The position numbers and the translations under genes were made by a program. This document shows, piece after piece, positions 1 to 63,627 of a stretch of 63,627 nucleotides of DNA (the first letter of the stretch is position 1; each line of letters starts with the position of its first letter). The DNA comes from Acidobacteriota bacterium (GTDB lineage: Bacteria; Acidobacteriota; Terriglobia; UBA7540). Location: the NCBI GenBank assembly GCA_902812465.1, contig CADDZE010000020.1:1-63627 (forward strand). The letters run 5' to 3'. The notes beneath the pieces were generated by a model, which worked only from the letters and a program-made list of their open reading frames with translations, was not told the origin of the DNA and made no database searches.

Positions 1-141
1 CCAGCGCGAAAGATGGTAGCAGATGAGAAAACGATGCGTTGTCTTGAGGTTCGCCAGACTCTCGACCAGCCTCCGCGAGTAGACTGCCACGCCGGAAGGT
101 TCGGGATCAACGGAGTAGGTGGCATCCAAGGCGATGGTCAT
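1..141 (-). CDS. glycosyltransferase family 1/4-like, N-terminal fragment (cut by window edge)
   Basis: Only the first 47 codons are inside the window; the frame is open to the left edge. The start reads MTIALDATYS, and the segment with D-x-x-P-S-G-V-A-V-Y-S-R-R-L resembles the N-terminus of GT-B glycosyltransferases (GT4 type), where a glycine after the first strand and a following helix bind the acceptor or nucleotide sugar. It lies downstream of the FkbM-like gene on the same strand, with 216 bp between them, so a glycan biosynthesis locus probably continues to the left. The family call rests on a short fragment; substrate is unknown. Confidence 0.6.
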   Translation of the reverse strand, partial: MTIALDATYSVDPEPSGVAVYSRRLVESLANLKTTHRFLICYHLSRW

Positions 142-357
142 GGGCAGCTTTCATGGTGCCACGAAGCAGGCTGCCAGGCCCCTGACGCCGGTTGCTGAGT
201 TCCCAATTCGCGAAGGCGGCGCTGGCCCAGCCTGATCGCCGTTCGCGGCAACAGAAAGGCCTCCGGGGTGAAATCTCTCGGTTCACGATGGGTGGCCCCG
301 GCGCCGCCATCGCAGGGCCGATCCGGCTGATAGCCAAGAGAATGAACGCATTGCGGC

Positions 358-1173
358 TTACCCCAAACTTCGACGGTGTCCGGCTCTCCTGGCGGTGAGG
401 TAGTAGCGAGGTGGCTCGTAGTGATTTTCCGCTATGAAGGGCTCGCAGAACCGGCTCTGCACAAGATCGTGCCGCACGAAGAACGCATTGGTGCCCTCCA
501 GGCTGCAGCCCACCAGAGCATAGCCCTTCTCGGCGCCGAGTGATTCCAGGGAGGCCAGGCTGGCCCCAAAATGGCTCGTGCCGCCCCATCGTGCCTGCGG
601 CAGGTAGGGGAACACCCACCGGCAGTCCGGCGGAAAGGTCGCATTGTACTCGATCACGACCGCCCGGGGGCGATAGCGCCGAATAGCCTCCCAGAGCCAG
701 TAATCGTTGCCATCAATATCGATGGAAAGGAGGTCGAATTCCGCGGGAATGGCCCCCCGCGCGATGATCGATTCGATATTCTCCGCCGTGGCCAATTCCG
801 GCTGAAGCACCAGGCTCCCGGTATCCAACTGCCGCGCGCAGTTGGCTCTGATGGCGCGCACCTGCCTTGGATCCGCTTCAATCCACAACCCCTTCCAGCC
901 CTGCACGAGCAGGTATGCCGTGTTGTTTTCCAGGCCATCGCCAGGCGCGCATTCGACAAACACCTTGCTTTCCGTGCCGATCCGCCGAAAAATTTCGGCA
1001 ATGATTCCATCCTCACCGCCCTGCGAGAATACTTTGTGTTCGAACCGGCTCAGCCTCTTTGCTTCCTGATACTTCGGTTCCTTGAGCAGTTCATGGATGA
1101 AGTGATCAAGCTGCAACTGAAACATTCCCTCGAAGACGGCGTGCATCTCTCTAATTCGTGCCCGCAAAGACAT
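358..1173 (-). CDS. FkbM-like SAM-dependent methyltransferase
   Basis: A 271-residue protein. Around residue 50 it has SQGGEDGIIAEIF, followed by FVECAPGDGLENNTAYLL and GLWIEAD. This is the motif I plus acidic-loop pattern of FkbM/methyltransferase-21-type enzymes, which bind S-adenosylmethionine and often O-methylate glycans or small molecules. LLSIDIDGNDYWLW further on fits the post-motif II region, and VVIEYNA follows. No signal peptide or membrane segment is seen, so it should be cytoplasmic. A purine-rich stretch resembling a ribosome binding site precedes the ATG. The glycosyltransferase fragment downstream suggests a role in surface polysaccharide modification, but the substrate is inferred only. 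Confidence 0.7.
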   Translation of the reverse strand: MSLRARIREMHAVFEGMFQLQLDHFIHELLKEPKYQEAKRLSRFEHKVFSQGGEDGIIAEIFRRIGTESKVFVECAPGDGLENNTAYLLVQGWKGLWIEADPRQVRAIRANCARQLDTGSLVLQPELATAENIESIIARGAIPAEFDLLSIDIDGNDYWLWEAIRRYRPRAVVIEYNATFPPDCRWVFPYLPQARWGGTSHFGASLASLESLGAEKGYALVGCSLEGTNAFFVRHDLVQSRFCEPFIAENHYEPPRYYLTARRAGHRRSLG

Positions 1174-1594
1174 AGGTCTACCCCTTCCTCACTCGGTTTG
1201 GTCGGTTTGCCGGTAACGCGGCTGGGCGAGCAAATGGCAATTGCGCAACGATGTGTTCCGACCTATCTCGCTTCTGATTTCCCCGCACCACGGTGCGGGC
1301 TAAGAGTTAAGAGTAATGGTCATCTTTATTTAACATCATGCCTCCGAGGGAGTGTAGCGGCAGGCAGCCCTTTCCGCAACGATTGCACGAAGCGAATGGG
1401 AGCGCTGTGAGCCCTGAGGATGGGATGCCCTGCCGCGTCCGGCAGGCTAAGAGCCCGTCCCGCCTCACGATCCGCGGCGACGCGTCCCGGGGTGGCCACA
1501 GTCCGCTTATGGCCACTATAAAAGAATCAGATGCAGACAGGTTTTGTCTGTGGCCTCGGGGCAGCGATGAGATAAAATGGCTTCCCGGAGGTGT
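1174..1594. other. divergent intergenic region, no gene recognised
   Basis: About 420 bp between the minus-strand FkbM-like gene and the LysR gene. No convincing RNA or protein gene was found. The part nearest the regulator contains a short inverted repeat (CAGAC...GTCTG around 1533-1549) and an AT-rich stretch just before the start, which could belong to an autoregulated LysR promoter; this is not demonstrated. Confidence 0.4.
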
Positions 1595-2527
1595 ATGGAT
1601 TACGATCAGCTCGCCAGCTTCCTAGAGGTAGCCAAGCTGCAGAGCTTCTCCCGCGCGGCGGAGAAGATTTACCGCACGCAGCCGGCGATCAGTGCCCAGA
1701 TTCGACTTCTGGAACAGGAGTGCGGCGAGCGGCTGTTCGACCGCAGCGGCAAGAAAGTCCAGCTCACTCCTGCGGGGGAGATTCTGCTGGGCTACGCGCA
1801 GAAGATCCTGGACCTTCACAAGGAGGCGCTGCAGGCCATCGCCGAGCTCAACCAGACGCCGCGCGGCAAGTTGTACATCGGAGCGAATGAAGCTACCTGT
1901 CTTTACGTGCTCCCCAAGACGTTTGCCCGCTTCAAGCAGCTCTATCCGCTCGTGCAAATCAGTATCTACCGCAATTTCAGCCACAAGATTCTGCAGAAGG
2001 TGCAGGAGGGGGCGGTGGATCTGGGGATTGTGACGCTGCCACAGAGCGCCAACAACATGGAAGTGATCCCGGTCTTTAAGGACGAAATGCAAGTGGTCGT
2101 TCCGGTGAGCCACCCCCTGGCCAAGAAGCGAAGCGTGACGCTGGAAGAGTTCGTCCAGTTTCCGCTCATCCTTCCCAAGACCGGGCACACGCGGGTAGTG
2201 ATTGACCGTTTGTTGCGCGACTACCGCGACGTCGTGCAGCTTTCCATGGAGCTGGCCAGCGTGGAGACGATCAAGAAATTCGTGGGGGCCGGCCTGGGCA
2301 TCTCGATCATCAGCCGCACCTACGCCCAGGCGGAAGTGGCGGCGGGCGTGCTCAAGTTGATTCCTCTCGAAGGGCTGAAGCTTTACCGCGAGCTGGGCTT
2401 GGTTTATCGCCGGGACCGTTATCTGTCCCTTCCGGCCAAGATCTTCATCGAGGTCGTCCGCAACTCGACGGCCCCCGCCCAGGCGGCGGCTCCGGGGAAC
2501 GGCCCCCGGCCGCCCGCGAGCCGCTGA
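1595..2527 (+). CDS. LysR-family transcriptional regulator
   Basis: A 310-residue LysR-type regulator. The winged helix-turn-helix occupies residues 1-60 (MDYDQLASFLEVA, FSRAAEKIYRTQPAISAQI, LEQECGERLFDR). The rest is a periplasmic-binding-protein-like effector domain with typical strands such as VDLGIVTLP and GLGISIISR. I chose the ATG at MDYDQL, which has GGAGG just upstream, rather than a start six codons earlier, because LysR proteins normally begin directly with this helix. It is followed 22 bp later by the aspartate kinase gene on the same strand, so it may regulate amino-acid biosynthesis, but the effector cannot be told from sequence. The Pro/Ala-rich tail is probably disordered. Confidence 0.85.
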   Translation: MDYDQLASFLEVAKLQSFSRAAEKIYRTQPAISAQIRLLEQECGERLFDRSGKKVQLTPAGEILLGYAQKILDLHKEALQAIAELNQTPRGKLYIGANEATCLYVLPKTFARFKQLYPLVQISIYRNFSHKILQKVQEGAVDLGIVTLPQSANNMEVIPVFKDEMQVVVPVSHPLAKKRSVTLEEFVQFPLILPKTGHTRVVIDRLLRDYRDVVQLSMELASVETIKKFVGAGLGISIISRTYAQAEVAAGVLKLIPLEGLKLYRELGLVYRRDRYLSLPAKIFIEVVRNSTAPAQAAAPGNGPRPPASR

Positions 2528-2549
2528 TTCCAACCTTCCATCCGAATTC

Positions 2550-3968
2550 ATGAGTATGCCAAGAGCTGAGAGGCCGCTGCTAGTGATGAAGTTTGGAGGC
2601 ACCTCGGTGGGGAACGCCGAGCGCATGGAGGCCGTGGCGGAGATTGTGGCCCGGCACTCACGTGAGGCGGACCTTGTGGTGATTGTTTCCGCGATGGGCG
2701 GCGTGACGGATATGCTGATCCGCGCCGCCGGTCAAGCGAGCCGCGGCGACCGCGAGCACTGGAAGGGCGTGCGGCAGGAGCTGGCACGCCGCCACCGCGA
2801 GGTGGCGGACCGCTTGCTCTCGGCGAGCGAGCAGGCGCAGGTCCTCCCACGCCTAGCCGAGCAGGTAGGCCATTTCGAGAACCTGTGCTCGGGTTTCTCC
2901 TTGGTCCGCGAAGTGACGCCGCGCGCCATGGATACGCTCTCCAGCCTGGGCGAAGTGATGTCCTCCATCCTGCTAGCGGCGATCCTGCGCTCCCGAGGAA
3001 TCCCGGCCGTCGCCGTGGACGCGACCGAACTGATTGTTACCAACGATACGTTTGGCAACGCATCACCGCTGATGGACGAAACCACCGCCAAGACCCGCCA
3101 GGCGCTGGCCCCCCTGCGTCGTCGTGCGACCATCCCGGTGATTACGGGATTCCGCGGTGCGACCCGTGAAGGCCTCTGCACCACGCTGGGGCGCGGCGGA
3201 TCAGACTACAGCGCCACTATCCTCGGCGCCGCGCTCAACGCCGATGAGGTCTGGATCTGGACGGATGTGGATGGCGTGATGACCGCCGATCCCCGCCTGG
3301 TGCCCGAGGCACGCATTATTCCTGAGATTTCGTACCGCGAAGCGCTCGAGCTCTCATTCTTCGGGGCCAAGGTACTCCATCCCAAGGCGATCCGGCCGGT
3401 GATGACGGGCCAGATTCCCGTTTGGATCAAGAACTCCTTCAACCCCGCCGGCGCGGGCACGCGGATCGGACCCTCAGTGAGTCAAAGCCGGCCCGGCATC
3501 AAGGCCATCACTTCGGTGAGTAAAGCAGCTCTGGTGACCGTGAGCGGCAAAGACACGCTGAGTTTTCCGCACCTGGCCGCGCGGACGTTCAGCGCCCTGA
3601 GTCTGGAGGAGATTCCGACCCTGGTGGTCACCCAGTCGTCGGCGGACAACGTGCTCTGCTTTGCCGTGCATGAAGCGGACTTGCGCCAGGTCAAGGCCAA
3701 GCTGGAGAAGGCCTTCGAGCTCGAGATGCTGCACGATTATGTTGCGGCGCTCGAGGTGATCCCCCACGTGGCGGTGGTGGTGGCCATCGGGGAGAACATG
3801 AAGGGCACGCCGGGCATCGCGGGGCGCGCCTTCAGCGCACTAGGGCGAGCCGGGATCAACATCATCGCCATCGCTCAGGGTTCATCCGAGCTGAGCATCT
3901 CGTTTGCCGTCAAGTCGTCCGAGGTAAAAGAGGCGGTGCGAGCGGTGCATGCCGAATTTCAGCTGTAG
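2550..3968 (+). CDS. lysC: aspartate kinase
   Basis: A 472-residue monofunctional aspartokinase catalysing ATP-dependent phosphorylation of L-aspartate, the entry to the lysine/threonine/methionine pathway. The N-terminal kinase motif KFGGTSVG is at residues 14-21. GRGGSDYSA near 215 and WTDVDGVMTADPR shortly after complete the amino-acid-kinase active site. The last ~150 residues form two ACT domains (including ITSVSKAALVTVSG and GTPGIAGRAFSALGRAGINI), expected to bind feedback inhibitor. It ends directly at the ACT tail with no homoserine dehydrogenase domain, so it is not a ThrA fusion. Threonine synthase follows 73 bp later. An in-frame ATG two codons downstream is an equally possible start. 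Confidence 0.93.
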   Translation: MSMPRAERPLLVMKFGGTSVGNAERMEAVAEIVARHSREADLVVIVSAMGGVTDMLIRAAGQASRGDREHWKGVRQELARRHREVADRLLSASEQAQVLPRLAEQVGHFENLCSGFSLVREVTPRAMDTLSSLGEVMSSILLAAILRSRGIPAVAVDATELIVTNDTFGNASPLMDETTAKTRQALAPLRRRATIPVITGFRGATREGLCTTLGRGGSDYSATILGAALNADEVWIWTDVDGVMTADPRLVPEARIIPEISYREALELSFFGAKVLHPKAIRPVMTGQIPVWIKNSFNPAGAGTRIGPSVSQSRPGIKAITSVSKAALVTVSGKDTLSFPHLAARTFSALSLEEIPTLVVTQSSADNVLCFAVHEADLRQVKAKLEKAFELEMLHDYVAALEVIPHVAVVVAIGENMKGTPGIAGRAFSALGRAGINIIAIAQGSSELSISFAVKSSEVKEAVRAVHAEFQL

Positions 3969-4041
3969 CTTTCTTTTGTTCGATAGTCCGTGGCCCAATT
4001 GTCCCAGCTTCTGGGCAATGGATTAGGCGTCCGAACCTTTA

Positions 4042-5331
4042 ATGCCTGCTTATCTTCAATGCATCGAAGAGGTCTGTGGTGAGCGGCAGGAGCCGGGCAA
4101 AGATTCCCACCTGTGCCTGCGCTGCGGCGGCTTGCTGGAGGTGAAGTACGATTTTTCACCCATGGACCCGGACGAGCTGCGCCACACCTGGCACCAGCGC
4201 CGCTTAAGCGGAGAGCCGGTAGACCGCAGCGGCGTGTGGCGCTTCCGCGAACTCATTCCCTTCGTCAGCCCGGGAGACCGCATCATTTCGCTCTCGGAAG
4301 GGTCAACGCCCTTGATTGGGACGCGCCGGGCGGGTTGGTGGGCTGGGCCCGTGCACCTCACGGTGAAGCACCAGGGGGTCAGCCCCACCGGCTCCTTCAA
4401 AGACCTCGGCATGACGGCGTGCATTACGCGCGCCGAGTCGCGCGACGTCCGCACGGTTGCCTGTGCGTCCACCGGCAACACCTCGTCTTCCATGGCGGCC
4501 TACGCGGCGCGGGCGGGAATGAAAGCCTTGCTTTTTGTGCCTTACCGCCAGATCTCGGCTGCCAAGCTGGCCCAAGCCCTTGATTTTGGCGCGCTGGTGG
4601 TGGAGGTGGGGGATACGTTCGACGAGGCTTTCCGCCTGCTTCGGGAACTCGCCGGAGAGCTCGATCTCTATCTCGTCAACTCGATTAATCCCTTCCGCAT
4701 CGAGGGCCAGAAGACTATTGTGGCCGAGCTGATGGAGCAGCGGGGGTGGCGCCCGCCGGATTACATTGTGGTGCCTGGCGGCAACCTGGGCAACGCCTCG
4801 GCCATTGGCAAAGGGTTGCGGGAACTGAAAGAGCTGGGATTTATTGAAAAAGTACCGCGCCTGGTGGTAGTGCAGGCGGAAGGCGCCAATCCCTTCTATC
4901 GCCTGACCAAGGAGGACGCCACGGAACTGGTGCCGGTTGATACGCCCCAGACGGAAGCTACGGCGATTCGCATCGGCCGGCCGGCTAACTGGAAGAAGGC
5001 GAAGCGCGCCCTGGAATGGACTCAAGGGCTGGTCGAATCCGTCAGCGATGAAGAAATTGCGCAGGCCAAGGCGGTCCTGGCCTCGGACGGAGTCGGCTGC
5101 GAGCCGGCATCGGCGGCTACCGTGGCCGGAGTGCGCAAGCTGTGCCAGGCGGGCAAGATCGAGCGCCATGCGGACATCGTCTGCGTGCTGACGGGCAACC
5201 AGCTGAAGGATACCGAGTACATCATGCGGCACCACGCTGATGAGAAGTCCAGCCGGCTGCTGCGCGCCGAGCCAACGCTGGAGGCCGTGCGGCGTGTGCT
5301 CGAAGCGCCCCTCGCCGCCCGCGCCTGGTAG
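4042..5331 (+). CDS. thrC: threonine synthase
   Basis: A 429-residue PLP enzyme converting O-phospho-L-homoserine to threonine. The PLP lysine is Lys120 in SPTGSFKDLGM. The Ser/Thr-rich ACASTGNTSSSMAAYA loop and the glycine-rich phosphate cradle VVPGGNLGNASAIGKG follow. Near the N-terminus, cysteines 7, 12, 25 and 28 form a small zinc-ribbon-like element seen in many bacterial ThrC proteins. Placement right after aspartate kinase supports a threonine branch unit; homoserine dehydrogenase and homoserine kinase are not in the window. Its stop lies 95 bp from the end of a convergent gene. Confidence 0.93.
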   Translation: MPAYLQCIEEVCGERQEPGKDSHLCLRCGGLLEVKYDFSPMDPDELRHTWHQRRLSGEPVDRSGVWRFRELIPFVSPGDRIISLSEGSTPLIGTRRAGWWAGPVHLTVKHQGVSPTGSFKDLGMTACITRAESRDVRTVACASTGNTSSSMAAYAARAGMKALLFVPYRQISAAKLAQALDFGALVVEVGDTFDEAFRLLRELAGELDLYLVNSINPFRIEGQKTIVAELMEQRGWRPPDYIVVPGGNLGNASAIGKGLRELKELGFIEKVPRLVVVQAEGANPFYRLTKEDATELVPVDTPQTEATAIRIGRPANWKKAKRALEWTQGLVESVSDEEIAQAKAVLASDGVGCEPASAATVAGVRKLCQAGKIERHADIVCVLTGNQLKDTEYIMRHHADEKSSRLLRAEPTLEAVRRVLEAPLAARAW

Positions 5332-5426
5332 GACGGCTCCGGCGGGTGTGGCATCTTGAAATTCGCAGTACTGCTTGGGAAGGCAGGCTGAGAGAAAAAC
5401 GGCTCGCCCAGAAGGCGCAACACGCC

Positions 5427-6605
5427 TTAGCGTGGCACCTCGACCTCTGTCCCGCGCCGCTCGGCCGATACATACGCGGTGTAGAGCACCGCGACGGTGT
5501 CGCGCGCTAATTCCGCGCCGGACTGCGGTTCGCGGCCGTGGGCGATGGCTTCCATGAAGTCCTGGAATTCTTGCGGGTAGCCGTGCTGCCAGTCCTCGTC
5601 GGGTGCGGGCTTAGACCAGCCTTGCTTGGTGCCGATCTTTTCTGTCACGTAAACGTCGCGAAGCTGCTCTTCTTTGGGGTTGAAGGTCTCAAGGGCGTCG
5701 ATGGGGTTCAGGTTACAGCGCGTGCGGTGGTTATGGGCGAAGACTTCCAGCCAGTTATGGACGCCGCCGAGCACCAGCTCGGAGGAGAAGATGTCGGCCA
5801 CCATGCCGTCGTCGAAGGTGAGGTGCACCTGCGCGTAGTCTTCGACGTCCTCATAGGTGGTGCGCAGGAAACCGGCGTCGCGGAACGTCTGGAGGCGCGT
5901 GATCTGGTGGGTGCGAGCGCTCACCGTGGCGGGCCGGATCGGCTGGCGGGCATGACTGGCTTCGCCCTCCACACGCTTGAGGTAAAGCGCGGCGGTGAGC
6001 GGATGGCAACCCTTGCCTACTAAGGAGCCTCCGCCGGAGAACCTCCAGGAACCGTAGTAAGGCGAATGCGACCCACTGTGCGATTCGTCGCCGATCAGCC
6101 ATAGGATCTGCCCACCGCTCTTTACCAAGATCTCGCGCTCCTTTTGGAGGGCGGGGGCATAGACCCAATTTTCGGCGTAACACACCCGCCTGCCAGCCGC
6201 GCGGGAAGCACTTAGGATGCGGTCGCAACTGGCCATCGCCTCCCGGAGCATGGTCTCTTTGGGAAACAGGTCGCCGCGAAAATCGGCACTGCCCGAGCCG
6301 TAATATCCGGTAAAGGGCTTTTCGATGACGACGTGCTTGCCGCGCTCCAGTGCGGCGACGGCCAAGGCCTCGTGCAGATGTCCTGGTGTACAGACGTCAA
6401 TTACGTCTACCGCCTCGCACAAGGCTTCAAGCGCGGCAAAAGCTCGGACGCCGTGCTGGCGGGCGAAGGCTTCCCTCGATTCGGCGGATCTCGAGGTGAC
6501 GCCTACCACTTCTACCGGCACGCCGTACACCCGGCGGTACCCATGCAGATGAAAGCGGGCGGCAAATCCCGCCCCGACGAGGCCCACGCGAATGGTGTTG
6601 GACAT
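5427..6605 (-). CDS. Gfo/Idh/MocA-family oxidoreductase
   Basis: A 392-residue NAD(P)-dependent dehydrogenase. The Rossmann motif GLVGAGFAARFH is at residues 8-19. The family signature EKPF (residues 95-98) provides the conserved lysine near the nicotinamide. The C-terminal half has the alpha/beta fold used for substrate binding and dimerisation (GGGSLVGKGCHPL, DVEDYAQVHLTFDDG). No signal peptide, so cytoplasmic, unlike the Tat-exported subgroup of this family. It is convergent to thrC and divergent from thrS and stands alone. Members act on sugars, inositol or related polyols; the actual substrate cannot be assigned. Confidence 0.85.
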   Translation of the reverse strand: MSNTIRVGLVGAGFAARFHLHGYRRVYGVPVEVVGVTSRSAESREAFARQHGVRAFAALEALCEAVDVIDVCTPGHLHEALAVAALERGKHVVIEKPFTGYYGSGSADFRGDLFPKETMLREAMASCDRILSASRAAGRRVCYAENWVYAPALQKEREILVKSGGQILWLIGDESHSGSHSPYYGSWRFSGGGSLVGKGCHPLTAALYLKRVEGEASHARQPIRPATVSARTHQITRLQTFRDAGFLRTTYEDVEDYAQVHLTFDDGMVADIFSSELVLGGVHNWLEVFAHNHRTRCNLNPIDALETFNPKEEQLRDVYVTEKIGTKQGWSKPAPDEDWQHGYPQEFQDFMEAIAHGREPQSGAELARDTVAVLYTAYVSAERRGTEVEVPR

Positions 6606-6813
6606 GCTTGCCTCCTGATGGATCTGCCTCGGCCATCATGGCCGACCACGGCTCATGCAAACCCAGGACTCTACCACGGTCCTGCACCGGGCTGGTTCGC
6701 AGCGAGGAGCTCTCGGGGCCGTTGGATTTGGCGGTGAAGACGCTGGGCTGCGACCCACGGCTTCCTGCCGGGCTGGAGCTAGAGGGGCAAGGGCGGACCC
6801 TCGGCCTGGCGGT

Positions 6814-6841
6814 TTGACCCCTGTGCGCCCGGTCTGATAAC
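6814..6841 (+). promoter_or_regulatory. predicted sigma70-type promoter of thrS
   Basis: TTGACC and GATAAC are separated by 16 bp. Predicted transcription would start about 20 bp before the thrS ATG, in the divergent gap with the Gfo/Idh gene. Match to consensus is moderate. No T-box or other tRNA-sensing leader fits in the short untranslated stretch. Confidence 0.45.
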
Positions 6842-6870
6842 TTGGATTTTTGCTGTCGGACGCTGGCGCT

Positions 6871-8808
6871 ATGTCAAACGTGCAGATCACATTGCCCGAT
6901 GGCTCGGTGAGGGAATACCCGAAGGGCATTACGGCACTCGAGGTGGCTAGGTCGATCGGGCCGCGGCTCGCGGCGGAGGCGCTGGTAGCCAAACTGGACG
7001 GACGACTCATTGACCTCTCGGCGCCGATTGAACAGAGCGGACCCATTCAGTTTCTCACCCCGGGCTCGGCTGAAGCGCTCGAGGTCTATCGCCATTCGTG
7101 CGCGCACCTTTTGGCCGCCGCGGTCCTCGAGCTGTTTCCAGACGCGCATCCGGGCGTAGGCCCGCCGACGGAGACGGGATTCTATTACGACTTCTACCGC
7201 GAGAAGCCTTTCACCGAGGATGACCTGCGCCGGCTCGAAGCGAAAATGGCCGAGCTTGTGAAGGCCGACGTTCCCAACGAGCGCGTCTATTTTTCCAAGG
7301 AAGAAGGCCTGAAGCTGTTCGCGGAAATGGGTGAGTTTCTGAAGTGCGAATTGATCGAAGAGAAGGCGGAGCCCGTCTTCTCCGCCTACCGGACGGGCAA
7401 GTTTCTGGATTTCTGCCGTGGACCACATATTCCCTCCATGGGACGCATCAAGGCCTTCAAACTGCTCAGCGTGGCTGGCGCGCATTGGAAGGGCGATGAG
7501 CACTCTTACCCGCTGCAGCGCATCTATGGCACGGCATTCTTTACCCAGGAGGAGCTGGACGCCTACCTGCGGCAAGTTGAAGAAGCGAAGAAGCGCGATC
7601 ACCGCCGGCTGGGCAAGGAACTTGACCTGTTCAGCATCCAGGAGGACGCCGGTGCAGGGCTGATCTTCTGGCATCCCAAGGGTGGCATCGTCCGCAAGGA
7701 GATCGAGGACTGGCTGCGCGAGGAGCTGCTGGCGCGTGGCTACGACTTGGTCTTCACCCCGCACGTCATGCGCCTGCACCTTTGGGAGACGAGCGGCCAC
7801 GCGAACTGGTACCGGGAGAACATGTTTGGCGCCATGGAGGTGGAGAACGACCGCTACCAGGTGAAGCCCATGAACTGCCCGGGGCACATCCTGATCTATA
7901 AGTCGCGGGTGCGCAGCTACCGCGAGTTGCCCATGCGGCTGGCCGAGCTCGGGACGGTCTACCGTTTCGAGCGCTCCGGAGTGATGCATGGCCTGTTGCG
8001 GGTGCGTGGCTTTACTCAGGATGACGCCCACATCTTTTGCATGCCTGAGCAGGTGGAGAGCGAGGTCCAGGGGTGCGTCGAGTTCGCTTTCGCCGTGCTG
8101 AAGCAGTTCGGCTTTGACCGCTATCAGGTGGAGCTCTCAGCGCGCGACCCTCAGCGGCCGGGGGACTACTCGGGCACAGCGGAAGAGTGGGAGCGGGCCG
8201 AAGGCGCCCTGATGAATACCCTGAAAGGTATGGATATCCCGTTCAAGTACATGCCAGGCGAAGCGGTGTTCTACGGGCCCAAGATCGACCTGAAGCTGGT
8301 GGACGCTATCGGGCGCCCCTGGCAGCTGACCACGGTGCAATTCGACTTCACTTTGCCGCGGCGCTTCGGCTTGGAATACATCGGCCCTGACGGCCACTCG
8401 CATACCCCGGTCATGGTGCATCGCGCCTTGCTGGGTTCGATCGAGCGATTCTTCGGCGTGCTGATCGAGCACTACGCAGGAGCATTCCCGCTGTGGCTGG
8501 CGCCCGTCCAGGCGGTGGTGCTGCCAGTCAGCGAAAAGCACCTCGCCTACGCCAGCGAAGTGGCGGACCGGCTGAGCACGGCCAAAGTCCGGGTGCAGCT
8601 CGATGATCGCAACGAAAAGCTCAACGCGCGCATCCGCGACGCGCAGCTGCAGAAGGTCCCCTTCATGCTGGTGGTGGGGGACCGGGAGGCGGCGTCGCGC
8701 AGTGTGGCGGTGCGGCGGCGGGACATGGGTGACGTGGGGGTCCGCCCGCTGGTGGAGGTGGTCGACTGGGTGCGCGAGCTTATCGACAAGCGCACCGCAA
8801 CATGGTAA
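6871..8808 (+). CDS. thrS: threonyl-tRNA synthetase
   Basis: A 645-residue class II aminoacyl-tRNA synthetase that charges tRNA-Thr. Domains in order: N-terminal TGS (ITLPDGSVREYPKGITALEVA), the editing/SAD domain with HSCAHLL and FCRGPHIPSMG, the catalytic core with MNCPGH (zinc cysteine) and the class II motif 2 region RFERSGVMHGLLRVRGF, and a C-terminal anticodon-binding domain (QAVVLPVSEKHLAYA to the end). I prefer the ATG reading MSNVQITLPDG over an upstream TTG seven codons earlier, because ThrS proteins begin directly with TGS. It heads a translation cluster thrS-infC-rpmI-rplT-pheS-pheT. Two tRNA-Thr genes lie about 7 kb downstream. Confidence 0.95.
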   Translation: MSNVQITLPDGSVREYPKGITALEVARSIGPRLAAEALVAKLDGRLIDLSAPIEQSGPIQFLTPGSAEALEVYRHSCAHLLAAAVLELFPDAHPGVGPPTETGFYYDFYREKPFTEDDLRRLEAKMAELVKADVPNERVYFSKEEGLKLFAEMGEFLKCELIEEKAEPVFSAYRTGKFLDFCRGPHIPSMGRIKAFKLLSVAGAHWKGDEHSYPLQRIYGTAFFTQEELDAYLRQVEEAKKRDHRRLGKELDLFSIQEDAGAGLIFWHPKGGIVRKEIEDWLREELLARGYDLVFTPHVMRLHLWETSGHANWYRENMFGAMEVENDRYQVKPMNCPGHILIYKSRVRSYRELPMRLAELGTVYRFERSGVMHGLLRVRGFTQDDAHIFCMPEQVESEVQGCVEFAFAVLKQFGFDRYQVELSARDPQRPGDYSGTAEEWERAEGALMNTLKGMDIPFKYMPGEAVFYGPKIDLKLVDAIGRPWQLTTVQFDFTLPRRFGLEYIGPDGHSHTPVMVHRALLGSIERFFGVLIEHYAGAFPLWLAPVQAVVLPVSEKHLAYASEVADRLSTAKVRVQLDDRNEKLNARIRDAQLQKVPFMLVVGDREAASRSVAVRRRDMGDVGVRPLVEVVDWVRELIDKRTATW

Positions 8809-8912
8809 GGTATCGTCAGGTGTCAGCGGCGTGTTCGATTCCCGGAAGAGTGCAGCCTAGGGTAGAACGTGAAGGATGAAACGAGGCCGATGCTGACCTT
8901 TGTTCATCCCCA

Positions 8913-8995
8913 GGGGGAAGTGCCTTCGCGTTCGCTAGAAGGCGTGTACCCCCGCGCGGGATCGAACGGCTGGCGCCTACTTCCCCAGTAAGGAG
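8913..8995 (+). promoter_or_regulatory. structured 5' leader and Shine-Dalgarno of infC
   Basis: The 194 bp between thrS and infC contain nested inverted repeats. GGGGAAGT at 8914-8921 pairs perfectly with ACTTCCCC at 8979-8986, closing a region that holds GTTCG/CGAAC and a small CCCGCGCGGG palindrome. AAGGAG follows directly at 8990-8995. Such a fold would place the infC ribosome binding site at the foot of a hairpin, which suits translational control of the infC-rpmI-rplT unit. It does not obviously match the L20 leader consensus I know. Function is inferred. Confidence 0.45.
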
Positions 8996-9002
8996 AACGC
9001 CT

Positions 9003-9647
9003 ATTGCCGACCGATATGTCCGCGTGAACGAAAGGATCCGCGCCAGGGAGATCCGGGTGATCGATGACGAGGGCAAGCAGCTCGGCATCATGCCTCCCTA
9101 CGAGGCCCTTAAGATCGCTCGGGAACGCGGCTTGGACCTGGTGGAAGTTTCCGCCACCGCGAATCCCCCAGTCTGCCGCATCATTAATTACGGCAAGTTC
9201 CTCTACCAGCAGAGCAAGCGGCAGCATGAGGCGCGCAAACATCAACATTCCATCGAGCTAAAGGAAGTGAAGTTTCGCCCGCGCACCGGCGAACACGATA
9301 TCGAGGTGAAGCGGAACCACATCGTGCGGTTCTTGCAGGACGGGAGTAAGGTGAAGGCCACGGTGGAGTTTCGCGGGCGGGAGATGGCGCACCGGGAGTT
9401 GGGAATGCGGCTAATCAACCGGCTCATCGAGGAGCTTAACGAGGTGGCCGTGGTCGAGACTAGGCCGCGCCAAGAGGGCCGGTTCCTCACCGCAATCCTC
9501 GCCCCTAAGAAAGCCGGCAAACCAAGCGGCGCCGCGCCCAAGGCTGCTATCCCCCCACCAACCCCTAGCGCGGCGAACGTTCCACGAACTCCTTCGACTT
9601 CCGCACCGGCCCGCGTGACTGCCTCTTCAGAAGCGGAGGGGCGGTGA
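9003..9647 (+). CDS. infC: translation initiation factor IF-3 (apparent ATT start)
   Basis: IF-3 keeps 30S subunits free and checks start-codon pairing. The protein has the N-domain ([22 protein letters not shown], written here as overlapping short motifs [10 protein letters not shown] and IDDEGKQLG), the linker [12 protein letters not shown], and the C-domain [13 protein letters not shown] and [13 protein letters not shown] consensus AAGGAG at 8990-8995 lies 7 nt before an in-frame ATT reading (M)[12 protein letters not shown]. The next candidate, GTG at 9024, is 28 nt from that site and would remove residues usually present. I therefore annotate ATT as start (214 residues), as known for E. 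coli infC, where the AUU codon gives autoregulation. A Pro/Ala/Ser-rich tail of about 45 residues extends beyond the family norm. Confidence 0.9.
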
Positions 9648-9763
9648 GCCGCATCGCGAGACTGATGCGCCCGGTGCCGCCTAGGAGTGGTTGACGCTTT
9701 CACCGCCCTGGTGCCAGCCATCGTGGCTACCTTAGTTGATTGCCAAGTAAAGGGGAGGTAATT

Positions 9764-9970
9764 TTGCCCAAGCTGAAACTCAAGACCCACAAGGGCGCCG
9801 CGAAGCGCTTCAAGCTGACGGCGGGAGGCAAGGTGATGCGCGGGCATTCCCATGCGCGGCACATTTTGACTTCCAAGTCGAGCAAGCGCAAGCGCAAGCT
9901 GGATAAGACCACCACGGTGGCTCCTGCAGATCTCAGCCGGGTGAAGAGGATGTTACCGTACGCGAGGTAG
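9764..9970 (+). CDS. rpmI: 50S ribosomal protein L35 (TTG start)
   Basis: A 68-residue basic protein of the large subunit. The reading [17 protein letters not shown] and the C-terminal KRMLPYAR end are characteristic of L35. The start is TTG, preceded by GGGGAGGT about 5 nt upstream; an upstream in-frame TTG would add non-homologous residues. It lies between infC and rplT, the standard order, and is probably co-transcribed with them. Confidence 0.93.
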
Positions 9971-10117
9971 GCAGTAACCGGCAGGCCGCAGCGAACTAGC
10001 CACTGCGTGGCCGCACGCCGTAACGCCGCTTGCTGCCTCCGGTTTGTCAAGGGTGGAGCCGGGCCATTGGCTGGGTGCCTGAGCTGCCCCAAAATTTTCC
10101 GAAAGGAGAGTAAACCC

Positions 10118-10498
10118 ATGCCTCGAGTCAAGCGCGGAACTGTGCGACGCGCCAAACGCAAGAAGCTCGCCAAGCTGACCAAAGGGTACTTCCTCAACAA
10201 AAGCAAGCTTTATCGCTTCATGAAGGAGGCCGCGGACCGGGCAGGTCGCTTTGCCTACCGCGACCGCCGCCGTCGTAAGCGGGACTTCCGACGCCTCTGG
10301 ATCATCCGCATTGGTGCAGCCGCGCGCCTTCATCACCTGACTTACAGCCAATTCATGCATGGGCTGAAGAAGCTCAACATCGAGCTGGATCGCAAAATGC
10401 TTTCCGAGATGGCGGTGCGGGATGCTGCCGGATTCGCGGAGCTGGCTACCAAGGTGAGAGAGGTCATGGGCAGCCAGGTGCCTGTGGCCAGCGGTTAG
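10118..10498 (+). CDS. rplT: 50S ribosomal protein L20
   Basis: A 126-residue large-subunit assembly protein, recognised by MPRVKRGTVRRAKRKK, the KGYFLNKSKLYR region and RRLWIIRIGAAAR. The ATG has AAGGAG about 9 nt upstream. The longer open frame beginning 37 codons earlier is not homologous to L20. In other bacteria L20 represses its own operon by binding messenger RNA; the 147-nt rpmI-rplT gap could host such a site but I see no clear structure there. The C-terminal tail (SQVPVASG) is slightly longer than usual. Confidence 0.95.
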   Translation: MPRVKRGTVRRAKRKKLAKLTKGYFLNKSKLYRFMKEAADRAGRFAYRDRRRRKRDFRRLWIIRIGAAARLHHLTYSQFMHGLKKLNIELDRKMLSEMAVRDAAGFAELATKVREVMGSQVPVASG

Positions 10499-10616
10499 CA
10501 ACGGGCGTGCCTGGCCTAGGTCGCCGATGGCGGAAGGCTTCGTGGCCGCCTTGCCGTCCGCTGGGTCTACCGCGGTGCAGGAAGCAAGTCCGGCCGAACG
10601 CCAACAGGAAATCGTC

Positions 10617-11762
10617 ATGAAACTCGAAGAGAAGGTTGCGCTAACACTCGATCAGCTCGGCATTCGCGATCCCGCCAGCGTGCAGCGGCTCTTTGCCGAA
10701 GTGCGCGAGGCACTGCTGGCGGAGCGTCAGCAACTCGTTGCTGGCGGGGCCGCGGATGAGGCTGACAGGATTCGCCTGGCAAAGGCGCTTCGCGACCGCT
10801 GGCTGGGGCGAAAGAACGGACTGCTCTCGTTCATTGGCGAGCATTGGCTCAAGCCAGCTGAGAGGGATTTAAAGCCGTCGGTCGGCCGAGCGTTTAACGA
10901 GCTTCGTCAGCTGGCGGCTGAGTTAGAGGTAGAACGGCTGGCCGCACAAATTCCTATTCGCGCACCTCACAAGGCGGCCGAATCGCCGGAGGCTGGTCGC
11001 CCGATTTCCGCTCCCGCACCGGATCTGAGCCTTCCCGGTTACCGCCGCCCCCTCGGTTCGATCCATCCCATCACGCGCGTGCAGCGTGAAATTGAAGAAA
11101 TCTTTCTCGGCCTGGGTTACCGGATCGAAACCGGTCCTGAGATCGAGTCCACATACTACAACTTCGACGCCCTGAACATTCCCGAAAGCCACCCCTCCCG
11201 CGATGACGTGGACACCTTTTACCTTGACGCACGGACCGTGCTGCGTACCCATACCTCGCCGGTGCAGATTCGCGCCATGCAGAAGTTCGGCGCGCCTCTC
11301 TACATCATCATCCCCGGCACGTGCTACCGTCGAGACAACCCAGATGCCACCCATTCGCCTATGTTCCACCAGATGGAGGGCTTGGCCATCGACGAGGACA
11401 TCACGTTTGCCGATCTGAAAGGAACCCTCGATTACTTCGCCAAGCGGCTCTTGGGCGAGCGAACGCGGACTCGCCTCACCCCCAGCTTCTTTCCCTTCAC
11501 CGAACCGAGTGGCGAACTGGCTGTTTCCTGCTTTCTCTGCGAGGGGAAGGGCTGTCGCACCTGTAAGCAGAGCGGCTGGATCGAACTTGGGGGGTGCGGC
11601 ATGGTGCATCCGGAAGTGCTGCGCGCCGGCGGCATCGACCCGGACCGCTACTCCGGCTGGGCGTTTGGCATGGGCATCGACCGCTTTGCCATGACTAAGT
11701 ACGATATCGGCGACATCCAGCTCTTCTTCCAAAGCGACGTGCGCTTCCTGGAACAGTTCTGA
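10617..11762 (+). CDS. pheS: phenylalanyl-tRNA synthetase alpha subunit
   Basis: The catalytic alpha subunit of the heterotetrameric PheRS (381 residues). It has the coiled-coil N-terminal arm, then class II motifs: GPEIESTYYNFDALNIPESHP, here split as GPEIESTYYNFDALN and PESHPSRDDVDTFYLD, TSPVQIRAMQ, and motif 3 GWAFGMGIDRFAM. Between motifs 2 and 3 there is CFLCEGKGCRTCKQSGW, a four-cysteine cluster likely to bind zinc, found in some bacterial PheS. The ATG reading MKLEEKVALTLDQL is preferred over an ATG 30 codons upstream, which adds a non-homologous leader. pheT begins 65 bp later. Confidence 0.93.
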   Translation: MKLEEKVALTLDQLGIRDPASVQRLFAEVREALLAERQQLVAGGAADEADRIRLAKALRDRWLGRKNGLLSFIGEHWLKPAERDLKPSVGRAFNELRQLAAELEVERLAAQIPIRAPHKAAESPEAGRPISAPAPDLSLPGYRRPLGSIHPITRVQREIEEIFLGLGYRIETGPEIESTYYNFDALNIPESHPSRDDVDTFYLDARTVLRTHTSPVQIRAMQKFGAPLYIIIPGTCYRRDNPDATHSPMFHQMEGLAIDEDITFADLKGTLDYFAKRLLGERTRTRLTPSFFPFTEPSGELAVSCFLCEGKGCRTCKQSGWIELGGCGMVHPEVLRAGGIDPDRYSGWAFGMGIDRFAMTKYDIGDIQLFFQSDVRFLEQF

Positions 11763-11827
11763 GCCTATAATAGGCCGTCGACGTCAGCTGGGCAGCGCTT
11801 TCTTCCTGTGATGTCCGCAGAGTCCCG

Positions 11828-13879
11828 ATGAAGATTTCTCTTAACTGGCTCAGCGAGTTTGTGAATCTTCCTGCCGACCCGCGAGAATTGGGTGCGGTGC
11901 TGCCCTCGCTTGGCTTGGGCGTGGAATCGATGGCCTCCGTCGGCGATGACTGCGTGCTGGACCTGGAGGTGACCACCAACCGGCCAGATTGCCTTAGCCA
12001 CTACGGTGTGGCACGCGAGCTGGCTGCTTACTATCAGACTCAGTTGAGGCCTCCCCGCGCGGAGGTTCACGAGTCCGGTGAGCCTGCGGCAAGCGCGGTT
12101 TCCATTGAAATTGCCGACCCGGAGCTGTGTGCCCGCTATTGCGGACGGGTAGTTAAGAACGTCCGGATCGAACCCTCGCCTGCCTGGCTGGCGGCGCGCC
12201 TCGAGGCGGTGGGCGTGCGGCCCATCAACAACGTCGCCGATGTCACTAACTACGTGCTCATGGAGCTGGGGCACCCTTTGCACGCCTTCGACTTCGACCG
12301 GATTGCTGGTCGCCGGATCATCGTGCGGCGAGCACTGGCGGGTGAGGGGCTTCGCACCCTCGACGGCGTTGACCGCAAGCTGGATCCGGCCAACCTGGTA
12401 ATCGCTGATGAGACCAGGCCCGTGGCGTTGGCAGGGGTCATGGGTGGCGCTGCCTCTGAAATCTCCGCGGGCACGCGCCACGTGCTGCTGGAAAGCGCCT
12501 GGTTTGAACCCACCTCCGTCCGTCGCACAGCGAAGATGCACGGCTTGCACACCGAGGCATCGCACCGCTTCGAGCGGGGCGCCGACATTGAGATGGCGCC
12601 CGTGGCGCTCAACCGCGCGGCCGCGTTGATAGCTGAAATCGCGGGAGGCGAAGTCCTGTCGGGCATCGTCGATGTCTATCTGCGCCCGCTGGTACGCGGC
12701 GCGTTGACCTTGCGCGCTTCGGAAATCCACCGCCTGCTGGGCACCGATGCCGCTGAGGGCGACGTGGAGCGAATCCTTCGCTCGCTTGGCTTCGCCGTGC
12801 AGTCGGAGACGCCGGGGCGATGGCAGGTGTCGCCGCCTTCCTTCCGCCTCGACGTGAGTCGTGAGGTAGACTTGGTAGAGGAACTCGCGCGCCATCTGGG
12901 CTATGACCGCTTGCCCTCCCGGGTGCGTCCAGCGCCGCCCCGCCTCGAGCACGATGAACTCCGAACGAAAGAACTGGCCCTCTTTGAGTTGCTAGTGGCA
13001 CTCGGTTATCGTCAGATCATCGCGCCGGCGATGCTCGACCCCGCGGAGTGCACGCGGTTCACCGACCGGCCCGCCGTCATCATTTCTAATCCCTTGAGCC
13101 AGGAAGCTTCGGCCATGCGGACCACGGCGGTTCCCAGCATGCTCCACGCACTGCGCTGGAACCTAGACCGGGGACAAGAGGACTTGCGGCTCTTCGAGGT
13201 AGGAAAGACTTATACCCGGCCCGCGCGGGCGGGAGACCTTGCCGAAGAAAGGCGAGTGTTAACCTTGGGACTCAGCGGACACCGCCGGCCGGCGTCGGTC
13301 CACGACACAGCCCGCGCGCTCGACTTCTTTGATCTGAAGGGGGACCTCGAGGCTCTCTTTCAAGTCTTCGATCTCGAGGCGCTTGAATTCAAGGCAGGAG
13401 GATGCAGCTACTACGATGCACGCCTCTCCGGCCGCTATGAGCACGGCGCGGGGTTGCTGGTTATCTTCGGGCAGTTGGGCGAGGGTTGCGCGCGTGAATA
13501 TAAGCTGCGCCGGCCAGTGTGGTTAGCCGAGATTGATCTGGAGAGCCTTCTGGGCCGGCCTCTGCGTACTCCGCGATTCCGAAGCTTCCCGCGCTATCCG
13601 GTGGTGGTGCGCGACTTCGCCCTGGTGGTGCCTGATTCGATAGCTTACCAGCAAATCGCCGCGGCCATTGAGCAGCAGCAGGTGCCCGAGATTCGCAGCT
13701 TTCGTCCCGTTGACCTGTTCCGCGGGGGCTCGCTCGATCATGGCTGCTATGGCTTGCTGATCAGGGTGTGCTTCCAGAGCGAAGTGAAGACGCTGACTAA
13801 CGACGAGATCGACCAATTCGGCCGGCGGATCCTCAGCGCGCTCCATCCGTTGGGGATCCGGCTGCGACACCAAGGATGA
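11828..13879 (+). CDS. pheT: phenylalanyl-tRNA synthetase beta subunit, short form without the OB-fold domain
   Basis: The beta subunit provides editing and tRNA binding. The N-terminus MKISLNWLSEFVNLP and LGLGVESMASVG run straight into LDLEVTTNRPDCLSHYGVAREL. In the ~795-residue E. coli type, roughly 110 residues of EMAP/Myf-like OB fold sit between these two points, so that domain is missing here and the total is 683. The B3/B4 editing core (VADVTNYVLMELGHPLHAFD), the B5 helix-turn-helix region and a C-terminal ferredoxin-fold anticodon-binding domain (FPRYPVVVRDFALVV to the end) are present. It follows pheS. I see no frameshift that would explain the missing domain. Confidence 0.93.
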   Translation: MKISLNWLSEFVNLPADPRELGAVLPSLGLGVESMASVGDDCVLDLEVTTNRPDCLSHYGVARELAAYYQTQLRPPRAEVHESGEPAASAVSIEIADPELCARYCGRVVKNVRIEPSPAWLAARLEAVGVRPINNVADVTNYVLMELGHPLHAFDFDRIAGRRIIVRRALAGEGLRTLDGVDRKLDPANLVIADETRPVALAGVMGGAASEISAGTRHVLLESAWFEPTSVRRTAKMHGLHTEASHRFERGADIEMAPVALNRAAALIAEIAGGEVLSGIVDVYLRPLVRGALTLRASEIHRLLGTDAAEGDVERILRSLGFAVQSETPGRWQVSPPSFRLDVSREVDLVEELARHLGYDRLPSRVRPAPPRLEHDELRTKELALFELLVALGYRQIIAPAMLDPAECTRFTDRPAVIISNPLSQEASAMRTTAVPSMLHALRWNLDRGQEDLRLFEVGKTYTRPARAGDLAEERRVLTLGLSGHRRPASVHDTARALDFFDLKGDLEALFQVFDLEALEFKAGGCSYYDARLSGRYEHGAGLLVIFGQLGEGCAREYKLRRPVWLAEIDLESLLGRPLRTPRFRSFPRYPVVVRDFALVVPDSIAYQQIAAAIEQQQVPEIRSFRPVDLFRGGSLDHGCYGLLIRVCFQSEVKTLTNDEIDQFGRRILSALHPLGIRLRHQG

Positions 13880-13929
13880 AACGGCACGCGAACTCTTGGG
13901 CCACAAACTGAAAACTGTGGACTGATTCT

Positions 13930-14196
13930 ATGGCAGACACTAACGAGAGCTTCCGCAAGCTCGAGGAGAAGCTGGCCAAAGCGGTGGAAATCTTCAAACA
14001 GACCCAGGCGGAGAAACGCGCTCTGCAGCAGGAGCTCGAAAAACTGCGCAGCGATGCCCGGGAGCGCGTGAAGCGCTGGGAAATTCAGGAGCGGGAGCTG
14101 ATCGCTCTGCGCCAGGAACGCGAGGAGATTCGCAGCCGCGTCGAAAGGCTGCTGGAGCAGATCGAAATATTGACAAGGCCCGATTCTGCGGGATAA
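13930..14196 (+). CDS. small coiled-coil protein, ZapB-like
   Basis: An 88-residue, highly charged, almost wholly helical protein with continuous heptads (KLEEKLAKAVEIF, LQQELEKLRSDAR, LIALRQEREEIRSRVERLLEQIE). No catalytic motif. The length, coiled-coil nature and position one base ahead of zapA (stop and start overlap, TAATG) suggest a ZapB-like divisome scaffold partner of ZapA. Coiled coils give weak homology, so this rests mainly on context. Confidence 0.7.
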   Translation: MADTNESFRKLEEKLAKAVEIFKQTQAEKRALQQELEKLRSDARERVKRWEIQERELIALRQEREEIRSRVERLLEQIEILTRPDSAG

Positions 14197-14513
14197 TGGC
14201 GCGGAGGGAGAGTGTGACGGGTACGCCAGAGGCGGTCAGGGTCTATATCTACGACCAGGAATACAACCTGCGGGGTCTGCTCGACCCGGCTTACATCCGC
14301 CAGCTCGCCCAGTACGTCGACGCCAAGATGCGTTTCGTGGCCTCGCGGATGCAAACGGTCGATTCGCTCCGTGCAGCTGTCCTGGCCGCGATGAACATTG
14401 CCGATGACTACCACCAGCTCAAGGAAAAGTATGAGGCGGTGTCTCGAGAGATTGACCAGAAAGTGGACGAGTGCACCGCCGTCTTGGACCGGTTGCTCGA
14501 GCTGAGGGAATAA
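14196..14513 (+). CDS. zapA: cell division protein ZapA
   Basis: A 105-residue ZapA homologue that crosslinks and stabilises FtsZ filaments at the Z-ring. The N-terminal globular part VRVYIYDQEYNLRG and YIRQLAQYVDAKMR is the ZapA signature. A long C-terminal coiled coil (AAMNIADDYHQLKEKYEAV) mediates dimerisation. Its ATG overlaps the preceding coiled-coil gene by one base, so the two are translationally coupled. The 6S RNA gene begins about 7 nt after its stop, the same zapA-ssrS linkage as in E. coli. Confidence 0.88.
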   Translation: MARRESVTGTPEAVRVYIYDQEYNLRGLLDPAYIRQLAQYVDAKMRFVASRMQTVDSLRAAVLAAMNIADDYHQLKEKYEAVSREIDQKVDECTAVLDRLLELRE

Positions 14514-14519
14514 GATATC

Positions 14520-14722
14520 GGGTTTACGGAGTGAGCCTGCAAGGTAGGTGCTTGACACGACGGTTATTTGAACCAACACCGTCGAAAGGGAGTCTGACTC
14601 GTCGTGCCGGTGAGCCCAGCCGCCTCGGTGGATTGGGCCTGAAGGTCCGCGGAGGACACCCACCTCGCACTCGAGGTTCGAATCAAGCGGGTCACACGAC
14701 GGCGCGGGTACTCCGTAAAGAA
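14520..14722 (+). ncRNA. ssrS: 6S RNA
   Basis: Regulatory RNA that binds the housekeeping RNA polymerase holoenzyme. A perfect 10-bp closing stem joins TTTACGGAGT (14523-14532) to ACTCCGTAAA (14710-14719), continued by CCTGC/GCGGG. An inner helix pairs 14549-14555 with 14683-14689 (TGCTTGA/TCAAGCG). The middle folds into further hairpins around a less paired central region, giving a ~190-200 nt rod as in 6S RNA. Location directly after zapA is the conserved position of ssrS. No open reading frame explains this stretch. I assign it by structure and position, not by a covariance search. Confidence 0.82.
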
Positions 14723-14817
14723 ATGGCTAAGGGGGTGATTGCCGAGATCGGGGGATCGAGCCATTGAGTTATTGAATGCTCCAACTCAATTGCCGTGTTC
14801 CGGTCGGACAATCACCC

Positions 14818-15615
14818 ATGGTTAGAGTTCTCTTCATCGGAGATATTTTCGGCCAGCCGGGGCGGCGCATGGTGAGAGAGGCGCTTCCTAGCCTCCTGCA
14901 AGAATACGCGCCGGACCTCGTCCTCGCCAACGGAGAAAATGCTGCGGCAGGATTCGGTATCACGCCGCCCCTGGCGGAAGAGCTGCTTGGCCTCGGTATC
15001 CACGTTCTGACCTCGGGTAACCACGTCTGGGACAAGAAAGAAATCCTTCCCTATCTCGCCCAGCACCAAGACAGCCGCCTGTTGCGGCCCGCCAACTATC
15101 CTCCCTCGTCGCCGGGGCGCGGGCTGTATGTGGGCCGCACTTCCGCTGGTATCGATTACGCCGTGCTCAATCTGCAGGGACGCGTCTTCATGCCTACCAT
15201 CGATTGCCCTTTCCGCGCCGCCGACCGCCTGCTCGAAGCCCTTCCGCCGGAAACCAAAATCCGCATTGTGGACATCCACGCGGAAGCCACCTCTGAGAAG
15301 CAGGCGTTGGCCTGGTACCTGGACGGACGGGTTGCCGCCGTCATCGGTACCCATACTCACGTTCCGACCGCCGACGAAGCTGTACTGCCGCAGGGAACTG
15401 CCTACATCACTGATGTCGGTATGACAGGACCTTACGATTCTGTGATTGGCGTGGAAAAGGAGTCGATTATCCGGAAGTTCGTAGATCAGGTTCCCTGCCG
15501 CTTCGAAGTGGCGAAGGGTGACGTTCGGCTGGCTGCGGTCTTGATTGAGGTGCAGCCGGTCAGCGGCCGTGCGGTAAGCATTCAGCGGATCGAACGGAGG
15601 CGGGCATCTGCCTGA
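14818..15615 (+). CDS. YmdB-family metallophosphoesterase (TIGR00282 type)
   Basis: A 265-residue cytoplasmic phosphodiesterase. The metal-binding motifs are in order: GDIFGQPGRR near the N-terminus, NGENAAAGFG, GNHVWDKKEI, DIHAEATSEK and GTHTHVPTAD. This is the YmdB family, whose Bacillus member hydrolyses 2',3'-cyclic nucleotides and influences biofilm decisions. The ATG reading MVRVLFIGDI is preferred; the longer open frame would start inside the 3' region of the 6S transcript. It is the last gene before the tRNA cluster. Confidence 0.9.
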   Translation: MVRVLFIGDIFGQPGRRMVREALPSLLQEYAPDLVLANGENAAAGFGITPPLAEELLGLGIHVLTSGNHVWDKKEILPYLAQHQDSRLLRPANYPPSSPGRGLYVGRTSAGIDYAVLNLQGRVFMPTIDCPFRAADRLLEALPPETKIRIVDIHAEATSEKQALAWYLDGRVAAVIGTHTHVPTADEAVLPQGTAYITDVGMTGPYDSVIGVEKESIIRKFVDQVPCRFEVAKGDVRLAAVLIEVQPVSGRAVSIQRIERRRASA

Positions 15616-15868
15616 TTTTATAGGGGAAAACTGCCTTGGCCCCGGGGCACAGGACGTTTCGGATGGAAGGGAGCGGGCGAGGTGGCGCAAGCGCGCTCAG
15701 AGGTTGCCGGCCACCGGAGGGGTGGGTTGGTAGCTTGCACCTGGTGATAGTGCTTCGCACCGCCGGGCTTTCACTCTAAAGAGTTTGAAACAGCCATCTC
15801 TCTCTAGGGCGAACAAGCCAGCGGCGGAGGTCCAGCCGAGGCCAGGTGGTGGGCGTTTCGGGTTGCTC

Positions 15869-15897
15869 TTGCAATTTTGGCACCGCTCGCTTAGTAT
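15869..15897 (+). promoter_or_regulatory. predicted promoter of the tRNA-rpmG cluster
   Basis: TTGCAA and TAGTAT with a 17-bp spacer, ending 13 bp before the first tRNA. Both hexamers match the sigma70 consensus at four of six positions. Position and spacing suit a stable-RNA promoter. The remaining sequence back to the YmdB-type gene holds no recognisable gene. Confidence 0.5.
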
Positions 15898-15910
15898 GAG
15901 TAGGGCAACG

Positions 15911-15986
15911 GCTGGCGTAGCTCAGCTGGTAGAGCATCTGATTTGTAATCAGAGGGTCGGGGGTTCGAATCCCTTCGCCAGCTCCA
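15911..15986 (+). tRNA. tRNA-Thr (TGT anticodon)
   Basis: A complete 76-nt cloverleaf. The acceptor GCTGGCG pairs with CGCCAGC. The anticodon stem TCTGA/TCAGA closes loop TTTGTAA, giving anticodon TGT. The T-arm GGTTCGAATCC is canonical and CCA is encoded. Confidence 0.96.
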
Positions 15987-16207
15987 TACCAGTTGGGCGG
16001 CGGGCGGTCCGTTGAAACAGGTTGCGGCAGCCACTCACCGTGGGTTAACATATCGTAGGCAGGCTCTTTCAAATCCATCACGGCAGTCTTGGCGAGAGAT
16101 CCTCAGTTAATTGCTCGCGAGAGCGTGTCCAACGTTTCTTGTGGGACAATTCCCAGAGACGGCCAGCGAGGCAGTGGGGATTGGCTTTCGCTTGCGCGTG
16201 CAGGTCC

Positions 16208-16296
16208 GGACAGGTGGCTGAGCGGTCAAAAGCAGCAGACTGTAAATCTGCCGGCCCATGTGGTCTACGGAGGTTCGAATCCTCCCCTGTCCACCA
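16208..16296 (+). tRNA. tRNA-Tyr (GTA anticodon)
   Basis: A class II tRNA of 89 nt with a long variable arm. The acceptor GGACAGG pairs with CCTGTCC. The anticodon loop CTGTAAA gives GTA. T-arm GGTTCGAATCC, discriminator A, and CCA encoded. Confidence 0.95.
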
Positions 16297-16379
16297 GAAG
16301 GGAATCGCTAAGGGGGCAAGCGACGACGGCAATTCTATGGCGGTGGACTGGGTGGGATGCTGCGCTTCCCACCCAGGGG

Positions 16380-16454
16380 GCGGGAGTAACTCAGGGGTAG
16401 AGTCACGGCCTTCCAAGCCGTTGGTCGCGGGTTCGAATCCCGTCTCCCGCTCCA
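16380..16454 (+). tRNA. tRNA-Gly (TCC anticodon)
   Basis: A 75-nt cloverleaf. The acceptor GCGGGAG pairs with CTCCCGC. The anticodon stem CGGCC region encloses TTCCAAG with anticodon TCC. T-loop TTCGAAT, and CCA encoded. Confidence 0.95.
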
Positions 16455-16564
16455 GAAGGAGATTCGCGACGCGAAATTGGAAGTTCGAAAGCTCGAGGGC
16501 CTTGGTCGGGGAGCTGGCGCTTCGGCCTTTCCGTTTGCTGCTCTCGGGGGTTTGCGTGCGCCGG

Positions 16565-16640
<76 letters not shown>

Positions 16641-16834
16641 AAAGTGGCTATCGGGCAGGATGTCGTGGAAGATCGGTGGTTCGCAATCTATGTTCCGGGT
16701 TACTCGAGTTCGGTCACCGAGTGGCGGAAGGCACAGAACTGGCCGCCGTCCAAGCTGCCTGAGCTGACTCCGCAGCAAAGCGTGCCGGTGCCGCGACGTT
16801 CGATAGGCTTCCGATCAGGGGCTGAGGATGAGTC

Positions 16835-16984
16835 ATGAGGGAAATTATCACCTTGCAATGTACCGACTGCAAGAATCGAAATTATACGACCACGAAGAAC
16901 AAGAAGAAAAACCAGGATCGGCTAGAGCTGAAGAAATTCTGCCCGACTTGCCGACACCATACGGTGCACAGGGAAGTGAAGTAA
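16835..16984 (+). CDS. rpmG: 50S ribosomal protein L33
   Basis: A 49-residue ribosomal protein, too short for default gene finding. It begins [21 protein letters not shown] and ends [16 protein letters not shown]. The two CxxC pairs make this the zinc-binding (C+) form of L33. It sits in the tRNA-secE interval where many bacteria place rpmG. A further in-frame ATG lies upstream in another reading frame only, so this start is secure. No tuf gene is found next to it. Confidence 0.93.
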
Positions 16985-17411
16985 CAGCCCGAGGGACGTA
17001 CGGGTTGACCAGGAGGCGTCGCAGGATTGCGCGAAGCGGGCCCCCATTCCCAGGCGTATGGCCTTGGAGGGGTCATGCCGGAGGGTCAAAAATTGGTATC
17101 GAGCGAACGCCTCTCGGCTCAACGGCCGAAGGCTTGACGCCAGTTACGCCGACGTTGCCAAGAAGGTCGTGGTAGCCTTGCAGAAACCGGCAGTGCCTCC
17201 GCATTGGAAATGGGTGTGGGGCAGGCAGGGTGATTTGTGGCCATCTTGAATGCGTGTCAGGGGGCCAGTACAAAGCCGATGCGCATGCGGCGGTAAGGCC
17301 ATCTGGCGGATACTCCCTTTCTGAGGGTGAGAAGGATACGCTCAAGTCAGCCAATCGTGGCCGTATTCGGTTCGCGAAACGAGGGCCTTCGGCAGACACA
17401 CTGCGGAAGCC
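16985..17411 (+). other. rpmG-tRNA-Trp spacer, no gene recognised
   Basis: About 430 bp with no supported coding region; open frames here have no recognisable homology or ribosome binding site. In many genomes this cluster position or the one before rpmG is taken by tuf. I see no remnant of EF-Tu motifs such as GHVDHGKTT. Confidence 0.5.
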
Positions 17412-17487
17412 AGGGGCGTCAGATCAACGGCTAATCTGCCGGTCTCCAAAACCGGTCATGGGGGTTCGAATCCCTCCGCCCCTGCCA
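17412..17487 (+). tRNA. tRNA-Trp (CCA anticodon)
   Basis: A 76-nt cloverleaf. The acceptor AGGGGCG pairs with CGCCCCT. The D-arm AGAT/ATCT holds an AACGG loop. The anticodon stem CCGGT/ACCGG encloses CTCCAAA with anticodon CCA. T-loop TTCGAAT, discriminator G, and CCA encoded. It stands immediately ahead of secE, a common arrangement. Confidence 0.92.
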
Positions 17488-17531
17488 GCAGAGCGGTCAA
17501 TAGGTCGGGCATAAGGGGAAGAGAGGTACTG

Positions 17532-17765
17532 ATGGCAGAAGAGGTCACGCTGCGCAAGGACACTTGGAGCCAGTTACGCGCCTATTTCGAGGATGTGCGC
17601 ACCGAGATGAAGCGCGTGACCTGGCCGAGCAAGCAAGAGGTGTACGGCACTACCATGATGGTGATCCTGACCACGTTTGCCTTCGCCCTCTTCTTCGCCA
17701 TCTGCGACTATGTCTTCCAGGGTGCGGTGCAATGGTTGCTGGGCCGGTTGCTGCACCATAGCTGA
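17532..17765 (+). CDS. secE: preprotein translocase subunit SecE
   Basis: A 77-residue short-form SecE that clamps SecY in the Sec translocon. The amphipathic cytoplasmic helix carries the conserved VRTEMKRVTWPSKQEV motif. A single membrane helix follows (MMVILTTFAFALFFAICDYVF) and the protein ends shortly after. SD GAGAGG is upstream of the ATG. nusG follows 36 bp later, the universal secE-nusG pair. Confidence 0.95.
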   Translation: MAEEVTLRKDTWSQLRAYFEDVRTEMKRVTWPSKQEVYGTTMMVILTTFAFALFFAICDYVFQGAVQWLLGRLLHHS

Positions 17766-17801
17766 AGCGAGGCTTGATCACAGGAGCGAGCTAGATCGTC
17801 G

Positions 17802-18332
17802 ATGGCCAAGAACTGGTACATTATCCATACCTACTCGGGATTCGAGAAGAAAGTTGCCGAGACGCTGAAGAGCCGCATCGAAGCGGCAGGCCTAGGCTCG
17901 CAGTTCGGCGAGATCATGGTTCCCAGCGAGGACGTGATCGAGATGCGGCAGGGCAAGAAGGTGGTTACTCCGAAGCTCTTTTACCCCGGCTACGTGCTCG
18001 TTGAGATGGAATTGAACAATGACACGTGGCATCTGGTTCGTTCCACACCTCGGGTGACGGGGTTTGTAGGGTCGGGACAGATGCCGAGTCCGCTGACCAG
18101 CGAGGAAGTCGACCGAATTGTTCACCGGGTTGAGGTGGCGTCCGAGCACCCAAAGCCGCGCCTGAAATTCGAGAAGGGCGAGTCGGTGAAGATCAACGAG
18201 GGTCCGTTCAAAGACTTCACCGGTGTCGTCGACGAAGTCAACGACGATCGGTCGACCCTCCGCGTGATGGTAACGATCTTTGGGCGTTCAACGCCGGTCG
18301 AGCTGGATTTTTTCCAGGTGGAAAAGAACTAG
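17802..18332 (+). CDS. nusG: transcription termination/antitermination factor NusG
   Basis: A 176-residue NusG. The NGN domain starts with [19 protein letters not shown], including [10 protein letters not shown] and the TPRVTGFVG segment that contacts the RNA polymerase clamp. The KOW domain at the C-terminus has [14 protein letters not shown] and the [15 protein letters not shown] region that binds Rho or S10. It lies between secE and rplK as usual. Confidence 0.96.
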
Positions 18333-18351
18333 TCTTTTAAGGAGTCGGAAC

Positions 18352-18783
18352 GTGGCGAAGCGAATCCAGGCAGTGGTGAGGGTACAGATTCCCGCCGGGA
18401 AGGCGACGCCGGCGCCGCCCGTGGGTCCCGCGCTGGGGCAGCACGGTGTCAACCTGATGGAGTTCTGCAAGGCTTTCAATGCCAAGACGTCGGGCAAGGA
18501 GCAGGAAGGCCTCATCATTCCGGTCGTGGTTACGGTTTACCACGACCGAACCTTCTCGTTTGTCACCAAGACGCCGCCTGCGGCGGTGTTGCTGAAGCGC
18601 GCCGCCGGCATCGCCAAGGGTTCCGGCGAGCCGAACAAGACTAAGGTAGGCAAGGTGACCGAGAAGCAGGTCGAGGAAATCGCCAAGATCAAGATGCCGG
18701 ATCTCAACGCGCGCGATTTGGCGGCGGCCATCGCCACGGTGAAGGGAACGGCTCGAAGCATGGGGCTGGAAGTTGTCCCTTGA
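18352..18783 (+). CDS. rplK: 50S ribosomal protein L11 (GTG start)
   Basis: A 143-residue stalk-base protein of the GTPase centre. [19 protein letters not shown] opens the N-domain, and [15 protein letters not shown] is the L11 signature. The C-terminal RNA-binding part carries [10 protein letters not shown]. The start is GTG with AAGGAG 7 nt upstream; the longer frame overlaps the nusG coding end and is not homologous. Confidence 0.95.
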
Positions 18784-18817
18784 TCTTTCGGATTTAGGCT
18801 TGGATTGGGAGTTGAGC

Positions 18818-19504
18818 ATGGGAAAGAAATACGCAGCCGCTGCCAAGCTGGTGGAAAAGCCAGCCTACACGCTCGCGGAGGCCATGCCGCTGGTCAAGAA
18901 GGCGGCGTTTGCGAAGTTCGATGAGACCGTTGAGATTGCGATGCGCCTTAACGTCGACCCCAAGCACGCTGACCAGATGGTGCGCGGCACGGTAGTGCTC
19001 CCCCACGGGCTGGGCAAGAGCAAACGGGTGGTGGTGATCGCCTCCGGCGACAAGGTGCGCGAGGCGCGGGAGGCTGGGGCCGACGAGGTGGGGGGAGAGG
19101 ATATCGTGCAAAAGATTCTAGGAGGCTGGCTCGAGTTTGACGCGGTGATTGCCACGCCGGACATGATGAAATCGGTGGGCCGGCTCGGCAAGATCTTGGG
19201 GCCGCGCGGCCTGATGCCCAATCCCAAAACCGGCACCGTGACGATGGACGTGGCTCGCGCCGTGCGGGACGTCAAGGCCGGCAAGGTGGAGTTTCGCGTC
19301 GACAAGACCGGCATCATCCATTGCCCATTAGGCAAGGTCTCTTTCGAGCCGGAGAAGCTGGCGGAGAACGCCCAAGCCCTTATTTCCAGCGTGGTCAAAG
19401 CTAAGCCCGCCACGGCCAAGGGTCGGTATGTGAAAAGTATTGTGGTTTCATCGACGATGGGACCCGGCTTCCCCATCGACCTGGCGTCGGTGGAAGCCGC
19501 TTAA
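18818..19504 (+). CDS. rplA: 50S ribosomal protein L1
   Basis: A 228-residue L1-stalk protein. [12 protein letters not shown] begins the protein. [22 protein letters not shown], split here as [15 protein letters not shown] and VVLPHGLGK, and [18 protein letters not shown] are the family signatures. In E. coli L1 represses the L11-L1 messenger; the gap upstream of rplK is too short to judge this. The ATG is chosen over a frame that begins within rplK. Confidence 0.95.
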
Positions 19505-19537
19505 TTAATCCTGCCGGGCCAGGGAAGGATACCAGCG

Positions 19538-20065
19538 ATGAAGCGAGACGAGAAGCGGCAACAAGCCGAAGCCCTACGCCAAGACTTGGAGCAGGCCAAG
19601 GGCGTGGTGCTTTCTGGATTCGAAGGTCTCACCGTTGCCCAGGAGACCGAGCTGCGCCGGCGAATCGCCCAGGCGGGCGCAAAATACAAAGTGGTGAAGA
19701 ACAGCCTGATCGAGCGCGCCGCTCAGGGAACGCCCGTGGAGCCTATCGCCACCAAGCTTCGGGGCACAACTTCGGTGGCTTACACCCAGACCGACCCCGT
19801 GACCCTGGCGAAGGCGCTGACCGCCTACGCCAAGGAGAATCCGTTGCTGGTCTTCAAGGCGGGGATGGTGGAGGGACGGGTGGTTTCGCTGGCGGAGTTT
19901 AACGCCCTGGCGACGCTGCCTTCGCGCGACGTATTGCTCTCGCAGGTCGCCTCGCTGGCGAATGCTCCGGCGCGCAGACTGGCTTCGGCGGTGGCGGCGC
20001 TGGCGAGGAATCTGGCGCTGGTCCTGCAGCAGGCGGTAAAGGAGGGTAAGTTCAAAGAAGCGTAA
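19538..20065 (+). CDS. rplJ: 50S ribosomal protein L10
   Basis: A 175-residue protein that anchors the L7/L12 stalk. [17 protein letters not shown] opens it, and [14 protein letters not shown] and [16 protein letters not shown] are typical of L10. The C-terminal helix ([14 protein letters not shown]) binds L7/L12 dimers. Only 33 nt separate it from rplA, so a classical L10 leader is absent and regulation, if any, must act from farther upstream. Confidence 0.95.
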
Positions 20066-20154
20066 AGATTTCGTTACCCGAGTATCGAAACTCGAAATTC
20101 GAAGCCGGATGCGAGTGCTGGATTTCCGGTTCTTACCCAGGAGGAAAAGGGCTG

Positions 20155-20547
20155 ATGTCCGAGCGTGTGCAGAAAATTCTGCAAGATATCAAAAGCTTGA
20201 CGCTGCTCGAAGCGTCCGAGCTCGTCAAGGCCATGGAAGAAGCGTTTGGGGTCTCCGCGGCGGCGGCTGCCCCGGTGGTCGTGGCGGGCGCGGCGGGTGG
20301 TGCGACCGCGACAGCCGCTGCTCCGGCGGAAGAGAAGACGGAGTTCAGCGTGGTTTTGACCGCCGTGGGCGCCAACAAGATCAATGTCATCAAGGCGGTT
20401 CGCGAAGTCACCAGCCTGGGCCTGAAGGAGGCCAAGGACCTGGTGGACAATGTGCCCAAGCCTATCAAGGAAGGCGTCAGCAAGGAAGAGGCCGAGGCTA
20501 TCAAGAAGAAGTTCGCCGAGGCCGGCGCGACGGTTGAAATCAAATAA
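20155..20547 (+). CDS. rplL: 50S ribosomal protein L7/L12
   Basis: A 130-residue stalk protein that recruits translational GTPases. The N-terminal dimerisation segment ([18 protein letters not shown]) is followed by an Ala/Val-rich hinge. The C-terminal domain has [20 protein letters not shown] and the conserved [25 protein letters not shown] lies upstream. It completes the rplKAJL group ahead of rpoB. Confidence 0.96.
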
Positions 20548-20554
20548 GGAAGAC

Positions 20555-20607
20555 GCCGGGCCCGGCCCGGCCAGCGTTCCAGGAGAGCGCGGAGGTCCGG
20601 GCCCGGC
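20555..20607 (+). promoter_or_regulatory. rplL-rpoB intergenic hairpin (candidate attenuator)
   Basis: GCCGGGCCCGG (20555-20565) and CCGGGCCCGGC (20597-20607) form a perfect 11-bp inverted repeat with a 31-nt loop, just after the rplL stop. There is no U-tract, so it is not a standard intrinsic terminator. In E. coli the equivalent gap carries an attenuator and an RNase III site that lower rpoB expression relative to ribosomal proteins. A similar role is inferred. Confidence 0.45.
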
Positions 20608-20773
20608 AAAGACTTCTGCAGGCTTGAACTCTCACCCTTGGAGTTCCCGTCCGGCAACGGCGAGAAACGCACAACGGCTGACATCTTCAGCGGGGGTGCC
20701 GGCATCATATCGGTGAGGGTTTTTTCACTCGTTGCCTTTTAGCCCCGCACATCTCAAGTAAGGAGCTACAGGG

Positions 20774-25432
<4,659 letters not shown>

Positions 25433-25581
25433 AACGGGTCAAGGTGGGCACAATCTTATTGAAAACAAAAGTCGATTGCCGTCGGGAGGGAAGAGACGTG
25501 GACCACGCAGGGATTCGGCGTTTTTGCACAGGATGAAGCCGATTCCCGGAGCCTGCGCTGCAACCTCACACGTTGCATCGG

Positions 25582-25640
25582 TTCTTTTTCAAACAAAGCC
25601 GTAATGTGGATGATAATCAACAAGATACATTTTTTGGAAG
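25582..25640 (+). repeat. 59-nt direct repeat, copy 1
   Basis: First copy of an imperfect direct repeat in the rpoB-rpoC spacer. The core CAAACAAAGCCGTAATGTGG is identical in both copies; the rest differs by five substitutions and two single-base indels. The copies start 148 nt apart. No flanking target duplication or terminal inverted repeat was found. Confidence 0.85.
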
Positions 25641-25729
25641 CAGGATCCATCGCAGCGGGGCGCGACAACCTCGGTCTGGGTGCGCCCGATTGTTGGGGGG
25701 TCACAGCGCTTTTATTTCTCGCGAACCCA

Positions 25730-25788
25730 TTCTTTTTGCAAACAAAGCCGTAATGTGGTTGGCAATCAATAAGATCCATTTTTGGAAG
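25730..25788 (+). repeat. 59-nt direct repeat, copy 2
   Basis: Second copy, ending 70 nt before the rpoC start and immediately followed by a hairpin. It matches copy 1 at about 88 percent of positions by eye. Both end in the T-run plus GGAAG. Confidence 0.85.
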
Positions 25789-25791
25789 AAG

Positions 25792-25822
25792 CCCATAGCT
25801 CGCGAGTGGTTAGCGCTATGGG
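25792..25822 (+). promoter_or_regulatory. hairpin upstream of rpoC
   Basis: CCCATAGC and GCTATGGG form a perfect 8-bp stem with a 15-nt loop, 25 nt before the AGGAGG of rpoC. It has no following T-run. It could be an RNA processing or translation control element; function is inferred from position only. Confidence 0.4.
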
Positions 25823-25858
25823 TTGGCTTGGAGAGAAATCTGAAAGAGGAGGCAGGCC

Positions 25859-30046
<4,188 letters not shown>

Positions 30047-30180
30047 AGTCGTCGCGAGTGACCCAGGAGCGACGGTCCGTTCGGGACCCTCGCAGGAGCA
30101 GGAGTCCGGGGCTACCTTATGCCCCGAGTCGGGAGTCGGCGGCTGTTTACCGGCTATTCCTGTCCCTTGCCACGGTTGTC

Positions 30181-30468
30181 ATGTTCTCGTGCTGGAAATG
30201 CGGCCAATCCGTGGAACTTCCGGCTGGCGGCCGCGTCGGCCAGCGCGACTCTTGCCCGCAATGCGACTCCGATCTTCACTCCTGCCGTAACTGCCGCTTT
30301 TACGACCCTGGCAAGCATAACCAGTGTTCGGAACCTCAGGCCGAGTGGGTGCGCGATAAGGAGGCCGCAAACTACTGCGACTACTTCGCCCCGCGGCTGG
30401 CTTCCAGCCGCGCGTCCTCTGCTGCCGAAGATGTCAGGCGAAAGTTCGACTCGCTGTTCAAAATCTAG
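30181..30468 (+). CDS. small zinc-ribbon protein of unknown function
   Basis: A 95-residue protein starting MFSCWKCGQSVELP. It has eight cysteines at 4, 7, 25, 28, 35, 38, 49 and 66. The first four form a zinc ribbon and the next pairs (CRNCRFYDP, then NQCSEP and NYCDYF) suggest a second metal-binding unit. The C-terminal VRRKFDSLF is helical. No enzyme motif is seen. I prefer this ATG over a start 41 codons upstream, since the upstream part lacks homology-like features and lies next to the rpoC stop. It may be an acidobacterial lineage protein; function unknown. Confidence 0.7.
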   Translation: MFSCWKCGQSVELPAGGRVGQRDSCPQCDSDLHSCRNCRFYDPGKHNQCSEPQAEWVRDKEAANYCDYFAPRLASSRASSAAEDVRRKFDSLFKI

Positions 30469-30472
30469 CCTT

Positions 30473-31603
30473 TCAGCGGCGGGTGCGAATGGGTGATAGG
30501 CGGGCGATCTCAGGCAGGCTGACGACTCGGGAAGCAGGCACGAGTTCGATGTCGCTCTGTTCAAGCTGGGGAAGGAACGCCCGCAGCGCCTGGATGGTAG
30601 CGGAGTGGGGATGACCGATCGCCACCGCCGTCCCTTGCTCTTCGACAATGCGTCGAAAGCGCTGCAGCTGACCCAGAACGTAGGGCACCGTCTGCTCGTC
30701 ATCGAGGAAGACGGAGCGGTAGAAGGCGGGCAGTCCCGCCCGCCGCGCCTCATCCAAGGCGACGCTATCCGGCGCGGTGCGGCTGTCGATGAAGTACAGG
30801 TGCTGCTGGGCAAGCACCGTCATCACCTCCGACATCAAGCGCGGATCGGCGGTGGCCCGCGATCCCATGTGGTTGTTCGCCCCGGCGGCAAAGGGCACCG
30901 AAGCCAGGGCGTCTTGAATGACTTGGGCCACTTCATCCGGCGTCATGCCAACCTCAACGGCGTCTTGGCCTGGCGGCACCGCTGAGCCAGGCCGTGGCTG
31001 CATGGGCAGATGAAGCATCACCTCGCGATGGGCACGGTGGATTTGCTCGGCCACGGCACGCGAGTACTCGAGGCGAGGAAGCACAGAGAAGGTTAAAGGA
31101 TACGGAAGTTCGAGGAGCTGCTTGGCTAGGTGGACGTCCTGGCCGAGGTCGTCGATGATGATGGCTGCTCGCCAGATGTGAGAAACCTCGCGGATTCGCC
31201 ACCTGCACACCAACTTCCGTCCTTGCAAGATGTCGATTTGCCAGGTCCGGCCAGGGGATGGCCCGTCATGCCGAACGGCCGTGAGACCCTCCCTTTGCGC
31301 TTCTCTCTCGAGGGCTGGCCATACTAGCTGGAAGGCTTGCGGGACGGCTAGCACCTCGGTGGAGCCGTTGCGGGTGGTGGGCTTTACCCAGACACCGAGC
31401 CCGCCGGCCTGCTCGATTGCCGCCCGAATCCGTGAGGTGATGCGGCCGCGATCGGCTTCGCTAAGCCGTGCAGCGGCATGAGAACCTTCGCGCTGGCGCG
31501 GTGGGGTGGTGTGCTGACAGCTGGCGGGCAGAAGCAGAGACAGGACAACGAGGAGGAGCCGGCACCTGGTCGGCGTGGTGGTCACAACCGCGGTTATCGA
31601 CAA
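30473..31603 (-). CDS. divergent polysaccharide deacetylase (YibQ/DUF610-like)
   Basis: A 376-residue exported protein. A hydrophobic segment near the N-terminus (LLLVVLSLLLPASC) is a signal peptide, with a cysteine that could be lipidated although the lipobox is imperfect. The C-terminal ~230 residues are the divergent deacetylase domain: AAIIIDDLGQD, MLHLPMQP, GANNHMGSRAT, LYFIDSRTA and AIGHPHSATI hold the putative metal-binding Asp/His set. The first half is a poorly conserved helical region. It follows the S41 gene by 78 bp on the same strand. The ctpA-yibQ pairing is also known from Proteobacteria, where these genes lie next to envC and relate to the cell envelope. Confidence 0.8.
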   Translation of the reverse strand: MSITAVVTTTPTRCRLLLVVLSLLLPASCQHTTPPRQREGSHAAARLSEADRGRITSRIRAAIEQAGGLGVWVKPTTRNGSTEVLAVPQAFQLVWPALEREAQREGLTAVRHDGPSPGRTWQIDILQGRKLVCRWRIREVSHIWRAAIIIDDLGQDVHLAKQLLELPYPLTFSVLPRLEYSRAVAEQIHRAHREVMLHLPMQPRPGSAVPPGQDAVEVGMTPDEVAQVIQDALASVPFAAGANNHMGSRATADPRLMSEVMTVLAQQHLYFIDSRTAPDSVALDEARRAGLPAFYRSVFLDDEQTVPYVLGQLQRFRRIVEEQGTAVAIGHPHSATIQALRAFLPQLEQSDIELVPASRVVSLPEIARLSPIRTRR

Positions 31604-31681
31604 GCCCTACAAAGCAAAAACTTTTCTGGTACGACCGGAGCCTCCCTCCGCGTACCCACACCGCACAGCACAATCCTTGGC

Positions 31682-32899
31682 TCACGCCGCTTTGGCGGGA
31701 GCAGCTTTCTCCTTCAGCACCTCGATCGCCTTTTGCAGCTGCACGTCATTCTTGCCGCCAAACTGTTCAGGTTGCTCAGGTACCGTTTCGTCCTGCAGGC
31801 CTGAGGTTTCGTCCTCTGTCTGCACCAGGACGTTGGGATTCACGCCGTTGTCCTGGATCGCCTTGCCGTCGGGTCCGTAGTACTTGGCCACGGAGAGCAA
31901 CAGGGCCGAGCCATCACCGACGGCGATCATCTTTTGAATGACGCCGACCCCAAAGCTGGGCACTCCGACTACGTCGGCGCGCTTATTGTTCAGCAACCCA
32001 TCCGCCAGCAGCTCAGCCGGTCCTGCTGTCGAGCGGTTAATGAGGATGGCCAGAGGCATCTTGAACATGGCGCTATGCGGTTTTACCACGATGTCTTCGC
32101 GAGGGCTGCGCTGCCCCTGAGTATAGCCGATTAATCCCTGATCCAGGAACAATCCGGCGGTATTGACGGCCTCTTGCGTTTCACCACCCGCGCAATTTCG
32201 CAGGTCCAGCACGAGCCTTGTGGCCCCCTGGGCGGTTAACTGCTTTGCCTGAGCTTCGATTTCTGTCGCCTTGCCCTTGTTGAAGGTTGCAACGCGGATG
32301 TAACCGGTGCCGTCTTCAAGCATCTTGCTAACCGGGGGGAGGTCACCCAGCACTTCGCGCGTCAGGACTATCTTTTGGGGTTCGCCGCGCGACTCGCCTA
32401 CCACCCAGAGTGTTACTTGGCTGCCCGGAGGACCGGCAAGCCGCCGCATAATTTGGACCACCGAGAGCTCGCGGGCAGACGTGGTGTCGATGCGGTCAAT
32501 CAGGTCGGCCGCCTTGATGCCAGCCTTCTCGGCCGGGCTTCCAGGCAGCACGGAAACGACCGTGGCATACCCGTATCGCTTGGAAAGGAAGATTCCGACA
32601 GTAGCCGGGCCTGGGTCGGGATGCTGGAGATAGTCCTGATATTCCTGGGGAGTGAAGTACGTGCTGTAGGGGTCAAGCGCCTCAAGCAGGCCGCGAATCG
32701 CTCCGCCGGTTACCTTCCTCAGGTCGGGCTCTGTCACGTAGTCGGTCTTGATGCGCGACAAGACTTCGCTGTAAACACCCAGGTCGCGGTACGTCTGTTC
32801 GTTGGAAGTGTCGTTCTTCCCAAGCAGGCCGCCGACCACAATGTACAGGACTAGGACAGAAGAGATTCCAATCAGGAAGGTGCGAACGCGAGCGCTCAT
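31682..32899 (-). CDS. S41-family (C-terminal processing peptidase) homologue lacking the catalytic dyad
   Basis: A 405-residue membrane-anchored protein. An N-terminal helix (FLIGISSVLVLYIVVGGLLG) is followed by a helical region, a PDZ domain (ATVVSVLPGSPAEKAGIKAAD) and the S41 core (GYIRVATFNKG, LVLDLRNCAGG). In active members such as E. coli Tsp, Ser430 in SASASE and Lys455 in FGKG form the dyad. Here the aligned positions are Gly293 (STAGPAE) and Val318 (SFGVGVIQ), 25 residues apart exactly as in Tsp. The fold is kept but peptidase activity should be absent. The ATG reading MSARVRTF is preferred to an upstream start. Confidence 0.85.
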   Translation of the reverse strand: MSARVRTFLIGISSVLVLYIVVGGLLGKNDTSNEQTYRDLGVYSEVLSRIKTDYVTEPDLRKVTGGAIRGLLEALDPYSTYFTPQEYQDYLQHPDPGPATVGIFLSKRYGYATVVSVLPGSPAEKAGIKAADLIDRIDTTSARELSVVQIMRRLAGPPGSQVTLWVVGESRGEPQKIVLTREVLGDLPPVSKMLEDGTGYIRVATFNKGKATEIEAQAKQLTAQGATRLVLDLRNCAGGETQEAVNTAGLFLDQGLIGYTQGQRSPREDIVVKPHSAMFKMPLAILINRSTAGPAELLADGLLNNKRADVVGVPSFGVGVIQKMIAVGDGSALLLSVAKYYGPDGKAIQDNGVNPNVLVQTEDETSGLQDETVPEQPEQFGGKNDVQLQKAIEVLKEKAAPAKAA

Positions 32900-32954
32900 C
32901 CGTGGTTCCTCATCCCCGGTAGCCAGGTCGCCTGGCTTTCTGAACTCCTCCGAC

Positions 32955-32960
32955 AGTATA
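32955..32960 (-). promoter_or_regulatory. predicted -10 element of the S41-deacetylase unit
   Basis: TATACT on the minus strand, 56 bp before the S41 ATG. No good -35 hexamer lies at the usual spacing (closest is TTCTGG/TCTGGT at 17-18 bp), so the promoter may be weak or activator-dependent. Confidence 0.35.
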
Positions 32961-33054
32961 GCACGCCGAACCTCAAAACCAGAACGGCCCCTGCTTCCAA
33001 TGTTGGGATGGGGCTGCCAAGTTTGCGTGAGGTCCACCCCAAGCTCTAAAAACC

Positions 33055-33084
33055 TTGACACTTCTTCCAGCCGACTCCCATAAT
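33055..33084 (+). promoter_or_regulatory. predicted sigma70 promoter of the nuo operon
   Basis: A perfect TTGACA and CATAAT (five of six) separated by 18 bp, ending 46 bp ahead of the nuoA ATG in the divergent gap with the S41 gene. The strongest promoter match in the window. Confidence 0.7.
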
Positions 33085-33130
33085 GGTCACTTAGGAAGTC
33101 TCTGCAATCACCTCCCATCCAAGGCTTCGG

Positions 33131-33490
33131 ATGCTGAGAGATTATCTGCCAATTCTGGTTCAGCTGATTGCCGTAAGCACCGTGGGAGCCGCCATTCTCG
33201 CCGTCTCCGCCTGGGTGGGCAAGCGCCGGCCGTCGCGCGAGAAGCTCTCGCCCTACGAGTGCGGCAGCGTGCCGGTGGGCAACGCTCGGGAACGCTTTTC
33301 GATCAGCTTTTACCTAGTGGGAATGCTCTTTATTCTGTTCGATGTTGAGGCGGTATTCCTCTATCCCTGGGCGGTGGTGTACAAGAGCCTGAAGTGGTTT
33401 GGGTTTCTCGAAATGTTCTTGTACATTCTGGTTCTGCTAGCCGGATATCTCTACATTTGGAAGAAAGGCGCCCTGGACTGGACCCGCTAG
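33131..33490 (+). CDS. nuoA: NADH-quinone oxidoreductase subunit A
   Basis: A 119-residue membrane subunit of complex I with three predicted helices. KLSPYECGSVPVGNARERF in the first cytoplasmic loop is the diagnostic NuoA motif, and FYLVGMLFILFDVEAVFLYPW is helix two. It is the first gene of the operon and is followed by nuoC after 86 bp, with nuoB, which normally comes between, not present. Confidence 0.95.
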   Translation: MLRDYLPILVQLIAVSTVGAAILAVSAWVGKRRPSREKLSPYECGSVPVGNARERFSISFYLVGMLFILFDVEAVFLYPWAVVYKSLKWFGFLEMFLYILVLLAGYLYIWKKGALDWTR

Positions 33491-33576
33491 CGCCCTTCTG
33501 CGCTTTCCCCCGACGGGGTCGGCCAGGACAGCCACAACAAAGTCAGTGGCGCACGTTGCCAGCAAGATTCTTGCAC

Positions 33577-34062
33577 ATGTCCGAAAATTTCACCAACTGC
33601 CCAGTGGTTGACCAGCTCCGCGAACTCGATCCGGATGCCATCGAAGAGGTTCAGGAATTCCGCGGCGAGGTCACCTTGTTTATCAACCGCGAAAGGATCC
33701 GCGCCGTGTGCGAATTTCTTCGGGAGACGCCGGGTCTGACGTTCCGTTACCTTTCCGACCTTACTGCCGTCGATCGCTACCCTTTGGAGCCTCGGTTCGA
33801 GGTGGTTTACCACCTGCTTTCGCTCGAGTCCTTCCAGCGGATCCGGCTGAAGGTCCGCTTGCCAGGTGACGATCCCCGAGTAGACTCGGTCGTGCCGGTG
33901 TGGCCGGGAGCCGAGGCGTTCGAAAACGAGGTGTACGACCTGTTCGGCGTCCGCTTCGAAGGGCATCCCAACCTGCGGCGGTTGCTCCTGCCCGAGGATT
34001 GGGAGGGACATCCCTTGCGCAAGGACTATCCCGTTCAAGGAGAAATCACGCGGTGGCCGTAA
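33577..34062 (+). CDS. nuoC: NADH-quinone oxidoreductase subunit C
   Basis: A 161-residue peripheral-arm subunit. FRYLSDLTAVDRYP and the C-terminal WPGAEAFENEVYDLFGV and HPLRKDYPVQGE are the 30-kDa subunit signature. The ATG at MSENFTN is chosen; the longer frame begins inside nuoA. The end overlaps the GTG start of nuoD by ten bases, so the two are separate proteins that are translationally coupled, not the NuoCD fusion. Confidence 0.94.
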   Translation: MSENFTNCPVVDQLRELDPDAIEEVQEFRGEVTLFINRERIRAVCEFLRETPGLTFRYLSDLTAVDRYPLEPRFEVVYHLLSLESFQRIRLKVRLPGDDPRVDSVVPVWPGAEAFENEVYDLFGVRFEGHPNLRRLLLPEDWEGHPLRKDYPVQGEITRWP

Positions 34063-35249
34063 CCCTGGAAAAGGTTCCGGGCCAGGAGGAGCGCCTCATC
34101 CTCAGCATGGGCCCCCAGCACCCGTCGACCCACGGGGTGTTGCGCCTGGTGCTGGAGCTCGATGGTGAGACGGTGGTGCGCTCCGTCTATGACATCGGCT
34201 ACCTGCACACCGGCTTTGAGAAGTCTTTCGAAGACAAGACGTACTCCCAGTGCATCACCCTGACCGACCGGATGGACTACCTCTCGCCGCTCTCGAACAA
34301 CCTCGGCTTCTGCCTGGCGGTGGAGAAGCTGCTGAACCTCGAGGTTCCTCCCAAGGCGCAGTGGATTCGCGTGCTGCTCACCGAGCTGACCCGCATCGCC
34401 AGCCACCTTGTCTGGCTGGGTACGCATGCCATCGACATCGGCGCCATGTCCGTGTTCCTTTACTGCTTCCGGGAGCGCGAGGAGATCCTGCGGCTGTTCG
34501 AAATGGTGTCGGGACAGCGGATGATGACCAGCTATTTTCGCATCGGCGGCCTGGCCCTCGAGCCGCCCCTCGGCTGGCTGAAGCGTCTGGGAAAGATCGT
34601 TGAAACGTTGCCGTCGCGCATCGACGAAAACGAAGATTTATTGACCCGCAATCCCATCTGGATGCGCCGCACCCAGGGAGTGGGCGTCATTTCTGCCGAG
34701 GACGCGATCGCGCTCAGCCTTTCCGGACCGTCGCTGCGCGGATCGGGCGTGAGTTGGGACGTGCGCAAAAACGAACCTTACTCCGGCTACGATAAGTTTC
34801 AGTTCAATGTCCCGACCCGGCCCGAAGGCGACGTTTATGCCCGCTATCTGGTGCGCTTGGCGGAAATGCGCGAATCCATCAAGATCGTGAAGCAGGCCAT
34901 GGAAGGGCTGCCGGAGGGTCCCATCAGGGCAAATGCGCCCCACGTCGTCATGCCCGACCGCGAGAGCATGAAGACTTCGATCGAAGCGCTGATCTACCAC
35001 TTCAAGATTGTCACCGAGGGCTTCCATCCGCCGGTCGGCGAGGTGTACCAAACGATCGAGTCGCCGCGCGGCGAGCTGGGATTTTACATCGTCAGCGATG
35101 GATCGCCTAAGCCCTACCGCTGCCACGTCCGCGCGCCGTCGTTTGCTAATCTGCAGTCGCTGGCCAAGATGATTGAAGGCCGCCTGATTGCGGACGTGGT
35201 GGCGTGCATTGGGAGCATTGACGTGGTGCTGGGAGAGATCGATCGCTAA
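34053..35249 (+). CDS. nuoD: NADH-quinone oxidoreductase subunit D (GTG start)
   Basis: A 398-residue 49-kDa-type subunit that forms the quinone pocket together with NuoB. MGPQHPSTHGVLR carries the quinone-site histidine and RMDYLSPLSNN the conserved tyrosine. RIASHLVWLGTHAIDIGA and the C-terminal ASFANLQSLAKMIEGR, DVVACIGSIDVVLGEIDR are typical. The start is GTG with AAGGAG ten bases upstream. Its usual partner NuoB is not encoded nearby. Confidence 0.95.
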   Translation: MAVTLEKVPGQEERLILSMGPQHPSTHGVLRLVLELDGETVVRSVYDIGYLHTGFEKSFEDKTYSQCITLTDRMDYLSPLSNNLGFCLAVEKLLNLEVPPKAQWIRVLLTELTRIASHLVWLGTHAIDIGAMSVFLYCFREREEILRLFEMVSGQRMMTSYFRIGGLALEPPLGWLKRLGKIVETLPSRIDENEDLLTRNPIWMRRTQGVGVISAEDAIALSLSGPSLRGSGVSWDVRKNEPYSGYDKFQFNVPTRPEGDVYARYLVRLAEMRESIKIVKQAMEGLPEGPIRANAPHVVMPDRESMKTSIEALIYHFKIVTEGFHPPVGEVYQTIESPRGELGFYIVSDGSPKPYRCHVRAPSFANLQSLAKMIEGRLIADVVACIGSIDVVLGEIDR

Positions 35250-35328
35250 CCGCCGTTCGTGGCTGGTCATTATAGGTCCTTTCACCGGACAGCAAAGGGC
35301 GAGCCACGACGGTGAAAGCGGCAGGCAA

Positions 35329-35829
35329 ATGCTATCCGAGTCACTGAAGGCCAAATTCGAGGAAATTATTGCCCGGTATCCTCTGAAGCGGTCGGCCATT
35401 GTGCCGCTGCTGATGTTCGGCCAGGACGAGATCGGTTACGTCTCGGACGAACTGATCGAGGAGGTAGCGCGCGCCGTCGGGGTCCCTGCCATCGAAGTCA
35501 TCGAGGACGTTGGTTACTACTCGATGCTGCACCGGCAGCCGATTGGGAAGTACAACCTGCAGGTCTGCACCAACGTTTCCTGCATGCTGCGCGGTGGTGA
35601 AGCTATATTCGCCCACTGCTCGAAGCGCCTGGGCATCGGCCATAAGCAGACTACACCGGACGGCTTGTTCTCGCTAGAGGAGGTCGAATGCATCGGGGCC
35701 TGCTGCGGCGCACCCGCCATGCAGGTGAACTATGACTACTACGAGAATCTGACGCCGGCGAAAGTTGATCAGCTCATCGATCAGCTTCGGGAGGCGCACC
35801 GGAACTTAGGATCGGGGACGGGAGAGTAG
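35329..35829 (+). CDS. nuoE: NADH-quinone oxidoreductase subunit E
   Basis: A 166-residue 24-kDa-type subunit holding the [2Fe-2S] cluster N1a. The ligands are in QVCTNVSCML and VECIGACCGAPAM. The N-terminal helical part (ARYPLKRSAIVPLLMFGQDE) is typical. I prefer the ATG reading MLSESLKAKFEE; the open frame extends further upstream into nuoD without homology. Confidence 0.94.
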   Translation: MLSESLKAKFEEIIARYPLKRSAIVPLLMFGQDEIGYVSDELIEEVARAVGVPAIEVIEDVGYYSMLHRQPIGKYNLQVCTNVSCMLRGGEAIFAHCSKRLGIGHKQTTPDGLFSLEEVECIGACCGAPAMQVNYDYYENLTPAKVDQLIDQLREAHRNLGSGTGE

Positions 35830-35953
35830 GGCGCCCGCTGAGAAGCCGTGGACATCCGCCGGAGGTTCAAGGGCTAGAAAGACTCTGAACCGCGCCGCTC
35901 GAAGTGGGCAAATTCGCTTACCGCGTCCTCGGCACGGCCGGACTCGGAACGCC

Positions 35954-37273
35954 ATGCCAGACTATCAGAGCTACGCCCAGGGTTCGCCCCTGGAAGTCAA
36001 AGTCATCAGCAAGCGGTTTGGGCTGCCCAATTCCGCCTCGATTGACGTCTTTTTGGCCCACGAAGGGTATCAAGCGCTTGTCAAGGCGCTTAAGATGACC
36101 CCGGAGGAAGTGATCAACGAAGTGAAGAACTCCGGCTTGCGCGGCCGGGGCGGTGCGGGGTTCAACACGGGCATGAAATGGAGTTTCGTTCCGCGCCAGT
36201 CGCCCAAGCCCAAGTACGTGGTCTGCAACGCGGACGAAAGTGAGCCGGCCACCTGCAAGGACCGGCCGCTGATGGAGTATGATCCCCATCAGCTTATCGA
36301 AGGCATCATCATTGCTGGATACGCCATCGGGTCGCACCAGGGCTACATCTATATTCGCGGTGAGTACCGCTACCTGATGGAAATCCTGGACCGCGCCATT
36401 GCGGAAGCTTACCAGCGCGGTTACCTGGGAAAAAACATCCTCGGCTCGGGCTTCGATTTTGACCTGGCCACGCACACCGGCGCCGGCGCCTACGAATGTG
36501 GCGAGGAGACGGCACTGCTGAACTCGCTGGAAGGCCTGCGCGGCTATCCCCGCGTCAAGCCGCCCTTCCCCGCCGTGGTGGGATTGTACGGTTGCCCCAC
36601 TGTGGTCAACAATGTCGAGACGCTCTCCAACGTGCCAGCTATCCTGCTGATGGGTGCCGAGGCCTACGCCAAGCTGGGTACGCCCAAAAATGGTGGTACC
36701 CGCCTCTTCTGCCTCAGCGGCCACATCAACCGCCCGGGCGTCTACGAGCTGCCGATGGGGTTTCCGCTGCGGCGCATGATCGAAGAAGTGGGGGGCGGCC
36801 TCCGCGGCGGGAAGAAGTTGAAGGCCGTGATCCCGGGTGGCTCCTCCTGCCCCGTACTGAGCGCCGACCAGATCGACGTGCCCATGGATTTCGATTCCCT
36901 GGCCAAGATCGGCTCGATGCTCGGCTCCGGTGGTGTGGTGGTGATCGACGAAGACACCTGCATGGTGAAGCTGGCCTGGCGCATCATGAAGTTTTACGCG
37001 CATGAGTCGTGCGGCTGGTGCATCCCCTGTCGCGAGGGCACGGCGTGGCTGCAGGCGTTGCTAGCGCGCTTCCACTCCGGTGGCGGCCTGCCGCAGGATC
37101 CGGACACAGCGCTCGACGCTTCCTACAATATGCTGGGCAAGACACTGTGTCCTCTCGGCGATGCCGCGGCCTTGCCGATGATCAGCATTCTGAAGAAGTT
37201 CCACCATGAGTTCGAGGAGCACCTGAAACTCGGGAAGTGCCCGTTTGAGAAGAATGGCACCGGTGCGTTTTGA
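35954..37273 (+). CDS. nuoF: NADH-quinone oxidoreductase subunit F
   Basis: A 439-residue NADH- and FMN-binding subunit. GLRGRGGAGFNTGMKW is the FMN/NADH glycine-rich motif, and CNADESEPATCKDRPLM follows. The [4Fe-4S] N3 cluster uses SCGWCIPCREGT plus the later cysteine in LGKTLCPLGDAAA. It is the electron entry point of the complex, paired with NuoE and NuoG encoded on either side. Confidence 0.96.
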   Translation: MPDYQSYAQGSPLEVKVISKRFGLPNSASIDVFLAHEGYQALVKALKMTPEEVINEVKNSGLRGRGGAGFNTGMKWSFVPRQSPKPKYVVCNADESEPATCKDRPLMEYDPHQLIEGIIIAGYAIGSHQGYIYIRGEYRYLMEILDRAIAEAYQRGYLGKNILGSGFDFDLATHTGAGAYECGEETALLNSLEGLRGYPRVKPPFPAVVGLYGCPTVVNNVETLSNVPAILLMGAEAYAKLGTPKNGGTRLFCLSGHINRPGVYELPMGFPLRRMIEEVGGGLRGGKKLKAVIPGGSSCPVLSADQIDVPMDFDSLAKIGSMLGSGGVVVIDEDTCMVKLAWRIMKFYAHESCGWCIPCREGTAWLQALLARFHSGGGLPQDPDTALDASYNMLGKTLCPLGDAAALPMISILKKFHHEFEEHLKLGKCPFEKNGTGAF

Positions 37274-37333
37274 GTGAATCGGCCCGAGTAAGCGCAAGGG
37301 CGCTTCAACTTGCAGCCTCTGCAACGGAACCCT

Positions 37334-39574
37334 ATGGCAGAAACGCGCAGCTCAGTCTCGCTCACCATCGACGGCAAGACCGTCCATGTACCGCCCGGAA
37401 CCTTGCTCATAGAGGCGGCCAAGCAGGCGGGTATCGAGGTGCCTTCGTTCTGCTATTACCCCGGGCTGTCGCTGCAGGGTGCCTGCCGCATGTGCCTGGT
37501 GAGCATCGAAAAGATGCCCAAGATGCAAACCGCCTGCACCACGGTGGTCACTAACGGGATGGTGGTGCGCACCGACACCGACGAGGTGAAGAACGCCCGC
37601 AAGGCCATGCTCGAGTTCGTGCTCACGAACCATCCCCTGGATTGCCCGGTGTGCGACAAGGGCGGCGAGTGCGAACTGCAGGATATGGTTTTCCGTTACG
37701 GGGCGGCGGAGACGCGTTTCCTGGAGCCGAAACTGCACGAGGAGGAGCGCAAGTTTTCCAGCCTCGTCTATTACGACCGGCCGCGGTGCATCCTCTGCTA
37801 CCGTTGCATCCGCGTCTGCGACGAGGGCATGGACGTCAATGCCTATGGCATTGGATTTCGGGGCGTGCACAGCGAAATCATCCCCAATCGCGACGGAAGG
37901 CTCGAGTGCGAGGAGTGCGGAGCCTGCATCGACATCTGTCCGGTGGGGGCGCTTACCAGCGGCACTTATCGCTATAAGACGCGCCCCTGGGAGCTGACCT
38001 ACACCGGCACCATCTGCAACCACTGCGGTGACGGCTGCAAGACCACGCTCTCGGTGCGCAACAACCAAATCATCCGCGCCAATAATCGCGACCACTCTGG
38101 CGTCAACGGCGAGTTCCTCTGCGTGAAGGGGCGCTTTGGCTGGGACTTCGTCCATCATGACCAGCGCCTCGCATCCCCTCTCATTCGCCAAAACGCAAGC
38201 CAGCACCCGGCCACCTGGGAGCAGGCGCTCGAGATGACCGCGGAGCGGCTCCAAGCCATCCTGACCGAGCGCGGGCCGAACGCCGTGGCGGTGATTGGAT
38301 CGAACCGCACCACGAACGAGGAGAGTTACCTGCTGCAGCGCTTTGCCCGAGCCGTGCTGGGCACCAATCACATCGATCACCATCGCACGGCGGACTTTTC
38401 TTCGCTGGTGCGCGCCCTGACAGAAGCCGGTGCCGCCGACCGCTACGCGACGATGGAGGACATCTTTCGGGCTTCTAGCATCCTGCTGATCGGCAATGAC
38501 CCCACGCACCAGCACCCTTTGGTCGCCTACCAGATCCGCCAGGCCGTGCGGCAGCACAGCGCAAGTCTGTACGTGATCAACTCCGCCGCTATCAAGCTGG
38601 CCCTGCGCCAGGCCAAGCTGTTCCTGAAGGTGCCACCTCGGCGCGAAGTGGACGTGATTCGAGTTCTGGCCGGCGGCGGCGAGGCGCCTGATCTTGCCGA
38701 AGGCGGATCCCAGGCAATCACCGCGCTCCGTGACCGCCTCCGGCAGGAAACTGATACCGTAATCATCTTTGGCGACGAAATTCGCGGTGGTGGAGTAGCG
38801 GAATTGGTTCGCTGGGGGCTCTCCCTCCCCGGTAGGACGCGCTTCGTCGCCCTCGGGGATTACGCCAACTCGCGCGGAGCTGCCGACATGGGTTTGCTGC
38901 CGGCCACCCTCCCTGGCTACCAGCCGCTGGCTGACGCTGCGGCGCGTTCCCGATACGAATCTGCGTGGGGTGCGTCCATTCCCGCCGAACCCGGCAAGGA
39001 TCTTCGGTCGATCCTTTCAGCCATCGACGCGGGTAGCCTCAAGGCCCTCCTGGTCTTCGGTTCCAATCCCCTCAAGACCTTCCGCCTGGACCAGAGTGTG
39101 CTCAGCAAGCTGAGCTTTCTCATGGTGGCGGAGCTCTTTCCCACCGAAACCGCCGCGATGGCAGACGTCGTATTGCCGGCTGCGAGTTTCGCCGAGAAAT
39201 CAGGGACGGTCACCAACACTTGCGGCCAGGTCCAGGCTCTGAAGAAGACCATGCGCCGGGCGGGCACGCGCAGCGACTTCGAGATCATCTGCGCCTTGGC
39301 CCGTCTCATGGGTGCGAACTGGCGTTACCGTTCGGCGGAGGATGTGCTTCGGGAAATCATTGCGCATGTCCCGGGCTACGCTGTCCCCTTGCCCAGCCTC
39401 CTGGTGGGACGCGCCGTGGCTACTCAGCCACGAGGTTTGCCGCCGCTCCTGGAGGATTCCAACTTAGTCTTTTCTTCCCGGGATTCACTCTTCACCTCCG
39501 GTACGGTCAGCCGTTACAGTTGGGCGCTGAATTCCGTGGACGAAGCCAAGCGGCCCTATGGACACATCTTCTGA
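37334..39574 (+). CDS. nuoG: NADH-quinone oxidoreductase subunit G
   Basis: A 746-residue 75-kDa-type subunit. An N-terminal [2Fe-2S] ferredoxin domain (PSFCYYPGLSLQGACRMCLV) is followed by the H-C3 cluster region (HPLDCPVCDKGGECELQD) and an 8Fe ferredoxin pair (CILCYRCIRVCDEG, CEECGACIDICPVGAL). A further CNHCGDGC plus later Cys can hold the N7 cluster found only in some bacteria. The C-terminal half is the molybdopterin-oxidoreductase-like fold without cofactor. Its last codons overlap the nuoH start by 17 bp. Confidence 0.95.
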   Translation: MAETRSSVSLTIDGKTVHVPPGTLLIEAAKQAGIEVPSFCYYPGLSLQGACRMCLVSIEKMPKMQTACTTVVTNGMVVRTDTDEVKNARKAMLEFVLTNHPLDCPVCDKGGECELQDMVFRYGAAETRFLEPKLHEEERKFSSLVYYDRPRCILCYRCIRVCDEGMDVNAYGIGFRGVHSEIIPNRDGRLECEECGACIDICPVGALTSGTYRYKTRPWELTYTGTICNHCGDGCKTTLSVRNNQIIRANNRDHSGVNGEFLCVKGRFGWDFVHHDQRLASPLIRQNASQHPATWEQALEMTAERLQAILTERGPNAVAVIGSNRTTNEESYLLQRFARAVLGTNHIDHHRTADFSSLVRALTEAGAADRYATMEDIFRASSILLIGNDPTHQHPLVAYQIRQAVRQHSASLYVINSAAIKLALRQAKLFLKVPPRREVDVIRVLAGGGEAPDLAEGGSQAITALRDRLRQETDTVIIFGDEIRGGGVAELVRWGLSLPGRTRFVALGDYANSRGAADMGLLPATLPGYQPLADAAARSRYESAWGASIPAEPGKDLRSILSAIDAGSLKALLVFGSNPLKTFRLDQSVLSKLSFLMVAELFPTETAAMADVVLPAASFAEKSGTVTNTCGQVQALKKTMRRAGTRSDFEIICALARLMGANWRYRSAEDVLREIIAHVPGYAVPLPSLLVGRAVATQPRGLPPLLEDSNLVFSSRDSLFTSGTVSRYSWALNSVDEAKRPYGHIF

Positions 39575-40589
39575 CACTGCGTTTTTCCTGGGCGTCACGG
39601 TCGTCAAGGTGGTCGTTATCCTTTGGGTGCTGCTGACCGCCACGGCCTACCTCACCTGGCTCGAACGCAAGGTGGTGGCCCACATTCAGTCGCGCTGGGG
39701 ACCCTACCGCGTCGGCCCGCACGGGCTTCTCCAGCCGTTGGCTGACGGCCTGAAGTTTCTTTTCAAGGAAGACATCGTTCCCGCCGACGCGGACCGTGTT
39801 ATCTACTGGCTCGCGCCGTTCATCGCCTTCACACTGGCGTTTCTGGCCATCGCCGTAATCCCCTTCGGCGGTTCGTTCAGCTTTCACGGCCACGTGATTC
39901 CTTTCCAGATTACGGATCTCGACGTGGGGTTACTCTTCGTCCTGGCGGTGACCTCGCTGGGCGTGTACAGCATTGCGCTGGCTGGCTGGTCCTCGAACAG
40001 CAAGTATCCGCTGTTTGGCGGGCTGCGGTCGTCGGCGCAGATGATCAGCTATGAGCTGTCGCTCGGGCTGGCGCTCATCGGCGTGCTGATGATCACTGGC
40101 ACACTCAGTCTGCGCGGCATCGTGGAATACCAGCAGCAGCACGGCATGTGGAACATTTTCAAGCAGCCGGTGGGATTTCTGGTCTATTTCACCGCGGCCA
40201 TCGCTGAGACGAATCGTGTACCCTTCGACCTGCCAGAAGGGGAGACCGAGCTGGTGGGCGGCTACCATACTGAGTACAGCAGCTTCAAGTTCGCTATGTT
40301 TTTCATTGCTGAGTACGCTAACATGGTTACGGTCTCCTGCGTCGCTACCTTGCTCTTTTTCGGCGGCTGGCTCGGGCCGCTCTTCGGGCCCCCGTGGCTG
40401 CGAACCTGGTTGCCCGTCTTCTGGTTTTGTTTTAAGGTCTTTTGCTTCCTGTTTTTCTACATCTGGCTGCGTGGCACGCTGCCCCGCTTCCGCTACGATC
40501 AGTTGATGGCTTTTGGCTGGAAGGTTCTGCTGCCGGTAGCGCTGCTGAATATCTTGGTCACTGGCGCCGTGGTGGCGGCGAGCAGCTAG
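39558..40589 (+). CDS. nuoH: NADH-quinone oxidoreductase subunit H
   Basis: A 343-residue membrane subunit with about eight helices forming the entrance to the quinone chamber. LTWLERKVVAHIQSRWGPYRVG and LLQPLADGLKFLFKED are diagnostic. The acidic loop AAIAETNRVPFDLPEGETELV is present in full. The 153-bp gap after it, before nuoJ, is where nuoI normally lies; no ferredoxin motif is there. Confidence 0.95.
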   Translation: MDTSSDTAFFLGVTVVKVVVILWVLLTATAYLTWLERKVVAHIQSRWGPYRVGPHGLLQPLADGLKFLFKEDIVPADADRVIYWLAPFIAFTLAFLAIAVIPFGGSFSFHGHVIPFQITDLDVGLLFVLAVTSLGVYSIALAGWSSNSKYPLFGGLRSSAQMISYELSLGLALIGVLMITGTLSLRGIVEYQQQHGMWNIFKQPVGFLVYFTAAIAETNRVPFDLPEGETELVGGYHTEYSSFKFAMFFIAEYANMVTVSCVATLLFFGGWLGPLFGPPWLRTWLPVFWFCFKVFCFLFFYIWLRGTLPRFRYDQLMAFGWKVLLPVALLNILVTGAVVAASS

Positions 40590-40742
40590 GATCCAAACTC
40601 GAGCTTCCTGGAAGCGCTTGCGACTTATCGAGGGGCTAACCGCTCAGATCGTGTGAAGAGCAGGAAGGGATACGTCGCCGGATTGCAGACGCGTTGCCTG
40701 CGGTTAGGAACGGTGATCCAAGATCCCAGATCCTAAATCCTG

Positions 40743-41225
40743 ATGGTTATCCTCTTCTACATCGCCGCCATCGTCGCCATTCTCGCCGCTTTGGGGGTGG
40801 TGCTGCAGAAGACGCCCGTCTATAGCGCCCTGTTGCTGATCGTCGTGCTCTGTTCGCTAGCGGTGATCTACCTCCTTCTGGGAGCCGAGTTCATAGCCTT
40901 CATCCAGGTGATTGTTTATGCCGGGGCGATCATGGTTCTGTTTGTGCTCGTCATTATGCTCTTGAACGCGCGAAGGGAGACACCGGGCCAGGGCAGCCGC
41001 ATGGCCCGCTGGCTGGGCGGACCGCTGCTCGTGGTTTTCCTGGCGGAGATTGTGCTGGCGGCGTGGCGCCAGTTTCCAGGTGCTGCCAGCCCTCCACCCC
41101 TCAACGCGGGTCCAGCCGCCATCGGCCAGCTGCTCTTCCGCAGCTACGTGCTGCCCTTTGAGGTGACCTCGATCTTGATCCTGGTGGCGATTCTCGGGGC
41201 AGTGGTACTGGCGAAAAAGAGCTAG
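40743..41225 (+). CDS. nuoJ: NADH-quinone oxidoreductase subunit J
   Basis: A 160-residue membrane subunit with about five helices. LLGAEFIAFIQVIVYAGAIMVLFVLVIML (helix three with the pi-bulge region, motif core AFIQVIVYAGAIMVLF) is characteristic. It ends with a hydrophobic helix (SILILVAILGAVVLA). nuoK follows 19 bp later. Confidence 0.93.
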   Translation: MVILFYIAAIVAILAALGVVLQKTPVYSALLLIVVLCSLAVIYLLLGAEFIAFIQVIVYAGAIMVLFVLVIMLLNARRETPGQGSRMARWLGGPLLVVFLAEIVLAAWRQFPGAASPPPLNAGPAAIGQLLFRSYVLPFEVTSILILVAILGAVVLAKKS

Positions 41226-41244
41226 CATCTAGGCTTCGAAGTTT

Positions 41245-41547
41245 ATGGTTCCTCTTGCGCATGTTTTGACCTTGAGTGCCGCCCTCTTCGTACTGGGCGT
41301 GGCGGGATTCATCATCCGCCGCAACGTCATCACCATTTTCATGTGCATCGAGTTAATGCTGAACGCGGTCAATTTGGCGTTTATCGGCTTCGCCCGCCAC
41401 CTCGGTAGCCTGGACGGCCAGTTGTTCGTTTTCTTCGTGATCGTCGTGGCCGCGGCTGAAGCGGCAGTGGGTCTGGCGATCATCATCGCCTTGTTTCGGA
41501 ACCACGAGTCACTGACCATCGATGAGATCGACTCGATGAAGCTGTAA
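41245..41547 (+). CDS. nuoK: NADH-quinone oxidoreductase subunit K
   Basis: A 100-residue three-helix membrane subunit. FIRRNVITIFMCIELMLNAV-type segment holds the conserved glutamate of the proton path (CIELMLNAVNL), and the second glutamate lies in AAAEAAVGLAIII. The sequence ends LTIDEIDSMKL as is usual for NuoK. nuoL follows after 79 bp. Confidence 0.95.
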   Translation: MVPLAHVLTLSAALFVLGVAGFIIRRNVITIFMCIELMLNAVNLAFIGFARHLGSLDGQLFVFFVIVVAAAEAAVGLAIIIALFRNHESLTIDEIDSMKL

Positions 41548-41626
41548 GGAAGAGGGTTACAGGGTGTAGTGCGCCTTCCTCGTTCACCCTTTTGGTCGTC
41601 ATTTATAGATCGAAGAGACAAAAGAG

Positions 41627-43570
41627 ATGGAAGCGATTCTCCTCCTGCTCTTAATTCCGCCGCTGGCCGGCGCTGCGCTGAACGGCATTCTGGGGCGGCG
41701 GCTGCCCCAAGCTGCTGTTTCGTTGATCGGGTGCGGGACGGCCGCTCTCTCGATGATCGCAGCGCTGGCGGCGGCTTGGAAGTTCACCCAGCTTCCTCCG
41801 GATGCGGCGCCCTATGCCCACCATTACTTCACTTGGATCCACTCGGGAACCTTCACCGCCGATTTCGCCCTGTATTACGACCGCTTGACGCTGGTGATGA
41901 CCTGCACCGTCACCGTGACTGCCTTTTTGATTCATTTATATTCGCGCGGCTATATGGAGCACGAAGGGGGCTATTACCGCTTCTTCAGCCACCTGAACTT
42001 GTTCCTCTTCATGATGCTGCTGCTGGTGACGGCCGGCAATTACGCCTTGATGTTTGTCGGGTGGGAGGGGGTAGGGCTTTGCTCCTACCTGCTGATCAGC
42101 TTCTACTTCACCCGGCAGTCGGCGGCGGACGCGGGCAAGAAGGCATTCATCACCACGCGTATCGGAGACGTGGGGTTCACACTTGCTGTCGCCTTGCTCT
42201 TCTGGACGTTTCGTTCCATTGACTTCTCCACCGTCCTGCCCCAGATTGCTGCTCTGGGCGCTGGCGAACAGCGAACTGTCCTCACCGCTATCGGCCTGCT
42301 CTTCTTCCTCGGGGCGGCCGGAAAGTCGGCTCAGATTCCCCTTTACGTCTGGCTGCCCGACGCCATGGAGGGGCCCACGCCGGTGAGTGCCCTGATCCAT
42401 GCCGCTACCATGGTGACGGCTGGCGTCTACCTGGTGGCGCGGTCAAACGCTATCTTCTCCCACGCCCCTGCGGCGCTCAGCACTGTGGGCGCCATCGGCT
42501 GCATTACCGCTTTCTTCGCTGCCACGATAGCGCTCTGCCAGAACGACCTGAAGCGGATTCTCGCTTATTCCACCATCAGCCAACTCGGCTACATGTTTGC
42601 CGCCTGCGGTGCGGGCGTGTTCGCCGCCGGCATCTTTCACCTGATGACCCATGCCGCCTTCAAGGCGCTGTTGTTTCTCGGTGCCGGCAGCGTGATGCAC
42701 GCGCTCTCCGGCGAACTGGACATTCGCAAGATGGGCGGCCTGCGCCACCGGATCAAGATTACTTACGGGACGTTTTTGATTGCCACCCTGTCCATTTGTG
42801 GCGTTCCGGGATTCGCCGGCTTTTTTAGCAAAGATGAGATTCTGGCGGCTGAATACGAAGGGGCCCTGGGGCGCTCCTGGCTTTTTGTTCTGGGAAGTGT
42901 TACCGCCGGGCTGACCGCCTTCTACATGTTCCGCGCCCTCTTGATGACGTTTCACGGCCAGCCGCGCATGGATCCTGAGGTGGAACGCCACATCCACGAG
43001 AGCTCGTCCAAAATGACGGGGCCTCTCATCGTGCTGGCCATCCTCTCTATTGTCGCTGGCTGGGTGAGCTGGCCTAAGCCGCTGGGCGGTGCCGAGGCAT
43101 TCGACCGCTACCTCGAGCCGGTATTCGGGCAGTCGGAAGAGCTTCTGCGCGCCGCGGCGCCGGCCACCCCCGCGCATGCGCTTACTGGCGGCGCCTTGAT
43201 GCTCATCTCGCTGGGCGCGGCAGGCCTGGGCATACTGCTAGCACTGTGGTTCTATCTCTGGTCGCCTGAGCTGCCGGAACGGCTAGCTCGCAACTTCAAG
43301 AGTGCCTACACCCTGCTGGTGAACAAATATTACGTCGACGAGCTCTACGGCGCGCTCATTGTCCGCCCCATCCGCCTCTGTTCGGAAGGGCTGTTATGGC
43401 GCGGTATCGACGCCGGGGCCATCGACGGCGTCCTGGTGAACGGCACGGCCGAAGCTACTGCCGAAGTGGGAGGTATCCTGCGCCGGATCCAGTCGGGCAA
43501 CCTGCGAAGCTATGCAGCCTGGGTCCTCCTCGGGGCGGTTGTCTGGGTCGGATATGTGCTCCTGCGTTGA
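41627..43570 (+). CDS. nuoL: NADH-quinone oxidoreductase subunit L
   Basis: A 647-residue antiporter-like proton-pumping subunit with about 16 helices and the C-terminal lateral helix. GWEGVGLCSYLLISFYF contains the conserved glutamate of helix five. LPDAMEGPTPVSALIHAATM and the lysine/histidine motifs of helices seven and eight follow. GVPGFAGFFSKDEIL is typical of NuoL. The C-terminus returns to the membrane near LGAVVWVGYVLL. Confidence 0.95.
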   Translation: MEAILLLLLIPPLAGAALNGILGRRLPQAAVSLIGCGTAALSMIAALAAAWKFTQLPPDAAPYAHHYFTWIHSGTFTADFALYYDRLTLVMTCTVTVTAFLIHLYSRGYMEHEGGYYRFFSHLNLFLFMMLLLVTAGNYALMFVGWEGVGLCSYLLISFYFTRQSAADAGKKAFITTRIGDVGFTLAVALLFWTFRSIDFSTVLPQIAALGAGEQRTVLTAIGLLFFLGAAGKSAQIPLYVWLPDAMEGPTPVSALIHAATMVTAGVYLVARSNAIFSHAPAALSTVGAIGCITAFFAATIALCQNDLKRILAYSTISQLGYMFAACGAGVFAAGIFHLMTHAAFKALLFLGAGSVMHALSGELDIRKMGGLRHRIKITYGTFLIATLSICGVPGFAGFFSKDEILAAEYEGALGRSWLFVLGSVTAGLTAFYMFRALLMTFHGQPRMDPEVERHIHESSSKMTGPLIVLAILSIVAGWVSWPKPLGGAEAFDRYLEPVFGQSEELLRAAAPATPAHALTGGALMLISLGAAGLGILLALWFYLWSPELPERLARNFKSAYTLLVNKYYVDELYGALIVRPIRLCSEGLLWRGIDAGAIDGVLVNGTAEATAEVGGILRRIQSGNLRSYAAWVLLGAVVWVGYVLLR

Positions 43571-43939
43571 GCAGATGGGGGATAAAGGCAATAAAGGGCG
43601 TTTCCCTGAAACATACAATGCATACAACGCTCACCTAATATACCTGGACTTTCAGCGGTCCCCGAATAAACTGGCGGGTGGGAGGCGGGAAACCTCGCCA
43701 GGTTCCGGAGTCCTGAGTTGGTGCCCACTGAAGACCCGAGAAAGGGCGGCGACGACACTAGAGACCAGGAAGCAGTGAGGCACGACGGGCGCCCAAGGAA
43801 TGAAAATTGAAGGAACGAAGCCACCAAGTTATTGAAAAGACGTGAAGGCGAGAGCGCGGAAAGGCCACGGACCACGAACGAGGAACCGAGGCCACGAGGC
43901 CCAAACCAAGAGCGAGGGAACCAAAAAACAACGTATACG
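43571..43939 (+). other. nuoL-nuoM spacer, purine-rich
   Basis: A 369-bp gap, the longest in the nuo operon. The second half (about 43730-43935) is strongly purine-rich on the plus strand. An open frame runs through it into nuoM, but its product is a low-complexity Arg/Glu/Pro stretch, not NuoM-like, so I treat it as untranslated. No promoter of good quality or RNA gene was recognised. Confidence 0.5.
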
Positions 43940-45673
43940 ATGTCTCATATTCTGACAATTCTTACATTTCTTCCACTAGTTGGTGCCACCGTCGTTGCTT
44001 TTATCCCCCGGACCGCCACGGCGAAGATCCGCTGGGTGGCGCTCGTCACCTCGCTCGTCACTCTCGCCTGGGGAATCGGGCTCTTTCTCGGCTTTGACCT
44101 GCATCACCCTGGCCTGCAGTTCGTTGAGAATTACCCCTGGATCGAATCGCCCCCGGTCGCCTACCACCTTGGTGTGGACGGCCTGAGCGTCCTGCTGCTG
44201 CTGCTCACGGTGTTTCTGGCGCCCCTGGCGATCCTTGCTTCCTGGCGCAGCATCGGCGAACGAGTGAAGGAATTCCACCTGCTCATGCTCGCCCTGGAGA
44301 CCGGCATGAACGGCGTGTTTGTGGCCCAGGACCTGTTCCTGTTCTTCGTTTTTTGGGAAGCCATGCTGATTCCCATGTACTTCCTCATCGGTATCTGGGG
44401 GCACGAGCGACGTATCTATGCGGCGGTGAAATTCATTTTGTACACCATGCTGGGTTCGGCATTGATGCTGGTGGCTATCCTCTATCTCTACAACGCAACC
44501 GGAACGCTCGAGCTGCCTGCGATCCTTGCACAGCTTTCCGGTCCCGCGCCGCCCATCTCCCCCAAGGGGGCCCGCTGGCTGTTCCTGGCGTTCTTCCTCG
44601 CCTTCGCCATTAAGGTGCCGCTGTTTCCGCTGCACACGTGGCTGCCGGACGCCCACGTCGAGGCGCCCGTGGCCGGCTCGGTGATCCTGGCGGGCGTACT
44701 GCTGAAGATGGGCACTTACGGCATCCTGCGGTTCTGCCTGCCGCTCTTTCCGGAAGCGTCGCGGCAGTTCGCGCCGGTCATCAGCGTGCTGGCCGTCATC
44801 GGCATCCTTTACGGATCGCTGGTCTCGATGGTGCAGCCCGACTTGAAGAAGCTGGTGGCCTACTCGTCGGTGGCGCATCTAGGCTTCGTCGTGCTCGGCA
44901 TCTTTGCCTTCAACCCTATGGGCCTGGAGGGCGCTATCTACCAGATGTGTAACCACGGCGTCTCCACCGGCGCGCTGTTTATCCTAGTGGGCATGCTTTA
45001 CGACCGGCGCCATACCCGCCTGATTTCGGAGTTCGGCGGACTCTCCAGCGTGCTGCCGGTGCTCGGTGCCTTTTTCCTGTTTGTCACCCTCTCCTCGCTC
45101 GGCTTGCCCATGCTCAATGGCTTCGTGGGCGAATTTCTAATCATCCTGGGCGCCTTTCACCGCCGCGCCCTTTATGGCGCACTCGCTGCCACCGGCGTCG
45201 TGCTGGCGGCAGTCTATTTGCTCTGGATGTATCAGCGGGTTTTCCTGGGCGAAGTGAGAAGCGAGAAGAATCGCGCGCTGGCTGACTGCAGCGGGCGCGA
45301 GAAGCTGATCCTAACGGCCATGGCGGCGGTAATCCTGGGCATGGGAGTTTACCCCCAGCCGTTCCTGCGCCGCTTGGACCAGAGCGTGGCCGAAGTCTTG
45401 GCTCGCGTCCAGCCCGGAGAAGAGGCGGCGCTTGTTTTCGGAAGCCCAAAGGGCTGGAATGACGCATCGCGCGTCGCAACCTCTTCTGCAACAACCTTCC
45501 ATGCGCCTTGGTTACTTCCCTTACCGGGGCCGGAAAGGGAACGAGGGCCGCTGGATTTGACCCGTGACTCTCGCCGGGAGCTGCGCGACGCTGCTCCCGC
45601 CGAGCTGAAGGGTATCGCAGGCGTTGCCTGCACCCCGGGTGAGGCTCCGCGGGCGGGGATGAACAGACGATGA
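43940..45673 (+). CDS. nuoM: NADH-quinone oxidoreductase subunit M with unusual C-terminal tail
   Basis: A 577-residue antiporter-like subunit with about 14 helices. FFVFWEAMLIPMYFLIGIWG carries the helix-five glutamate; KVPLFPLHTWLPDAHVEAP and the helix-eight lysine region GVLLKMGTYGILRF follow; YQMCNHGVSTGALFILVGML is typical. The family normally ends near YPQPFLRRLDQSV; here about 85 polar residues, rich in Arg, Pro and Ala, are added. The ATG at MSHILTILTFLP is chosen over a start 36 codons upstream. The stop overlaps the nuoN start (ATGA). Confidence 0.94.
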   Translation: MSHILTILTFLPLVGATVVAFIPRTATAKIRWVALVTSLVTLAWGIGLFLGFDLHHPGLQFVENYPWIESPPVAYHLGVDGLSVLLLLLTVFLAPLAILASWRSIGERVKEFHLLMLALETGMNGVFVAQDLFLFFVFWEAMLIPMYFLIGIWGHERRIYAAVKFILYTMLGSALMLVAILYLYNATGTLELPAILAQLSGPAPPISPKGARWLFLAFFLAFAIKVPLFPLHTWLPDAHVEAPVAGSVILAGVLLKMGTYGILRFCLPLFPEASRQFAPVISVLAVIGILYGSLVSMVQPDLKKLVAYSSVAHLGFVVLGIFAFNPMGLEGAIYQMCNHGVSTGALFILVGMLYDRRHTRLISEFGGLSSVLPVLGAFFLFVTLSSLGLPMLNGFVGEFLIILGAFHRRALYGALAATGVVLAAVYLLWMYQRVFLGEVRSEKNRALADCSGREKLILTAMAAVILGMGVYPQPFLRRLDQSVAEVLARVQPGEEAALVFGSPKGWNDASRVATSSATTFHAPWLLPLPGPERERGPLDLTRDSRRELRDAAPAELKGIAGVACTPGEAPRAGMNRR

Positions 45674-47136
45674 CCCCAGTTCAAGCGCTCGACTTTATCC
45701 GCGTGTTGCCGGAGATTGTCCTTGCCAGCTGTGCCATTCTGGTGATGGTGGCGGAGCCGTTTGTTTCAGCGCGACACACGGCGGCTCTCGCCTGGGTCTC
45801 CCTTATCGGCATAGTCGCCGCCGGTGCAGGGAATGCCTGGATGCGGCGCTTCTCGGGCCCGGCATTCGGCGGCAGCATTGCTGCCGATCCTTTCGCCTCC
45901 TACTTCGTTTACCTGTTGCTGCTAGCGGCTGCCCTCACGCTGCTCGGCTCGGTGCGCTACCTCGAGACAAATCAGGTTCACCACGGCGAATTCTACGCTC
46001 TGCTCTTGCTGGGCACCACAGGCGCGTGCTTGATGGTGGCCGCGACCGAGCTGATCATGATCTTCATCGGCCTCGAGATTTCTTCCATCTCCACCTACAT
46101 CCTGGCCGGCTTCCGGCGGGCCGATAAGCGATCTAACGAAGCCTGCTTGAAGTATTTCCTGCTGGGATCGTTCGCCACGGCGTTCCTGCTCTACGGTATT
46201 GCCTTTATCTACGGGCTGACCGGCACTACCAACCTCGTTCAACTCAGCGAGAAGCTGAGTGCTCCCGGCGCTCGGCCACCGCTGCTCTGGATAGCCCTCA
46301 TCCTCGCCTTTGTCGGCTTGGGATTCAAAGTGTCCACTGTGCCATTCCACATCTGGACGCCGGACGTCTACCAGGGTGCGCCCGCGCCAGTGACGGCGTT
46401 TCTTTCGGTAGCGCCCAAGGCGGCTGCCTTTGCGGTGATCCTGCGCGTCTTTTTGGGGGGCCTCGCCTCCGCCGGGGCGCTGGTCTTCTGGTTGTTGTGG
46501 ATCTCTGCCCTGCTTACGATGTGCCTCGGCAACCTCGCCGCGCTCTGGCAGACAAACATCAAGCGCCTGCTGGCTTACTCGGCCATTGCGCACGCGGGGT
46601 ATGTTCTGGTGGGCATGGCGGCAGCGAAGGCGGCAGGCCCAGAGGCTGGCGAAGGCATTGCCTCCGTTCTCTTTTATCTCGCCGCGTACGCGTTGATGAA
46701 TGTCGCCGCCTTCATCCTGGTCGCGCACCTGGCGGGGGCGGGTGAGCGCTACCAAGAGGCGGACGACTGTACAGGCCTCGCTTACCAGCGACCAGGCGTT
46801 GCCGCCTGCCTCACGCTTCTCCTTGTCTCGCTCTCTGGCTTCCCGGCGACCGCGGGCTTCTTTGCCAAGTTCTACGTGTTCCGCGCCGCCATCCACGCTC
46901 ACCTTATCGGCCTCACTTTGGTCGCCGTGCTGAACAGCGTCGTTGCCGTTTACTACTATCTCCGCGTGGTTGTCGCCATGTACATGCGCGAGGGCAACCC
47001 GCGTGCCTCGGCCTCGCCTCTGCCGTGGCCCCTGGGGGCCGCGCTGGCACTGAGCTTGGTCGGAATCTTTTACCTCGGCCTGTTCCCCACGCCCTTCGTG
47101 CGCCTGGCGAATCTCGCGGCGTCGCCGCTGCCGTAG
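45670..47136 (+). CDS. nuoN: NADH-quinone oxidoreductase subunit N
   Basis: A 488-residue antiporter-like subunit with about 14 helices, the last gene of the operon. MIFIGLEISSISTYILAGF holds the conserved glutamate. STVPFHIWTPDVYQGAPAP and the lysine in NIKRLLAYSAIAHAGYVL belong to the proton path. It overlaps the end of nuoM by four bases, which implies translational coupling. Confidence 0.95.
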   Translation: MTPVQALDFIRVLPEIVLASCAILVMVAEPFVSARHTAALAWVSLIGIVAAGAGNAWMRRFSGPAFGGSIAADPFASYFVYLLLLAAALTLLGSVRYLETNQVHHGEFYALLLLGTTGACLMVAATELIMIFIGLEISSISTYILAGFRRADKRSNEACLKYFLLGSFATAFLLYGIAFIYGLTGTTNLVQLSEKLSAPGARPPLLWIALILAFVGLGFKVSTVPFHIWTPDVYQGAPAPVTAFLSVAPKAAAFAVILRVFLGGLASAGALVFWLLWISALLTMCLGNLAALWQTNIKRLLAYSAIAHAGYVLVGMAAAKAAGPEAGEGIASVLFYLAAYALMNVAAFILVAHLAGAGERYQEADDCTGLAYQRPGVAACLTLLLVSLSGFPATAGFFAKFYVFRAAIHAHLIGLTLVAVLNSVVAVYYYLRVVVAMYMREGNPRASASPLPWPLGAALALSLVGIFYLGLFPTPFVRLANLAASPLP

Positions 47137-47369
47137 GGAGGAGCAGCCACGTTGAGTGAAGCGAAGCGGGCGTTTACGCTCTCCCGCTGAAGGTTGGCTG
47201 GTGCCCTTCAAGCGCAGGTGATGAAGCCACGTTCCCCTGTGCTGCCGGTTTCAGCCAGGTCTCGCGAGGCCTATTAACCGCGACCTCTCGAAGAGGGCCG
47301 GATAGGGCGGAGGCGGGTGGCGGAAAGCAAGAACGTCCAAGGGAAGCGGATCACTTTTGCCGCTGAGGA

Positions 47370-47390
47370 GCCGCAGCAGCCTGCTGCGGC
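47370..47390. promoter_or_regulatory. 21-bp palindrome upstream of the STAS gene promoter
   Basis: GCCGCAGCAG and CTGCTGCGGC are perfect inverted copies around one central C. The element ends 10 bp before the -35 box of the STAS gene, so it could be an operator or, as RNA, the end of the nuo transcript; there is no T-run. The rest of the 315-bp gap (from 47137) shows nothing else. Confidence 0.4.
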
Positions 47391-47400
47391 ATCAGGTGGC

Positions 47401-47429
47401 TTGACACGTTGCCCGGGCTTCCCTAGCAT
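47401..47429 (+). promoter_or_regulatory. predicted sigma70 promoter of the STAS-lysA unit
   Basis: A perfect TTGACA followed after 17 bp by TAGCAT, 22 bp before the GTG start of the STAS gene. It separates this unit from the nuo operon. Confidence 0.6.
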
Positions 47430-47451
47430 GGCTCATGGCTTGTAAGCGAAG

Positions 47452-47871
47452 GTGCCTGTGAGAATAGCGGTGCGTTTTCAGGATGATGTGGCGGTGATGA
47501 GCCTCAGCGGCAAGTTCCTGGCGGGAAGTGACGGTCCCTTCCTGCGCCAGAAAGTGAAGGACCTGCTGGATGCAGGGACGCGCAAGCTGGTGCTGGATTT
47601 TGCTGAGGTGCCTTACATCGATTCCACCGGTCTGGGCTTTCTTGCGGGCGCGCGAGTCTCCGCCCAGAACGCTGGCGCTTCGATCGTCCTCGCCGGCGTG
47701 AACCCGCATGTGCTCAAGGTGCTCGAGAATGTGCGCCTGGCCGAGTTCTTCACCATCGCTCGCGATCTTCCTGACGCCATTAAAAAAGTGAACAAGGCCG
47801 CTGCTCAGGCTGCTTCGGCCTCCGAAACCCGAACGCCTCACCATCGCAAGCAACCCGCTCCCGCCGAGTAG
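47452..47871 (+). CDS. STAS-domain protein (anti-sigma factor antagonist-like)
   Basis: A 139-residue protein of the SpoIIAA/RsbV type. VAVMSLSGKFLAGSDG, LVLDFAEVPYIDSTGLGFL and the later LAGVNPHVLKVLENVRL match the fold. Ser58 in the DSTG motif is the expected phosphorylation site that controls binding to an anti-sigma kinase. No partner kinase or sigma factor gene is adjacent. A basic, Ala-rich tail of about 25 residues follows the domain. The GTG start is used because no ATG precedes the domain in frame. lysA begins 17 bp downstream, so the two are likely co-transcribed, an odd functional pair. Confidence 0.85.
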   Translation: MPVRIAVRFQDDVAVMSLSGKFLAGSDGPFLRQKVKDLLDAGTRKLVLDFAEVPYIDSTGLGFLAGARVSAQNAGASIVLAGVNPHVLKVLENVRLAEFFTIARDLPDAIKKVNKAAAQAASASETRTPHHRKQPAPAE

Positions 47872-47888
47872 GCGCTGAATCGCCCGTG

Positions 47889-49136
47889 ATGGATGCCTTT
47901 GCGTACCGCTCATCCCAGCTCTTTTGCGAAGACGCGTCCTTAGCCTCAATCGCCGATCGTTTCGGGACGCCCACCTACGTTTACAGCCAGGCCCGCATCA
48001 CTGGGAACCTGCTCAGCCTGGCGCGCGCCTTGGCGGGTGTTCCCAGCTTGATCTGCTACTCGGTCAAGGCCAACTCGAACCGGCACATCCTACGCCTGGT
48101 GCGCGAAGCAGGCGCGGGCTTCGACGTCGTTTCGGGGGGCGAGCTGGAGCGGGTCATGCGAGTGGAAGCTGACCCCCAGCGCGTCGTCTTTTCTGGTGTG
48201 GGCAAGACACAGCAGGAAATAGACGCTGGCCTCGCGGCGGGCATTCTGATGTTCAACGTGGAATCGGCAGGCGAGCTCGAGCTGATCGAAGCGCGCGCCC
48301 GCAACCTCAACCGCGTAGCACCCATCTCCCTGCGTATCAACCCGGATATCGCGGCGGAAACTCATCCTTACATCTCGACCGGACGACTCATCCACAAGTT
48401 TGGCGTCCCCAAGCGGGAGGCGGCCAGCCTCTATGAACAGGCAGCGCACTCGAGCTTTCTGCGGGTGCGCGGGATGGCTTGCCACATCGGCTCGCAGATT
48501 CTTGAGGCTGACCCCTTTGTGGAGACGCTGAAGCAGATGCTCGTGCTCGCACGAGAGCTGGCCGGGCGCGATATCCACCTGCAGTACCTCGACGCTGGCG
48601 GCGGCTTCGGAGTTCCTTACGCCGGCGAAGAGCCCCTGGACCTTGCCGCGCTGGCCGGGAAGCTGACGGCACACCTAACGGGCACGCCGTATCAGCTCAT
48701 CCTCGAGCCCGGACGCTCCATCGTCGGGGACGCCGGCATCCTCCTCACCCGGGTCCTCTATCTAAAGCGCAGCCATGCTAAGACCTTCGTGGTGGCCGAC
48801 GCTGGCATGAATGACCTTCTGCGTCCTGCGCTGTACAACGCTTACCATGAGGTGGTGCCCGTGAAGCAGCGCGCCGCACCCGAGATCTTGGCTGACGTCG
48901 TCGGCCCCCTCTGCGAAACCGGAGATTTCCTGGCCCGCGACCGCCGAATGCCCGTCGTGGCAAGCGGCGAGCTACTCGCAGTGCTCACCGCTGGGGCTTA
49001 CGGGTACGCCCTGGCGTCCAACTATAACTCGCGGCCACGTCCTGCCGAGGTGCTGGTGAACGGCGAGCGTGCCGAGTTGATCCGGCGGCGAGAAACGATA
49101 GATGACTTGATGGCCACTGAGACCCGGTTTGAGTAA
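47889..49136 (+). CDS. lysA: diaminopimelate decarboxylase
   Basis: A 415-residue PLP enzyme making L-lysine from meso-diaminopimelate. The alanine-racemase-like barrel begins with TPTYVYSQARI, and the PLP lysine lies in CYSVKANSNRHIL. SGGELERVMRV, HIGSQILEADPF and the phosphate loop YLDAGGGFGVPY follow, then EPGRSIVGDAGILL and the CETGDFLARDR motif that supplies the dimer-interface cysteine. GAYGYALASNYNSRPRPAEV near the end is diagnostic. An in-frame GTG directly before the ATG is possible. It complements the lysC-thrC pair far upstream. Confidence 0.95.
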   Translation: MDAFAYRSSQLFCEDASLASIADRFGTPTYVYSQARITGNLLSLARALAGVPSLICYSVKANSNRHILRLVREAGAGFDVVSGGELERVMRVEADPQRVVFSGVGKTQQEIDAGLAAGILMFNVESAGELELIEARARNLNRVAPISLRINPDIAAETHPYISTGRLIHKFGVPKREAASLYEQAAHSSFLRVRGMACHIGSQILEADPFVETLKQMLVLARELAGRDIHLQYLDAGGGFGVPYAGEEPLDLAALAGKLTAHLTGTPYQLILEPGRSIVGDAGILLTRVLYLKRSHAKTFVVADAGMNDLLRPALYNAYHEVVPVKQRAAPEILADVVGPLCETGDFLARDRRMPVVASGELLAVLTAGAYGYALASNYNSRPRPAEVLVNGERAELIRRRETIDDLMATETRFE

Positions 49137-49152
49137 AGGGTGGGTACTTGTC

Positions 49153-50013
49153 TCAGCGCTCGCCCCATTTGAGCTTCTGACGCAGAATTTCGAAGTAGCT
49201 CTTTTCGGATTTCACCAGCTCGACCGTGGAGTTCGCTTTGCGAATGCGCACCGTGTCCCCGCTGCGGACAGCGATGCCCACTTGGCCATCCACCGTGAGG
49301 TAGACGGACTCGCGTTCGCTCTTCACCTGCACGGTGATGTTCACGTTGTCCGGCAGGACGATCGGGCGATTGGTAAGCGTATGGGCGCAGATGGGAGTGA
49401 CGATAAACGCCTGCACTGCAGGAGTGATCACCGGACCACCGGCCGCCAGCGAATAGGCTGTCGAGCCCGTGGGGGTAGAAACGATGAGGCCATCCGCCTT
49501 GTAAGTGGAAATGAATTGGCCGTCCACGCAGACATCAAAATCGAGCACGCGAGCGATCGCCCCCTTGTTCAGGACCACATCATTCAGGGCGAGGAAGGAT
49601 CCAATCACCTCATCAGCCCGCCCCGCGTCGGCTTCGATCTGCACGCGCCGCTCCGTGCTGAACTGCCCGGCCAGCACGCGCTCCAGCGTGGGATACAGCT
49701 CTTCGCGGGAAATCACAGTGAGAAAGCCCAGGCCGCCGAGGTTCACCGCCAGCAGCGGGATAGGGCGGCGGTTGACAGCACGGGCGGTGGCCAGCAGCGT
49801 ACCATCACCACCAAACACGATGATCAGGTCCACTTGGCCTGGCAGTTCGCTGCGCGTTACCGAGCTTCGATCCGAGCCGATGTTGGCCGCGGTCTCGCGA
49901 TCGATCAGAGCTTCCACACCTCGCTGGCGAAGCCAGTCGAGCAGTGGCGGGACAATTTCCCGCACTTCGAGCTTCTTAGGCTTGGAAGTAATGCCAATCC
50001 GCTTGATCTGCAT
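49153..50013 (-). CDS. nadK: NAD kinase
   Basis: A 286-residue cytoplasmic ATP-NAD kinase producing NADP. The GGDGTLLATAR motif is the kinase signature, NLGGLGFLT and the later GLIVSTPTGSTAYSLAAGGP complete the active site. It begins MQIKRIGITSKPKKL. It is convergent to lysA with a 16-bp gap and lies downstream of the tlyA-like gene, a common nadK-tlyA neighbourhood in other phyla. Confidence 0.94.
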   Translation of the reverse strand: MQIKRIGITSKPKKLEVREIVPPLLDWLRQRGVEALIDRETAANIGSDRSSVTRSELPGQVDLIIVFGGDGTLLATARAVNRRPIPLLAVNLGGLGFLTVISREELYPTLERVLAGQFSTERRVQIEADAGRADEVIGSFLALNDVVLNKGAIARVLDFDVCVDGQFISTYKADGLIVSTPTGSTAYSLAAGGPVITPAVQAFIVTPICAHTLTNRPIVLPDNVNITVQVKSERESVYLTVDGQVGIAVRSGDTVRIRKANSTVELVKSEKSYFEILRQKLKWGER

Positions 50014-50117
50014 TTCAGGGCGAAGAACCTCCCCAAGGGTCCAGGCTTCGAGGCGAATCCCATGCTGCTCTCGGCGCCTCGGTGTCCCTGTGGCAAGCTA
50101 TTCGGGGCCCTCTGATT

Positions 50118-50873
50118 TTAAATGGCTTGCCGCCAAAAGGCATGCAGGAAATATTCGCGGTTGCCCTCGGCACCGGGCAACGCACTCTCGACCCAGTCAA
50201 TTTCCTCAAATCCGAGACGAACCATCGCGCTGCGCACTTTCGCCACTGCCTGCTGCCGCAGGTCGGGATCCCGTACGATTCCACCCTTGCCTACCTGGCC
50301 GCGCCCCACTTCGAATTGGGGTTTTACCAGCACCAGGATGTCCGCAGGCGGCTCGAGGAGTGGCGGCAGCACGGGCAAGATGAGCGTCGCAGAAATGAAG
50401 GAGACATCCACGGTGACGAGGCTGCAGCGGGCGCCCAGCCGCTCCAAAGTGAGGTAACGTGCGTTGGTCTTCTCCATCACCACCACGCGCGGATCCTGGC
50501 GCAAACGCTGGTCGAGCTGATGCCGGCCGGAGTCGACGGCATAGACGCGAGCGGCCCCGCGTCGCAGCAGGCAATCGGTGAAGCCACCGGTCGACGACCC
50601 AATGTCCAAACAGATGCGCCCGGCTGGGTTAAGACCGAAGTGGTCCAGGGCCGCCTCAAGCTTTAGGCCGCCCCGGCTGACGTAGGGCGGCCGCGCTGTT
50701 GCGATGTAGACCTGGCTGTGTTCATCAACCGAAGTGCCGCACTTGTCCGCCCGCTGCCCCCCTACGAAGACATAACCTGACAGGATCAGCGCCTGCGCCT
50801 TCTCACGGGATTCCGCCAGACCCCGCTCCACCAGAAGGCAATCGAGGCGGGTTTTGCGTTTCGCACGAGCCAT
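50118..50873 (-). CDS. TlyA-family rRNA 2'-O-methyltransferase (hemolysin A-like)
   Basis: A 251-residue protein with an N-terminal S4 RNA-binding domain (RLDCLLVERGLAESREKAQ, YVSRGGLKLEAAL) and an FtsJ-like methyltransferase domain. DIGSSTGGFTDCLL is the SAM motif, VTVDVSFIS follows, and LVKPQFEVGR contains the catalytic lysine region. Characterised TlyA enzymes methylate cytidines in 16S and 23S rRNA. No signal peptide, which speaks against a true hemolysin. It precedes nadK by about 100 bp. Confidence 0.9.
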   Translation of the reverse strand: MARAKRKTRLDCLLVERGLAESREKAQALILSGYVFVGGQRADKCGTSVDEHSQVYIATARPPYVSRGGLKLEAALDHFGLNPAGRICLDIGSSTGGFTDCLLRRGAARVYAVDSGRHQLDQRLRQDPRVVVMEKTNARYLTLERLGARCSLVTVDVSFISATLILPVLPPLLEPPADILVLVKPQFEVGRGQVGKGGIVRDPDLRQQAVAKVRSAMVRLGFEEIDWVESALPGAEGNREYFLHAFWRQAI

Positions 50874-50977
50874 TCCAATGCAAGAGAGAACGGGTTGCTC
50901 GTAAGACCTATTAAAGTTTGCGGGAGCGGTAATTGACTAACGGAGCTGGGAAGGGAGGGCTGAGACGGCCCGAAGGG

Positions 50978-51445
50978 CTACATATCGTGGATGGTTTGCA
51001 TCGCCCGCACTTCGAACTCGCGTACGCCGTTAGGAGTCGCCACCCTCACCGTGTCCCCTAACTTTTTGCCGATCAAGCTGCGGCCAATCGGCGAGGTCGT
51101 TGAGATCAACCCCTTGCTGGCGTCCGCCTCTTCGCTGGTAACGAGCTGGTATTCGACCTCGGCACCTCGGTCCACATCAAACAAGGTCACGCGAGAGCCG
51201 AAGGCTATCCGGTCCTTGGGAATATTGTTTAAGTTCACCAGCGAGAGCTCAGCCAGCCGCCGCTTCAACTGCGCCAGCCGTGCGCCCACGTACTCCTGCC
51301 GCTGTTTGGCCATGATGTACTCGGCGTTCTCGCTTAAGTCGCCCAGTGCGCGTGCGCGCTTCAGCTCCTTGGGCAGCTCATAGTTTAGCTCACGCTCGAG
51401 GGCCTGGATCTCCTCTTCCAGCTTCTTCTGGATCGGTGTCGGCAT
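50978..51445 (-). CDS. greA: transcription elongation factor GreA
   Basis: A 155-residue transcript-cleavage factor. The N-terminal coiled coil that reaches into the polymerase secondary channel carries the acidic tip in RARALGDLSENAEY. The C-terminal FKBP-like domain has FGSRVTLFDVD, the SPIGRSLIGKKLGD motif and VRVATPNGVREFEV. I chose the ATG reading MPTPIQKKLEEE; another ATG ten codons upstream gives a basic extension and cannot be ruled out. Short relative to some GreA but complete. Confidence 0.94.
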   Translation of the reverse strand: MPTPIQKKLEEEIQALERELNYELPKELKRARALGDLSENAEYIMAKQRQEYVGARLAQLKRRLAELSLVNLNNIPKDRIAFGSRVTLFDVDRGAEVEYQLVTSEEADASKGLISTTSPIGRSLIGKKLGDTVRVATPNGVREFEVRAMQTIHDM

Positions 51446-51642
51446 AGGCTTTTTCCGCTGCGTTACGCTCTTCATTATAGGGAAAAGGGCGAGCGGGGCG
51501 CAACGGAGTCATCCGTAAGCCTTCGGCGCGCTAATCGCGCCCCGCACCGGATACCCCTGGTTTTTGCAGTGCCAAGGCCCCTTCTGCCGTGAGGGCTTGA
51601 ATCGCGGCGAGAGTTAGCGTCGGATTGGTGGCACCGCGACGT

Positions 51643-51818
51643 TTACGGACTTCCCCAGTGGGCGAAATCCGGCTCTCCGCCGCTCCCGCGAAGGGGGTGG
51701 CGCAATCCCCGGATTCCCTTTCCCAGGCCTTGGCCTAGTTCCGGTAGCTTGCGGGTCTAAAGATGAGCAGAGCGATACTGAGGAGAAGAATCAGGTGTGT
51801 CGGCAATCCTTCGATCAT
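51643..51818 (-). pseudogene. tatA: tatA relic (twin-arginine translocase subunit), frameshifted
   Basis: From the ATG at 51818 the frame reads MIEGLPTHLILLLSIALLIFRP, in two pieces MIEGLPTHL and LLLSIALLIF, i.e. a TatA transmembrane helix, then stops at a TAG six codons later. Shifting by one base after the CCC at 51753-51755 restores the rest: RKLPELGQGLGKGIRGLR and a Gly/Glu-rich tail to a TAA at 51643-51645. In TatA the hinge is FGP followed by KLPELG and an amphipathic helix. Thus there is a one-base loss in a C-run, and the conserved FGP has become FRP. It lies 134 bp behind a Tat-exported ferritin-like gene on the same strand. A sequencing error could explain the shift but not FRP. Confidence 0.75.
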
Positions 51819-51951
51819 GTTGCCACCTCATTTCTGAAGGCCGAACGGCACGGGCTAAATTTGAAGCCGTACCTGCTTGTCATGAGATGCCGGCCGTGCT
51901 GCCACCTGTTCAGCGTCCTCGCGGCCGGACCCGAAACTGCCAGCTGGGGAG

Positions 51952-53091
51952 TCAGATTTCGCGCCGGGCTGCGTCAGCTTCCGAGGCCAGTTGCTTTAGA
52001 AATTCGAAAAACTCCGGAGACTGGCCCATGAAGAGCCCCATCGAGGTGAGGAAGTTCACTACGCCCATCGCGACGCCCTTGGTTGCGGTGGGGCGAATCA
52101 CCGAACATCTTGGCAGGCTAGGGCTGAGAAAAGGGCAGGGCTCCGGCATGATCAGATTAGCGGTAAAGAGCTCGCCGCCAAAGGGCGGCGCCTCGAGGTT
52201 GGGAAAGAAAAGCCCGGTGGTGGGGTCGGTCAGGGGAGCCAGGGGCGGCGAAACGGCCGCGCCCGCCTTGTCCTGCCAGGTTTGGAAGTGCATGGTCTCT
52301 GTGGGGCCGATGCTGATGAGGATGCGCAGTACTTCCACACTGGTGGCTCGCTGGGCCATGGCCGGATAGAGACTGCTGCCGCCCTGCTCGATGGTCGCCA
52401 TATGAAAGGCGGCAGTGTTAGCGATAGCCTGGATGTGGGCGCTGGGATGCAGATCAGCATCGGTGCGGGGGAGGGCAGGAAATTCGCCTTGGCTCAGGCC
52501 TTTAACTGCTTGGGGAAACTTAAAGTTAGGTTCGAGGTCAGGGTTGTGTGCGCTGCTGCGGTAGCGGGTCCACCAGCTTGTATCCAGCGTGAGCTGCATG
52601 AGGTTGGTGAGCCGCGGCTTGCCGCTCGAACCCGTCGCCGCGCTGCCAGCCAGAACCCGGAACGGCTCGAGGCTGACCGGCTCTTCGCCCTTTGACTTTA
52701 GGTAAGCATTGAGGAATCTTTCGTGGGTGATTTCGTCATCCGTGTTATCGTGGATGTACTGAGGAAAATCCTGGTCCAGCTTCTGTAGTTTGGACGTGTA
52801 GACCGGATTGCCACTGCCACCCGAGACCTCATTGTCCCGAATGCCACCTAGCTCGTTGTACTGAATCCAAAAATCGGTCTCGAGAATCTCGACGGCAGCT
52901 GCAAACCGCAGCAGAGCCGCATCGCCTTTGGTGAGGGAGGCATCACTAGCCAGCTCTTCTTCCTGGCCAAACGCGATGCCCTTGCCCAGCAGCCCTGCTC
53001 CCAGCGTCGTCGCACCTGCCGCGACCAAGCCTCTCTTAACGAAGGAACGCCGGCTGGCTCCACGAGGTGATTTTTCTAAATTCTGGCTCAT
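51952..53091 (-). CDS. Tat-exported ferritin-like domain protein
   Basis: A 379-residue secreted protein. The twin-arginine signal SRRSFVKRG with R14-R15 is followed by a hydrophobic stretch (LVAAGATTLGAGLLGKG) and a likely cleavage near AFG-QE. The mature part begins with a helix AAVEILETDFWIQYNEL, then DDEITHERFLNAYL, FHMATIEQGGSSL and GPTETMHFQTWQD. These E...E-x-x-H elements resemble the two-metal site of the ferritin-like four-helix bundle. Export folded with metal fits Tat. It is probably the first gene of a unit that once included tatA. Precise oxidase or storage role unknown. Confidence 0.8.
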   Translation of the reverse strand: MSQNLEKSPRGASRRSFVKRGLVAAGATTLGAGLLGKGIAFGQEEELASDASLTKGDAALLRFAAAVEILETDFWIQYNELGGIRDNEVSGGSGNPVYTSKLQKLDQDFPQYIHDNTDDEITHERFLNAYLKSKGEEPVSLEPFRVLAGSAATGSSGKPRLTNLMQLTLDTSWWTRYRSSAHNPDLEPNFKFPQAVKGLSQGEFPALPRTDADLHPSAHIQAIANTAAFHMATIEQGGSSLYPAMAQRATSVEVLRILISIGPTETMHFQTWQDKAGAAVSPPLAPLTDPTTGLFFPNLEAPPFGGELFTANLIMPEPCPFLSPSLPRCSVIRPTATKGVAMGVVNFLTSMGLFMGQSPEFFEFLKQLASEADAARREI

Positions 53092-53396
53092 GCGCTTCTC
53101 CTTTCAATGCGCCTTGCGCGAAATCGAGCCTGGCAACGGGTGCCAGGTTTCCCCCTCCGCTGCCATGAGATGCCACCGGACCGAGAAGAGTCCGTTAGAA
53201 CTCTGTTAACTTCGTGTCAAGGTTGTGTATGACCAGCAGATTCCGCCAACGGGAGCATGCCGCCCGCTCGAGCGGTGCGTGTTGGGCCCGCGTGAAGGCT
53301 CCCTCGAGAGTGCTAGGAAAAGGGACTCGCTGTAGTAACATGGGCGCTTTGCGGGCCGAAGGGATGGCTGGAGACCCCTTCTCGCTGAGGCTTGGG
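53092..53396. promoter_or_regulatory. divergent intergenic region with weak minus-strand promoter
   Basis: 305 bp between the ferritin-like gene and the small membrane peptide. On the minus strand TTGACA (53220-53215) is followed after 17 bp by TAACGG, a poor -10. No RNA gene or other coding region is supported here. Confidence 0.35.
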
Positions 53397-53495
53397 ATGA
53401 GTAGCAAACTTCGTGCCGTTCTCACGGACTCCCATTTCTGGGCTCCCCTCATCATGCTGGTACTGGGAATTGTGCTGTTGGCCTGGCTTCGTTGA
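53397..53495 (+). CDS. 32-residue single-pass membrane peptide
   Basis: A short frame reading MSSKLRAVLTDSHFWAPL, then a hydrophobic helix IMLVLGIVLLAWLR at the C-terminus. The charged N-terminus, Trp-Ala-Pro before the helix and terminal Arg make a well-formed single membrane span. GAGG lies about 10 nt upstream. It is 16 bp ahead of a GTG-started sugar transporter and on the same strand, so it may be an accessory small membrane protein of it. The frame is open further upstream, without features. I cannot confirm conservation from memory. Confidence 0.55.
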   Translation: MSSKLRAVLTDSHFWAPLIMLVLGIVLLAWLR

Positions 53496-53511
53496 CCTTC
53501 TAAGGTCTGGT

Positions 53512-54804
53512 GTGGAGACGCAGCTCGTGACCTCGTCGCAAACCACCACTCGCGGTCTGCACGCGCTGGGCGTAGCTTGTGGCTTAGCGGCCGGCGCCTG
53601 GCTGGGGGCCGCCGAAGCCCCTACCAAGCTCGTGAGCCTTGGGCTGTCGCCCTTTGTCATCTCGCTCGCCATGGTGGCTGGGGTATTTAGTGCTCGCTGG
53701 ACGCTGCCCACGGTCATGAAGGGAAGCGGCTATGTTTTTCACGACCTGCGGCAGAAGCCGCACCTTATTGTATGGGCTGTGCTAGCCGGCGCCCTTTGGG
53801 CAGTGGCCAACACCCTAACCGTCTTTGCCATTCGTGACGTTGGCCTCTCCATTGCTTTCCCGCTCTGGAACACCAACAGTCTCGTCGGTGTGTTCTGGGG
53901 TTGGTTCTTCTTTCGCGAGTTGCGTGGCGCGGGCGCGGCAACGTGGGCCAAGGTGCTGGGGGGCGCTACCGCCATCGTCGCCGGAGCGATCCTGCTAGGG
54001 CTTGCCTCATCGCACGGAGGCGGGGAATCCCATCGCAGCGGGGCGGGGGTTCTTGCGGCGCTGGGCGCTGGAATGCTTTGGGGCACCATGTATGTTCCTT
54101 ACCGGAAGGCCTATCTAAGCGGAATGAATCCCTTGTCTTTTGTCACGATCTTTACGGTGGGCGAGCTCATCACGGTTAGCGTGTTGGCGTGGGTTTTTCA
54201 GGGAGGCGTCTCGGCCTTGGCAGACGAGCTCACCCTGGCCCGGCCGGCGCTGTTCTGGCTCTTTCTTGGCGGGTTCTGCTGGGTGATTGGTGACCTGTTT
54301 CAGCAGTATGCCACCAAGTACATCGGTATCGGCCGCGGTATCCCGCTGTCGAACACCAACCAGCTGTGGGGCCTAGCCTGGGGAGTGCTCGTCTTCGGCG
54401 AGCTTGCTCATCTTGAAGGCGCAGCGCGAGTGTCGGTCGTAGTGGGCTCGCTCGTCATGATCGCGGGAGCAGTTGCCATCAGCAGCGCCGTCGCACCCTC
54501 CGAGGAACTGAGCCACTGCGTCGCGGCGATGGAACGCGAGTGTCGGCGCTACGGGCTGGACCGGCAGCAGCTCGAGTCCGCGCTGCGGGGCGAGGACCCG
54601 CTGAATGCCGAAGTGGCTGCGCGCCGCTGGTGGGATGCGTTGATTGTCACTATGGCGGTCGGGGTGTTCGGCTGGCTGGCGACGGGTACGGCGCGGCCGC
54701 CGCTGGTGATGAATCTGGCCTGGGCCAGCGCCCTACTCGTCGCTACCCTATTGCTGCTGTTGGGCGCCGGCTGGCTGCTGTGGAGGCGAACGCGCTTCTC
54801 GTGA
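53512..54804 (+). CDS. GRP/RhaT-type sugar transporter (drug/metabolite transporter fold)
   Basis: A 430-residue inner-membrane protein with about ten helices in two similar halves, followed by a polar ~55-residue stretch and two more helices. Motifs such as GAWLGAAEAPTKL, SIAFPLWNTNSLVGVFWGW, GMLWGTMYVPYRKAY and RGIPLSNTNQLWGLAWGVLV recall the glucose/rhamnose transporter family, where paired N-T-N and proline-containing helices recur in both halves. The C-terminal addition (ECRRYGLDRQQLESAL, then GVFGWLATGTARPP) is not part of the core. GTG is used as start because upstream codons overlap the small peptide gene. Substrate unknown. Confidence 0.75.
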   Translation: METQLVTSSQTTTRGLHALGVACGLAAGAWLGAAEAPTKLVSLGLSPFVISLAMVAGVFSARWTLPTVMKGSGYVFHDLRQKPHLIVWAVLAGALWAVANTLTVFAIRDVGLSIAFPLWNTNSLVGVFWGWFFFRELRGAGAATWAKVLGGATAIVAGAILLGLASSHGGGESHRSGAGVLAALGAGMLWGTMYVPYRKAYLSGMNPLSFVTIFTVGELITVSVLAWVFQGGVSALADELTLARPALFWLFLGGFCWVIGDLFQQYATKYIGIGRGIPLSNTNQLWGLAWGVLVFGELAHLEGAARVSVVVGSLVMIAGAVAISSAVAPSEELSHCVAAMERECRRYGLDRQQLESALRGEDPLNAEVAARRWWDALIVTMAVGVFGWLATGTARPPLVMNLAWASALLVATLLLLLGAGWLLWRRTRFS

Positions 54805-54816
54805 GGCAAGGCGAAT

Positions 54817-54844
54817 CCTAAGCTCACCCGGTGAGACTTTAGCG
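54817..54844. terminator. possible bidirectional terminator hairpin
   Basis: Between the convergent transporter and lipA genes, CTAAG-CTCACC and GGTGAG-CTTTAG-like arms pair with two bulged bases around a short loop. The T-rich tails are short, so terminator strength is uncertain. Confidence 0.35.
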
Positions 54845-54922
54845 CTTGACAACTCTGCCGCTGATTGGATTGCCGAAGACCGGTGCGCCCGGCCTCGCGG
54901 ACCCAGCCACTGACCCTCCTAA

Positions 54923-55822
54923 TCAAGCGGGGTGCGACACAGCAGCAGCCTGTTCGTGGGCGTGGTATGAGCTGCGGACCAACGGTCCGGACTCAATATG
55001 TCTGATGCCGAGTTCCATGCCATAGCGCTTGAGGGAAGCGAACTCGTCGGGTGTGTAAAATCGTGCCACAGGCAACTGGTCGGGGGAGGGGCGGAGATAC
55101 TGTCCGATGGTCACAATCTGGACGCCCGCACTGGCGAGGTCACGCAGGACGTCATGCAGCTCAACGGTGGTCTCGCCCAGGCCCACCATTAGCCCGGATT
55201 TGGTAGGAATGGCGGGCGCAATTTCGCGCGCGCGCTCTAGCAGCCGCAAGGACCGTTCGTAGCGCGAACCTCGTCGGGCCACCGGATAAAGCCTGGGAAC
55301 GGTCTCGACATTGTGGTTGAGCACATCGGGACGGGCAGCCAGCACGATCTGTAAAGCCTCGTCCGAACCGCGGAAGTCCGGAATGAGCACTTCGACCTTG
55401 CAGCCGGCGATGTGGCGGCGCAAAGCCTGAATGGTAACAGCGAAAAGACGCGCGCCGCCGTCCTCCTGGTCGTCGCGGTCCACGCTAGTTACCACTGCAT
55501 AGCGCACTCCCATGGCCGCCGCCGCGCGGGCTACACGTTCCGGTTCATCCCAGTCAACGGGGAGGGGACGTCCCTTGGGCACCGAACAAAAGCCGCAGCG
55601 GCGGGTGCAAAGGTTGCCCAGAATCATGAAGGTGGCCGTGCGGTGCGACCAGCACTCGCCGATATTCGGACAGCGTGCACTCTCGCAAACGGTGTGCAAG
55701 CCCAGCTCGCGCATCAGACGCTTGAGCTCGAAATAGTTCTCGCCCCCTGGCAGGCGAACTTTTAACCAATCCGGTTTCCTCACCGGGATCCTTTGAGGCT
55801 CGATTTGCACCAGCCCGGTCAT
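54923..55822 (-). CDS. lipA: lipoyl synthase
   Basis: A 299-residue radical SAM enzyme that inserts two sulfurs into octanoyl groups on lipoyl domains. Auxiliary cluster ligands are Cys46, Cys51 and Cys57 (CESARCPNIGEC). The radical SAM cluster uses Cys72, Cys76 and Cys79 (CTRRCGFC). TSVDRDDQEDGGA and the late HVESGP-like segment HIESGPLVRSSYHA, with the conserved arginine-serine-serine end, are present. The ATG reading MTGLVQIEPQR is preferred; upstream frame is not homologous. lipB is not seen nearby. Confidence 0.95.
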   Translation of the reverse strand: MTGLVQIEPQRIPVRKPDWLKVRLPGGENYFELKRLMRELGLHTVCESARCPNIGECWSHRTATFMILGNLCTRRCGFCSVPKGRPLPVDWDEPERVARAAAAMGVRYAVVTSVDRDDQEDGGARLFAVTIQALRRHIAGCKVEVLIPDFRGSDEALQIVLAARPDVLNHNVETVPRLYPVARRGSRYERSLRLLERAREIAPAIPTKSGLMVGLGETTVELHDVLRDLASAGVQIVTIGQYLRPSPDQLPVARFYTPDEFASLKRYGMELGIRHIESGPLVRSSYHAHEQAAAVSHPA

Positions 55823-55919
55823 AGCTAGAAGCCATTGTAACTGGTGGGGTCGCCGGAGCCAATCAGGAGCTTGTAGCCGGAGGCGATGCAAGGCGTGCCC
55901 CGATGCCCGACGGCCATGG

Positions 55920-57452
55920 CTAAGCCCAATAGCTGCGATCGAGGGAACGGTACTGGATAGCCTCAGAGATGTGAGCTGGACCGATCGACTCAGAGCCGGC
56001 GAGATCGGCGATGGTCCGTGCAACCTTGAGGATGCGGTCGTGGGCGCGGGCGCTCAAACCGAGGCGGGTGACCGCGTTTTCGAGCAAACGCTCGCAGTCC
56101 GGCAAGATGTCGCAGTACTTGCGGATTTGGCGCGGGCTCATCTGCGCGTTAGAGAAAATTTTCTCGCCGCGGTACCGCTTGAGCTGAATTTCGCGTGCTG
56201 CCACGACGCGACGCCGGATGGCCTCGGAAGTCTCGCCGCCGGAATCGTCGCGCAACTCGCGGTACTTTACCGCAGGCATATCGATATGGATGTCGATGCG
56301 GTCGAGCAGTGGCCCGGAGATCTTCGAGACGTAGCGCTGGATCATAGGAGGCGTACAGGTGCATTGGCGCGACGGATCATTGAAAAAGCCGCAGGGGCAA
56401 GGATTCATGGCCGCTGCCAGCATGAAGCGTGCGGGAAAGGTGAGGGACATGGAGGCGCGAGCAATCGTCACCGTGCCGTCTTCGAGCGGTTGCCTCAGCA
56501 CTTCGAGCACGTTGCGCTGGAACTCCGGTAGCTCGTCGAGAAACAGGAGGCCATTGTGTGCCAGGCTGACCTCGCCAGGGCGGGGTACCGCGCCACCGCC
56601 GATCAGGCCAGCGTCGGAAATAGTGTGATGAGGCGCGCGAAAGGGCCGCGTGCCCACCAGCCCAACCCCGGGTTCGAGCACTCCGGCCACGCTGTGAATC
56701 TTGGTGGTTTGGATGGCTTCGTCAAACGTCAAAGGTGGCAGAATCGTGGGGATGCGCTTCGCCAGCATCGTCTTACCCGACCCGGGCGGCCCGATCATCA
56801 GGATGTTGTGCCCGCCGGCGGTGGCCACTTCGATGGCCCGCTTGGCGTGGAGTTGCCCCTTCACGTCGCGGAAGTCGACCGGGTACTGGCTGGCCTGGGC
56901 CAGCATTTCGGCCACGTCCACGCGCACCGGGACAAACTCCCGCGTTTCGTTGATGAGGTCGAGGACTTCAGGCAGCGACTTCAGGCCATAGACCGATACG
57001 TCTTGCACGACTGCAGCCTCGCGCGCATTTTCGGCCGGCAGCACTAGATTCCGAATCCCTTTCTGTCGTGCCATACCGGCGATCGAAAGCGCGCCCTTAA
57101 TCGGCCGCAAGCTGCCGTCCAATGAGAGCTCGCCCAGGAATAGGTAGTCCTTGAGGTCATTCCTGAGCAGGACGCCTGTGGTCCCGAGGATACCCAGGGC
57201 GATCGAAAGATCGAATCCCGAGCCCTCCTTCTTGACGTCTGCCGGTGCCAGGTTGACAGTGATGTTCTGGAAGGGAAAATCGAGTCCGCAGTTCTTGATA
57301 GCGGACTTGATGCGCTCGCGGCTCTCGCGCACCGCTGCGTCTGGAAGGCCGACCGTCATGAAATTGGCGTTGCCGGCCGAGAGGTCTACCTCGACCTCAA
57401 CCAAGTACGCGTCAATGCCAAAGACTGCCGCGCTGAACGTCTTGAAGAGCAT
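55920..57452 (-). CDS. YifB/ComM-family Mg-chelatase-like AAA+ ATPase
   Basis: A 510-residue protein. The N-terminal ChlI-like domain begins [16 protein letters not shown] and has [18 protein letters not shown]. The AAA+ module has Walker [13 protein letters not shown], Walker [11 protein letters not shown] and a four-cysteine insert (NPCPCGF and RQCTCTP). The C-terminal domain is Mg-chelatase-like ([18 protein letters not shown]). ComM members are hexameric helicases promoting branch migration in natural transformation. The ATG at MLFKTF is chosen over one 17 codons upstream. Confidence 0.92.
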
Positions 57453-57527
57453 GTTCCGGGGCGTGAAATATTGGGCGCCGATCTTATTGGGCTGCAGATC
57501 CAACTTGATTATAACAACAGGCTCGGT

Positions 57528-58814
57528 CTAGGGAGGGGTAAATACTCCCCTACGCCTCCAGGCTTCAACCGCCAAGAGGGCGGCAACAGGCGCGTACTCC
57601 AGAGTCAGAATCAGGGGTGAGTCGCGATAAGACTGGCCCGCAGCGTAGGCAACGACGGGCGCGTAGCCCAGCACACAAGTGACAGTCATGAGCAGCCAGG
57701 CCGGGCTGGGAACAAAACACAGGAACGGAACTGACCAGGAGAAATACCAAGGGAAGGCGTTGGGCGAAAGAAGCAGGAGACCCGCGAGCGCTGCCAGACT
57801 TGCGTGAAGGATGTCCCAGCGGCTCCTCAGCGTGTAGACCACCCAGCCCAGTAGGAGAACGCACGCTACGAATTCGGCTTGGGCCTTGGAAGCTGAGACG
57901 TGGCGAATCAAGCGGAAGAAACTGTCGTTCCCTTCCCAGCCCTTCAGATAGTCCGAGAGCCCTTGCCAAAGACCACGTCGGGCGGAGAGGAAGGGAGCGT
58001 AACCCAAAAGCACGACCCCGGCGAAGGGGAGTAGGTTAACCCATGGGCGGCGCTGGCCTTTAAGAATATGAGGTAATAACACTATAGGAAATAATTTCAC
58101 TAGAAATGACAAGCCCAGACAGCCTGACGCCATCAGCGGTCTGCCTGCTATACTGAAGCTGAGGGCGCCGAGCAGAGTAAATACCGCCAGCGAGTCGTGA
58201 TGGCCGCACATTGCGAAGGCGGTCAAAACGGCGGGGTTCCATGCGTAGATCAGCACTCGGTGTGGCGGTTGGTCTCGCAGTTTGAGGAGCAGCAAGATGA
58301 CTCCCAAGCTAGCCAAGTCCAGAGCGGTGAAGAGCCGCTTGTACCCGGCGGGAGTCTCGACTGAGGCAAAAGCAGCTTGGCTGAGCGGCGGGTAGATGGT
58401 TGGCGTTGTCCGGCCAGTTGTCAGTGGGTGATGGGGATCCTGGAGGTGACAAACGGCGGGATGCTCGGGAAAAACGGTGTAGGGGCTAAAGTGGGAGCGC
58501 ACGACCCGGCCTTCCCACTGGTAGCGGTAGATGTCTTCGGAGAGGGCGGGGCCAGCGGGAAGCAGTTCGAGCCTGAAGGCGATGGCAGCGGCAAGCACTA
58601 ACAGCAGTTCTAGCCGGCCCAACGGGAATCGATTAACGACGTAGACGGCGGTCAGGTACAGTGCGCCAGCCAAGAGGGCCAAGCCGACGAATGCGGGTAC
58701 GCGTTCGTTGACATGCTCACCCCAGGCTCGCCACTCGGCAAGAATCGCTGCCACCAGGAGAGCGAGTCCAATGAGCAGCAGGGCAGGGAGCTGAGTGGGG
58801 GTCGAGCGGGCCAT
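57528..58814 (-). CDS. multi-pass membrane glycosyltransferase (GT87/mannosyltransferase-like)
   Basis: A 428-residue integral membrane protein with about 11 helices. The first periplasmic loop has ALSEDIYRYQWEGRVVRSHFSPY, in short SEDIYRYQWEGR, matching the S-D-x-Y-R-Y-x-W-D/E-G pattern of polyprenyl-phosphate-sugar dependent transferases. NPAVLTAFAMCGHHDSLAV and FLVKLFPIVLLPH are also typical. It would transfer a sugar from a lipid carrier on the outer face. I used the ATG at MARSTPTQ; a start 22 codons earlier nearly touches the divergent neighbour. Substrate unknown. Confidence 0.75.
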   Translation of the reverse strand: MARSTPTQLPALLLIGLALLVAAILAEWRAWGEHVNERVPAFVGLALLAGALYLTAVYVVNRFPLGRLELLLVLAAAIAFRLELLPAGPALSEDIYRYQWEGRVVRSHFSPYTVFPEHPAVCHLQDPHHPLTTGRTTPTIYPPLSQAAFASVETPAGYKRLFTALDLASLGVILLLLKLRDQPPHRVLIYAWNPAVLTAFAMCGHHDSLAVFTLLGALSFSIAGRPLMASGCLGLSFLVKLFPIVLLPHILKGQRRPWVNLLPFAGVVLLGYAPFLSARRGLWQGLSDYLKGWEGNDSFFRLIRHVSASKAQAEFVACVLLLGWVVYTLRSRWDILHASLAALAGLLLLSPNAFPWYFSWSVPFLCFVPSPAWLLMTVTCVLGYAPVVAYAAGQSYRDSPLILTLEYAPVAALLAVEAWRRRGVFTPP

Positions 58815-58883
58815 TTGTTTGTGTCTTGAGAGGGAGCTAAAGCTGCCGCCGGTAGAAAGCAAACCACTAGAATAACGCAATCC

Positions 58884-60524
58884 ATGCGCCTTCTATTTGC
58901 CAGTTGGATCGCACCGGCCAATGGCCTGATTCATCATTTTCAGATCATTTTTCGCCGGGATGAGTATCTACAGGGCATCTATCAGCCTAATGCCTTCGAC
59001 CTTTCGATTCTGATTCCTTACTTCGCCATCCTGATCGTCCTCTCGATTTACGGCATCCATCGATATCATTTAACCTACCTGTACCTCAAGAACAAGCATC
59101 GAGCCCCCAAGGCGCCCCCTCCTCCGGAAGACCTGCCGCGAGTCACGGTCCAGTTGCCGATTTACAATGAACGCTACGTCATCGGGCGGTTGCTGGAGGC
59201 CGTAACACGCCTCGATTATCCGCGGGACCGGCTGGAAATCCAGGTGCTCGACGATTCCACGGACGAGACTCGCATTCTCTGCTCACGGCTTGTCAGCGAC
59301 TATGCACGTGCGGGGTACCCGATTACTTACCTGCACCGCGACCACCGCGAGGGATTCAAAGCGGGTGCGCTGGCCGAAGGACTGAAGACCGCGACCGGCG
59401 AGCTCATCGCCATATTCGACGCGGACTTCGTGCCCCCGCCCGCGATTCTACGCCAGATGGTTGGTTACTTCCGCGATCCCCGCGTCGCTGTTGTACAGGG
59501 CCGCTGGACCTGGATCAATCGCAGCTATTCGAACCTGACAGAAGTCGAGGCGATTCTGCTGGACGGCCACTTTGTCGTGGAGCACGGCGGGCGGGCCTTT
59601 TCCGGCCGGTTCTTTAATTTCAACGGGACAGCCGGAATGTGGCGGAGATCAGCCATTGAAGACGCGGGGGGCTGGCAGCACGATACCCTCACCGAGGATA
59701 CCGATCTGAGTTATCGTGCCCAGCTCAAGGGATGGAAGTTCATCTACGACCCCACCATCGAGTGCCCGTCCGAGCTACCCGTCGAGATGAATGCCTTCCG
59801 GACGCAGCAGGCGCGCTGGGCTAAGGGGTTGATCCAAACGGCCAAGAAACTGTTGCCTGCCATCTGGCGGAGTCCGCAGCCACTTCGCATTAAGCTGGAA
59901 GCCACCTTTCACCTCACCGCCAACATCGCCTATCCACTCATGGTACTGCTGGCGCTCGTGCTGTTGCCCGCCATGATCGTCCGCTTCTACCAAGGCTGGT
60001 TCCAGATGCTTTATCTGGACCTGCCGTTGTTTCTTGCCTCCACCTGTTCCGTCTCGAGTTTTTACATGCTGGCGCAGCGCGAGCTTTACCCCGAGAGCTG
60101 GCGGAGCCGGCTGAGATACTTGCCCTTCCTGATGGGTACGGGCATCGGCCTCTCCCTCACTAACGCCAAGGTGGTATTGGAAGCGTTGTTGGGCGTGCGA
60201 TCGGAGTTTGTTCGCACAGCGAAGTATCGCATCGAGGGGTGTGGCTCTGGGGGACAGGAAACAGAGGGCTGGGAGCGCAAGAAATACGTACGTCGGAGGG
60301 CTGGGTGGATCCCCTTTGCCGAGTTAGCGCTCGCTGGCTACCTATTGTTCAATATCGCTTACTGCTTCAGCGTGGAAAACTACCTGACCGTGCCCTTCCT
60401 GATGTTGTTTTTCATGGGTTATTCTTACGCCAGCGTGATGTCCCTCCTCCAGACACCTTTGCGACGCGCCTGGAATGCGGTTCCGGCGCTGCTTCGGCCA
60501 CGGCCCGCAGCCAGCGAGACGTAA
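58884..60524 (+). CDS. family 2 glycosyltransferase, cellulose synthase-like
   Basis: A 546-residue membrane-bound processive-type GT2. One helix lies before the catalytic domain (LSILIPYFAILIVLSIYGI) and several follow. VTVQLPIYNERYVIG opens the GT-A fold; LDDSTDET, FDADFVPP (metal-binding D-x-D), TEDTDLSYR (catalytic Asp) and QQARW (acceptor Q-x-x-R-W variant) are all present. A linker around GCGSGGQETEGWERKK is polar. It is divergent from the GT87-like gene with 69 bp between the chosen starts. It likely builds a beta-linked glycan or glycolipid; no BcsB, BcsC or PilZ partner is seen nearby. Confidence 0.88.
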   Translation: MRLLFASWIAPANGLIHHFQIIFRRDEYLQGIYQPNAFDLSILIPYFAILIVLSIYGIHRYHLTYLYLKNKHRAPKAPPPPEDLPRVTVQLPIYNERYVIGRLLEAVTRLDYPRDRLEIQVLDDSTDETRILCSRLVSDYARAGYPITYLHRDHREGFKAGALAEGLKTATGELIAIFDADFVPPPAILRQMVGYFRDPRVAVVQGRWTWINRSYSNLTEVEAILLDGHFVVEHGGRAFSGRFFNFNGTAGMWRRSAIEDAGGWQHDTLTEDTDLSYRAQLKGWKFIYDPTIECPSELPVEMNAFRTQQARWAKGLIQTAKKLLPAIWRSPQPLRIKLEATFHLTANIAYPLMVLLALVLLPAMIVRFYQGWFQMLYLDLPLFLASTCSVSSFYMLAQRELYPESWRSRLRYLPFLMGTGIGLSLTNAKVVLEALLGVRSEFVRTAKYRIEGCGSGGQETEGWERKKYVRRRAGWIPFAELALAGYLLFNIAYCFSVENYLTVPFLMLFFMGYSYASVMSLLQTPLRRAWNAVPALLRPRPAASET

Positions 60525-60973
60525 GGTAGGTCGAGTCGCGCGGAGTCTGAGTGATCGCTGGGCGTCTTGTGGGCTGAGGCGACCAGGGAACTTGCCTTCC
60601 CAAAAGGTGCAGACTTTTGCATATCTCGATCTCACTATACACGCGACGGAAGCAAGCACACTCGCGAAGGGCTTGGAGGTTCCTTTATTTAAGTGAAGGC
60701 CAGCCAATATGATGTGACTTAACCGAGGGTTGGCCGCGAACTGGCCTGACGGCGGTCAACATTTGGAAGGCCACGTGCCCTCTGAATCCGCGCGGTTTGT
60801 CTAGCAACCGCCGAAACGATAAGCTGCAAAACCAAGGAAAGGCCCGTGACGCTGGCCGGTGGGTTTGACACTAGGCGTGCCAGCCTGACATCCACAGCAG
60901 TCGAATACAAGCCGTAAGTCCGACGATGGCATGTCAAAATCCAACAAGGGCAAGAGCCCAGTTTAGGAGGAAC
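60525..60973 (+). other. intergenic region upstream of the PEP-CTERM gene
   Basis: About 450 bp with no supported gene. It contains several short inverted repeats built on TTGGCC/GGCCAA elements (about 60700-60755) and a TATACA around 60636. No clear -35 partner or known riboswitch consensus was found. The last bases hold the strong AGGAGG of the next gene. Confidence 0.4.
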
Positions 60974-61789
60974 ATGGTCAGAAGACTTAGCTTGATGGTC
61001 GCAGCTTTTATGGTTGCTTTGTTCTGCGCCTTGCCGGTCAGCGCCGGTACGGTGTGGGCCACCGCAGCCCAGGCCGGGAAGGGAGCTGGTCACGTTAGCC
61101 ACAACGCCCAGCCTTCCTATTGCAACCCCTGCTTGTTCTACGGTGGTGATCTGGATCTGAATGATCCCAACCAGAACGGATTGGCCAATGAGGAAGACCT
61201 CATTGTGAACCAGTCCGCCACCTACACCCCCTTTGTCCCCGATCACAACTGGACTGTGACGGGTCTATTCACCAACAATTTAATGAACATCCAAGCACTC
61301 TCGGCGGACTGGGAGATTCGAACCGGCATCTCCGAGGGTAACGGTGGCACCTTGGTTGCCTCGGGGTCGACGGATCACCCGATCGTCACGGACACCGGGA
61401 TCAACGACTTTGGCTTCGAGGTATTCGACGTCAAGGTGGAGGGCCTCAACGTCCAGTTGCAACAAGGAGTTACCTATTGGCTCTCTGTTGTGCCGGTGTG
61501 CTTGGATCCTGAGAACCCCAATTGCAGCGGCCGTTCGTTCCAGGCAAATACGGATGGCTTGAACGCCTTTGGCCCCCCCGAGCCCCAGAATGATTCTTTC
61601 TGGAACTCGAGCTTCTTCGGCGTGTTCTTCACCAACGCTAACAACAGTGGCTTCCCGTTCCCGGCGTTCTCTGGCGGTGTGGAAGGCCGTGTTTCACAGG
61701 GGACGACTCCGGAACCCAGCAGCCTGATCCTTATCGGCTCTGGGCTGATGGGATTCGCGGGCTTCCTGCGCCGTCGCATTGGGCGCTAG
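60974..61789 (+). CDS. PEP-CTERM sorting-domain protein
   Basis: A 271-residue secreted protein. An N-terminal signal peptide (MVRRLSLMVAAFMVALFCALPVSAG) ends near VSA-G. A Asn/Asp/Phe-rich beta-type domain follows (NWTVTGLFTNN, DWEIRTGISEGNG, VQLQQGVTYWLSVV). The C-terminus TPEPSSLILIGSGLMGFAGF plus RRRIGR is the PEP-CTERM signal recognised by an exosortase, which usually goes with exopolysaccharide production. AGGAGG precedes the ATG. No exosortase is in the window, so sorting must use one encoded elsewhere. A terminator follows. Expected at the cell surface or matrix. Confidence 0.85.
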   Translation: MVRRLSLMVAAFMVALFCALPVSAGTVWATAAQAGKGAGHVSHNAQPSYCNPCLFYGGDLDLNDPNQNGLANEEDLIVNQSATYTPFVPDHNWTVTGLFTNNLMNIQALSADWEIRTGISEGNGGTLVASGSTDHPIVTDTGINDFGFEVFDVKVEGLNVQLQQGVTYWLSVVPVCLDPENPNCSGRSFQANTDGLNAFGPPEPQNDSFWNSSFFGVFFTNANNSGFPFPAFSGGVEGRVSQGTTPEPSSLILIGSGLMGFAGFLRRRIGR

Positions 61790-61818
61790 GGGGACGTGAT
61801 ATCGGATTGGATTGTGTC

Positions 61819-61846
61819 GGGGCGCCTCGGGTGGCGCCCCTTTTTT
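61819..61846 (+). terminator. intrinsic terminator after the PEP-CTERM gene
   Basis: GGGGCGCC and GGCGCCCC form a perfect 8-bp stem around a 6-nt loop, followed by TTTTTT. It lies 30 nt after the stop codon and is the clearest rho-independent terminator in the window. Confidence 0.88.
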
Positions 61847-61913
61847 GTGAACGAGAAGGGTCCTACGGGGGGGAGGCTCGGGCACGGGGCAGGAGTCGAT
61901 TAGGCCCCGGGAG

Positions 61914-62498
61914 TCATTCGTTCTTAAGCTTTTGCAGAACCTGGTGGCCGACCTCCCGAAGGGTTTCGAACACCCCTATACCTTCGCGGGCGACTGCCTC
62001 AATCACTGGCTCGCCTTTCTTCTGCAGGTGTTCCTTCATGGTTGCGACCGGCAAAGCTGTGGAGAGGTCGCGCTTGTTGAGCTGGAGCACGTACGGCAAC
62101 CGCTGGAAACTGTAGCCGTGCTCCTTCAAATGAGCTTGCAAGTGCTTCAGGGCTTCGATATTAGCTTCCAATCGATCAGCTTGTGAGTCGGCAACCAGAA
62201 CGACGCCGTCAACGCCGCGCAGCATCAGACGGCGGCTGGGCTCATAAGACAACTGTCCCGGAACCGTGTAGAGGTGCAGACGGACCTTGAAGCCGCGGAC
62301 CTCGCCCAGCTCCAGAGGCAGGAAGTCGAAGAACAGTGTGCGATCGGTTTCGGTGGTAAGCGAGAGCATTTTGCCACCGGCCCGGACAGGAGTCTGATCG
62401 CAGATCCATTGCAGGTTGGTGGTCTTGCCCCCCAACGCCGCGCCATAATACACGATTTTACAGTTCATTTCGCGCGCAATATGGTTAATGAAGCTCAA
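61914..62498 (-). CDS. MglA-like small GTPase (TTG start)
   Basis: A 194-residue Ras-superfamily protein of the prokaryotic MglA group. The P-loop GAALGGKT is at residues 19-26. TTETDRTLFFDFLP is the switch I region typical of MglA, LYTVPGQLSYEPSRRLML is switch II, and LQLNKRDL is the N-K-x-D base-recognition motif. The start codon is TTG; the reading MSFINHIAREMNCKIVYYG fits the family exactly. MglA controls polarity and motility in myxobacteria together with a roadblock protein, MglB, which is not adjacent here. Role in this organism is not known. Confidence 0.88.
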   Translation of the reverse strand: MSFINHIAREMNCKIVYYGAALGGKTTNLQWICDQTPVRAGGKMLSLTTETDRTLFFDFLPLELGEVRGFKVRLHLYTVPGQLSYEPSRRLMLRGVDGVVLVADSQADRLEANIEALKHLQAHLKEHGYSFQRLPYVLQLNKRDLSTALPVATMKEHLQKKGEPVIEAVAREGIGVFETLREVGHQVLQKLKNE

Positions 62499-62631
62499 CG
62501 GGTGTCACACCTCGGCGCTTGAGGTCTACAGCGAACCAACTGCTGGCCAGACGCGCTAGAATCAACGTTGCGTGCCCCCAGGAAAGAGCGCGGCTGACGT
62601 GCTACCAGCCACTCGGCCGATCTGACTCAAC

Positions 62632-63627
62632 CTATTGTGTAACAGGAGGCGAGGCAAAATAGCCAGCCTTGGCGCGTACTTCCACATTGCGGCGAAGCGC
62701 GACGACCCGAATCGTGCGGTAGGTGCCGTCCATAATATTGTTCGTCGGAGTGTAGCCGATACTGTACTGGTCGTTCAGCTCGCGGCTGATTGCTTCCAGT
62801 GAATCGGCCAAGTGAATCAGTTTTTCTGCCGAGTAGACGCCGGTCTCCGCCCCGAGCCCCTTATTCTGAGACGTGTCGCCGATCTGCCCGTGTGAGAGAT
62901 AGCCTCGCTCGAGGTCTCCAGCAGTCTCAGCCCGGTGCAAGGGAAAGAAGGCAGCTCCGCCGGTTTGCTGCGCGATCTCGCGCAAGATCTTGTCGCCGGG
63001 ATTGTCGAAGCCGTAGGTGGAGTTGGCAATCGTATAAATGGCGGTCTCGGCGCGATGGGCCATCGATATGGTTTCTTCCAGGGAATGCTGGCTATGGTAG
63101 TCGAGGCCATCACTGATCACCACCAGAACGCGCCGCATCTCCTCGGGCGGTCCGGACTTAAGCATCTTCTCCCGGCAGGCATAAAAGATGGCGTCGTACA
63201 GGGCCTTGCCGCCTCCCGCCTTGAGTTTGCGGATTTTTTCATTCAGCAGGTCCGAATCGTTGGTGAAGTCCTGGATAACGGAGCTTTCAACATCAAAGGT
63301 CTGCAGAAAAATGAGGTTGTTGCCGCTCCGGGACTGGAGCATGTTGTAGGCGAATTCGCTGGCGGCCTCCTTTTCGAAGTCGAGCTGGGCACGCATGGCA
63401 TTGCTGGTGTCCAGGATCAGGCCGATGCGCAGGGGTGGCAGCGGTTCGCGCGTGAAATAGCGAATGGTCTGAAGCTTGCCATCTTCGTATACTTGAAAGT
63501 CATCCTTGGTTAGGTCGATCACCGGGAAACCGCGCTTGTCCAGAACGGTGACCGGCACGTTGACCACTTGGACGCGAACCTGAATGCCTTGAGAGGGCTG
63601 AACCTTTCGGTCGGAAGGGGTGGGAGA
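62632..63627 (-). CDS. VWFA-related Acidobacterial protein (TIGR03436 type), N-terminus cut by window edge
   Basis: 331 codons lie inside the window; the frame stays open to the right edge (VQPSQGIQVRVQVVNVPVTV upstream of a GTG that could be mistaken for a start). A beta-sandwich segment VTVLDKRGFPVIDLTKDDFQVYEDG precedes a von Willebrand A domain: LRIGLILDTSNAM, VESSVIQDFTN, GGGKALYDAIFY, RRVLVVISDGLDYHS. The metal site reads D-T-S-N-A instead of D-x-S-x-S, so the third ligand is altered. The end AKAGYFA is typical of the family. It should be exported, but the signal peptide is outside the window. Confidence 0.88.
   Translation of the reverse strand, partial: SPTPSDRKVQPSQGIQVRVQVVNVPVTVLDKRGFPVIDLTKDDFQVYEDGKLQTIRYFTREPLPPLRIGLILDTSNAMRAQLDFEKEAASEFAYNMLQSRSGNNLIFLQTFDVESSVIQDFTNDSDLLNEKIRKLKAGGGKALYDAIFYACREKMLKSGPPEEMRRVLVVISDGLDYHSQHSLEETISMAHRAETAIYTIANSTYGFDNPGDKILREIAQQTGGAAFFPLHRAETAGDLERGYLSHGQIGDTSQNKGLGAETGVYSAEKLIHLADSLEAISRELNDQYSIGYTPTNNIMDGTYRTIRVVALRRNVEVRAKAGYFASPPVTQ

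Follow-up and report, generated by a model that had tools for sequence, protein, structure and literature searches.

Why should a bacterium keep, directly beside yibQ, a gene for a CtpA-type S41 protease whose product no longer carries the residues needed for proteolysis? The question is raised by the window, a stretch of 63,627 nucleotides of Acidobacteriota DNA (contig CADDZE010000020.1), in which an earlier note made from the sequence alone had described an S41 processing-protease homologue with both catalytic residues replaced. Its coordinates for the gene fit our own and the strand is minus. The relevant features are as follows.

31682..32899, minus strand: S41 (CtpA-type) pseudo-protease of 405 amino acids, ATG at 32899 to stop at 31682, stop included (Pfam, alignments)
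32822..32893, minus strand: N-terminal hydrophobic helix, residues 3-26, membrane anchor or signal (DSSP helix in the model, hydrophobic sequence)
32402..32599, minus strand: PDZ domain, approximately residues 101-166 (Pfam PDZ_6/PDZ_2/PDZ)
31826..32308, minus strand: Peptidase_S41 core, residues 198-358 (Pfam PF03572, E 2e-37)
32021..32023, minus strand: codon of Gly293, at the position of the catalytic serine (P. aeruginosa CtpA Ser302; alignment)
31946..31948, minus strand: codon of Val318, at the position of the catalytic lysine (P. aeruginosa CtpA Lys327; alignment)
31703..31744, minus strand: C-terminal helix, residues 386-399, predicted counterpart of the CtpA C-terminal dimerization region (model helix; structure match up to the CtpA C-terminus)
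31685..31693, minus strand: C-terminal Lys-Ala-Ala tail, residues 403-405 (sequence, tail count across the clade)
30473..31603, minus strand: YibQ/SddA divergent polysaccharide deacetylase, metal residues Asp151, Asp152, His198 and His245 intact (Pfam, genome search, alignment; residue roles from PMC12440217)

The S41 core with its inserted PDZ domain and the CtpA-like predicted fold (Z 37.6) place the protein in the S41 family and indicate CtpA ancestry, while its score against TIGR00225 prc (207.1 bits) lies under the curated cut-off of 218.6. Alignment to CtpA from P. aeruginosa (7rpq, 4.6e-51), an enzyme with the triad Ser302-Lys327-Gln331 (PMC8764530), sets Gly293 opposite Ser302 and Val318 opposite Lys327, leaving the window protein without the serine and lysine that S41/CtpA enzymes require. 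Gly293 can be assigned to the catalytic serine column because the engineered S302A entry 7rqh departs from the wild type precisely there, and the replacements first proposed from the letters alone agree with both lines of evidence. A shifted register, in which a serine and a lysine would still come to occupy the catalytic positions, had been suggested as a way in which that reading might fail; it is rejected, as Asn288, Glu296, Arg307, Gly312, Gly317 and Gln322 are in register throughout the phylum-wide clade described below, and the clade alignment revealed no other conserved Ser/Lys pair near the dyad columns.

The third triad residue is retained as Gln322, with glutamine present in 65 of the 77 clade rows that lack the dyad. 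Together with the conservation of Thr291 in 74 of these 77 rows, this would be in keeping with a protein that remains proteolytic through an altered catalytic apparatus, for example with Thr291 or Cys236 as nucleophile. Active enzymes, however, also have a threonine or serine at the Thr291 position, beside the true catalytic serine, and no base is conserved, the lysine column presenting 17 different residues; Cys236, found in only 28 of the 77 rows, is rejected as a new nucleophile. We consider continued proteolysis of this kind extremely unlikely.

A search of 60 relatives for orthologues of the window gene gave 30 full-length family sequences, all with glycine for the serine and V, I, M or E for the lysine. 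Serine and lysine occur together at none of 80 named Terriglobia/Acidobacteriota loci, the majority of which are of the G/D or G/V type, and in a phylum-wide sample the dyad-less pattern reaches many further families. In a tree built with the dyad columns omitted, with a poorly resolved backbone and some long terminal branches, one phylum-wide clade of 82 rows was recovered (SH-aLRT 100), apart from the active paralogues, alphaproteobacterial CtpA and P. aeruginosa CtpA. The dyad is absent from 77 of these 82 rows, 66 of which present glycine in the serine column. The comparison with acidobacterial S41 proteins that the earlier note had proposed thus finds dyad absence to be nearly clade-wide, and the mutation of a single strain, which it had named as the contrary case, is rejected, the close relatives all lacking the canonical dyad. 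On this alignment the loss in the window protein is beyond chance, and the catalytic inactivity predicted for the clade is well supported.

The five remaining rows, which fall in two lineages, keep both serine and lysine (L044, L050 and L051 from one Terriglobia family, and L199 and L202). These islands have partly lost the second shell of the active site and are without the hinge aromatic discussed below (0/5); since the latter is also missing there, their catalytic activity is doubtful. The AU test (p 5e-5) rejects one single loss that would unite the dyad-less rows in one clade, so that the dyad was either lost several times or lost once and regained twice.

Pairwise dN/dS, which had been proposed as a further check, has a median of 0.091 and a maximum of 0.164 (411 pairs, dS < 2), values that mark strong purifying selection on the S41 pseudo-protease. 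A decaying pseudogene or assembly artefact found no support in any of these data and is refuted by open frames in scores of independent genomes and by these low ratios, such that its probability is negligible. The original view of a maintained pseudo-protease rather than decay is borne out by phylum-wide conservation, by the selection estimates and by an intact predicted fold.

The AlphaFold model of the window protein (mean pLDDT 84, pTM 0.77; residues 27-45 and 365-373 poor) has as its best solved matches H. pylori CtpA (Z 37.6, rmsd 2.6, 325 aligned residues) and the P. aeruginosa CtpA-LbcA complex (Z 36.0). The predicted fold is that of CtpA all along to the C-terminal helix. It keeps the membrane-proximal helix and the N-terminal cap as well as the PDZ domain and the core, and counterparts of both the N- and C-terminal CtpA dimerization regions are present in the model, the N-terminal part at low pLDDT. 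Interphotoreceptor retinoid-binding protein has an S41-related fold without protease activity, and its modules are among the structural neighbours of the model (Z 17.9), which would allow a role in ligand binding. Active CtpA structures nevertheless match far better (Z 37), the PDZ domain and cap are retained and the gene neighbourhood consists of peptidoglycan enzymes, making such a role very unlikely.

Conservation of the fold does not extend to the residues through which active enzymes are switched on. H. pylori CtpA, active with Ser300, Lys325 and Gln329, possesses a conserved Phe105/Arg162 switch and senses the substrate C-terminus via the hinge aromatic Phe105 (PMC12749690). An aromatic residue (F/Y) near residue 98, ahead of the PDZ G-X-G loop, is found in 13 of 16 active rows versus 0 of 77 dyad-less rows, and the window protein presents Ala155 at the column assigned to the PDZ arginine, Phe105 and the arginine having been mapped to residues 98 and 155 on the sequence alignment rather than by structural superposition. 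Also fixed in active enzymes and not in the clade are N236, G238, T210, Q303 and a Gly pair ahead of the PDZ loop. Because the substrate-sensing hinge and PDZ residues of active CTPs are changed, binding of C-termini by the PDZ domain of clade members is uncertain. The PDZ domain had first been described as intact; this stands for its fold but not for the conserved activation residues around it, which are lost.

The genomic context suggests where a protein of this kind might act. yibQ, present as a single copy in the genome, lies directly downstream of the S41 gene, as had been noted. In E. coli, YibQ is known as SddA; it deacetylates denuded peptidoglycan strands and is co-expressed with EnvC (PMC12440217). 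The zinc-binding Asp-Asp, His and His of SddA/YibQ (PF04748) are intact in all 59 Acidobacteriota copies. The pairing had been likened to that of Proteobacteria, and the order envC-ctpA-yibQ is indeed that of S. meliloti, from among the few Alphaproteobacteria compared outside the Acidobacteriota, as well as of P. aeruginosa (envC-ctpA-PA5135/sddA; PMC12569750). On the side of yibQ away from the S41 gene, the window has at 30058-30468, on the plus strand and facing yibQ, a 136-residue cysteine-rich ORF (CWKCG, CPQC, CRNC) without a Pfam or NCBIfam match.

An EnvC-like protein is encoded directly upstream of S41 in 32 of the fetched loci, in 30 of which the S41 protein is predicted to be inactive; yibQ is directly downstream in 42 loci, 41 with an S41 protein of the same sort; and full envC-S41-yibQ triads number 19 with an inactive S41 protein and one with Ser/Lys. 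The upstream EnvC of deep Acidobacteriota combines a coiled coil with a degenerate LytM domain whose metal motif is replaced (NNG, LYFEL). A search for full-length EnvC in Terriglobia, the window genome included, gave only LytM-domain matches, so the statement that no envC is seen holds for the window and, for the full-length protein, for the genome as a whole. From its distribution, full-length EnvC is lost from Terriglobia and the deep Acidobacteriota keep envC, yibQ and between them the putatively inactive S41 gene, which would account for the lack of envC in the window. Three acidobacterial loci (L256, L262 and L264) have envC followed directly by yibQ, with no S41 gene between them, as in E. 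coli.

The link to YibQ is, however, not exclusive. YibQ (PF04748) occurs in only 46 of 119 sampled genomes, and in one Terriglobia family it is missing from 12 of 12 listed genomes, 11 of which have a full-length S41 homologue. The pairing proposed at the outset stands, but not YibQ as sole partner (73 of 119 genomes are without it), and a function tied to YibQ alone is rejected. As the S41 homologue persists in many genomes without YibQ and without full-length EnvC, the set of partners must be wider or variable, with no single partner explaining the S41 protein. In many Terriglobia a PBP1A gene (transglycosylase and transpeptidase) is directly downstream of S41, which makes PBP1A a candidate partner in Terriglobales, and in other lineages MltG and YqgF are encoded divergently upstream.

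The window genome has five other S41 matches, three of which are ordinary paralogues with Ser/Lys. Their presence, with the dimerization-region counterparts retained in the model, would fit a decoy that joins CtpA-type oligomers or competes for clients and thereby shields peptidoglycan enzymes from active CTPs; iRhoms play a comparable role for rhomboids. Yet the active paralogues are proteins of 540-600 residues from a separate clade, about 30% identical to the window protein, so that mixed oligomers are not obvious, and the client-sensing hinge residues are gone. A decoy role thus appears unlikely, though it merits consideration. Two further irregularities were seen among the S41 genes collected. 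A second odd group of approximately 420 residues in the family of the window genome (L061:4019-5287, L062:960-2228, L063:1094-2359, L071:3909-5243) keeps the serine but has Thr for Lys and Leu for Gln, and is possibly another non-canonical or inactive S41; and in genome G059 the orthologue, of Ser/Ile type, is split across two frames (L059:3647-4045 and L059:4035-4931), a possible frameshift or assembly error.

The C-terminus of the clade is also distinctive. The last two residues are AA in 48 of 81 clade rows and the last three KAA in 33, against 6 and 1 of the 569 further ORFs from these loci that reach 250 residues and none of 15 active CTP rows, although the clade rows are related and are thus not independent trials. 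Preceded by a poorly conserved linker, the tail is found in deep lineages, in the family of the window genome and in the Ser/Lys rows. CTPs recognise non-polar C-termini, such as the ssrA-type LAA in the case of Tsp, and the (K)AA tail resembles a CTP degron or a PDZ ligand. It could accordingly be imagined that the protein is a timed scaffold, recognised through this tail by an active CTP or a sister subunit and thereby removed or latched. The tail is nevertheless lost in the G/D-type Terriglobales, which end in ...LKSRAS, and its counts lack phylogenetic independence; we regard timing through the tail as improbable. Frequent occurrence of this tail and loss of the hinge aromatic are newly recognised features of the clade.

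Taken together, we think it probable that the window protein is a maintained CtpA pseudo-protease, the Acidobacteriota ctpA of the envC-yibQ/sddA operon, acting as a non-cutting scaffold in peptidoglycan remodelling. A scaffold or adaptor function in envelope regulation had been put forward for it at the outset. Anchored at the inner membrane, the periplasmic protein would assemble in a CtpA-like manner through the dimerization regions at its two ends and might hold or tune remodelling partners without degrading them, these being EnvC and its amidases, the SddA deacetylase where present and, in Terriglobales, PBP1A. Known CTP biology is one of controlled proteolysis of peptidoglycan hydrolases, P. 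aeruginosa CtpA being described as acting on them in PMC6050968; here a phylum keeps the protein and discards the protease. The near phylum-wide loss of the dyad under strong selection suggests that CtpA has a non-catalytic part in cell-wall remodelling, one that has seemingly been overlooked and for which catalytic mutants of active systems could provide a test. Many Acidobacteriota S41 peptidase annotations are probably not peptidases. No earlier report of a bacterial S41 pseudo-protease was found in the literature searched, which covered few subscription papers.

Among known systems, the LbcA-activated CtpA of P. aeruginosa is alike in sequence (approximately 32% identity over the aligned part), in predicted fold (Z 36), in the PDZ domain lying within the S41 cap, in its dimerization regions and, for deeper Acidobacteriota, in the place of its gene between envC and yibQ/sddA. 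It differs in possessing Ser302, Lys327 and a hinge phenylalanine, where the clade has glycine, a variable residue and no phenylalanine, and in being without the KAA tail of many clade members. H. pylori CtpA, the closest structural match, is similarly set apart as an active enzyme by the Ser, Lys and Phe that the clade lacks and by the PDZ arginine to which Ala155 is assigned. The retinoid-binding modules are those of an animal protein with no peptidoglycan context. A further parallel is provided by rhizobia, where an envC-ctpA-sddA operon member is likewise inactive yet retained: in S. meliloti it is SddA, encoded beside a CtpA with Ser/Lys, that no longer has its metal residues (GG for DD, Q for H, Y for H; L244:5411-6613), as is also the case for the SddA/YibQ protein Atu2773 (PMC12440217). 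It is possible, though we advance this only tentatively, that the ancestor of Acidobacteriota or several of its lineages turned the operon CtpA into a non-proteolytic scaffold for peptidoglycan enzymes with a KAA tail and that, given the reciprocal rhizobial case, the proteins encoded by the operon associate in a complex, where either enzyme may drop catalysis without becoming dispensable. Dead SddA beside a Ser/Lys CtpA in rhizobia, and a putatively dead CtpA beside an SddA with intact residues in Acidobacteriota, constitute a natural experiment on the envC-ctpA-sddA operon, one which indicates that either of its enzymes can lose catalysis and stay.
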